Of a DNA stretch of 38,056 bases, positions 1-38,056 are shown piece by piece. The notes beneath the pieces are model-generated. The model saw only the letters and a list, made by a program, of their open reading frames with translations. It did no database searches and was not told the origin of the DNA. The stretch comes from an uncultured Bacteroidia bacterium (GTDB lineage Bacteria; Bacteroidota; Bacteroidia; J057; CALAJH01), in the NCBI GenBank assembly GCA_937922655.1, contig CALAJH010000056.1:1-38056 (forward strand). The letters run 5' to 3'. How positions within the stretch are numbered: position 1 is the stretch's first letter; each line of letters opens with the position of its first letter. The position numbers were made by a program, and so were the translations under genes.

Positions 1-1884
1 CCATATCACCGAACGCACTTCGGAAAACGATACCGCTCCGTCGAAATCCACGGCTTTAATCCGGTAACGGTTTTCGCCGCGAAGCGGTTGAAAGTCGGTG
101 AACGAATAGCTTTTCGGTTCGTGGGAAAAGCCGGCGGCCGACGTCGTGCCGAGCGTCGAAAAATCGCCGGCGCCGTCGAAACGCTCGATTTCGTAGCGTT
201 CGACGCCGATTTCCGTTGCCGTTTGCCACGTCAATTCCGCGCCCAACGTTCCTTTGACCACGGAAAATTCCCATCCTTCGACGGGTAATGGAGCGCTAAC
301 GGTTTGGGGTTTGAAGTCGGAAAAGCCCGTCAAACAGCCGCGGTCGATGTACGTGTTGTTGTAAGGCGGCAGGCAACAGCCGTACGCTTTCCACGGCGAA
401 GCGCCGTCGGGACGTTTGGCCAAAAGCGTGAGATTCGCCGTATACGTCACGCCCGGATAGACGCGCATGGTATAGACGGGCACGGCGGCGGCGGGCGTGG
501 ACTCAAAACGCCAAAAGCCCGTCATTAAATTTGTAAACGGCGAAAATGCGCCGCACAAATCCCCCGTGGCGTCGGTCATGGCCGCATCGCTAGACGTGTT
601 GTAGTAGCCCATGAGTTCGGTGAGCGTGGCGGTGTTGGAAAAGCGGGCCTCGGCGCGAACGTAGTCGCCCGACGTCGTTCCCCGACCCAAGGGGTAGTTG
701 TAATTGACGTTCGCCGCCCCGGGGATTATCGCGCGTCGCAACCGGCCGTTGATAAATGAAACGTCGCTTCCTCCCGAGACGGCGCCCGTTGCGTTGTTGG
801 CCACATAAACGGCCGTGAGCGAGGTTATGGGCGTGCAAGTCGAAACGATGCCGCGCATCAGCGTCAGCGTTCCGTTAACCCTTAACGTATTGCTTAGACA
901 GTTGTTGAAACAGGGTAAAGCAACGGCCGTGCCGACGTTCACGACGAGGTTGCCCAACGAAACCGCAGGGACGGTGGACAAATTGAGATTGCGGGCGGCG
1001 GTGATATTCGCGATGTGGACGTTGGGGTTCGTGCCGCAGGGCGGGGAAACAACGTCCCAATTTCGGCAGTTGGTCCAATTGCCGTCGTTGGTGGCGCCTT
1101 GCCAAACAAACTCGGGCGCCGGGCTGCGCAATTTGTTAATCCAATTTTGGTTGGCCGTGTTGTTCGCCGCGCCCGGCGAATCCGAGGACGCCGGAAGCTT
1201 CGCCCAATTCGAAACGTTGAAAGGATCGGAATCGACGCTGTTGCGGAACTGATAAGTGTATCCGCCACCGTCGCCCGCGAAATAAATCGAATTCGCGCAA
1301 ACGGTAGCCGTATTGGCGCCATAGCCCACGCCGTGGGCCATAACCGATGTGTTGCTTGGGTCCACGACTTGAAGCAGGTCGCCGGCGTTGCGCAAACCCA
1401 TTATATTCGTCCATGCGGTACTGCCGCCGCTTTTGGTGAAGTTGTTGCAGGCGGAGGTGGTGCTAGGATACGAACTATACTGCACGATATATGTGGCGTT
1501 GCTGTGGGGGACGACGTACACATAGTCGTTGTTGGCGTCGGTGGGGTCGTCGGCGGGGAGGGCGGTGTTCTTGTCTTCGGCATTGTAAACGACGATAATC
1601 GAGCCGACTTTGACGTTTTGCCAAACGCTGGAATTGGAAAAACGTAAATGGCCGTTGCTAATGCCTTGACCCGTGGCACAAGAAATGCACCGGCCCGATT
1701 GGTCGTCGATAATCCAATCCCGGATGTCCTGCGTTCCGCCCGGACAGCCGACAACCACGAACTCAAAAAATTCTTTCGAACCCGACGTGCCGTTGGAAAC
1801 CTCGTTGATGATAAGCTTCGGGCATTGCGCCCACGCGCCGAAAGCCGAAAAGCTTGTTAAAACGGTGAGTAAAATATGTCTCAT
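1..1884 (-). CDS. Secreted lamin-tail-domain protein, probable T9SS cargo (C-terminus beyond window)
   Basis: An open frame of 628 codons runs from ATG at 1884 to the left edge without a stop, so the C-terminus is missing. It starts with a signal peptide (MRHILLTVLTSFSAFGAWAQ). Residues about 22-180 resemble a lamin-tail domain: the opening KLIINEVSNG followed by EFFEFVVVG is the usual first strand pattern of that fold. The middle is Asn/Thr-rich and beta-like, and contains a WQGATNDGNWTNCRNW segment typical of Bacteroidota surface proteins. The last visible 90 residues (ELTWQTATEIGVERYEIERF, then YRIKAVDFDGAVSFSE) match the fibronectin-like module that usually precedes a type IX sorting domain. 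Inference: it is exported through the outer membrane by T9SS and attached to or released from the surface. Its own function is unknown. No clear TAnnTTTG box precedes it. Confidence 0.8.
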   Translation of the reverse strand, partial: MRHILLTVLTSFSAFGAWAQCPKLIINEVSNGTSGSKEFFEFVVVGCPGGTQDIRDWIIDDQSGRCISCATGQGISNGHLRFSNSSVWQNVKVGSIIVVYNAEDKNTALPADDPTDANNDYVYVVPHSNATYIVQYSSYPSTTSACNNFTKSGGSTAWTNIMGLRNAGDLLQVVDPSNTSVMAHGVGYGANTATVCANSIYFAGDGGGYTYQFRNSVDSDPFNVSNWAKLPASSDSPGAANNTANQNWINKLRSPAPEFVWQGATNDGNWTNCRNWDVVSPPCGTNPNVHIANITAARNLNLSTVPAVSLGNLVVNVGTAVALPCFNNCLSNTLRVNGTLTLMRGIVSTCTPITSLTAVYVANNATGAVSGGSDVSFINGRLRRAIIPGAANVNYNYPLGRGTTSGDYVRAEARFSNTATLTELMGYYNTSSDAAMTDATGDLCGAFSPFTNLMTGFWRFESTPAAAVPVYTMRVYPGVTYTANLTLLAKRPDGASPWKAYGCCLPPYNNTYIDRGCLTGFSDFKPQTVSAPLPVEGWEFSVVKGTLGAELTWQTATEIGVERYEIERFDGAGDFSTLGTTSAAGFSHEPKSYSFTDFQPLRGENRYRIKAVDFDGAVSFSEVRSVIW

Positions 1885-2070
1885 TGACCTACTTAATTTA
1901 AATCTTCGGAACGCAAAACAAGTCAATGAATGTAATTTTTTAATTAAGCAAAAAAGAACTTTTCGGATAGGTGGGAATCACGTGCAAAATTTTTGTTTCA
2001 CGCGTAGTTTTCGTCGGATTAGGACGGGGGCGATTGCGTATATTTGCGTACGTTTGGAATGTATGGCGGG

Positions 2071-3546
2071 TTAATACGCCCTTGCGAAGACGACCCTTCC
2101 ACGCGACGGCCGGCCGGTAAGGATGCAACGGCCCGGTTCTTCGACGAAATCAAGCGGGATGCATCGAATCGTTGCTTTGGTTTCTTGTTTGATGCGTTCC
2201 TCGGTTTCGGATGTTCCGTCCCAGTGGGCCAATAAAAACCCGCCTTCGCCGTCGAGCCGGGCTTGGAATTCGGCGTAGTCGTCGATTTCGACCGTCAGCC
2301 GGTCGCGTCGTTCTTTGGCGATTTGAAACATGGTTTGTTGAACGTCGTTGAGGAGTTTGGGAATTTCGGCGGCGAGGGCGTCGAGTCCGACAAAAGATTT
2401 GGTTTTGAGGTCGCGTCGAAAGACTTCGGCGCGGTTTTCGGCGAGGTCTTTGGGGCCGAGAGTCAGGCGCACCGGTACGCCTTTGAGTTCCCATTCGGCG
2501 AATTTCCAGCCGGGGCGTTTGGAGTCGTCGTCGTCGAATTTGGCCGTTACGCCGGCGTTTTTGAGTTTTTCGACGAGGTTTAAGGCGACGCGGCGGATGT
2601 TTTCGCGTTCGTCGTCGTTTTTATAAATCGGAACGACAACGACGGAGACGGGAGCGAGTTTTGGGGGTATGCACAGACCGTCGTCGTCGCCGTGGGTCAT
2701 AATGAGCGCGCCCATAAGCCGGGTGGATACCCCCCACGACGTGGCCCAGACGTACTCTTCTTTGTTTTCTTTGGTCAGGTATTTGACGTCGAAGGCTTTG
2801 GCGAAGTTTTGTCCGAGGAAGTGGGAGGTGCCGGCTTGGAGGGCTTTGCCGTCCTGCATGAGGGCTTCGATACAAAAGGTTTCGAGGGCGCCGGCGAAAC
2901 GTTCGTTGGGCGTTTTGACCCCGCGTACGACGGGAATGGCCATGACGTTTTCGACAAAATCGGCGTAGACTTCGAGCATTTGTTTGGCTTCGGCGAGGGC
3001 TTCTTCGGCCGTTGCGTGAGCCGTGTGCCCCTCTTGCCACAAAAATTCGGCCGTGCGCAGAAACAAACGCGGACGCATTTCCCAACGAACGACGTTCGCC
3101 CATTGGTTCAAAAGAATGGGCAGGTCGCGGTAAGAGCGAATCCAATCTTTGTAATGATGCCAGATGATGGTTTCGCTCGTCGGCCGGACGATAAGCTCTT
3201 CGGCGAGTTTGGCTTCGGGGTCGACGACGACGCCCGAGCCGTCGGGCGCGTTCATAAGCCGGTGGTGGGTAACGACGGCGCATTCTTTGGCAAAACCGTC
3301 GACGTGTTCGGCCTCCTTACTCAAAAACGACTTGGGAATGAAAAGAGGAAAATAGGCGTTGACGTGGCCCGTGGCTTTGAAGCGGGCGTCGAGTTCGCGT
3401 TGAATGCCTTCCCAGATCGCAAAACCGTAAGGCTTGATAACCATGCACCCGCGCACGGGCGAATGTTCGGCCAAATCCGCCCGTTTGACCAGTTCGTTGT
3501 ACCATTCGGCGTAGTTGTCCGCCCGGCGCGTCAGTTTTTCGCTCAT
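2071..3546 (-). CDS. proS: Prolyl-tRNA synthetase (archaeal/eukaryal-like form)
   Basis: This enzyme charges tRNA-Pro with proline in the cytoplasm. The 491-residue protein has the class II core: [10 protein letters not shown] at about 121-130, a motif-2 region around [12 protein letters not shown] (154-165) with FLWQEGH after it, and a motif-3 region around [19 protein letters not shown]. An anticodon-binding domain follows from [10 protein letters not shown] onward. It lacks the editing insertion of the long bacterial ProRS and has the short archaeal/eukaryal-like layout that is normal in Bacteroidota. The start at 3546 fits the family start ([20 protein letters not shown]). A perfect TAACTTTG box lies only seven bases upstream, so the leader should be nearly absent. 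It is divergent from the M23 peptidase gene and appears monocistronic. Confidence 0.97.
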
Positions 3547-3553
3547 TTGCCCG

Positions 3554-3561
3554 CAAAGTTA
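3554..3561 (-). promoter_or_regulatory. -7 box (TAACTTTG) of proS
   Basis: The box matches the Bacteroidota -7 consensus TAnnTTTG exactly and ends seven bases before the proS ATG. A matching TTTG -33 element is not evident at the usual spacing. The predicted transcript begins at or within a few bases of the start codon. Confidence 0.65.
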
Positions 3562-3779
3562 TTTTGATTTTTGCGGAAAAGAAAACCAACAAAACGGCCG
3601 TCGTCAAAATCAAAATAAACGCGATACGTTGCTTGATTTGTGCCGTCAAGTTTGAAAATACGTAGGGTTCTACGTACTCGTGGGCCAACGATTGCCGTTC
3701 CAAAATCGGCAGTTGTTTGCAAAAAATACGCAGAACTTTGGTGGAAAACCGCCAAATTTATAAAATTATTGGCTTTTAA

Positions 3780-3810
3780 TTTGTTTATTAAATAAATTCG
3801 TCTAATTTTG
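3780..3810 (+). promoter_or_regulatory. Promoter of the M23 peptidase gene
   Basis: TTTG at 3780-3783 and TAATTTTG at 3803-3810 are separated by 19 bases, the standard Bacteroidota sigma-ABfr layout. Predicted transcription starts near 3815, leaving a leader of about 75 bases before the start codon at 3893. Confidence 0.7.
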
Positions 3811-3892
3811 CGTCCGCAATCGAAAAATTGCGCTATTTCAATCATTCACCCATTTACTTCCGGCCGAATACAACATATACAAGCCAAGAACA

Positions 3893-4765
3893 ATGTCGCG
3901 AATCAAGGTTTATAAAGATTCGGAAACGTTTGAATACATCCGTGTAAAACTTACCCCTGCCCAATGGGCCGCTCGATTGGCCTTATACGGAGTAGTTGGC
4001 GCTTTGGTTGCGTTGGCCACTCAAAATTTTTGGGTGGGTTGGGAGGAGTCGTGGGCGAAACGCCGGCAAGCCGAAGCCTCGCGCGAACTCGTCGCCGCCT
4101 TGCGCGAACTCCAAAAAGTGGAAAAAGAAACGGACAAAATATTCCACAACGACCAAACGTTTTATAAAAGCCTGCTTAACATCACGCCCACCGACAAATC
4201 CACGTGGGAAGGCGGCAAAGGCGGGGCCGGAAAATCTTATGCCGGCGAACCTTCGCTTATCGCCGAAATGCGCAACGTCGAAGAGCGCATTCGCCACAAA
4301 TTTCGTTTACAACGCGAAAGCTTTGAACGTATCGGCAAGCTTGCCTCGGAAAAATCCGAAGAGCTTAAACACCTTCCCGCCGCCCGCCCGATGGAAGGCC
4401 GCATTGTCAGCGGCTTTGGCTATCGTCCCGACCCGTTTCACGGCCACATTCACTTTCACGCGGGCATCGACGTGGTTGCGCCCGTCGGCACAAAAATCAA
4501 GGCCGTCGGCGACGGCACCGTCATTACTTCCGGATACACCGAACAAGGATACGGCCTGCAAATCGAAATCAATCACGGCTACGGTTACGTGACCAAATAC
4601 GCCCACCTTTCCAAATCCAACGTCAAAGTCGGACAAAAAGTCAAACGCGGCGACGTTATAGGTTTAACCGGAAATACGGGTTATTCCACCGGCCCCCACC
4701 TCCATTACGAGGTCATTAAAAACGGCGTCAAGGTCAATCCCTACGATTATTACTATCTGGATTGA
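3893..4765 (+). CDS. Membrane-anchored M23 family metallopeptidase (LytM-type)
   Basis: This is a probable cell-wall endopeptidase that cuts peptidoglycan cross-links or supports cell separation and shape. The 290-residue protein has a short cytoplasmic N-terminus, one membrane segment at about 28-49, a charged helical stretch (about 55-160) likely to form a coiled coil, and a C-terminal M23 domain. Zinc ligands are visible as H189 and D193 (HAGID) and the HLH pair at 269-271; the other catalytic His lies in the YAHLSK segment. All ligands are present, so an active enzyme is expected rather than a pseudo-LytM regulator. It is a single gene with its own promoter, convergent with the ABC operon and separated from it by a hairpin terminator. 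Confidence 0.93.
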   Translation: MSRIKVYKDSETFEYIRVKLTPAQWAARLALYGVVGALVALATQNFWVGWEESWAKRRQAEASRELVAALRELQKVEKETDKIFHNDQTFYKSLLNITPTDKSTWEGGKGGAGKSYAGEPSLIAEMRNVEERIRHKFRLQRESFERIGKLASEKSEELKHLPAARPMEGRIVSGFGYRPDPFHGHIHFHAGIDVVAPVGTKIKAVGDGTVITSGYTEQGYGLQIEINHGYGYVTKYAHLSKSNVKVGQKVKRGDVIGLTGNTGYSTGPHLHYEVIKNGVKVNPYDYYYLD

Positions 4766-4805
4766 TTTATCCCCCTCGCCAAGTTTTTCGGAGCATCTTC
4801 GGCAG

Positions 4806-4845
4806 AATAAAGAGCTCGTCGCCGCGGCGGCGACCTCTTTATTTT
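4806..4845. terminator. Bidirectional intrinsic terminator between the M23 peptidase and the ABC ATPase
   Basis: The outer arms AATAAAGAG and CTCTTTATT enclose a perfect GC-rich inverted repeat, GTCGCCGC-G-GCGGCGAC, with a three-base bulge on the left arm. A T tract follows on the plus strand and the A-rich left arm gives one on the minus strand. It sits between two convergent genes. Confidence 0.8.
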
Positions 4846-4882
4846 AAGACGTTCGATAAACGTTGATTGTCGATTTGGCGCC

Positions 4883-4923
4883 ACCGCCGCGTTTCGGTCG
4901 ATGTTTTCGCGCGGCGGTTCTTT
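4883..4923. terminator. Second hairpin between the same convergent genes
   Basis: ACCGCCGCG at 4883-4891 pairs with CGCGGCGGT at 4910-4918 across an 18-base loop, followed by a T-rich stretch. It could be a backup terminator or an extended 3' structure of the ABC operon transcript. Confidence 0.45.
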
Positions 4924-4948
4924 GTTTAAGAAACGGTAGCCGGGATTT

Positions 4949-5722
4949 TCAACAATTGGGCTTGGCGTTGAGCGGCAAGACAAGCGGGCAATTCAAATAA
5001 GGATGGGGAACGACGGCGCTTTTCAGTTGAAAGACCGCTTCGATGGATTCGGGGGTCAGTACTTCGCAGGCACAGCCGCAGCCCGTCAATTTGCCGCCGC
5101 TCAATAAAAGGAGTTTTTCGGCGTATTGGGCGGCCATGTTGAAGTCGTGCAAAATGACGAGTACCGCCGCCCCTCGGGCGGCAAAGGTTTTGGCCGTCGT
5201 CAAAAGTTTGTGTTGAAAGGCGGGGTCGAGGTTGGAAATCGGTTCGTCCAAAAGCAAAAGTCGCGGCTCCTCCCATATTTGCGCCATGGTTCTTGCGAAA
5301 TGTACCCGTTGTTTTTCTCCGCCCGAAAGTTGGGTGTAGATGCGTTCGGCCAGATGTTCCACGCCCGCTTCGTTGAGGGCGGCCCTTGCGATTTCGACGT
5401 CTTTTTTCGTTTCGCGACCTTTGTTGTGGGGATATCGGCCCATGAGCGCCACTTCGAGCGCCGTAAAGTCAAAGGTCAGCGACGAGGACTGGGGCAACAC
5501 CGCCCGGTGGCGGGCCATGGATTTGGCATCCATACCGAAAAACTCCACCTCGCCGCCTTGGGGGGTAAGTTCTCCCGCAAGAATACGGAGCAGCGTTGTT
5601 TTACCCGCACCGTTGGGACCCAAAAGCGCCGTTGTTTCCCCTTCGCAAAGCGTAAAGTTCAGACCCGCAAGGATTTCCCGTTGGGCAATGGAATAGCGTA
5701 GTTCGCGCGCCCTTACTCTCAT
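4949..5722 (-). CDS. ABC transporter ATP-binding protein, heme/iron-chelate type (HmuV-like)
   Basis: This is the ATPase subunit that drives import of heme or a ferric chelate across the inner membrane. The 257-residue protein has Walker A GPNGAGKT at 35-42, Q-loop Q78, signature LSGGE at 132-136, Walker B LLLLDE at 155-160 and the switch H192. The overall pattern, including RHRAVLPQSS and ALMGRYPHN, follows HmuV of heme importers. Its ATG overlaps the permease stop codon (ATGA), so the two are translationally coupled. Oddities are a small cysteine cluster, CGCAC, at about 214-218 and another Cys at the extreme C-terminus. No periplasmic binding protein or outer-membrane receptor lies next to it. 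The substrate (heme, cobalamin or siderophore) is inferred from family resemblance only. Confidence 0.88.
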   Translation of the reverse strand: MRVRARELRYSIAQREILAGLNFTLCEGETTALLGPNGAGKTTLLRILAGELTPQGGEVEFFGMDAKSMARHRAVLPQSSSLTFDFTALEVALMGRYPHNKGRETKKDVEIARAALNEAGVEHLAERIYTQLSGGEKQRVHFARTMAQIWEEPRLLLLDEPISNLDPAFQHKLLTTAKTFAARGAAVLVILHDFNMAAQYAEKLLLLSGGKLTGCGCACEVLTPESIEAVFQLKSAVVPHPYLNCPLVLPLNAKPNC

Positions 5723-6750
5723 GAAGCTTGACTTTTTTGCAACAACAATAAAAACACCGGGGCGCCGATGGCCGAGGTCAGCACGCCGATAGGAAGTTCT
5801 GCGGGGGCGACGAGCGTGCGCGCCGCCGCATCCGCCAATGGCAAAAACAGCGCCCCGTACAGAGCCGCCGCCGGCAAAAGCGTTTTATGGTCGGGCCCGA
5901 GCCACAAACGCAACATTTGCGGCACAATCAAGCCGACAAAGCCTATCAATCCCGTGAACGCCGTCGCCGCGCCGACGGCCAAAGCCACCGCCGCCACCGC
6001 TTTTGTTTTCAATTTTTGCACGTTTACACCCAAATGCGCCGCCTCCGCTTCGCCCAAAAGCAGGGCGTTCAGTTCGCGTGACAGCCTCGGCATATAAAAC
6101 AACGGAAAAAGCAAAAATATCGCCAATATCGCCACGTTCCACCAACCCGAACCCGACAAACTGCCCAGCGTCCAAAAAGTTATCGCTCGTATTTGTGTGT
6201 CGGTGCCAAGATAAAACATCAAGCCCACCAAGGCGCCGACCCAAGCGTTCAACGCCACGCCCGTCAGCAGCAGGGTGGCAATCGATGTTTTGCCCTGACG
6301 CGACGCCAAACGCATGACCACCCGCGTCGCCAACAACGCAAATGCGAACGCCGCCGTAGGCAAAGCAAACTTTAACGTCCACGACGGCAGTATTCCATGA
6401 ATTCGTCCTTCGATGAATACGATAAACAAGACCGCGCCCAAAGTTGCACCGTTGGATGCACCGATGAGCGACGGTTCGGCCAAAGGGTTGCGGAAAAGCC
6501 CCTGAAGTACCGCCCCCGACAACGCCAACGCCGCCCCCACCAACGCCGCCATGACCACGCGCGGCAAACGAATGTCCGAAACGATAGCCGACGATGTATC
6601 CGCCTCCGCGCCCGAAACCAGACTCCACATCGCCCATGCCACTTCCGACGGCGAAACGCCCACCGCACCCACCGCTAGTACGCCCAAAGCCACCGGCCCC
6701 AACAAAGCTCCGCCCAAGACCAGCACTCCTTTCGCACCGATTTTTGCCAT
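5719..6750 (-). CDS. FecCD-family ABC transporter permease (heme/iron-chelate type)
   Basis: This is the membrane subunit partnered with the downstream ATPase. The start is taken at ATG 6750 (MAKIGAKGVLV), giving 343 residues, the usual FecCD length; a TTG nine bases upstream lies inside the promoter box and is unlikely. Family landmarks include LSGAVLQGLFRNPLAEPSLIG, GVALNAWVGAL and GLIGFVGLIVPQMLRL. About ten hydrophobic segments are visible. A perfect TAACTTTG box ends six bases before the ATG, implying a leaderless message. The gene is divergent from the pseudouridine synthase. No solute-binding protein gene accompanies the pair, so the full importer must use a component encoded elsewhere. 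Confidence 0.92.
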   Translation of the reverse strand: MAKIGAKGVLVLGGALLGPVALGVLAVGAVGVSPSEVAWAMWSLVSGAEADTSSAIVSDIRLPRVVMAALVGAALALSGAVLQGLFRNPLAEPSLIGASNGATLGAVLFIVFIEGRIHGILPSWTLKFALPTAAFAFALLATRVVMRLASRQGKTSIATLLLTGVALNAWVGALVGLMFYLGTDTQIRAITFWTLGSLSGSGWWNVAILAIFLLFPLFYMPRLSRELNALLLGEAEAAHLGVNVQKLKTKAVAAVALAVGAATAFTGLIGFVGLIVPQMLRLWLGPDHKTLLPAAALYGALFLPLADAAARTLVAPAELPIGVLTSAIGAPVFLLLLQKSQAS

Positions 6751-6756
6751 CGGACG

Positions 6757-6764
6757 CAAAGTTA
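6757..6764 (-). promoter_or_regulatory. -7 box (TAACTTTG) of the FecCD permease operon
   Basis: An exact TAnnTTTG match ends six bases upstream of ATG 6750. A good -33 element is not seen at 19-20 bases. The close spacing predicts a leaderless transcript. Confidence 0.6.
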
Positions 6765-6822
6765 CGTTTTATTTAGTTTCGTTCTAAATATGTTGTCAAA
6801 ACTTATCAAGGTTTTATGCCGA

Positions 6823-6854
6823 TTTGCTTGAGCGTGATAAATTGACTAACTTTG
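6823..6854 (+). promoter_or_regulatory. Promoter of the pseudouridine synthase gene
   Basis: TTTG at 6823-6826 and TAACTTTG at 6847-6854 are spaced by 20 bases. The box ends 21 bases before ATG 6876, which supports that start over an in-frame TTG at 6852 that lies within the box. Confidence 0.75.
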
Positions 6855-6875
6855 TGTTTATTTTCCCCATATCGA

Positions 6876-8111
6876 ATGAGAAAGCGTTCCGGCGGCTCGA
6901 ACCTTACGGGTCAGCCCCGACGTTCACGGCCCGAAGGCCCGCGTCCCACATCCCGTTCTTCGCGGAATTTTGATTCCCCAAAAAATGAACGCCGCTTTTC
7001 CGGCCGCGGTTTTTCCGAACGTCGGGACGACGGCGGTGTAAAGCAGAAATTCGGTACGGACGAGGGTGGTTTTAAAGGCTCCAAGCCTAAAAAACAAAAC
7101 GAATTTGAGCTGTTGGACGAACCCGACCTCGAAGCGCTCTTGGATGATTTCGACGACAAAGATACGGACGATGTTCGCAAATCCGCTCCCTCAATACGCC
7201 GCATTAGTCCTTCGACCCAACGTCGGAAAACCTCGGAAATCGACAAGCGCGAAAGTCGAATCGCGCTTCGCCGGAAAAACGCCGCCGGCGTTCGGCCGGA
7301 TATGCCTTTCGACGAACGGGAATTGCGTTACCGCGACTATATTCCTCCGCACGAACGCGAAAAAGCTCTCGGCAAAAAGAAAAAGAACGTTGCCGTCAAA
7401 GGGGAGATACGTCTTAATCGCTACATTGCGTTAAGCGGTCATTGCGCCCGCCGTCAGGCCGACCTTTTAATCGAAGCGGGCAAGGTGCGGGTGAACGGGG
7501 AAATCGTTACCACCCTTGGCACGAAAGTAAACGTTAAAACGGACAAGGTGGAAGTCGGCGGCAAAATTCTCAAACCGGAGAAACCCATCTACATTCTGCT
7601 CAACAAGCCGAAAAATTACTTGACCACCCTTTCCGACCCCGAAGGCCGCCCAACGGTGATGGAAATCGTACAGGCGCCGGGAGGGGAAAGGATATTTCCC
7701 GTCGGGCGGTTGGACCGTAATACAACCGGGGTTTTGCTGCTAACAAACGATGGCGAGTTGGCCAAAAAACTCACTCACCCGTCGCACAAAGTGAAAAAAG
7801 TATACCGTGTTTACTTGGACAAACCGCTTACGCATCGACATCTCGTCCAACTGACCGAAGGGGTGAAATTGGAGGACGGGGACGCGGCGGTGGACGCGAT
7901 TTACCACCCCGACCCCTCCGACCGTAAAGAGGTTATCGTTGAAATTCATTCGGGTCGCAACCGGCTGGTGCGTCGGATGTTCGAGGCGCTGGAATACCAA
8001 GTGGAGCGTTTGGACCGAACGGAGTTTGGACCGTTAAGCAAAAAAGGCTTGCCGCGGGGACGTTACCGTCTGCTGACCGAGCAGGAAATCGGTTTCTTGA
8101 AGATGATTTAG
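6876..8111 (+). CDS. rRNA pseudouridine synthase, RsuA/RluB family, with long N-terminal extension
   Basis: This enzyme converts a specific uridine in rRNA to pseudouridine. The start at 6876 gives 411 residues, well over the usual 240-300. The first 175 or so residues are low-complexity: Arg/Ser/Gly-rich, then an acidic patch (DLEALLDDFDDKDTDD), then basic again. An S4 RNA-binding domain follows (about 178-225, from IRLNRYIALSG), then the catalytic domain with GRLDRNTTGVLLLTNDG; the catalytic Asp is about residue 280. The C-terminal part (EIHSGRNRLVRRMFEAL) matches RluB-type enzymes. The extension probably binds RNA or ribosomal particles, an inference from charge. RluB (23S) is more likely than RsuA (16S), but the sequence alone does not settle the target. 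Confidence 0.92.
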   Translation: MRKRSGGSNLTGQPRRSRPEGPRPTSRSSRNFDSPKNERRFSGRGFSERRDDGGVKQKFGTDEGGFKGSKPKKQNEFELLDEPDLEALLDDFDDKDTDDVRKSAPSIRRISPSTQRRKTSEIDKRESRIALRRKNAAGVRPDMPFDERELRYRDYIPPHEREKALGKKKKNVAVKGEIRLNRYIALSGHCARRQADLLIEAGKVRVNGEIVTTLGTKVNVKTDKVEVGGKILKPEKPIYILLNKPKNYLTTLSDPEGRPTVMEIVQAPGGERIFPVGRLDRNTTGVLLLTNDGELAKKLTHPSHKVKKVYRVYLDKPLTHRHLVQLTEGVKLEDGDAAVDAIYHPDPSDRKEVIVEIHSGRNRLVRRMFEALEYQVERLDRTEFGPLSKKGLPRGRYRLLTEQEIGFLKMI

Positions 8112-8227
8112 CGTTTTTTTCCAAATCAAAGCAGTAAAGCGGAGGCGGGGAATTAGGAATTGAACGGGGGCGTTAAGGCGAATGGATTTAGTCGTCCCTT
8201 TTTAATGTAACGTAGTTAGTTTTCTTG

Positions 8228-8263
8228 ACGCGCGCCGCCGCCCTTGCGGGCGGCGGCGCGCGT
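8228..8263. terminator. Very strong GC hairpin abutting the stop codon of the PD40/OmpA gene
   Basis: A perfect 16-base-pair stem, 8228-8243 with 8248-8263, is closed by a four-base loop (TTGC). It begins two bases after the stop codon of the minus-strand gene and lies between convergent genes. No T tract follows on either strand, so it may act as a pause/terminator aid or as a 3' stabiliser of the mRNA rather than as a classic intrinsic terminator. Confidence 0.6.
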
Positions 8264-8265
8264 GC

Positions 8266-11200
8266 TTAGTCTTTGGGGTCGAGGTCTTTTTCGAACTCGA
8301 TTTCTTCACGGGTTTTGAGTTCGGGGCCGTCGTCGTCGTCGTCGGGGCCGTCGTCGTCGGGGCCGTCGTCGAGGTCGGAGTCGTCGACGGTGGGTGCGGG
8401 CCCGTCGTCGGGTTGGGTTTTGGGGATGAAGAAGTCGGTTCCGTCGAGGAGGTCTTCAAGTTCGTCGAGCTCGTCTTCAAATTCACGGGCTTCCCGTTCT
8501 TCTTCGGCTTTACGCGCGGCTTCTTCGGCTTTGCGACGACGCTCCTCTTCGGCGGCGCGTTTTTTGGCCAATTCTTCTTCGTAAGCTTTTCTTCGAGCTT
8601 CCTCGGCTTTGCGTCGTTCTTCTTCGGCTTTTCTGCGCGCTTCTTCTTCGGCTTTGCGTCTGGCCTCTTCTTCGGCCTTTTTACGCGCCTGTTCTTCTTC
8701 GTAAGCTTTTCTGCGCGCTTCTTCTTCGGCTTTGCGTTTGTCCTCTTCCTCGGCTTTTCTGCGCGCTTCTTCTTCGGCTTTGCGTTTGGCCTCTTCTTGC
8801 AGTCGGCGTTCGTATTCTTCGGCGGCCTTGCGTTCTTCTTCGGCGCGTTTTTGGGCTTCTTCGGCGGCTTTGATTCTTGCTTGCTCTTCTTCGTAGGCAC
8901 GCCGCCTTGCTTCTTCTTCGGCTTTGCGTCTGGCCTCTTCTTCGGCCTTTTTGCGGGCTTCTTCTTCGGCTTTGCGTCTGGCTTCGGCCTCGGCTTTTTG
9001 ACGCGCCTCTTCTTCTTTTTGTTTGCGTTTGGCTTCTTCGGCGGCGCGTTTTTGGGCTTCGGCCTCGGCTTTGATACGTTCGGCTTCTTGCCGTTTGCGC
9101 AACTCTTCTTCTTCTTTGGCGCGTTGTTGTTCTTCTTCGTCGTCGTCTTCGTCTTCGAAACGTAGACGTTCGGCCTGCTCGCGCAAAGATTCTTCGAGAG
9201 CCTCGGCTCTGGCGCGTTCCGCTTCTTCCGCTTCTTCGGCTTTAACGACTTCGTCGAGGTCTTCTTCCTCGGCTTCTTCGGTCTCTTTGGCACGACGTTC
9301 GGCTTCTTCGGCCTCTTTTGCGACCTCGTCTTCGAGTTCCTCTTTGAGCTTTTTGAGTCGTTCGGCTTCTTCTTGGGCTTTTCGCTCTTCTTCTTCGGCG
9401 AGGACGCGTTTTTGGACTTCATCCGCGGCTTCGGTCGCCTCTGCGGCTTCGGCCGCCTGTTCGTCGTCGTCGGCGTCGCGTTCATCGGCGGATTTTTCGG
9501 CGTCTTTGGCGATTTCGCCGGTGGTTTCGGTTTCGTCTTTGATGACGGGTTTGTCGTCTTTGTCGTCGGCGTCGGGGTCGAGGGCGCCGGCGCGTAAGGC
9601 GAAAGCTTCGGTTAAGGTGTCGTCGCTGAATTTTGCGCGAATGCGTGCCAGTTCGGTGGCGGGCAAAATGAGTTCAAATTCGACGCGTCGGTTACGGGCC
9701 TTGTTTTGTTTGGAATCGTTGGGGAAAACGGGCATGGTGGCGCCGTAACCTTTGGCGGTGATGACGGTGTCGTGAAGTTCCGCGCGTTCGAGGAGGTATT
9801 CTCGGATGTTGTCGGCGCGTTCTTGGGAAAGTTTGAGGTTGTAGTTGGGGTCGCCGTCGGAATCGGTATGGCCGCCGATATGCAATTTTACGCCGGGTTG
9901 TTGGATGAGGTAAGCGGCGATTTGGTCGAGGTGGTATTTGATGTCGTCGGTGAGTTCGGCGCTGTTGGGCATGAACTCCATGGACTCGAAGATGAGCGGT
10001 TTTTCGTATTCGGCGCTTTCCTCAAAGAAATTGACCAGGGCCTCTTCGGTAAAGGCGGCCTTTTCCGAAACGCGGATGGCGTTTTCGGTCAGCACATAAA
10101 GTTGGTAGCGTCGGTTGTTGAGGAGGTTGAACTCGAAATAGCCGTCGCGGCCGATGTGTTTGGGTTCGATTTCCACGTGTTTGTCCATGTCGATGGCGAC
10201 GACGATACCCGTAAGCGGTCGATTGGTTACCGAATCGACAAGATAACCGGTGAGGGGGTAGACGGCGTCGGGGCGTGCGCCCATCGGCATGGGAAAGGAG
10301 TACAAGTCCATGTTTCGTCGATTGCCTTCGACGTTGGCGGAATAGAAAAGGGTGTCGGCGGCGGCGTTGATGGAAAAATAATATTCGTCGCGTTTGGAAT
10401 TGATGAAAGGGCCGACGTTTTGAGGTTCTTCCCAGTTGTCCTTGATTTTTCGGGTTTTGAAGATGTCGAAACCGCCGTAATTACGAATGTGTCCGGTGGA
10501 ACTGAAATAAAGGGTGTTGTTGATGGGGTGCATGAAGGGCGAGACCTCGTCCTCGATGGTGTTGATGATAGGGCCGAGGTTTTGAGCCTTTTGCCAATTG
10601 CCGTTTGCGTCCCGATGGCTGACGTAAAGGTCCGTTCTGCCGAAACCTCCGGCACGATTGGAGGCGAAATAAAGGCTTTTGCCGTCGGGGGAAAGGGCGG
10701 GGTGGGAATCCCACGCCTCGGAATTGACGTTGGGGCCGAGGTTGACGACCTGCACCCAATCTTGGCGGCCGGGGTGATAGATGGCGCGATAGAGGTCGCA
10801 GTCGCCGAGTCCGCTGGGCGCGCCGCATCGGGCAAAATAAAGCGTGTCTCCCGTCAGGTTCAAGCACGCCGAACCCTCGCTGTAAATGGTGTTGATGGAG
10901 GCGGGAAAAGGTTTGACGTGCGTCCATCCCCCGTGAACCCGGTCCTCTTCGGTGTAAAAGAGGTCTTCGTTGGTCATGTAGTCGAGGTTGGGGTTGGGTA
11001 CGTCGTCGTTGCGCCGGGAGGTGAATATCAGTACTTTTTCGCGCGGATGCATGAAAGGAGCGTATTCGGGCGACTCGGTGTTGATAACCACGCCCATGTC
11101 GATGCGCACGCCTTGCGGGGGTTTGAGCGTATCGATGCGCGAGCGTATGCGCAAAAGCTGATAATAATATTCGATGTCCACGAACTCGCTGCTGCGAGCG

Positions 11201-11646
11201 GCGCGGAGTTGGTCGAAATGAAGTTTGATTTTGGGGTCGTGTCGGGATTGGTTTTTTAACGCCAAACCGTAATAAAACAAAGCAAGGGTGGTGTCTTTAA
11301 GCAGTTCCTTGACTTCGGCCAAACGCCAAACATACTCCAAATCCAAGTGTTGCTTGAAGTTTTCGATGCCGAAATTGGAGACGTATTGGGTGAGAAGGGT
11401 GTCAAGGCGCTTAAGGTCGCCTTGTGCGTCGGCTTGGAGAATTTTTTTAAGGAGTTTTTTATTGGAGTAGTAAGGGATTTTGTTGATGTTGGGAAAACTC
11501 ACGCGCAATTCGGGCGTGTGCATGTTGGTTTCGTTGAGGTAGGTGGAACGGGCGGGTTTGATAAACACTTCCCGTTCCTGCGCGAAAGCCGTCGCGTCAA
11601 GAGCCGTCCACAGGGCGAAAATTACGCCCCAACCTTGTAAAACCAT
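8266..11646 (-). CDS. PD40 propeller/OmpA-domain envelope protein (PorE-like layout) with a long charged helical tail
   Basis: The start at ATG 11646 gives 1126 residues and places a signal peptide at once (MVLQGWGVIFALWTALDATAFAQ); the open frame upstream is leader. Domains in order are a helical TPR-like region (about 60-170), PD40/WD40-like propeller repeats (about 195-455, e.g. LSPDGKSLYFASNRAGG), a carboxypeptidase-regulatory-like fold (about 463-525), and an OmpA peptidoglycan-binding domain (about 551-662) with GGHTDSDGDPNYNLKLSQERA and NRRVEFELI. This is the domain order of PorE, a T9SS component that ties the machine to peptidoglycan, but orthology is not proved. After OmpA comes an unusual tail of about 464 residues: acidic, then a long Glu/Lys/Arg/Ala-rich helix (about 741-1060) built on RKAEEEAR units, ending in an Asp-rich patch. 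The tail is either periplasmic or an extended spacer. Confidence 0.88.
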   Translation of the reverse strand: MVLQGWGVIFALWTALDATAFAQEREVFIKPARSTYLNETNMHTPELRVSFPNINKIPYYSNKKLLKKILQADAQGDLKRLDTLLTQYVSNFGIENFKQHLDLEYVWRLAEVKELLKDTTLALFYYGLALKNQSRHDPKIKLHFDQLRAARSSEFVDIEYYYQLLRIRSRIDTLKPPQGVRIDMGVVINTESPEYAPFMHPREKVLIFTSRRNDDVPNPNLDYMTNEDLFYTEEDRVHGGWTHVKPFPASINTIYSEGSACLNLTGDTLYFARCGAPSGLGDCDLYRAIYHPGRQDWVQVVNLGPNVNSEAWDSHPALSPDGKSLYFASNRAGGFGRTDLYVSHRDANGNWQKAQNLGPIINTIEDEVSPFMHPINNTLYFSSTGHIRNYGGFDIFKTRKIKDNWEEPQNVGPFINSKRDEYYFSINAAADTLFYSANVEGNRRNMDLYSFPMPMGARPDAVYPLTGYLVDSVTNRPLTGIVVAIDMDKHVEIEPKHIGRDGYFEFNLLNNRRYQLYVLTENAIRVSEKAAFTEEALVNFFEESAEYEKPLIFESMEFMPNSAELTDDIKYHLDQIAAYLIQQPGVKLHIGGHTDSDGDPNYNLKLSQERADNIREYLLERAELHDTVITAKGYGATMPVFPNDSKQNKARNRRVEFELILPATELARIRAKFSDDTLTEAFALRAGALDPDADDKDDKPVIKDETETTGEIAKDAEKSADERDADDDEQAAEAAEATEAADEVQKRVLAEEEERKAQEEAERLKKLKEELEDEVAKEAEEAERRAKETEEAEEEDLDEVVKAEEAEEAERARAEALEESLREQAERLRFEDEDDDEEEQQRAKEEEELRKRQEAERIKAEAEAQKRAAEEAKRKQKEEEARQKAEAEARRKAEEEARKKAEEEARRKAEEEARRRAYEEEQARIKAAEEAQKRAEEERKAAEEYERRLQEEAKRKAEEEARRKAEEEDKRKAEEEARRKAYEEEQARKKAEEEARRKAEEEARRKAEEERRKAEEARRKAYEEELAKKRAAEEERRRKAEEAARKAEEEREAREFEDELDELEDLLDGTDFFIPKTQPDDGPAPTVDDSDLDDGPDDDGPDDDDDGPELKTREEIEFEKDLDPKD
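8466..9426 (-). repeat. Imperfect minisatellite-like repeats coding the charged tail
   Basis: On the plus strand the stretch is dominated by near-repeats of TTCTTCTTCGGCTTTGCG with single-base variants, in groups of about 24, 36 and 45 bases. They encode RKAEEEA-type units of the tail, always in frame. Such tracts can change copy number by slippage or recombination. The same bias leaves long stop-free frames on the opposite strand. Confidence 0.8.
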
Positions 11647-11764
11647 GTAAAATATTCCACGCAAGGCGTTGGTCGTTGATTTTTGCTTATTACGCGAACG
11701 CAAGGCAAAAAGTTGGGATGCGGTAAAGATTTTTCCATCGGCAACCCCCGCATACAAGCCGTGC

Positions 11765-11772
11765 CAAAATTA
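11765..11772 (-). promoter_or_regulatory. Possible -7 box of the PD40/OmpA gene
   Basis: TAATTTTG on the minus strand fits TAnnTTTG, about 118 bases before the start at 11646. A clear -33 partner is missing, so the call is tentative. The 11647-11929 gap between this gene and nuoK holds little else. Confidence 0.4.
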
Positions 11773-11892
11773 CAACAATTTTATCAATTTTATTCTTTAC
11801 TTTTTTGCACGCGAACTTACGGGCAACGCCCGTAGAGAACGGGGAGAAAAAACGAAAATTTCGAGTTAAGAGCAAATTTTGCAAATTCAAGC

Positions 11893-11923
11893 TTTGCCGT
11901 TGGGCGATTTTTGATTAACTTTG
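11893..11923 (+). promoter_or_regulatory. Promoter of nuoK
   Basis: TTTG at 11893-11896 and TAACTTTG at 11916-11923 are spaced by 19 bases, a full consensus match. The box ends six bases before the nuoK ATG at 11930, so the transcript should be leaderless or nearly so. Confidence 0.75.
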
Positions 11924-11929
11924 CGGGAT

Positions 11930-12220
11930 ATGTGGCTGATGGCGGGTGCGGCGCTGTTTTCGATAGGATTGGGCTTGGTACTGACCCGGCGCAACGCCGT
12001 AGCCCTACTCGTCGGTGTGGAAATGATGATTAACGCGGCGGGATTGAATTTTGTGGGCCACGCCGTTCGTAACGGAGCCCACGACGAAGCGACCGTCGCC
12101 GTGTTGTACGTCATGGTTTTGGCCGCCGCATCCGCCGCCGTTGCTTTGGCCGTCGTTTTGCACGCCTACCGCATCCGTCGCACTTCCGAACCCGACCAAC
12201 TTCAACAACTTAAAGGATAA
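11930..12220 (+). CDS. nuoK: NADH-quinone oxidoreductase subunit K (complex I membrane subunit)
   Basis: NuoK is a small proton-pumping subunit in the membrane arm of respiratory complex I. The 96-residue product is the normal length and shows three hydrophobic helices. Family landmarks are clear: LFSIGLGLVLTRRNAVALLVGVEMMINAAGLNFVG, including the conserved Glu in GVEMM, and the C-terminal pattern RRTSEPDQLQQLKG. The start at 11930 is preferred over an in-frame TTG at 11921, which lies in the promoter box. It stands alone: no nuoJ upstream or nuoL downstream, which is the usual order in nuo operons. An acyl-CoA synthetase gene follows after six bases and is probably co-transcribed. Confidence 0.93.
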   Translation: MWLMAGAALFSIGLGLVLTRRNAVALLVGVEMMINAAGLNFVGHAVRNGAHDEATVAVLYVMVLAAASAAVALAVVLHAYRIRRTSEPDQLQQLKG

Positions 12221-12226
12221 AAAACC

Positions 12227-14005
12227 ATGGAGGTCCGCCGTTTGTTCGACTTTTTGGATTGGCAGTTGCAAACCCATCCCCGCCCCGACGCCGTTTGCGT
12301 AAAAAAAGACGGAAAATGGCGGCATTATTCCTCGAAAGAGTTGGCCGAAACGGTGAATAAAGTTTCTTTGGGTCTAAACGCATTGGGCGTGGGCAAGGGC
12401 GAAAAAATCGGAATCATTTCGGGCAACCGCCCCGAATGGAACTTCGTGGACTTTGGCACACTACAAATCGGGGCGGTGGTGGTACCGCTTTACCCGACGG
12501 CCACCGCCGACGACTATCGTTACATCCTCGACCACGCCGAGGTCAAAATACTTTTCGTCGAAAACGAGGCGTTTTTGCAAAAAGTGCTTTCGGTGCGAGA
12601 CGGGCTTGCGCATTTGCGCGAAATTTACTCCTTCGAACCGACGAGCGGGGCGAGGTCGTGGCGGGAAGTATTGGACGCCGGCGCCGGGGGCGACGCGGGG
12701 CGGCTTCAAGCCCTCAAAGACGCGGTTTCGTGCGAGGATTTGGCCACGCTGGTTTACACCTCCGGCACCACCGGCAACCCCAAAGGGGTCATGCTCACCC
12801 ACGACAACATCGTTTCGAATATCGAGGCCGTCTTAAAAATCAAGCTTTTTCCCGAGCCCGCTCCCGGAGAGCGTTACAAGGCGTTGAGCTTTTTGCCGTT
12901 GTGCCACGTCTTTGAACGCGCCGCCGCCTTTGGTTACATTTATCGTTCGGTGGGCATTTATTACGCCGAAAGTTTGGAAAAAATCGCCGACAACCTCAAA
13001 GAGGTGCGCCCCGATATGTTCACGACCGTGCCGCGCCTGTTGGAAAAGGTTTACGACAAAATCATGGCCAAAGGCGCCGACTTGAAAGGCCTTCGCAAAA
13101 AGCTTTTCGACCGTTCGATAGCCTTGGGCTTGCAATACGGTTTGCCCGAATCCCGGACGCTCGGCTACAAAATCGAATTGGCGATTCTCCGCAAACTTGT
13201 TTTTTCCAAGTGGCGCGAAGCGTTGGGAGGCAACGTCAAATTAATCATTTCGGGGGGGGCGGCGCTGCAACCGCGTTTGGCCCGGCTTTTCCACGCCGCC
13301 GGCATTGCCGTCCAGCAAGGCTACGGCATGACCGAAACCTCGCCCGTCATTTCCGCGCTCGAAACCACGCCCGGCGCCCGTTTGGACAGCGTCGGCCGCG
13401 TCGTACCGGGCGTCGAAGTCAAAATTCAACCCGAACCGGGCTATCCCCCGGGCGAAGGCGAAATCTGCGTCCGCGGACGGCTCGTCATGAAAGGCTATTA
13501 CAAAAACCCCGAAGCCACCGCCGAAACCATCGACGCCGACGGCTTTTTACACACCGGCGACATCGGCAAAATCGAAAACGGTTTCCTCTTCGTTACCGAC
13601 CGAAAAAAAGAAATATTCAAAACCTCGGGCGGAAAGTACATCGCCCCCCAAGCCATAGAAAACCTCTTCAAAGAGTCGCCGTTCATCGAACAGATGATGG
13701 TCGTCGGAGAAAATCAAAAGTTTCCCGCCGCATTGGTGGTACCGGCTTTTGCCGCCCTCGAAGAATGGTGCAAAAACGAAAACGTCCCCTACAAACTCGA
13801 CCATCCCCGCGTCAAAGCCCTTTTCGACCTCGAAATCAACCGGTTCAACGAACGCCTCGCCCAATTTGAAAAAATCAAGAAATACGCGCTCGTTCCCCAC
13901 GAATGGACCATCGAATCCAATGAACTCACCCCGACGCTCAAACTCAAACGGCGCGTTCTCAACGAAAAATACGCCGACCAAATCGCCGAATTTTACAAAG
14001 AATAA
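12227..14005 (+). CDS. Long-chain fatty acid-CoA ligase (AMP-forming)
   Basis: This enzyme activates free fatty acids to acyl-CoA using ATP, at the inner face of the membrane, for beta-oxidation or lipid synthesis. The 592-residue protein has the adenylation motifs YTSGTTGNPKG at 177-187, GYGMTETSP at 365-373 and HTGDIG at 442-447. DRKKEIFKTSGGKYIAP follows, with the long-chain FadD/ACSL pattern (GGK in place of the usual G-x-N in short-chain enzymes). The length and N-terminus match the FadD15/ACSL group. It lies six bases after nuoK and probably shares its promoter. The chain-length preference cannot be read from sequence. Confidence 0.93.
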   Translation: MEVRRLFDFLDWQLQTHPRPDAVCVKKDGKWRHYSSKELAETVNKVSLGLNALGVGKGEKIGIISGNRPEWNFVDFGTLQIGAVVVPLYPTATADDYRYILDHAEVKILFVENEAFLQKVLSVRDGLAHLREIYSFEPTSGARSWREVLDAGAGGDAGRLQALKDAVSCEDLATLVYTSGTTGNPKGVMLTHDNIVSNIEAVLKIKLFPEPAPGERYKALSFLPLCHVFERAAAFGYIYRSVGIYYAESLEKIADNLKEVRPDMFTTVPRLLEKVYDKIMAKGADLKGLRKKLFDRSIALGLQYGLPESRTLGYKIELAILRKLVFSKWREALGGNVKLIISGGAALQPRLARLFHAAGIAVQQGYGMTETSPVISALETTPGARLDSVGRVVPGVEVKIQPEPGYPPGEGEICVRGRLVMKGYYKNPEATAETIDADGFLHTGDIGKIENGFLFVTDRKKEIFKTSGGKYIAPQAIENLFKESPFIEQMMVVGENQKFPAALVVPAFAALEEWCKNENVPYKLDHPRVKALFDLEINRFNERLAQFEKIKKYALVPHEWTIESNELTPTLKLKRRVLNEKYADQIAEFYKE

Positions 14006-14198
14006 AACCGAAAAAACAGACGTTGTCGATGCAATCGTTCCCCCCGAGCGAATTCGCCGTCCGTTGCAAATACGATTCGTTTGCACATCGAGGGCCGTAT
14101 GTTGCGGGCTTACGGAACGTTTTCGGGCATACAATACACTCGTTTTTCGTCGATTAAATATCCAAGTCGATAACGATTGGCTTGTTTGGCTTTTTGCG

Positions 14199-15656
14199 TC
14201 AAAATTGAAAGTAAATGAAAGGCTGTACGTTTTGGTCGGCGAGTTGAACGATGATTTGAATCACCAAAACGAACGCCGCAATTTTGAACGGCAAAGGAGA
14301 ACGCACAAACCGAATCCGTGCTTCTTCGCACAGTTCTTGCGGCACAAAACACAGCCCGATTCCCCACAACGCAAAAAACACCCGGAGCGTTCTTGCTTCG
14401 AAAAAAAACGCAAGCTCGTGCAGGGAAACGTCGAGGGCGACGAGCCGGTCGAGCATGACGAACAAGGTTTCGGTTCCCGATATTCGGAAGGGAAGCCACA
14501 TCAAAGCGACGAAATGAAAGGTTAAAAAGACGGCGAAAATTTTGCCGATTTTTCCGGGCAGAGGTCGTTTCATCGCTTTGTCGGCTATCAACGCGACGCC
14601 GTGCAACGCTCCCCAAGCGATAAAGTTCCAGCTGGCGCCGTGCCAAAATCCGCCGATAAGCATGGTGGCAAAGAGGTTGAGGTTCGTCTTGCCCCGGCGG
14701 TTTCCGCCCAAGGGAATGTAGATGTAGTCGCGGAGCCAATGGGACAACGAAATGTGCCATTTACGCCAAAATTCGGTAATGTTGCGGGCGGTGTAAGGCC
14801 GGTCGAAGTTGGGCAAAAGCGTGAATCCCATGAGTTTGGCCAATCCGATGGCCATGTCCGAATAGCCGGAAAAATCGAAGTATATCTGCAAGGCGTAACC
14901 GTAAAACGCGGCCCAATTTTCGAGCGAGGAAAACTGTTGGGGGGCGGAAAAAACAAGGTCGTTGAAGCCCGCAAGGTAGTCGGCAAACACCGCTTTTTTT
15001 ATCAAACCCTTCAAAATCAGAAACAGACCCGTTCCCGCCGCCTCCCGGTCTATCGTGATTTTTTGCGACAATTGAGGCAGGAAATCTTTGGCGCGAACAA
15101 TCGGTCCGGCGACCAAGTGCGGGAAAAACGTCATGTAAAAAGCGTAATCCCAAAAAGATTGCGCGGGTTCGATTTGCCCTTTGTACGCATCCACCACGTA
15201 ACTAATCGATTGAAACGTATAAAACGAAATGCCTATGGGCAAAAACAAATCCAAAGGCGAAAACCGCAACCCCAACAGCGAACCCACGTCCAACAAAAAA
15301 AAGTTCGCGTACTTAAAATACAGCAACAAACTTAGATTGGCAACGATGGAAAGCGCTACAAAAAGTCGCGTGTTTTTTTGTTTTCGGCGTTTTGCAACGT
15401 GCCGTGCAATAAAATAATCCACCAAAACCGTCGTCAGCAATATTGCCAAATACCAACCGCTGGACTTGTAGTAAAAAAACGAACTGAACGCGACGACGTA
15501 AAGCGTCCGTAAACGTTTGTTGTGATAAACGAAAACGTAGAGAAAGTAAAAAAGCGAAAAGAAAAAAAGAAAAAGTCCGCTGTTGAAAAGCATCGGACTT
15601 TGGGGGTCGTAGGCGACGGCTTCGGTCAAAAATTTGACCCACGTTTCTAGGGTCAT
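14199..15656 (-). CDS. MBOAT-family O-acyltransferase (AlgI-like)
   Basis: AlgI-type MBOAT proteins move acyl groups, usually acetyl, across the inner membrane for O-acylation of polysaccharides. The 485-residue protein has many hydrophobic segments. It carries the family core WRKWHISLSHWLRDYIYIPLGG (297-318) and GGFWHGASWNFIAWG with the catalytic His at 339. The upstream motif FFPHLVAGPIVRAKDFLPQL is also typical. It starts three bases after the stop codon of the SGNH gene and should be co-transcribed with it. This pairing fits the AlgI plus AlgJ/AlgX logic: the MBOAT passes the acyl group and the SGNH protein places it on the polymer. The polymer is not identified, though a polysaccharide-type membrane protein is encoded nearby at 18126. 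Confidence 0.93.
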   Translation of the reverse strand: MTLETWVKFLTEAVAYDPQSPMLFNSGLFLFFFSLFYFLYVFVYHNKRLRTLYVVAFSSFFYYKSSGWYLAILLTTVLVDYFIARHVAKRRKQKNTRLFVALSIVANLSLLLYFKYANFFLLDVGSLLGLRFSPLDLFLPIGISFYTFQSISYVVDAYKGQIEPAQSFWDYAFYMTFFPHLVAGPIVRAKDFLPQLSQKITIDREAAGTGLFLILKGLIKKAVFADYLAGFNDLVFSAPQQFSSLENWAAFYGYALQIYFDFSGYSDMAIGLAKLMGFTLLPNFDRPYTARNITEFWRKWHISLSHWLRDYIYIPLGGNRRGKTNLNLFATMLIGGFWHGASWNFIAWGALHGVALIADKAMKRPLPGKIGKIFAVFLTFHFVALMWLPFRISGTETLFVMLDRLVALDVSLHELAFFFEARTLRVFFALWGIGLCFVPQELCEEARIRFVRSPLPFKIAAFVLVIQIIVQLADQNVQPFIYFQF

Positions 15657-15659
15657 GGA

Positions 15660-16439
15660 TTATTTGAGCGCGATGGGAAAACGGCTTTGTTCCATAATCC
15701 ACTTGCGAATGCTGTCGGCCCAAATTCCACTTCCTTCGCGGGTAGGGTGGGCGCCGTCTTTGGCCCGGGGGAGAATGATTTGGCGTGAATCAAAAAAGTC
15801 GTCGTCGTTGAAAACGCGCATGATTACGTCCGTCATGCCCGTGTCTTTTTTCCAATTCGGGGTGCCAATCCAAACGATGGGCAGGTTGCCGGCTTGGGCT
15901 TTGATTCTTTGAACATACTCCAAACGTTTTTCCGGATTTCGAATAAACAGTTCGTTTCCCCCCAATGTAAATAGGATGTAGTCGGGCTTGTAGCGTCGAA
16001 TGAGTGCGGGCAAGGTGTCGGAAAGGGCGTAGGTTTTGGTTGTCGAACCGTAATAGGGAACGCCGTAGAAGGTATGTCCGTTTCTTTGCGCCACGGGCAA
16101 GAACGCGAAAAGCAGGCCCTCGGACATCGAGTCGCCGGTGAGCAGAATCGTTTTGGGGCGCTTGTCCATGACGGGTTTGGCCTTCATTTTTTGAACGGCA
16201 AAAAAGTCGAAGACGTTTTTTTTGACGGCGGGCCGCAAAATTTCGGGGCGAAGGAGGGTTTTGATTTCCGAATGTTCAAGGAGGATTCCCGCCACTTCGA
16301 GCTTGTCGGTCATGGCATAACCCGCCAAATAGACCCATATTCCCGCAAGCAGGGTCAAGACTTGAAAGCGGGGCGGAAGGTTCGTCGTCGGTTTTCGCAC
16401 GTTGGCCGAAGCGTTTTGCAAGATACGCAAAATTATCAT
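15660..16439 (-). CDS. Membrane-anchored SGNH/GDSL-type acyl hydrolase or acyltransferase
   Basis: This is the probable partner of the MBOAT protein in O-acylation of an extracellular polymer. With ATG 16439 it has 259 residues: a membrane segment at about 26-43, then an SGNH domain with the nucleophile motif GDSM (102-105), an oxyanion block GGNE (160-163) and the catalytic DGAHPT (228-233). The start is uncertain. A TAATTTTG box lies just inside the frame at 16428-16435, so if that is the promoter the real start could be GTG 16400, which still leaves the membrane segment intact. Family alternatives such as a lipase or esterase are possible, but the gene pairing favours O-acyl transfer. Confidence 0.85.
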   Translation of the reverse strand: MIILRILQNASANVRKPTTNLPPRFQVLTLLAGIWVYLAGYAMTDKLEVAGILLEHSEIKTLLRPEILRPAVKKNVFDFFAVQKMKAKPVMDKRPKTILLTGDSMSEGLLFAFLPVAQRNGHTFYGVPYYGSTTKTYALSDTLPALIRRYKPDYILFTLGGNELFIRNPEKRLEYVQRIKAQAGNLPIVWIGTPNWKKDTGMTDVIMRVFNDDDFFDSRQIILPRAKDGAHPTREGSGIWADSIRKWIMEQSRFPIALK

Positions 16440-16446
16440 AATTTTG
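16415..16446 (+). promoter_or_regulatory. Promoter of the propeller/dockerin gene, overlapping a perfect palindrome
   Basis: TTTG at 16415-16418 and TAATTTTG at 16439-16446 are spaced by 20 bases. The -7 box is the right half of a perfect 19-base palindrome at 16428-16446 (CAAAATTATCATAATTTTG), whose left half is a -7 box facing the SGNH gene. The palindrome might be two divergent promoter boxes or an operator. Confidence 0.65.
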
Positions 16447-16499
16447 TCAATGCGAATACACCGTTCGTCCGCGACGGTGAAAGCACAAAGCGTGGAGGT

Positions 16500-18119
16500 A
16501 TGCAAAAGATTTTACGAACGGTGGCGTTGGCGGTCTTGTTCGCGGGTGCATGGGGGGAAATGCGGGCGCAGGATTGCGAACGGATTTTTCGGACGCTTTC
16601 CACGTCGGGGGCCGAAGAGGTTTTGGCTTTGGCCGCCGACGGCGCGGGCAACGTCTTTGCCACCGGTTATTTTCGTTCGACGCTCGATTTCGGCGGCCAA
16701 AGTCTAACGGCCGACGCCGGCACGCGCGACGTATTTTTGGCCAAATATACGTCCGAGGGCCAACTTCTTTGGGTGCGACAGGCCGGCGGGCCGGGCAACG
16801 AGGAAGGTCGGGGCCTTGCCGTCGACCCCGACGGCAACGTCTATTTAACGGGCTTTTTTTCGGGCTCGATAAACGTGGCGGGCGCGTTTTTGACGGGTGC
16901 GGGCGGCAGCGACGTGTTTTTGGCTAAATTTTCTTCCTCCGGCCAACGTCTGTGGGCCGTGCGCACGGGAGGAACCCTCAACGAACGCGCCCATGCTTTA
17001 GTCTACACGCCCGGCGCCGTTACCGTTGTCGGATATTTTTCCGGTACGGGCGCCAACATTGCCGGAAACACGCTTTCCTCCGCCGGTGAGGAAGACGTTT
17101 TCGTCGCCCGCTTTAATTCCGAAACCGGCGCCGGAATATGGTCGCGTTCGGCGGGCGGCTCCGACATCGACTATGCCTACGGCGTTTGCGCCGACCCCGA
17201 CGGCAACGTTTTCGTCGCCGGATTTTTTATTTCCAACGCCGTTTTTGGTTCGGTTGCGCTTTCGGGTGCAATGGACGAGGTTTTTGTTGCCAAGCTGTCG
17301 CCTTCGGGCGATTGGCTCTGGACCGTCAAGGGCGGCGGCAATTCCGCCGACAACGCCTTTGCCGTCGCCTACTTGGACGGCGCGGTGTATACTACGGGAT
17401 ACTTTGGCGAAACGGCAAGTTTCGGCGCCCACGCCGCAGTTTCGCGCGGGATCTTGGACGCCTTCGTCGCCAAAACCGACGCACAAACCGGACAATGGCT
17501 GTGGGTAAAGAATTTGGGCGGTACAAGCGGGGACGAGGGCGTGGCCGTCGCACCCGCCGGCGACGGCGTTTGGGTCGTGGGAAGCTTTCGTTCCACGAGT
17601 GGTTTTGTTGGAGATTTGGCGTATTCTCGCGGTTCGGCGGACGCTTATGCCGCAAAAATATCCCCGGAAGGCGAACTTATGGGTTTGACGGCGCTCGGTT
17701 CGACGGCGCTCGACGCGGGAAAAGCCGTAACGTTTTCCAACGGTCCGGTTGTGGCCCTGACTTATGGCGCCGCCGCGTCGGTGGGCGGACAATCCGTTGC
17801 GGCGCTTTCCGCCCAAGACGCCCTTATGGTACGCATTTGTCCGGCGACGGTCGTTTGGCCCGGCGACGCCGACAAAAACGGCACGGTAAACCTTACGGAT
17901 TGCTTTTTGACGGCGTCGGGCTATGGTGCAGCCGGTCCCGCTCGACAGCTCCCCTCCTCCCAATGGGCCCCCCAAACGGCCGACGGGTATTGGTCCGCAC
18001 ACACAAATTACAAAAGTTTTCCGCTCAATTTCGCCCACCTCGACGCCAACGGCGACGGCGCCGTCAATCTCTTCGACGTCGCGCTAACCGTCGCCCACAG
18101 GGGCTTGACCCGCCCGTAA
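16500..18119 (+). CDS. Secreted SBBP-type beta-propeller protein with dockerin-like C-terminus
   Basis: The start at ATG 16500, directly after GGAGGT, gives 539 residues with a signal peptide (MQKILRTVALAVLFAGAWGEMRAQ). Residues about 35-440 are tandem repeats of the SBBP propeller type, each with the pattern DGNVYLTGFFSGS ... DVFLAKFSSSGQRLW. About eight blades are visible. The C-terminus (about 460-539) has two calcium-loop motifs, GDADKNGTVNLTD and DANGDGAVNLFDVA, like dockerin or Saprospiria-type T9SS tails. The role is unknown; a surface or extracellular binding protein is the best inference. No typical T9SS sorting tail follows the second loop. The membrane-protein gene starts six bases later. 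Confidence 0.85.
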   Translation: MQKILRTVALAVLFAGAWGEMRAQDCERIFRTLSTSGAEEVLALAADGAGNVFATGYFRSTLDFGGQSLTADAGTRDVFLAKYTSEGQLLWVRQAGGPGNEEGRGLAVDPDGNVYLTGFFSGSINVAGAFLTGAGGSDVFLAKFSSSGQRLWAVRTGGTLNERAHALVYTPGAVTVVGYFSGTGANIAGNTLSSAGEEDVFVARFNSETGAGIWSRSAGGSDIDYAYGVCADPDGNVFVAGFFISNAVFGSVALSGAMDEVFVAKLSPSGDWLWTVKGGGNSADNAFAVAYLDGAVYTTGYFGETASFGAHAAVSRGILDAFVAKTDAQTGQWLWVKNLGGTSGDEGVAVAPAGDGVWVVGSFRSTSGFVGDLAYSRGSADAYAAKISPEGELMGLTALGSTALDAGKAVTFSNGPVVALTYGAAASVGGQSVAALSAQDALMVRICPATVVWPGDADKNGTVNLTDCFLTASGYGAAGPARQLPSSQWAPQTADGYWSAHTNYKSFPLNFAHLDANGDGAVNLFDVALTVAHRGLTRP

Positions 18120-18125
18120 TTTTCG

Positions 18126-19637
18126 ATGTTTCTTCTTAATTTTTACACCGAAGATTTCGAGTACGTGATGGTGCCGATATGGCTCCTCATCGTCTACACT
18201 TTCGCCGTAATTTTTAGAAGCACGTTTTATAAAAACACGCCTTATTATCCTTATTTTTTGCCCGCACTGACTTTGAAAATCATTGGCGGCGTGGGGGTGG
18301 GTTTGATTTACCAGTACTATTATACATGGGGAGATACGATGCATTACTTCATGTCCGCCTCGCACATTGCCGCCATTCTGATAGAAAACATAGAGGACGG
18401 ATGGCATTTGATTCAATACGGCGGCCAACGTTGGGATATGGAGATGTGGAAGATCGTTTCCAAGTATCGCTACATAGGTTATTTAAACGATCCCCATGCT
18501 TTTTTTGTGGTTAAATTGATGGTTATTCCCGCGCTGCTAACTTTTAATTCGTATTACGCGGCTTCGATTATTGTGTCCGCCGTGTCGTTTGTCGGTATTT
18601 GGGCTTTGTTTAGAATTTATTGCACGATATACCCGGCGCTCATCAAGCAGTTTGCCATCGCTATATTCTACATTCCCTCGGTTTTCTTTTGGGGTTCGGG
18701 GATTTTGAAAGATCCGATAACGATTAGCGCCTTGGGACTCATTGCCTATTCGTTTTTCAGTATATTTATTCTCAGAAAACGCATTTTTTTAAACACTATT
18801 TCAATATTGTTGAGCGGTTTTATTATTTACAAAATTAAATCGTACATTATTCTGAGTTTTATTCCTTTTTTGTTGATATGGATAGGGCTTGAAACGCGCG
18901 ACACTATCCGGCACGGATTGATTCGCTTTATTTTGGCTCCGCTATTGGTGTTTTTTTCGGGCTTTTTCGGTTTTTTGGCAATTCGGGCGCTAGGACAAAG
19001 CGACGCGAGATTTAGCATTGACAATTTTCTGCAGACCGCCGTCGAGGTCAAAAAAGACTTGAACCAAAGTTATTATTATTCCGACGGCGTGGGCAGTTCT
19101 TACGACATCGGCGAATTCGACCCTACCTTGACGGGGATGCTTTCCAAGGCGCCCATCAGCATTTTCACCGCGTTGTTCAGGCCTTTGCCGCACGAGGTGC
19201 GCAACCCCATCATGGCCCTAAGCGCAATCGAAAATTTGTTTGTTTTGCTTTTGGTCGTGTTGATGTTTCGCAAAGTCAACCTCATCGCCATAGGCTTCGC
19301 CGTTGCGCGAAGTCCGTTTTTGATTTTTTCTTTGGGCTATAGCATCAGTTTTGCCTTCATGGTCGGTTTGACTTCGGGTAATTTCGGCAATTTGGTGCGT
19401 TACAAAATTCCCGCCATTCCCTTTTTTATGTGCGCCTTGTACATTTTACACAGCATTTACGTGCGCGATTCCGAATACATGGTCAGGAAAAAATGGGAGA
19501 AACGCCGCCAAATGATGATGTCCACCCACAGGACCGAGCCGGTCGCAGTACCCGTTGTTGCCGCCCCGGAGCCGCCCAAACCGCCGCCCGTTCCCTCGTT
19601 CAGGCAGGGTGAATTTAAACAGTCCGATGTCGCATAG
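18126..19637 (+). CDS. Multi-pass membrane protein, possibly polysaccharide polymerase-like
   Basis: The 503-residue protein has about nine or ten hydrophobic segments, a loop with YTWGDTMHYFMSA early on, and a cytoplasmic-looking Pro-rich C-terminus (AAPEPPKPPPVPSF). I do not recognise a named family with confidence. The overall look, with aromatic-rich loops and a conserved-seeming WGSGILKDP segment, resembles Bacteroidota proteins of exopolysaccharide clusters. The gene is noticeably richer in A+T than its neighbours, especially 18500-18900 (many ATT, TTT and TAT codons), which may reflect membrane codon needs or transfer. It follows the propeller gene by six bases. The nearby MBOAT/SGNH pair makes a polysaccharide role plausible. 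Confidence 0.7.
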   Translation: MFLLNFYTEDFEYVMVPIWLLIVYTFAVIFRSTFYKNTPYYPYFLPALTLKIIGGVGVGLIYQYYYTWGDTMHYFMSASHIAAILIENIEDGWHLIQYGGQRWDMEMWKIVSKYRYIGYLNDPHAFFVVKLMVIPALLTFNSYYAASIIVSAVSFVGIWALFRIYCTIYPALIKQFAIAIFYIPSVFFWGSGILKDPITISALGLIAYSFFSIFILRKRIFLNTISILLSGFIIYKIKSYIILSFIPFLLIWIGLETRDTIRHGLIRFILAPLLVFFSGFFGFLAIRALGQSDARFSIDNFLQTAVEVKKDLNQSYYYSDGVGSSYDIGEFDPTLTGMLSKAPISIFTALFRPLPHEVRNPIMALSAIENLFVLLLVVLMFRKVNLIAIGFAVARSPFLIFSLGYSISFAFMVGLTSGNFGNLVRYKIPAIPFFMCALYILHSIYVRDSEYMVRKKWEKRRQMMMSTHRTEPVAVPVVAAPEPPKPPPVPSFRQGEFKQSDVA

Positions 19638-19721
19638 CCACACAAACCCTGTGGCGAAAGGCCGCGTAAGATTCGCATTTAATTTAAAATTAATTGATTT
19701 TCCGATAGGTTTCTTCGAGCT

Positions 19722-20126
19722 ATGGAAAAAAATTATTGGTTGGTCAAACAGGAGCCGTCGGAGTTTTCATGGGATGATTTTACTGCGGCGGGGGTGGCCG
19801 TTTGGGACGGTGTGCGCAACTACGCCGCCAGAAACCATCTCAAAGCCATGCGTCTTGGCGACGAGGTTTTGTTTTATCATTCCGTCGAGGGCAAATGCGT
19901 CGTTGGCATTGCAAAGGTGAGTCGCGAATGGTACCCCGACCCATCCGACGACAGGTGGGTTATCGTCGAATTGGTACCGGTTCGGGCGTTGTCGCGCCCG
20001 GTGGCGTTGGCCGAAATCAAATCCCGGCCCGACTTGGCCGATCTCCCGCTGATACGTCAAAGTCGGCTTTCGGTCATGCCTCTAAGCTCCGAACAGTTTT
20101 CAATTCTTGTTGCGATGGGCGAATAG
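19722..20126 (+). CDS. EVE-domain protein
   Basis: EVE domains belong to the PUA/YTH-like fold and bind modified bases in RNA or DNA; bacterial members may read modified nucleic acids. The 134-residue protein is just this domain: it opens with YWLVKQEPSEFSWDD, followed by WDGVRNYAARNHLKAMRLGDEVLFYHS and VGIAKVSREWYPDPS, the standard EVE blocks. Its 3' end overlaps the 3' end of the convergent meaB gene by 27 bases. No restriction or defence genes are nearby, so a housekeeping or stress role is more likely here. A weak box TAGGTTTC lies just upstream of the start. Confidence 0.93.
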   Translation: MEKNYWLVKQEPSEFSWDDFTAAGVAVWDGVRNYAARNHLKAMRLGDEVLFYHSVEGKCVVGIAKVSREWYPDPSDDRWVIVELVPVRALSRPVALAEIKSRPDLADLPLIRQSRLSVMPLSSEQFSILVAMGE

Positions 20127-21080
20127 CCTTGCCTCGTACTCGACGGCGGCGGCGTAAGCGGACAAACGCCCGTCAAATACGTTTTTTTCAAGGTCGTCGG
20201 TGGGATTTTCCGTCAGCCACTTGCGTTTGACGGCCGCGAAAGCGCTTTCTCGAAAACGTTTGAGTCGTCCCTCGGCGCGTTTTTTTTCCCAATCGCCTGT
20301 TTTTTGCCGCAAGGTTTTGAAATCGTCCAAACGCTCAAACAGTGTTTCCAAGCCCTCGGATTCGAGGGCCGACACCGCAAACACCGGCGCCGTCCATCCG
20401 TCGTCTCGTGCGGGGAAAAGCGAAAGCGCCGCTTGGTAGTCGCGAACGGTTTGGAGAGCGGCGCGTCGGCGTTCACCGTCGGCCTTATTGACGACGACAA
20501 TATCGGCCATTTCGACGATACCGCGTTTGAGGCCTTGCAGTTCGTCTCCTGCGCCGGGTTGAATGACCAAGACCAGTGCGTCGGCCACGTCGAAAACATC
20601 GATTTCGGTTTGGCCCACGCCGACGGTTTCTATCCAAACGTGAGCGTAACCGGCGCCCGCGCACAAAAGTACGGCGGCGTCGGTGGCGACGTTCAACCCG
20701 CCCGGCACTCCCCCCGACGGCGACGGGCGAATAAACGCCAAAGGATGAGCCGACAAGGCGTTCATGCGCGTTTTGTCCCCCAAGACGCTGCCCCCCGTCT
20801 TTACCCCCGACGGATCGACGGCTAAAACCGCCAAACGTCGTCCCGATTCGACGAACCTCAATCCCGCCGCTTCGAGCAAAGTGCTTTTGCCCGCTCCGGG
20901 GGCTCCCGTAAGTCCCACGCAATATTCGGGTTCTCGGCCCGCAAGGGACAAAAGCTCGGCGGCCAAACGCCGGTCGTCTTTGCGCGACGATTCCAATAGG
21001 GTCAGCGCCCGTCCCAACGCCCGCAATTCCCCGTTCTTCAATCCTTCGGCGTATTCTTGCGCCGTCGCCCGTTTTTTCAT
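20100..21080 (-). CDS. meaB: MeaB-type GTPase (methylmalonyl-CoA mutase chaperone, ArgK family)
   Basis: MeaB protects methylmalonyl-CoA mutase and controls loading of its B12 cofactor. The start at ATG 21080 (MKKRATAQEYAEGL) gives 326 residues, normal for the family; the longer open frame upstream is not likely translated. Motifs are GAPGAGKST (59-67), the switch region with ETVGVGQTEID (151-161), and the guanine motif NKAD (198-201). No mutase subunit genes lie in the window, so the partner is elsewhere. It may serve another B12-dependent acyl-CoA mutase. It converges on the EVE gene with a 27-base overlap. Confidence 0.93.
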   Translation of the reverse strand: MKKRATAQEYAEGLKNGELRALGRALTLLESSRKDDRRLAAELLSLAGREPEYCVGLTGAPGAGKSTLLEAAGLRFVESGRRLAVLAVDPSGVKTGGSVLGDKTRMNALSAHPLAFIRPSPSGGVPGGLNVATDAAVLLCAGAGYAHVWIETVGVGQTEIDVFDVADALVLVIQPGAGDELQGLKRGIVEMADIVVVNKADGERRRAALQTVRDYQAALSLFPARDDGWTAPVFAVSALESEGLETLFERLDDFKTLRQKTGDWEKKRAEGRLKRFRESAFAAVKRKWLTENPTDDLEKNVFDGRLSAYAAAVEYEARLFAHRNKN

Positions 21081-21193
21081 CGCGCGTAAAAAAACAAAAA
21101 AAAACACAAACGGAACCCACCCGCGGACAACCGAGAATTTTTTAAGTATCGTCAAAAGGATTTTTGAAGTCGTCGGTGTTTTTCGTTGGTTTT

Positions 21194-21207
21194 CGTTCCG
21201 CGGAACG
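21194..21207. promoter_or_regulatory. Perfect 14-base palindrome in the meaB/TPM gap
   Basis: CGTTCCGCGGAACG is a perfect dyad within the 161-base gap between the meaB start and the TPM gene stop. It could be the stem of a weak terminator for the TPM operon or a protein-binding site. No T tract follows. Confidence 0.35.
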
Positions 21208-21241
21208 GGGTAAGTCCGGGGAATGAGGCGTTTGTCGGACG

Positions 21242-21982
21242 TTACCAGTCACCGCTGGCTCCACCGCCACCGAAGTCGCCCCCGCCGAAACCCCCAAATC
21301 CCGACCCGCCGGAGCCGCCACCGAAGCCACCGCCGCCCCAGCCCCCGCCGGGGATGAAAAAGAAACCGCCGCCGCCATAGCCTCCCCCCCCGCCGCCGCG
21401 ACGCGAATAACGGGCGATGAGCCAAACAATTACGATGATAACGACAATCGCCACCGTCCAATCCTTGCCCGAGTAGCGTGGGTCGCCCCTTTTGACGTTT
21501 TTGACTTTGTACTCGCCGACGGCGGCGGCGGCCAACGCCTCTGCGCCCGACGCCAAACCCTGAAAGTATTGTCCACGTTTGAAGTGCGGGGAAATCTTGT
21601 CGGTGATAATGCGTTTGGCGACGGCGTCCGGGATGGCGCCCTCCAAACCGTACCCAACCTCGATACGCACTTTGCGTTCGCGCACGAAGACCGTCACCAA
21701 AACGCCGTTTTTGTTTTCTTTGCCGCCCACGCCCCATGCTCGCGCCAAATTACCGGAAAAATCGGCGATTTCCTCGCCTTCAAGCGAAGGGAAAATCGCT
21801 ACGGCGATTTCGTTGGACGACGAGTCGCGGACGGTTCGCAAAAACCGTTCCAAAGCCCGGGATTCTTCGGCGGTTAGAAGTCCGGCGTAATCGTTGACGA
21901 AACCCGTCGGCGTTTTTGGGATTTCAAGGGCGTAGGCCGTGACGCATACCGCCCAAAGCAGGCTAACGAATAATAATCTCAT
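21242..21982 (-). CDS. TPM-domain membrane protein with Gly-rich tail (YgcG-like)
   Basis: TPM-domain proteins sit at the membrane and are linked in different organisms to photosystem II repair, respiratory-complex stability or stress; the biochemical role in bacteria is unclear. The start at ATG 21982 gives 246 residues: signal peptide (MRLLFVSLLWAVCVTAYA), TPM domain at about 20-150 (VNDYAGLLTAEESRALE, then GVLVTVFVRERKVRIEVGYGLEGAIPD), a membrane segment (about 177-195), and a tail of about 50 residues made mostly of Gly with Phe and Trp. The upstream gene, another TPM protein, overlaps this start by 20 bases, so the two are coupled. Confidence 0.92.
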   Translation of the reverse strand: MRLLFVSLLWAVCVTAYALEIPKTPTGFVNDYAGLLTAEESRALERFLRTVRDSSSNEIAVAIFPSLEGEEIADFSGNLARAWGVGGKENKNGVLVTVFVRERKVRIEVGYGLEGAIPDAVAKRIITDKISPHFKRGQYFQGLASGAEALAAAAVGEYKVKNVKRGDPRYSGKDWTVAIVVIIVIVWLIARYSRRGGGGGGYGGGGFFFIPGGGWGGGGFGGGSGGSGFGGFGGGDFGGGGASGDW

Positions 21983-22400
21983 CGGAAAGTTCGTTGATTT
22001 CACCGTCCGCACGGGGAAAATATTTTGCCAAAACCTTGCCAACGGTTCGCACCGCTTCGACGACGCCTTCGGCAAAGCGTTCGGCTCGAAAATATTCGCG
22101 CATTCGGTCGCGGACATCCTCCCAATACTTCGGTCCGACGACGGCGTTGATACCTTCGTCGCCCCAAATGGCAAATTTTCGGTCGACAACGGCCAAATAA
22201 ATCAGCACGCCGTTACGTTTGGACGTTTCGCGCATACCGAGTTCGTTGAAAAGGGCACGAATGCGGCCGGCAAGGTCGGAACCGAACCTGTCTTCGACGA
22301 ACACTTTGATTTCGCCCGAGGCTTGGGACTCGGCTTTGCGTATCGCTTCGACGACCAGCGCCTTGTCGCTTTCGCTGAAAAAACTTTGTGCTACGGACAT
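21963..22400 (-). CDS. Short cytoplasmic-type TPM-domain protein
   Basis: The 145-residue protein has no signal peptide. It opens with FFSESDKALVVEAIRKAESQASGEIKVFVE, then RNGVLIYLAVVDRKFAIWGDEGINAVVG, the pattern of the small TPM partner that usually sits beside a YgcG-like protein. In Bacteroidota these two commonly follow lemA as a three-gene set; here lemA is absent and a WG-repeat gene lies upstream, ending 112 bases before. The start is the first ATG in frame, and the 20-base overlap with the next gene supports an operon. Confidence 0.9.
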   Translation of the reverse strand: MSVAQSFFSESDKALVVEAIRKAESQASGEIKVFVEDRFGSDLAGRIRALFNELGMRETSKRNGVLIYLAVVDRKFAIWGDEGINAVVGPKYWEDVRDRMREYFRAERFAEGVVEAVRTVGKVLAKYFPRADGEINELSDEIIIR

Positions 22401-22512
22401 GGCTCGTCCCGCTTATACGCGCGGATTTGCAAAAGGTTGCGTTGCCGACGATTCGCTTGGTCGGTCCGGCGGCGTTTGGTTGAATTTGATGAAGCCGGTC
22501 AATGGCGGGAAA

Positions 22513-24612
22513 TTAAAATTCGTATTCCGTCCACACAAACCTGCGTTCGGGCAGGGAAAAATAAGCGGTTTTTCCGGCTTTGAGCATACGTATCAAGGTG
22601 TGATTGTAGCGTGTGGCCGCGTCCATGACGCATTCGACCACCCACTCGTTTTCTTTGTCGATAAATCCGGTTTTGTCTCCCAGCCACACTTGGGCCAAAC
22701 CAAACTCGAAATCTCCGGCCTCGTCAAATTCGAGGGGGATTTTGAGTTCGCCCCGGGCATTGAGAAAACCGACTTTGTCTCCTTCGCGTACGCGTGCCAT
22801 GCCGTCTTTGAAGTTGGCGGCAAAGTCGAAGCGGGGGGCGACGAACACTTGTCCATCGCTCGTTAAATAGCCCCATTTGCTTTTTTGCCGAAAGGCAATA
22901 AAACCTTCGGCGGGGTGAGACAAATCTTCGTATTCCGCGGCAACGACGAGTTTTCCCGTCGCGTCGCACAGACCCTTTTTTTTGTTGAGGGTAACCGGAA
23001 CGGCGCCGTTTTTAAATTCTTCGAACGCGGGGTCGTCTTGAAATTTTAGCGCAATGACAAGTTTTCCTTCGCTATCGACGAAGCCGTTTTTACCGTCTTT
23101 GCTTACCCGGGCCAAGCCTTCGGAAAAAGCGCCGATTTTGTCGTATTCGCAGGGAACGATGGGGCGCCCGTTCAAGTCAATGACCCCGAACTTTCGTCCG
23201 ACTTTAACCCGAGCTTTTCCTTCAACGAACGTTTCCACCCAATCGTACTTGTACGGCACGATGTTGAAGCCGTTTTCGTCGATGTAGCCGTATTTGCCGT
23301 CGAGCCGGACGGCGGCCCGGTTTTGGGAATAGCGGTCGGCGTCCTCGTAAATAATTTCGACGGCGACTTTGCCCGAGGGGTCGAGATAACCCCATTTGTC
23401 GTTTTTTTCCACGGCGGCAAAACCCTCGTAAAAATCGTCGATGTAGTCGAAAATCGGTCGGGCGACGTATTCGCCGGTTTTATTGACCAGACCGTATTTT
23501 TTGTTTTTAATCACGACGGCCAAACCGCCTTCGAAGGCGCCGACCGAGTCGTAAACAAAAGGGATGCGAGTTTCGCCGTATTTGTCGATAAATCCGTACT
23601 TGCCTTCGGCGTTTTTGGCGCCGGCGAGGCCTTCGGAAAATTCTTTGACGAAGTCGAAGTTTTTGGCGATGGTACGGGTTTTTTCACGGTCGCTGAATCC
23701 CCATTTGCCGTTGAGGACGATGGGCAACATTTCCGCTTTGAGGCGTTCGGCGGCGTCGTTGACCCGATAACGCAAGGGATGTTCGGGATAGGTGATTTCA
23801 AAGCGTGCCAGTTCGTCGAGGCTAAGCTTGTTTTCGTAAAAAGAAAAAATCGCTTCCCACGCCCGAGGCACGTGCCGGTTTTGAGGGTAAAGTTTGACGA
23901 AGTTGTAATACTGTTCCTCTCGTTTGTCGCGCGTGGCCAAAATAAAAACACTGTCCTCGGCGGCGGCGGCAAACGGGGAGTCGGGATGTTCGCGCCAAAA
24001 TTGATGATAAGCCTCAATCGTATGTGCGGCCGTTTTTTCTTGAAAAAGAAGCGCCTCGTATCGATTGCGCGCCTCGACGCCCTGAGTCGCAAGGGGATAT
24101 TTTTCCAAAAACGCCTTAAACGCGGCGGAAGTGTTTACTTTTTGCGCCACAAGATAGGCTATCGAATCACGGGCGGCGATGGCCCGAATTTTGTTGCGTC
24201 CCCCGGGATTTTTTTCCAAATATATTTCCAGCGCCTCGACCGTGCCGATTTTCATGGCCCTGTCGAATTGTTGGTCGGCGATTTTGCGTTCGAGTTCGAT
24301 GACGGCGTAATCGGTCGCGCCAAGCTCGACCAATTTTTCACGCGTTTTGGGGTCGGCGTTTTTTATTGCCTCCATCGCCGCCTTGCAGTATTTGTAGGCG
24401 GAGTCGGGGTTGGCATAAGGGGCTTTTTCCGTCGAATAATATTTGGCCAAGGCAAACGGCGCCGCAGGGTGTCCTTTGCGGTGCCATTTGGAAAAAGCTT
24501 CGAAAGCCGTGGCGTAGTTCGCCCGTGCCAATTCTTCCAATCCTTTTTCCATGCTTTGGGCGAAAAGCCCCGTTGCCCAAAGCGTCAAAATCAATGCATA
24601 TAAGTAAGCCAT
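22513..24612 (-). CDS. Exported WG-repeat protein with TPR-like N-terminus
   Basis: The start at ATG 24612 (after a TTG four codons earlier) gives 699 residues with a signal peptide, MAYLYALILTLWATGLFAQ. Residues about 20-260 are helical and Sel1/TPR-like (for example HPAAPFALAKYYS, DSAYKYCKAAMEAIK). From about 285 there are eleven WG repeats, including GKWGFSD, GKYGFID, KKYGLVN, DKWGYLD, GKYGYID, RKFGVID, GKNGFVD and DKTGFID, spaced about 33-36 residues. WG repeats build beta-rich binding surfaces; no enzymatic function is known. The protein is likely periplasmic or outer-membrane. It seems a single gene with a TATATTTG box about 50 bases upstream. Confidence 0.92.
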   Translation of the reverse strand: MAYLYALILTLWATGLFAQSMEKGLEELARANYATAFEAFSKWHRKGHPAAPFALAKYYSTEKAPYANPDSAYKYCKAAMEAIKNADPKTREKLVELGATDYAVIELERKIADQQFDRAMKIGTVEALEIYLEKNPGGRNKIRAIAARDSIAYLVAQKVNTSAAFKAFLEKYPLATQGVEARNRYEALLFQEKTAAHTIEAYHQFWREHPDSPFAAAAEDSVFILATRDKREEQYYNFVKLYPQNRHVPRAWEAIFSFYENKLSLDELARFEITYPEHPLRYRVNDAAERLKAEMLPIVLNGKWGFSDREKTRTIAKNFDFVKEFSEGLAGAKNAEGKYGFIDKYGETRIPFVYDSVGAFEGGLAVVIKNKKYGLVNKTGEYVARPIFDYIDDFYEGFAAVEKNDKWGYLDPSGKVAVEIIYEDADRYSQNRAAVRLDGKYGYIDENGFNIVPYKYDWVETFVEGKARVKVGRKFGVIDLNGRPIVPCEYDKIGAFSEGLARVSKDGKNGFVDSEGKLVIALKFQDDPAFEEFKNGAVPVTLNKKKGLCDATGKLVVAAEYEDLSHPAEGFIAFRQKSKWGYLTSDGQVFVAPRFDFAANFKDGMARVREGDKVGFLNARGELKIPLEFDEAGDFEFGLAQVWLGDKTGFIDKENEWVVECVMDAATRYNHTLIRMLKAGKTAYFSLPERRFVWTEYEF

Positions 24613-24664
24613 ACGGCCTTTCAAATCTTTGTGGCGTAGATTTTATTCATAGGCGAATTTTACG

Positions 24665-24672
24665 CAAATATA
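24665..24672 (-). promoter_or_regulatory. -7 box (TATATTTG) of the WG-repeat gene
   Basis: An exact TAnnTTTG match on the minus strand, about 52 bases before the start at 24612, in an A+T-rich stretch. A good -33 partner is not clear. Confidence 0.5.
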
Positions 24673-25066
24673 TAAAAATTAATTTTTTTGTATAGTTAAA
24701 TTTCGGTGGAAGTGCGATTTTGGGCGCCCAAGGTACAAAAAACGCATTTTAGATTTACGTTGAATTTTCGGCGGCGGCAAAGTCCCCGGCGTTTTGCATG
24801 CCTTGTCCGCCGTTCTTGTCGGGGCGGTGCGCGACCGATAACGAAGAAACGTCGAGAAATTTCTTTTTATTCCCGTCGAAAGCATAAGGTTTTCTCTATC
24901 GTTTTTTATCGCAATCGTCCGGTCAAAAGAATGGAGGGGCGGCGGTCCAACGCTGCGGGTAGAATGTTGCGATGGTGCGGCGTGAAAAACGCCTCCCAAA
25001 CAAACAACGGCAAGGGCGACGTCCGATTGACGAAAAATCCGGCTTTCGACGATTTTTTCCGTCCGC

Positions 25067-25098
25067 TTTGCGTTATAACGTTGTTTTGTGTAATTTAG
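25067..25098 (+). promoter_or_regulatory. Promoter of nuoF
   Basis: TTTG at 25067-25070 and TAATTTAG at 25091-25098 (one base off TAnnTTTG) are spaced by 20 bases, ending 19 bases before the nuoF start. Confidence 0.55.
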
Positions 25099-25117
25099 CG
25101 ATTCAAAACGTGCAAGC

Positions 25118-26455
25118 ATGCTGAAAGTCGATTGGCGGAATTATCAACGGGTGATATTGCCCGACGTGCCGAACCTGCACCAAATCGAGGTGTACGAACG
25201 CCACCGGGGTTACGAAAAACTACGCGAGGTATTGACGTCGGGCGAATGGACGCCTAAAAAAATGGTGGATACCATCAAGGCGGCCAACATCCGCGGACGC
25301 GGGGGCGCGGGTTTCAACGCCGGCCTCAAATGGTCGTTCATGCCTCCCAAAAAGCCCGGCGTGCCCCGATACCTCGCCTGCAACGGCGACGAATCCGAAC
25401 CCGGAACCATCAAAGACCGCCGCATTTTCGAGTTCAACCCTCATCTTTTCATTGAGGGGGTGGTTATCGCTTGTTACGCCATGGAAATGGACGCGGCCTA
25501 CGTCTATATTCGCGGCGAATACGTCGATTACATCAGAATGCTTCAAAAAGCCGTCGACGAAGCTTACGCCAAAGGTTATTTGGGTAAAAACATTTTGGGT
25601 TCGGGTTTTTCGTTGGACGTTCACCTTCACCGGGGCGCGGGCGCTTACATTTGCGGCGAGGAAACCTCGCTTATGGAGTCGCTCGAAGGCAAACGGGCTT
25701 ATCCGCGTTCCAAACCCCCGTTTCCCGCACAGTACGGACTTTGGGGCAAACCCACGACCATCAACAACATCGAAACGCTGGCGTGCGTGCCCTTGGTTTT
25801 GCGCCACGGCGTGGAATGGTTCACGTCCACGGGCGCGCCCGACCATCCCGGTCCCATCCTTTACGGCATTTCGGGCCACGTCAACCGCCCCGGCGTTTAC
25901 GAATACCCGACCGGCATGGCCATCACCGACCTTATCTACGAAGTGGCGGGCGGAATGCGCGGCGGCAAACGGCTCAAAGCCGTTGTGCCGGGAGGCGCCT
26001 CCGTTCCCATCCTTCGCGCACAAGACGTCGAAGGCGTAACCATGAACGGCGCCTCGCTTATTCGTGCCGGCGTGCCCGATTCCAACCCCAATCCCATCCC
26101 CGGACGCGACGGCTCGATGCTTGGCACCGCCGGCATGCTCGTCCTTGACGAAGACACCGACATGGTAAAATTCATTTACCGCACCGCCCGATTCTACGAC
26201 CACGAAAGTTGCGGTCAATGCACGCCCTGTCGCGAAGGAACGGGATGGGTGCGCCGCCTCCTTGAACGTTTCGTCAAACACGAAGCCGGCCCCCGCGACC
26301 TCGACCTTCTCCTCGACATCTGCGACAATATGGAAGGACGCACCGTTTGCGCTCTCGCCGACGCCACCGCGTGGCCCGTTCGCGCCGCCATCCACCGTTT
26401 CCGCGACGAATTCGAGGCTCGGGTCAAACTCAAAGCCGTTCCCGTTTACGCCTGA
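25118..26455 (+). CDS. nuoF: NADH-quinone oxidoreductase subunit F (NADH-binding subunit of complex I)
   Basis: NuoF binds NADH and FMN and holds the N3 iron-sulfur cluster at the tip of the peripheral arm. The 445-residue protein has the nucleotide-binding GRGGAGF at 60-66, NGDESEPGTIKDR at 89-101, HRGAGAYICGEETSL at 171-185, and cluster ligands C365, C368, C371 (SCGQCTPCREGT) and C411. Length and motifs are normal, with no sign of the formate dehydrogenase-type fusions. The start is the first ATG and fits the promoter. Unusually, nuoE and nuoG are not adjacent: the gene stands alone between a WG-repeat gene and a terminator-like hairpin. Confidence 0.96.
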   Translation: MLKVDWRNYQRVILPDVPNLHQIEVYERHRGYEKLREVLTSGEWTPKKMVDTIKAANIRGRGGAGFNAGLKWSFMPPKKPGVPRYLACNGDESEPGTIKDRRIFEFNPHLFIEGVVIACYAMEMDAAYVYIRGEYVDYIRMLQKAVDEAYAKGYLGKNILGSGFSLDVHLHRGAGAYICGEETSLMESLEGKRAYPRSKPPFPAQYGLWGKPTTINNIETLACVPLVLRHGVEWFTSTGAPDHPGPILYGISGHVNRPGVYEYPTGMAITDLIYEVAGGMRGGKRLKAVVPGGASVPILRAQDVEGVTMNGASLIRAGVPDSNPNPIPGRDGSMLGTAGMLVLDEDTDMVKFIYRTARFYDHESCGQCTPCREGTGWVRRLLERFVKHEAGPRDLDLLLDICDNMEGRTVCALADATAWPVRAAIHRFRDEFEARVKLKAVPVYA

Positions 26456-26485
26456 CGGTACCCGCATCCTTCACGAAACGAAAAA

Positions 26486-26512
26486 GCCGCCGTATTCGGC
26501 GAATATTTTTTT
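26486..26512 (+). terminator. Probable intrinsic terminator after nuoF
   Basis: CGCCG at 26488-26492 pairs with CGGCG at 26497-26501 over a TATT loop (an alternative TATTC/GAATA stem also exists), followed by AATATTTTTTT. It lies 31 bases after the nuoF stop codon. Confidence 0.5.
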
Positions 26513-26520
26513 CGTCAATT

Positions 26521-26625
26521 TTAAGGGTAATCGTGCGGCCAAAGGCCGTCCGTCGACAAGATTTCGCCTTCGTTGCCCAACTTCGCGCCTTGCACGTAGC
26601 GTTCGGCGATATCCCCGATGTACAA
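26521..26625 (-). pseudogene. Coding-like remnant or small frame, unknown
   Basis: A frame of 34 codons from TTG 26625 to TAA 26521-26523 reads LYIGDIAERYVQGAKLGNEG and ends LWPHDYP. Its codon choice (GGC, GAA, ATC, TTG, GAC) matches neighbouring real genes. The segment just upstream (26626-26678) is coding-like in a different frame (FLATREQYGRGMRFHW), with a one-base shift near 26628 needed to join them. That suggests a frame-shifted gene end rather than an intact small protein. I recognise no family. Confidence 0.3.
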
Positions 26626-26748
26626 GACCAATGGAATCGCATACCGCGTCCGTACTGCTCTCGGGTGGCAAGAAAATATTAACCTTATTTGACCATGCGG
26701 CGGCGCCGAAGACGAGCTTCATGCGCAGGCTTGCCTCGTCAAGGAGGG

Positions 26749-26853
26749 TTAGGGTGCGATGGGTTCGCCCACGATGCGTTCGTACAAGCGACGGGCGTAT
26801 TTGCCGAAGTAGCGTTTGAAAAAGAAGTCAAAGGGGTGGCGCGGCGGGTTCAT
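26749..26853 (-). CDS. Possible 34-residue small protein downstream of baeRF3
   Basis: ATG 26853 opens a frame of 34 residues beginning MNPPRHPFDFFFKRYFGKYA and ending RIVGEPIAP. It is basic and aromatic with an amphipathic look. Codons follow the local style (CGC, TTC, TAC, GGC). It lies 78 bases after the baeRF3 stop codon on the same strand, so it would be in the same transcript. The frame is also open upstream to that stop. No family is recognised, and a chance frame cannot be excluded. Confidence 0.35.
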   Translation of the reverse strand: MNPPRHPFDFFFKRYFGKYARRLYERIVGEPIAP

Positions 26854-26931
26854 GGCATTGAGGGTACGCCGTTGCCCGCCGTGCTTCCCCAAAAAGAGCG
26901 CGACGGCGGCGCAACGGCGTGTTTGGCATGG

Positions 26932-27996
26932 TTAGTAGCGAAGGGCGAGGGCGATTCGGTCGTGTTTGTCGAGCGTGCCGTCGGGAACGAAGGCCACCTG
27001 ACCGCCAAAGCGAATAACGGCCTCGGCGATTTCGTCCACCGCGTCGTCGATTACGCGCGGCGCGCTAGGGTCGGGAACGGGAATGGGGGTATTGTTTTCG
27101 TCCAAGATTACGCCTTGGCTGTAACCCTCTTCGGCCAAAAGCAGTTCGCCGCGTCCTTCATGGGCCATGCGCCATACCTCGGTCAAGCCCGAGGCGGATT
27201 TGCCCGCCGACACCGCCGACTTCATCGTTTCCAGCAAGCCCAAACGATAATGGGCCAAAAGTTCGGAGACCAACGGCCACGTCATGCGTCCCAAGTCGTG
27301 AGGCGTGGTGTGGTCGTGGTTGCCGTGGAGGTTGGCGACGTACATCGCTTTTTGGTCGGCCATTTCGAGGTAGGTGGCGACGTTGCGGTCGGTGCCGACC
27401 AAAACGACGGGCAAAGATTCGGATTTATAGATTTGCTGCATGAGCTTGTCCGTTCGGTTGAAAAACTCTTTGACTTGGTTTTCGCGTGCGCCGGCGTTTT
27501 TGGGAGCCGTGCTGCCTTTTTTGTAAAAAGTGGAAATGGGAAAACCGCCGTGCCGTATGGGATAGAGCGTTTCGCGATATCCGTCGAAAAGCCGGGCCTC
27601 CTCGCTCGTTAAAACCAAGACGTAATAATGGACGCTGCGGTTGAAGGCCAAGATGAGGTCGCGCGTGGCGAAGGTGTTGTCCACGACGGTGCGGGCCTTG
27701 ACCGTAAAGGGCAAGGCCACCTTGCGCGCATAGTCTTTGGAGGCGTAAAGCGCCAGACCGTCGAGGTTGTAGTTGTGGTCGATGGATTCGGCCATGAGGT
27801 TGAGATAGCCGAGAATCGGGCCGGCCTCGCGTTTGTTGAACTCGGCCAAAAGTCGGTCCTCCACCTCTTTAATGAGGTTTTTCAACAAAATGGGGTCTTG
27901 TTGGTTGTCGGGGAAGGTGCGGTGCGTCGGCAACAGTACCGAAACGCAGGGATAGCCTTCGACGGCCATAAGCTCCTTCAAGGTTTCTTTTAACAT
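26932..27996 (-). CDS. baeRF3-family protein (bacterial archaeo-eukaryotic release-factor-like)
   Basis: The baeRF families are bacterial relatives of the eRF1/Vms1 fold and are proposed to act at the ribosome, perhaps in rescue or peptidyl-tRNA release; direct evidence for family 3 is scant. The 354-residue protein opens with VSVLLPTHRTFPDNQQDPILLKNL, the signature start of this group, and has a later NLHGNHDHTTPHDLGRMTWP segment and a C-terminal VRFGGQVAFVPDG-like region (EAVIRFGGQVAFVPDG). Length is as expected. It is divergent from rpsP-rimM with a 146-base shared upstream region. A near-consensus TAATTTAT box ends seven bases before the ATG. Confidence 0.82.
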   Translation of the reverse strand: MLKETLKELMAVEGYPCVSVLLPTHRTFPDNQQDPILLKNLIKEVEDRLLAEFNKREAGPILGYLNLMAESIDHNYNLDGLALYASKDYARKVALPFTVKARTVVDNTFATRDLILAFNRSVHYYVLVLTSEEARLFDGYRETLYPIRHGGFPISTFYKKGSTAPKNAGARENQVKEFFNRTDKLMQQIYKSESLPVVLVGTDRNVATYLEMADQKAMYVANLHGNHDHTTPHDLGRMTWPLVSELLAHYRLGLLETMKSAVSAGKSASGLTEVWRMAHEGRGELLLAEEGYSQGVILDENNTPIPVPDPSAPRVIDDAVDEIAEAVIRFGGQVAFVPDGTLDKHDRIALALRY

Positions 27997-28095
27997 CGAA
28001 AAGATAAATTAGACGGCAAAAATAGGAAAATCGTCTCGAATGTCGGTAGGATGTACGGGCAATTCTTGGTTGGAGGGACAAAAAGCACGACGAAA

Positions 28096-28127
28096 TTTGC
28101 ACATCGGCGCGGATTGTGATAAATTTG
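28096..28127 (+). promoter_or_regulatory. Promoter of the rpsP-rimM operon
   Basis: TTTG at 28096-28099 and TAAATTTG at 28120-28127 are spaced by 20 bases. The box ends 15 bases before ATG 28143, which rules against the upstream GTG at 28116 as the start. Confidence 0.75.
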
Positions 28128-28142
28128 CGTGTTTTTTTAACC

Positions 28143-28604
28143 ATGGCAGTAAAAATACGACTCAGACGGTTGGGGCGCACGCACTTGGCCCATTTCCAGC
28201 TTGTGGTGGCGGACGCACGCAGCCCGCGCGACGGACGCTTTATTGAAATATTGGGCAGCTACGACCCCAACAAAGAGTTTGACAAATACCGCATCGACAA
28301 GGACAAGGCCTTGGCGTGGCTCAAAAACGGCGCGCAACCGACCGAAACGGCGCGTTCCATTTTGTCTCACGAAGGGGTCATGCTTCGCTACCACCTTTAC
28401 CGCTTGGGCAAAAGCGAAGAAGAAATTCAAGCGGCTTACGAAAAGTGGAAGGCGCAGCGAGACGAAAAAATCGAAAAAGCCAAGTTGGCTTTGGACGACC
28501 AAAAACGCAAAGCCGCCGAAGAAAACTTGACACGGGAACGCAACGTGCGCAACAATCGCGCCGAAGCCCTCAAAGCCCAACGTTCCGTTCCCGCCGAAGC
28601 TTAA
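28143..28604 (+). CDS. rpsP: 30S ribosomal protein S16 with long charged C-terminal extension
   Basis: S16 is a small-subunit assembly protein. The start at ATG 28143 (MAVKIRLRRLGR) gives 153 residues, against about 80-90 in Escherichia coli. The first 80 residues are the S16 fold (RDGRFIEILGSYDPNKEF, LKNGAQPTETARSILSHEG). The remaining 70 are a Lys/Glu/Ala/Arg-rich helix. Such an extension is common in Bacteroidota S16. It heads an operon with rimM, five bases downstream, the classic rpsP-rimM pairing. Confidence 0.96.
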   Translation: MAVKIRLRRLGRTHLAHFQLVVADARSPRDGRFIEILGSYDPNKEFDKYRIDKDKALAWLKNGAQPTETARSILSHEGVMLRYHLYRLGKSEEEIQAAYEKWKAQRDEKIEKAKLALDDQKRKAAEENLTRERNVRNNRAEALKAQRSVPAEA

Positions 28605-28608
28605 AGCG

Positions 28609-29139
28609 ATGCTGAACGCGCCCGACGACGAGTATTTTTGCCTCGGTTCCATCGTCCGCGTTCACGGCTTGGACGGTACGCTCAAAGCGACGCTCGAAAC
28701 CGACGAACCCGGGCGTTACACCCAAATAAAAAATATTTGGGTTCGACGCGACAAGGCGTGGGAATCCAAAGACGTGGCGCGAATCCGCTTGGTCGGCGAA
28801 CGCGCCGCGCTGCTCCTTTTTAAAGGCACACCCCACTCCGCAGAAAGCGCCCAACCCTACGTCGGCGCCACGCTCCACCTGCCCCTGTCGTTTTTGCCCC
28901 CGCTTCCCCAAGGAGCGTTTTATTATCACGACGTTATCGGTTTCGAGCTGTGCGACGCACGGCTCGGCGTCGTCGGAAAAGTCATTAAGGTCGTTGAAAA
29001 TCCGGCGCACGACCTTATCGTTTTCGCCCACGGGTATAAAGAACGGTTTTTGCCCGTGGTGGACGAATTTGTTTTGGGCGCCGATATGAACGAGCGCGTC
29101 CTTCGGGTAAAATTGCCCGAAGGACTCCTTGATTTATAA
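28609..29139 (+). CDS. rimM: 16S rRNA processing protein RimM
   Basis: RimM helps mature the 30S head domain by binding S19 and 16S rRNA. The 176-residue protein has the N-terminal RimM barrel (CLGSIVRVHGLDGTLKATLET at about 11-31) and a C-terminal PRC-barrel region (YYHDVIGFELCDA, then DLIVFAHGYKERFLPVVDEFV). It lies five bases after rpsP. In many bacteria trmD and rplS follow; here a sensor gene follows after eleven bases instead. Confidence 0.95.
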   Translation: MLNAPDDEYFCLGSIVRVHGLDGTLKATLETDEPGRYTQIKNIWVRRDKAWESKDVARIRLVGERAALLLFKGTPHSAESAQPYVGATLHLPLSFLPPLPQGAFYYHDVIGFELCDARLGVVGKVIKVVENPAHDLIVFAHGYKERFLPVVDEFVLGADMNERVLRVKLPEGLLDL

Positions 29140-29150
29140 ACCATTCGGAC

Positions 29151-32100
29151 ATGCTCGCGTTTATTCTCTTTGCTTTGTACTGTTCGTCGGTTTTCGCCGT
29201 TTTAACCGAAGAAAGTTTGTCGCCCTTTATTCGTAATTTTTCTCCCGACGAACACTTGGGCGACGCCTCCAACGCTTGCGTGGTGCAAGACAAGCGCGGC
29301 GTGATTTTTGTCGGCAACGCACAAGGCATTCTAGAATTCGACGGCGTGCAGTGGCGTTACCTGCCCACACCCCGAAAGGTCAGCGTCAAATCCTTGGCCT
29401 GCGACCGTTACGGGCGCGTTTTCGTCGGCGCCGAAGACGACGTTTTCGGTTTTCTCAAACCCGACTCCAAAGGCAAACTCGAATTTCACCCGCTCCAAGA
29501 TTTAATTGCGTCGCTCAACGTTGATTTTGACGTTTTTTGGGAGTTGATTCCCACGCAACAGCACCTTTACGCACGCTCGGACAGGTATTTTGTCCGGTTT
29601 AGATTGACCGAGGATCCGAACGCCCCGTTAAAGTTGGACAAGACGTGGAGCGCGACGCCGGGCAATGAGTTCCACGTGAGTTTCAAGGCCGGACAAACGA
29701 TATACGTGCGCATCAAGGGTAAAGGATTGCACAAAATCCGGGGCGACGAGCCGGTTTTGGTACCCGAGGGCGAACTTTTTGCCGACGACCGAATTTATTT
29801 TGTCACCGTGGCGCCGGGCGCGCCCGTCGAAGACCCCGACCCCCCCATTCTCATCGCCACCCGCGAACACGGCTTTTTCATTTACGACCCTTTGGCACGA
29901 GGGGAACGCCTGCGTCCTTATCGCACCGAGGCCGACGAATACCTCAAAACCCACCCCGTTTACCGAAGCGCCCGTTTGCCCACCGGCGATTTCGCCATCG
30001 GAACGCTTTCCGGCGGTTTGCTCATCATCTACCCCAACGGCAAAATACGAAGGGTTATCGACGAGGTCGCGGGACTTCAAAACAACTCCGTACTTGAAGC
30101 CTATCCCGACGCCCAAGGAGGAATCTGGCTCGCGCTCGATTACGGCGTGTCGTACATCGAACCTATGCCGGCGGCTTTCACCAAACAAAGTATTTTTGAC
30201 GGAAAACGTCGACTCGTCAATCAAACCGTCAGGCACAAGGGCAGGCTTTACATTGCGACGACCATCGGCGTTTGCGTCGGCAAATACGAGCCTGCGGGAA
30301 GCATCATGCGCTTTGTCGTTCGCGTCATCCCGGGGTTGAACTCAATATGCCCCGCGCTTTTGTCCGTCGACGACGAATTATGGGTCGGCTCCGACGAGGG
30401 ACTTTTCGTTTACGACGAACTTCGCGGGTTTCGCAACCTCGACCCTACCTTGGACGTCAAAGCCCTTTATCGCCACGGCAATAAAATATATGTCGGGTTG
30501 TTGTCGGGGATGGCGGTGTATGAAAAGCTCGGGGGAACGTGGGTGCGGGTACCGGCGCCGAAACTCAAAGGCGAAATTTATTCTTTGGCGGTGGATACGG
30601 ACGGGAGCATTTGGGCCGGCGCCTTTAATTTCGGCTATTACAAAATCAAACCCTCGGGGCAAGTCGTGCGTTACACCTTTAAACACAAGGTCGGCGGTTG
30701 GTATCGGGTGTTCAACGTCAAAGGAAACCTGCTGTTTGCCACCCCGAAAGGCGTTTACCGCGAAGAGGGGGCGCGTCTTGTACCCCATCCCGACTATACC
30801 TTTTCCGAACAGGTGCACCATATTTTGGAGTACGGTTCCGAAACGACGGTCATTCACTACGAGGCCGACGGGGGAAAGCCCTTCACCCGTAAGTTTGATG
30901 CGAAGGGCAAACTCATGCCCACGTCGTTTTCGCATCTTGACGGATGGATACTGAACCATGCGTTGGTGGAAAAGCAAGGCGTGCTTTGGTTGGCGGGTCC
31001 CAAAGGATTGGTGCGTTACGAACCGACGGATTCCATCTCGCCCACGCCCTTTCCGCCCATGTTGCGCAAATTGACGGCAAAACGCGACAGCACGCTTTTT
31101 TGGGGGGCGTTTGCCAACGAGTTCGGCGGCATTGTTTCCGTACCTTCCGGCAACTTTCGGTTTCACATCCCTTACGCACTCAACAGTATTCGCGTCGAGT
31201 TTGGCGTGCCGGTATATCGCCAGTCGGGGCCGCTTCATTTTCAGTTTTATTTGGAAAAATTTGACGAACACCCGCCGCTCGAATGGTCTTCCGTGCCTTT
31301 TAAAGAGTACACCAACCTTCCCGAAGGACGTTACACGCTTTGGGTGACGGTCAAGGACGAGCAGGGGAGCGTCGGGCAAAAGGCGACGTTAAGTTTTGAA
31401 GTCGCCGCGCCGTGGAACCGCACCGTTGGTTTTTATTCTTTGGCGGTCGTTGCGTTGCTAACCCTTATGCTGTTGGCTTACAAATATTTTTCCGCGCCCA
31501 TACAACAAAGAAACAAACTGCTCGACGAGGACAACCGTCATTTGAGCGTGGATTTGTCCGCAAAAAGCGTCGAACTTCGACGTTTGGACGAGGTCGTGCA
31601 ACAAAAAAACACGGAAATCGCACGATTGGCCGAGGCTCAAGTTCGTATCGAGGAGCGCAATCAAGAACTCGCGCAACGTTTGGCGGAGCTCGAGGCCGTT
31701 ATGTTGAATTGGACACGGTTTGCGGGCTTGTTGAGGGATTTTGCCACGCCCGATTTGACGACCGTCAAGCGCCGGTTGCCTTTTGTTTTTGCGCATTATC
31801 ATTCGGCGTCGCCGCTCGAAAACCATTTTTGGACGAGTGCGGAACATGCGAACGGGGTCGTTTTGGTTGTGGGCCGTTGCCACGGCGAGCATGCGCCCCC
31901 GGTACTTTCGGGTCTGTTCGCCGTTTTGACTTTAAGACAGATTTTTTCCCGCAAGCCCGAAAAAATCGACGACGTGCTTGCCGCTTTCTCCGAAACGATG
32001 GAAAAACACGCTTTTCGTTTTTCGATTACGGTCTGCGGGGTCGAGCGAGAAAACATAACCGTTTACGGTTCTCCGGCGTTTTTGGTTCGCAACGGCAAAG

Positions 32101-32321
32101 TCTTGGAGGTTTTGGGCAAAGCCGCCGTCTATTCCGGGGACAAGGTCTATCTTTTTTCCGATATCGACGTCGCCCCGCAGGGTATGGAATCTTTGGACGA
32201 ACACCCGTTCGTCGAACATCCGTTCCGTTTCGACGAACTTTACACCCTTCACGGCGTGCATGCCGAGACTTTGATTGTCGGTTTCGAGTGGGTTTCGACG
32301 AAGCCGGGCAACGGTGTTTAG
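29151..32321 (+). CDS. Reg_prop/Y_Y_Y sensor protein with degenerate SpoIIE (PP2C)-like domain
   Basis: The 1056-residue protein has a signal sequence (MLAFILFALYCSSVFA), a periplasmic sensor of reg_prop-type propeller repeats (about 40-640, e.g. DKRGVIFVGNAQGILEFDG, DTDGSIWAGAF), a Y_Y_Y domain (about 680-750), one membrane helix (about 757-780) and a coiled coil (about 785-845). The C-terminal domain (about 860-1050) aligns with SpoIIE-type PP2C phosphatases. The expected SGDFYW is LENHFW (near 888), and the expected DCTGHG is RCHGEH (near 908), so two metal-binding Asp positions are lost; the later SGDKVYLFSD keeps its Asp. Activity as a phosphatase is therefore doubtful, and it may bind a partner such as an anti-sigma factor antagonist. 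It starts eleven bases after rimM and is probably co-transcribed. Confidence 0.85.
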   Translation: MLAFILFALYCSSVFAVLTEESLSPFIRNFSPDEHLGDASNACVVQDKRGVIFVGNAQGILEFDGVQWRYLPTPRKVSVKSLACDRYGRVFVGAEDDVFGFLKPDSKGKLEFHPLQDLIASLNVDFDVFWELIPTQQHLYARSDRYFVRFRLTEDPNAPLKLDKTWSATPGNEFHVSFKAGQTIYVRIKGKGLHKIRGDEPVLVPEGELFADDRIYFVTVAPGAPVEDPDPPILIATREHGFFIYDPLARGERLRPYRTEADEYLKTHPVYRSARLPTGDFAIGTLSGGLLIIYPNGKIRRVIDEVAGLQNNSVLEAYPDAQGGIWLALDYGVSYIEPMPAAFTKQSIFDGKRRLVNQTVRHKGRLYIATTIGVCVGKYEPAGSIMRFVVRVIPGLNSICPALLSVDDELWVGSDEGLFVYDELRGFRNLDPTLDVKALYRHGNKIYVGLLSGMAVYEKLGGTWVRVPAPKLKGEIYSLAVDTDGSIWAGAFNFGYYKIKPSGQVVRYTFKHKVGGWYRVFNVKGNLLFATPKGVYREEGARLVPHPDYTFSEQVHHILEYGSETTVIHYEADGGKPFTRKFDAKGKLMPTSFSHLDGWILNHALVEKQGVLWLAGPKGLVRYEPTDSISPTPFPPMLRKLTAKRDSTLFWGAFANEFGGIVSVPSGNFRFHIPYALNSIRVEFGVPVYRQSGPLHFQFYLEKFDEHPPLEWSSVPFKEYTNLPEGRYTLWVTVKDEQGSVGQKATLSFEVAAPWNRTVGFYSLAVVALLTLMLLAYKYFSAPIQQRNKLLDEDNRHLSVDLSAKSVELRRLDEVVQQKNTEIARLAEAQVRIEERNQELAQRLAELEAVMLNWTRFAGLLRDFATPDLTTVKRRLPFVFAHYHSASPLENHFWTSAEHANGVVLVVGRCHGEHAPPVLSGLFAVLTLRQIFSRKPEKIDDVLAAFSETMEKHAFRFSITVCGVERENITVYGSPAFLVRNGKVLEVLGKAAVYSGDKVYLFSDIDVAPQGMESLDEHPFVEHPFRFDELYTLHGVHAETLIVGFEWVSTKPGNGV

Positions 32322-32334
32322 GCCCCGTGGGGTT

Positions 32335-32922
32335 TTACTCCGTTTTCTTTAACGCTTTTTTCTTTTCCGCCTCAAACGCCGCGAGTTCTTCTTCTTTTTG
32401 TCGGCGTTCGTCGGGGGTGAGGTTGCCCCATCGGTCGATGAAATTGAGCCGGTCGTAGCTTCCGTATTCGTATTCGTCGGTCATGGTCAGGCATTCGGTT
32501 GGGCAAACGACGGTGCATAGTCCGCAAAAACAGCATTTGGCTAAATCGATGTCGAACACCGGCAAATAAAAACGTATTTTGGTGCCGTCCGACGTGGTAC
32601 CGATGATTGTCGGGGATTTTACTTTTTCTATCGTGATGCAGTCGACGGGGCAAATACGGGCGCATTGGTCGCATCCGATGCAGTCGTCGGTTTGCAAAAA
32701 CAGTTTGTAGCGTCCGACGTCCGGGGTTGGGGTTTTTTCTTGGGGGTATTGAATGGTGACGAGTCCGTGGGCATGGGAGAAATAGTCGGGCGCTTGGGCG
32801 TTGTCGGGGCGTTTGCGTTTGCGGGCGTGTTTGAGGTGTCGGAACGTCAATCGAAGGCCGTACAACAAGGGCTTGAGCGCCCGGACCCAGTTGCCAAGGT
32901 AGGATTTTAACGAAGCGTCCAT
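32335..32922 (-). CDS. nuoI: NADH-quinone oxidoreductase subunit I (2[4Fe-4S] subunit of complex I)
   Basis: NuoI carries clusters N6a and N6b that pass electrons toward quinone. The start at ATG 32922 (MDASLKSYLGNWVRALKPLLYG) gives 195 residues; the longer frame upstream is read through the neighbour's 3' end. Two ferredoxin motifs are complete: C81, C84, C87, C91 and C130, C133, C136, C140. The C-terminal part is a charged helix. As with nuoK and nuoF, no other nuo gene is next to it: nuoH and nuoJ, its usual partners, are absent. The start overlaps the upstream TPR gene by 16 bases, suggesting coupling in a pdhB-TPR-nuoI transcript. Confidence 0.94.
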   Translation of the reverse strand: MDASLKSYLGNWVRALKPLLYGLRLTFRHLKHARKRKRPDNAQAPDYFSHAHGLVTIQYPQEKTPTPDVGRYKLFLQTDDCIGCDQCARICPVDCITIEKVKSPTIIGTTSDGTKIRFYLPVFDIDLAKCCFCGLCTVVCPTECLTMTDEYEYGSYDRLNFIDRWGNLTPDERRQKEEELAAFEAEKKKALKKTE

Positions 32923-33524
32923 AGTCCCAAAGCGACCAAACCCAAAAATATCATCACGGCGATGGCGACGCCCGTGATTTTTTCCCAATTCATTTTTCCC
33001 GAACCGAGACTTCCGACGGTTTCGACGCTGACGGCGTATCGGCCGAGTTCGCCGAGTTGTTGAAAGGCGGCTTCGTGGTCGGGCATGATTTCGAGGCATC
33101 GCGTGAGCGCCTTTTCGGCGGCGGCTTTGTCGCGCGGGTCGGCCTCGCGTTGCCAACGTTTTTTATAGGCCGTGCCGAGTTCGTAGAAGGCCTCGGCGGC
33201 AAACGGCTTGATGGCCGCCGCTTTTTGCAACTGTGTGATGGCCTCGTCCCAGCGCCCGTATTTGGAAAAACCTTTGCCGCGTGCCAGATGGTCTTCGTAA
33301 TAGGCGTCGAGGGTTTGGAGGTCGTTTTCGGTGAAGCCGAGTTCGCGGGTGAGTTGGTCGATGTCCGCCGCCGTAAATTTGGGTTGGGACTGCAAGGCGG
33401 CGGCGCGGCTCATATAGGTCTGCACCAATATTTCTTCATCCGTACCGGCGTTGCCAAATAACTCTTTCACGGCTTTTTTCGGTGTATACGATGTTTTTTC
33501 GTTTAGGGTTGCGTTTGCGGGCAA
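32907..33524 (-). CDS. Tail-anchored TPR-repeat protein
   Basis: The product is about 205 residues if the TTG at 33524 is used; an ATG 37 codons on (33413) would give a shorter form, but the N-terminal part looks conserved and helical (KKAVKELFGNAG, then FTAADIDQLTRELGFTENDL). One to two TPR-like repeats lie at about 85-160 (GRWDEAITQLQKAAAIKPF, then AAEKALTRCLEIMPDHEAAF). The C-terminal end is a single hydrophobic helix, VAIAVMIFLGLVALGLW, so the protein is tail-anchored with its bulk in the cytoplasm. Its stop overlaps the start of nuoI by 16 bases. The function is unknown; a role in assembly of a membrane complex is a guess from position. Confidence 0.75.
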   Translation of the reverse strand: MPANATLNEKTSYTPKKAVKELFGNAGTDEEILVQTYMSRAAALQSQPKFTAADIDQLTRELGFTENDLQTLDAYYEDHLARGKGFSKYGRWDEAITQLQKAAAIKPFAAEAFYELGTAYKKRWQREADPRDKAAAEKALTRCLEIMPDHEAAFQQLGELGRYAVSVETVGSLGSGKMNWEKITGVAIAVMIFLGLVALGLWTLR

Positions 33525-33595
33525 AAGGCGCCGTCGGATTTTGCCCGCCCGCTCGACATTGTAACGAACATCGAACGGAGGTGGTTCCCCCGGCT

Positions 33596-34582
33596 TTATT
33601 TACGATATAAAACCGAGTGTACGGCGGCGACGATACGCGGCACGTTGGGCAGATATTCTTGAATAAGCGTGGGGGCGTAGGGGAGGGGAACGTCCCGTCC
33701 GGTAACGCGCAAAATGGGCGCGTCCAAATAATCGAACGCCCGTTTCTGCACCATATACGCCACCTCCGACGAAATGCTCGCCACGGGCCACGACTCTTCC
33801 ACAACGACGCAACGGTTGGTTTTTTTCACCGAGGCGACGACGGCGTCGTAGTCTATCGGGCGGACGGTGCGCAAGTCCACGACCTCGGCGTCTATGCCCG
33901 ATTTTTCGAGTTCTTTGGCGGCATCAAGGGTCAGGCCCGTCATTTTGCCGAAGGTTACGAGGGTAACGTCCTTGCCGGGGCGTTTGACGTCGGCTTTGCC
34001 GATGGGTACGAGAAAGTCCGGACTTTCGGGAACGTCGCCTTTTTGGTTGTACATCAGCTCGGATTCCATGAAAACAACGGGGTTCGGGTCGCGGATGGCG
34101 GATTTGAGCAGGCCTTTGGCATCCTTGGGGTTGGAGGGGACGACGACCTTGATACCCGGGCAGTTGGCCAGCCAGCTTTCGAAGCATTGAGAGTGCTGTT
34201 GGCCCAATTGACCGGCGTTGCCCGTCGGCCCGCGAAATACGATGGGCGCCGAAAAATGCCCGCCCGACATCGAAAGAATTTTCGCCGCGCTGTTCACCAC
34301 CTGGTCTATGGCCAAGAGCGCAAAGTTCCAAGTCATAAATTCGATGATGGGCTTGAGGCCGACCATGGCCGCGCCCACGCCCAAGCCCGCAAATCCCAAT
34401 TCGGAAATGGGCGTGTCCCACACCCGTTCCGGACCAAACTTGGCCAGCATGCCTTCGCTGACCTTATAAGCGCCGTTGTATTCGGCGACCTCTTCGCCCA
34501 TTAGGAAAACGTCCGGGTCGCGCTCCATTTCCTCAATCATCGCCTCGCGCAGGGCCTCCCGAAATTGTATTTCTCTTGCCAT
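33596..34582 (-). CDS. pdhB: Pyruvate dehydrogenase E1 component, beta subunit
   Basis: The beta subunit forms the E1 enzyme with PdhA and decarboxylates pyruvate using thiamine diphosphate. The start at ATG 34582 (MAREIQFREALREAMIEEM) gives 328 residues, the normal length. Landmarks are VFLMGEEVAEYNGAYKVS, RVWDTPISELGFAGLGVGAA, RGPTGNAGQLGQQHSQ and the C-terminal transketolase region (VVDLRTVRPIDYDAVVASV, ILRVTGRDVPLPYAPTLIQ). The family also includes other 2-oxoacid E1-beta subunits, but AYKVSEGM and GQQHSQ favour the PDH type. PdhA is not adjacent. A TPR gene follows after 71 bases, then nuoI. Confidence 0.94.
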   Translation of the reverse strand: MAREIQFREALREAMIEEMERDPDVFLMGEEVAEYNGAYKVSEGMLAKFGPERVWDTPISELGFAGLGVGAAMVGLKPIIEFMTWNFALLAIDQVVNSAAKILSMSGGHFSAPIVFRGPTGNAGQLGQQHSQCFESWLANCPGIKVVVPSNPKDAKGLLKSAIRDPNPVVFMESELMYNQKGDVPESPDFLVPIGKADVKRPGKDVTLVTFGKMTGLTLDAAKELEKSGIDAEVVDLRTVRPIDYDAVVASVKKTNRCVVVEESWPVASISSEVAYMVQKRAFDYLDAPILRVTGRDVPLPYAPTLIQEYLPNVPRIVAAVHSVLYRK

Positions 34583-34887
34583 GACTTTCCGCCTATCAAT
34601 TGCAAAAATACGCACAATTTCGATAAACCCAAGCCCGGCTTTTTTTATATCCCTGTTTTTGGAGAAGGACGAAAAATTATCCACGAACCTCAACGAATCA
34701 AAATCCGCAGACCCGATTGATGGGTACGACTTTGGCAAAAAAGACCAAAAACAAACTTTGCAACATCGTTTTTCGAGAAAACGACACTTAAAAAACGGAA
34801 GATACAACGGGTAATAAAATCCATACGGATAAAAGACGTTAATCGTTTATCTCCGACGTCAAGGAATTTTTCGCATTTTTGCATGCC
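34583..34887. other. Divergent intergenic region between pdhB and the M20 amidohydrolase
   Basis: The 305 bases carry the pdhB promoter (34603-34632) and, next to the M20 start, a box-like CATTTTTG at 34874-34881, one base from TAnnTTTG and ending six bases before ATG 34888. No RNA gene or palindrome stands out. An upstream extension of pdhB's frame through here is not translated. Confidence 0.55.
34603..34632 (-). promoter_or_regulatory. Promoter of pdhB
   Basis: On the minus strand CTTG at the 34632 side and TATTTTTG at 34610-34603 are spaced by 19 bases. The box ends 20 bases before ATG 34582. Confidence 0.65.
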
Positions 34888-36057
34888 ATGATTATCGAAC
34901 AAATTCGAGCGGAGGCCCGTGCACTTGGACCGCGTTTGGTGGAATGGCGCAGGCATCTGCACCGGCATCCGGAGTTGTCGTACCAAGAGCGGGAAACGGC
35001 GGCGTTCGTCGCACAAACGCTCAACGACCTAGGGATTCGATGTGAAACGGGCGTGGCCGGCACGGGGGTCGTCGGTTACGTCGAAGGCGCGGATACATCG
35101 CGCACTACGGCCCTGCGGGCGGACATCGACGCGCTTCCCATTCACGAAGCCGACGACCGCGAATATCGTTCGACCCGCCCCGGGGTCATGCACGCCTGCG
35201 GCCATGACGCGCACACCGCCTGTCTTTTGGGCGCCGCCCGTATTTTGCAACGCCACCCCCCGCCCACGACCGTCAAACTCGTCTTTCAACCCGGTGAAGA
35301 AAAGTTGCCCGGCGGCGCCTCGATGATGATAAAAGAAGGCGTCTTAAACGGCGTGAACCGGATTTTTGGTCAGCACGTCATGCCCCTGATTCCGGCGGGA
35401 AAAATCGGCATGCGCCCCGGCAAATACATGGCCTCTTCCGACGAAATTTACTTGACCGTACGAGGAAAAGGGGGCCATGGCGCCCAACCCCATCTTGGCC
35501 TTGACCCCGTCGCCGCCGCCGCGCAAATCATCGTTTCCGCTCAACAGCTCGTTTCCCGACGCGCCGACCCCCGCATCCCTACCGTTCTAACCTTCGGCAA
35601 AATCGTGGCCAACGGCGCAACCAACGTCATCCCCGACGAGGTCTACATCGAAGGTACGTTCCGCACCTTTGACGAGGCGTGGCGCGACGAAGCCCATCGA
35701 ATTCTGAAAAATCTTGTCGAGTCGGTGGCGACGGCGCTGGGCGCAACGGCGGATTTACAAATCGTCCGCGGCTATCCGACGCTCTACAACGACCCCGAAC
35801 TCACCGCCCGCGCCCGTAACGTCATCGAAAATTTTGTGGGCAAAGCGAACGTCGTCGACCTCGACCTATGGCCGGCCTCCGAAGACTTTGCCTTTTACAC
35901 CCAACGAATCCCGGGTTTTTTCTACCGCTTGGGAACACGCAACGAATCCCGGGGGATTGTTCACGGCCTGCATACGCCCCGCTTCGACATAGACGAATCG
36001 GCGTTGGAAATCGGCGCGGGTATTTTGGCCGCATTGGCCTTCGAACCCGCGAACTGA
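34888..36057 (+). CDS. M20-family metal-dependent amidohydrolase
   Basis: This enzyme hydrolyses an N-acyl amino acid or related amide (the hippuricase/IAA-amino-acid hydrolase branch of M20). The start at ATG 34888 gives 389 residues; an in-frame TTG at 34879 is less likely. Landmarks are RRHLHRHPELSYQE, LRADIDALPI, the metal ligands in HACGHDAHT (102-110) and the PGEE (135-138), plus GGHGAQPHLGLDPV in the dimerisation region and ASEDFAFY near the C-terminus. The substrate cannot be named. A small zinc-finger/LRR gene starts one base after the stop codon, suggesting a two-gene operon. Confidence 0.92.
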   Translation: MIIEQIRAEARALGPRLVEWRRHLHRHPELSYQERETAAFVAQTLNDLGIRCETGVAGTGVVGYVEGADTSRTTALRADIDALPIHEADDREYRSTRPGVMHACGHDAHTACLLGAARILQRHPPPTTVKLVFQPGEEKLPGGASMMIKEGVLNGVNRIFGQHVMPLIPAGKIGMRPGKYMASSDEIYLTVRGKGGHGAQPHLGLDPVAAAAQIIVSAQQLVSRRADPRIPTVLTFGKIVANGATNVIPDEVYIEGTFRTFDEAWRDEAHRILKNLVESVATALGATADLQIVRGYPTLYNDPELTARARNVIENFVGKANVVDLDLWPASEDFAFYTQRIPGFFYRLGTRNESRGIVHGLHTPRFDIDESALEIGAGILAALAFEPAN

Positions 36058-36058
36058 C

Positions 36059-36703
36059 GTGTTCTGGCGCTGCTTGCATTGCGAAACCCATAACGCCCCC
36101 GAACGTTCGCGCTGCCTCATCTGCGGCGCCGAACGACTCTATACCGCAAGCGAAATAGGGCTGTTGCACGGCGTGGATTTCAACGGTCTTTCGGGAACGC
36201 AATGGTGGAACAACCTACCCAAAACCTACAAAACCCATTTTAGAAAACTTTTTGCCTTCAACGAACCGGACACGGAAACGCTTTTGCGCATACGGTTTAT
36301 GACGCGCTTGGATTTGTCACGCAAGGCCGTCGAAAGCGCCGAACCCTTGGCCGCCCTCCCCTACCTCGAACGTCTAAACCTCAACAGAACCCGCGTCCAA
36401 ACGCTTGTCCCCCTATCCAAACTTCGATATTTGACCGAATTGCGGCTCGACGGCACGCCGATAGAAAGTTTGTCGGCGCTCAAAGGTTTGACGAACTTGA
36501 AAAAACTATACGTTCGGGATTGTCCGGCGCTCGGCGCCGACGAAGTCGTCGTTTTTCGCGCCGCACGGCCCGATTGCCGTGTCCACGCCGACAAACCTAC
36601 GGACAAAACCTCCGCACGCAAATCGGCAGCCGAAGCGTCTTCGCTTGCCAAAACCGAAGACAAGCTTAAACGTTCAATTTTTTCGATTTTCAAACGCAAA
36701 TGA
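36059..36703 (+). CDS. RanBP2-type zinc finger plus leucine-rich-repeat protein
   Basis: The frame starts with GTG at 36059, one base after the M20 stop codon, and gives 214 residues without a signal peptide. The N-terminus matches the RanBP2-type zinc finger pattern W-x-C-x2-C-x3-N-x6-C-x2-C exactly: W3, C5, C8, N12, C19 and C22. Three or four leucine-rich repeats follow (about 80-155), for example LERLNLNRTRVQTLVPLSKL and LTELRLDGTPIESLSALKGL. A charged Lys/Ser/Ala-rich tail ends the protein. The role is unknown; protein or RNA binding is inferred from the two modules. The GTG start is chosen because the zinc finger begins at once. Confidence 0.8.
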   Translation: MFWRCLHCETHNAPERSRCLICGAERLYTASEIGLLHGVDFNGLSGTQWWNNLPKTYKTHFRKLFAFNEPDTETLLRIRFMTRLDLSRKAVESAEPLAALPYLERLNLNRTRVQTLVPLSKLRYLTELRLDGTPIESLSALKGLTNLKKLYVRDCPALGADEVVVFRAARPDCRVHADKPTDKTSARKSAAEASSLAKTEDKLKRSIFSIFKRK

Positions 36704-36722
36704 TGTTTACGCTACAAAAAGT

Positions 36723-37355
36723 TTAATTTCCCGAAAGATAGCGGTGAAATTCGGCCTTGACCGCGGGAGATTCAAAATCCCCGCGATAAGCGGCGGTAAC
36801 GGTGGAACTGTTCACATCCTCGACGCCGCGCATAATAACGCAATAATGTTTTGCGTCCACGACCACGGCGACGTGGGGGGTTTGCAAGGCGTCGCAAAGC
36901 GCGTCCGCGATTTGTTCCGTCAGCCGCTCTTGCACCTGCGGGCGGTGGGAATAATGACGAACGATGCGGTTGATTTTTGAGAGTCCGACAACCTTGCCCG
37001 TAGAATAATAAGCCACGTGCGCCACGCCGACTATCGGTACGAAATGATGTTCGCACATCGAATGAACGGCAATGTTTTTTTCGACGAGCATTTGCGAGTA
37101 GCCGTAACGATTTTCAAAAAGCTTGACTGCGGGACGATTTTGAGGATTGAGTCCGTCGAAAATTTCTTGGACGTACATTTTGGCCACGCGCCTCGGCGTT
37201 CCCGACAGGCTGTCGTCGTTAAGGTCCAAGCCCAAGGTTTCCATAATGGCGCGAAAATGCCGGGCTATGATTTCGATTTTTTCTTCATCCGAAAGCTCGA
37301 AAGCATCCGGCCGGATGGGCGAAAGCTCGACGGCCTCCATCAAATGTTTTTCCAT
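36723..37355 (-). CDS. folE: GTP cyclohydrolase I
   Basis: FolE converts GTP to dihydroneopterin triphosphate, the first step of folate and of pterin and queuosine precursors. The 210-residue protein has the zinc ligands C101 and H104 in SMCEHHFVPIVG and C172 in AKHYCVIMRGVED. LSKINRIVRHYSHRPQVQERLTEQI is the other family block. Length is normal. It starts six bases after the stop codon of the PTPS/QueD-type gene, and the two share an operon. Confidence 0.97.
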   Translation of the reverse strand: MEKHLMEAVELSPIRPDAFELSDEEKIEIIARHFRAIMETLGLDLNDDSLSGTPRRVAKMYVQEIFDGLNPQNRPAVKLFENRYGYSQMLVEKNIAVHSMCEHHFVPIVGVAHVAYYSTGKVVGLSKINRIVRHYSHRPQVQERLTEQIADALCDALQTPHVAVVVDAKHYCVIMRGVEDVNSSTVTAAYRGDFESPAVKAEFHRYLSGN

Positions 37356-37361
37356 ATTGAA

Positions 37362-37799
37362 TTATGCGCTCGCTTCGCCGCGATACTCAACAAAGTTGCG
37401 CGGCGTTTCGTATAAACGAATAAGGTGAAGGGTGGCGGGGGCTACGGCTTCTTTCAACTCGTTCCATATCGCGACGACAAAGTTTTCACTCGAAGGAATG
37501 ATTCCCCGCATAAATTCAACGTCCAAGTTGAGGTTTTTGTGGTCCACTTTGTTAATCACGCGGGTTTCGATGATGCGCTTGAGCCGGGAAAGGTCGAAGA
37601 CGTAACCGGTTTCGGGCTCGGGCGAACCGACAACCGTTACTTCGAGTTCGTAGTTGTGACCGTGCCAGTTGGGGTTGTTGCAAAGGCCAAAAACTTCGGC
37701 ATTTTTTTCGTCGGACCACGACGGATTGAACATCCTGTGGGCGGCGTTGAAATGCAACTTTCGCGTAACGTACACCTTTGGTCTCGACTCGTTTTCCAT
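37362..37799 (-). CDS. 6-pyruvoyltetrahydropterin/6-carboxytetrahydropterin synthase (PTPS/QueD family)
   Basis: This family works on dihydroneopterin triphosphate, the FolE product, making either 6-carboxytetrahydropterin for queuosine or 6-pyruvoyltetrahydropterin for biopterin-type cofactors. The start at ATG 37799 (MENESRPKVYVTRKLHF) gives 145 residues; the in-frame TTG at 37820 lies in the promoter box. Zinc ligands are H21, H46 and H48 (WHGHNY), with the catalytic Cys at 40 and D86-H87 and E131 present. The segment GLCNNPNWHGHNY is close to the PTPS-type CNNPNGHGHNY, so the product is not certain from sequence. It is the first gene of the folE operon. Confidence 0.92.
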   Translation of the reverse strand: MENESRPKVYVTRKLHFNAAHRMFNPSWSDEKNAEVFGLCNNPNWHGHNYELEVTVVGSPEPETGYVFDLSRLKRIIETRVINKVDHKNLNLDVEFMRGIIPSSENFVVAIWNELKEAVAPATLHLIRLYETPRNFVEYRGEASA

Positions 37800-37817
37800 A
37801 CCGAAATTCAAAACATA

Positions 37818-37825
37818 CAAATATA
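37818..37825 (-). promoter_or_regulatory. -7 box (TATATTTG) of the PTPS/QueD-folE operon
   Basis: An exact TAnnTTTG match on the minus strand, ending 18 bases before ATG 37799. A -33 partner is not clear. Confidence 0.55.
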
Positions 37826-37971
37826 CGTAAATAATTCCTTAGCGTACATTCAGGTTTGTTGGAGGCCGCCAATCCAATTTTTTTCAATCCAACCGACACA
37901 TGCCAACGCCTTGTGGGATGCCGATGAATACGGGCGGGCTCGTTATGTGTGCGGTCGATACGCCCGCAAAC

Positions 37972-38010
37972 AAAAAGGAGGCCGTCGCCAAAGACGAAGG
38001 CCCCCTTTTT
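37972..38010. terminator. Intrinsic terminator near the right edge
   Basis: AAAAAGGAGGCC at 37972-37983 pairs with GGCCCCCTTTTT ending at 38010, with one mismatch. T tracts result on both strands. It lies 26 bases downstream of the stop codon of the minus-strand gene that enters from the right edge. The rest of 37826-38036 shows nothing else. Confidence 0.75.
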
Positions 38011-38036
38011 GCGCCGTAAGTACGTCTACGTTCGGC

Positions 38037-38056
38037 TTATTCCACCACGACCAAAC
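38037..38056 (-). CDS. C-terminal end of a gene entering from the right, possible T9SS sorting tail
   Basis: The last codons read LVVVE then TAA at 38039-38037. Many T9SS type A sorting domains end in a similar KLVVV-type strand, and a terminator follows at the right distance on the same strand. With only five residues visible this is a suggestion. Confidence 0.35.

Follow-up and report, generated by a model that had tools for sequence, protein, structure and literature searches.

A gene of an uncultured Bacteroidia bacterium raises the question of whether a membrane sensor whose C-terminal domain keeps the outline of a SpoIIE-type phosphatase, with altered metal-binding motifs, still has a signaling output. 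The gene lies on contig CALAJH010000056.1 in a stretch of 38,056 nucleotides, the whole of which is referred to here as the window. An initial annotation proposed that the domain is a catalytically inactive phosphatase, coupled to a large propeller sensor, that would signal by binding rather than by catalysis.

Architecture of the sensor and identity of its C-terminal domain

According to the list of open reading frames and the translation, the gene occupies positions 29151 to 32321 of the plus strand (as do all of its features given below), begins with ATG, and has 1,056 codons, encoding a 1,056-residue sensor with a pseudo-SpoIIE output. Inspection of the sequence by eye suggested a putative signal peptide at residues 1 to 16 (MLAFILFALYCSSVFA; 29151 to 29198) and a putative transmembrane helix at residues ~762 to 782 (SLAVVALLTLMLLAYKYF; 31434 to 31496). 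Between them lie a Reg_prop beta-propeller region (residues ~20 to 620; 29208 to 31010), detected above the cutoff in a Pfam scan of the protein (PF07494; 7e-12), and a Y_Y_Y-like domain (residues ~640 to 757; 31068 to 31421), for which the Pfam match was subthreshold (PF07495; 1.5e-4, 22 bits versus a gathering cutoff of 26.6) and in which invariant columns, including Y720, N722, P754, and W755, are shared with homologues in the alignment. A PDB sequence search identified the propeller as a relative of the solved propeller sensors 4a2l and 3v9f (3.7e-14); these belong to BT-type hybrid two-component sensors, which are alike in the propeller but have a histidine kinase as their output. The membrane helix is followed by a coiled-coil linker (residues ~785 to 862; 31503 to 31736), suggested by weak matches to coiled-coil families and a long helix in the models, and by the degenerate SpoIIE/PP2C domain (residues ~863 to 1046; 31737 to 32288), assigned with a paralogue HMM, tblastn, an AlphaFold model, and PDB matches. 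No receiver (REC) domain was found in the window protein by the Pfam scan; the propeller sensor is present instead.

The sensor gene starts ~12 bases after rimM of an rpsP-rimM pair at window positions 28116 to 29139. The pair lacks trmD, which is found on another contig (G000 C63). The last part of rimM overlaps a strong terminator-like hairpin of 12 pairs (29098 to 29125), which lies 25 bases ahead of the start codon of the sensor gene, and because of this hairpin it is uncertain whether the sensor is freely cotranscribed with rimM. Conserved synteny after rimM was considered and rejected, since different genes follow rimM in the 15 relatives compared, and the gene at this position likewise varies in the order. 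Elsewhere in the window, a small protein with a RanBP-type zinc ribbon and leucine-rich repeats was recognized by Pfam (36059 to 36703), and a 503-residue open reading frame with no Pfam match (18126 to 19637) follows an SBBP beta-propeller protein.

The Pfam SpoIIE model (PF07228), which detects 27 other SpoIIE domains in the same genome, gave no match to the C-terminal domain at E values up to 10, and a PDB sequence search with the domain returned chance matches only. An HMM built from 22 SpoIIE domains, all from the window's own genome, matched the domain sequence alone at ~1e-7, covering residues 867 to 952 and the GD.VYLFSD block at residues 991 to 1004. When the domain was compared by tblastn with 395 genomes of the class, the matches were weak (best, 2.6e-5), and the best of them (19 of the 19 retrieved) all scored as SpoIIE domains. 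AlphaFold2 with a 57-sequence alignment produced a model of the domain with a pLDDT of 91.2 and a pTM of 0.83, containing a PP2C beta-sandwich with switch helices. The PDB fold matches of this alignment-dependent model were PP2C domains, with those of SiaA and RsbU type and P. aeruginosa RssB ranking highest; SiaA-PP2C of P. aeruginosa (6k4e) was the best (Z = 19.8 over 204 residues), and further matches were Rv1364c (Z = 17.6), P. aeruginosa RssB (3f79; Z = 16.3), and SpoIIE (5ucg; Z = 15.7). SiaA-PP2C is an active phosphatase, likewise part of a membrane-attached sensor phosphatase, although its sensor is of another kind than the window propeller. From the single sequence, AlphaFold reached a pLDDT of only 41, and the predicted fold therefore leans on the alignment of relatives. 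Together, the sequence matches and the model indicate that the C-terminal domain is a very degenerate SpoIIE/PP2C relative.

Active-site residues of the degenerate domain

The two metal ions of B. subtilis SpoIIE have different ligands: D628, D746, and D795 coordinate Mn1, whereas Mn2 is bound by D610, D628, and the carbonyl of G629 (PMC3517971; PMC5468089). The window domain was aligned with 56 canonical relatives, and the positions of D610, D628, D746, and D795 were found to correspond to H892, R909, D1004, and A1038, leaving one of the four metal-binding aspartates; A1038 was assigned to D795 by hand, because the aligner leaves D795 gapped and pairs E1039 with D796. The alignment thus bore out the initial annotation, which had read LENHFW and GRCHGEH as altered forms of the two key motifs of a SpoIIE-type outline and had found an aspartate kept only in the FSD block. 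E890-N891-H892 (31818 to 31826) replaces the S-G-D that carries D610, with ENH(F/W) standing where the relatives have SGD(F/Y). GRCHGEH (31872 to 31892) replaces (A/V)DCTGHG, placing R909 at D628 and C910 at G629, and some of the TGHG glycines are missing. The FSD block (32154 to 32162) retains D1004, equivalent to D746, but is followed by isoleucine, giving FSD(I) versus FSD(G) in the relatives. H1037-A1038-E1039 (32259 to 32267) replaces (I/T)DD (D795/D796) in alignments read manually.

The degeneration goes further than had been described, in that DGMD has become FRFS, TDD has become HAE, two core stretches of ~25 and ~20 amino acids are absent, and of the 55 columns that 85% or more of the 56 relatives conserve, only 14 are kept. 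No clear acidic replacement for D628 was found in the alignment; E1039 occupies the position of D796. The last beta-strand, ETLIVGF, is still recognizable, and the frame reaches the normal SpoIIE C terminus. A frameshift artifact was rejected as the cause of the lost motifs, which are absent from all other frames as well. Since three of the four metal-binding aspartates and DGMD are gone and an arginine stands at the position of the bridging aspartate, the proposed loss of catalysis is well supported at the sequence level, and the window domain is very likely CATALYTICALLY dead.

Origin of the gene and constraint on its output domain

In a tree of propeller sequences, the partner of the window protein is L051, a Reg_prop-SpoIIE protein of canonical type encoded in the same genome (support, 86/86; not a starred fork). 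Reg_prop/Y_Y_Y/SpoIIE sensor phosphatases such as L051 have the same domain order, namely, propeller, Y_Y_Y, membrane helix, coiled coil, and SpoIIE, but keep all catalytic motifs, against one of four metal-binding aspartates in the window copy. Canonical relatives are 39 to 52% identical to L051 in the phosphatase and 30 to 38% identical in the sensor. For the window protein this pattern is reversed, with 22% identity in the phosphatase and 33% in the sensor; therefore, the constraint has changed specifically at the phosphatase end. Over the whole protein, the branch of the window protein in the tree is ~1.9 times longer than that of its paralogue (1.72 versus 0.91). No orthologue was found with the whole protein in 60 relatives, GTDB contigs, plasmids, and viral contigs, nor with the domain in the window's own genome, 21 relatives of the order, ~395 genomes of the class, and ~395 genomes of the phylum. 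The initial annotation had named intact orthologues beside a single decayed copy as the pattern that would speak against it. In part this is what was seen, as all propeller relatives with a readable SpoIIE domain, including the nearest paralogue L051, have intact motifs and the window copy alone has lost them; true orthologues were not found.

It is possible, though we consider it the less probable course, that the gene is a decaying paralogue whose phosphatase end came to be unselected after duplication and is now vestigial, leaving a gene without output or one that is being lost. The canonical motifs of the nearest homologues, the empty orthologue searches across order, class, and phylum, the long branch, and the deletions inside the domain are all consistent with decay, as is the hydrophobic pattern (44 of 59 hydrophobic columns kept), which is no better than that of a shuffled, realigned sequence (0.72 ± 0.05). 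However, simulated neutral drift starting from the L051 domain yielded a mean of 4.7 to 7.2 stops at 60 to 35% identity, with a probability of no stop of 0.013 or less, while the window domain has no stop or frameshift over ~190 codons at ~22% identity to L051. In codon usage the domain is gene-like, and the sensor half is intact. A frame free of stops and ordinary codon usage speak against simple decay over a long period.

Two other explanations would retain a folded domain. If only the propeller and membrane segment were useful, for instance in ligand sequestration, the C-terminal domain would serve as a folded spacer or dimerizer; conservation of the sensor half at the level of other pairs (33%) beside a diverged output agrees with this, but the frame kept to the normal C terminus of the SpoIIE fold, with its recognizable ETLIVGF strand, does not, and we regard such a role as very improbable. 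A rearranged metal site of H892, D1004, and E1039, possibly with H911, H914, or C910, that kept or gained some activity or held a structural metal is likewise improbable. The single zinc of PHLPP2 provides a precedent (PMC12002173), the domain is rich in histidine (5.7%; the median for 82 canonical domains is 1.8%), and both altered motifs contain His, Cys, and Glu. Against this, arginine occupies the bridging position, D795 is lost, PP2C catalysis requires a two-metal center, and one-metal PHLPP2 and TAB1 are reported to be inactive (PMC12002173). On balance we favor, as a plausible reading held with modest confidence, a retained role in binding. The explanation that best accounts for the whole, partner binding included, and to which we give slightly better than even credence, is that the window gene is a diverged duplicate of a Bacteroidota Reg_prop/Y_Y_Y/SpoIIE membrane sensor phosphatase, kept as a coding pseudo-phosphatase whose PP2C output no longer binds metal or catalyzes.

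Possible signaling by binding and other degenerate SpoIIE domains

If the pseudo-phosphatase is kept for binding, the outer propeller would sense a ligand, and the signal would run through the Y_Y_Y domain, the membrane helix, and the coiled coil to reposition the switch helices of a presumably dimeric pseudo-PP2C domain. The moved helices may then alter the binding of a partner. Candidates are a substrate of SpoIIE, whether of the STAS type or another, an active SpoIIE paralogue joined as a heterodimer, and an unrelated protein, as with RssB. By analogy, the sensor probably signals, if at all, via partner binding as RssB does and not by dephosphorylation. E. coli RssB is a regulated adaptor with a PP2C fold that lacks the active-site residues, and it resembles the window protein in having lost the catalytic residues of a SpoIIE/PP2C fold, with ~1 Asp left, and in being regulated through an attached sensor or receiver (PMC7226468; PMC5468089); other pseudo-PP2C proteins, e.g., Tab1, have been named alongside it (PMC5468089). 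RssB differs in being a soluble REC protein and the ClpXP adaptor of sigma-S, whereas the window protein is a membrane propeller sensor; the two are likened here by analogy. PHLPP2 and TAB1 also combine a PP2C fold and lost catalysis with proposed binding or scaffold roles (PMC12002173), but they are eukaryotic, with other domains and another evolutionary origin.

Degenerate SpoIIE domains were also seen elsewhere. Two are in the window's own genome: L057 (G000 C1:285428-285922) has D628 and D795 both replaced by E, and L058 (G000 C30:160279-160791) has D628 replaced by S, D746 replaced by E, and D795 lost, with one Asp left. Their carriers, as read from sequence, are response regulators with REC and a GAF-like region, an RssB-like architecture. 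In a relative, a degenerate REC-GAF-SpoIIE gene (L217:1942-5514; G004 C197:13614) with D610N, D746S, and D795E sits next after rimM and is directly followed by a canonical REC-SpoIIE paralogue; it was rejected as a synteny match to the window gene since its REC-GAF architecture differs, and the shared position is apparently a coincidence. Among the weaker-scoring SpoIIE domains inspected, one in a relative has lost metal-binding aspartates (E/G/E; L160; G007 C29:1163-1732), and another carries D746N alone (L189:2337-2906; G004 C168:31036-31605).

The initial annotation called the design one not commonly described. Signaling by a dead PP2C domain is already known, because RssB is an adaptor without active-site residues, and since RssB is an established pseudo-PP2C binder and two further degenerate SpoIIE domains occur in the same genome, the design is less novel than was claimed. 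What stands is that the exact combination of a Reg_prop propeller with a pseudo-SpoIIE domain was unreported in the literature searched, from which subscription journals were mostly absent. Only tentatively can it be suggested, and we rather doubt, that Bacteroidota transmembrane propeller sensors with dead SpoIIE domains are a recurrent, selected class and that SpoIIE families repeatedly give rise to binding-only outputs, e.g., dominant-negative partners of active paralogues; this view counts the window protein together with the two REC-GAF-pseudo-SpoIIE proteins encoded in its own genome and a further two from relatives.

If the window protein is under selection, a transmembrane propeller sensor would act through the principle of RssB, a dead phosphatase used as a regulated binder, and in Bacteroidota with 13 to 28 SpoIIE domains, counting these domains would give too high a number of phosphatases. 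Moreover, the window protein and L051 may serve as a natural pair of dead and live outputs on related sensors, in which binding by SpoIIE domains could be separated from catalysis.
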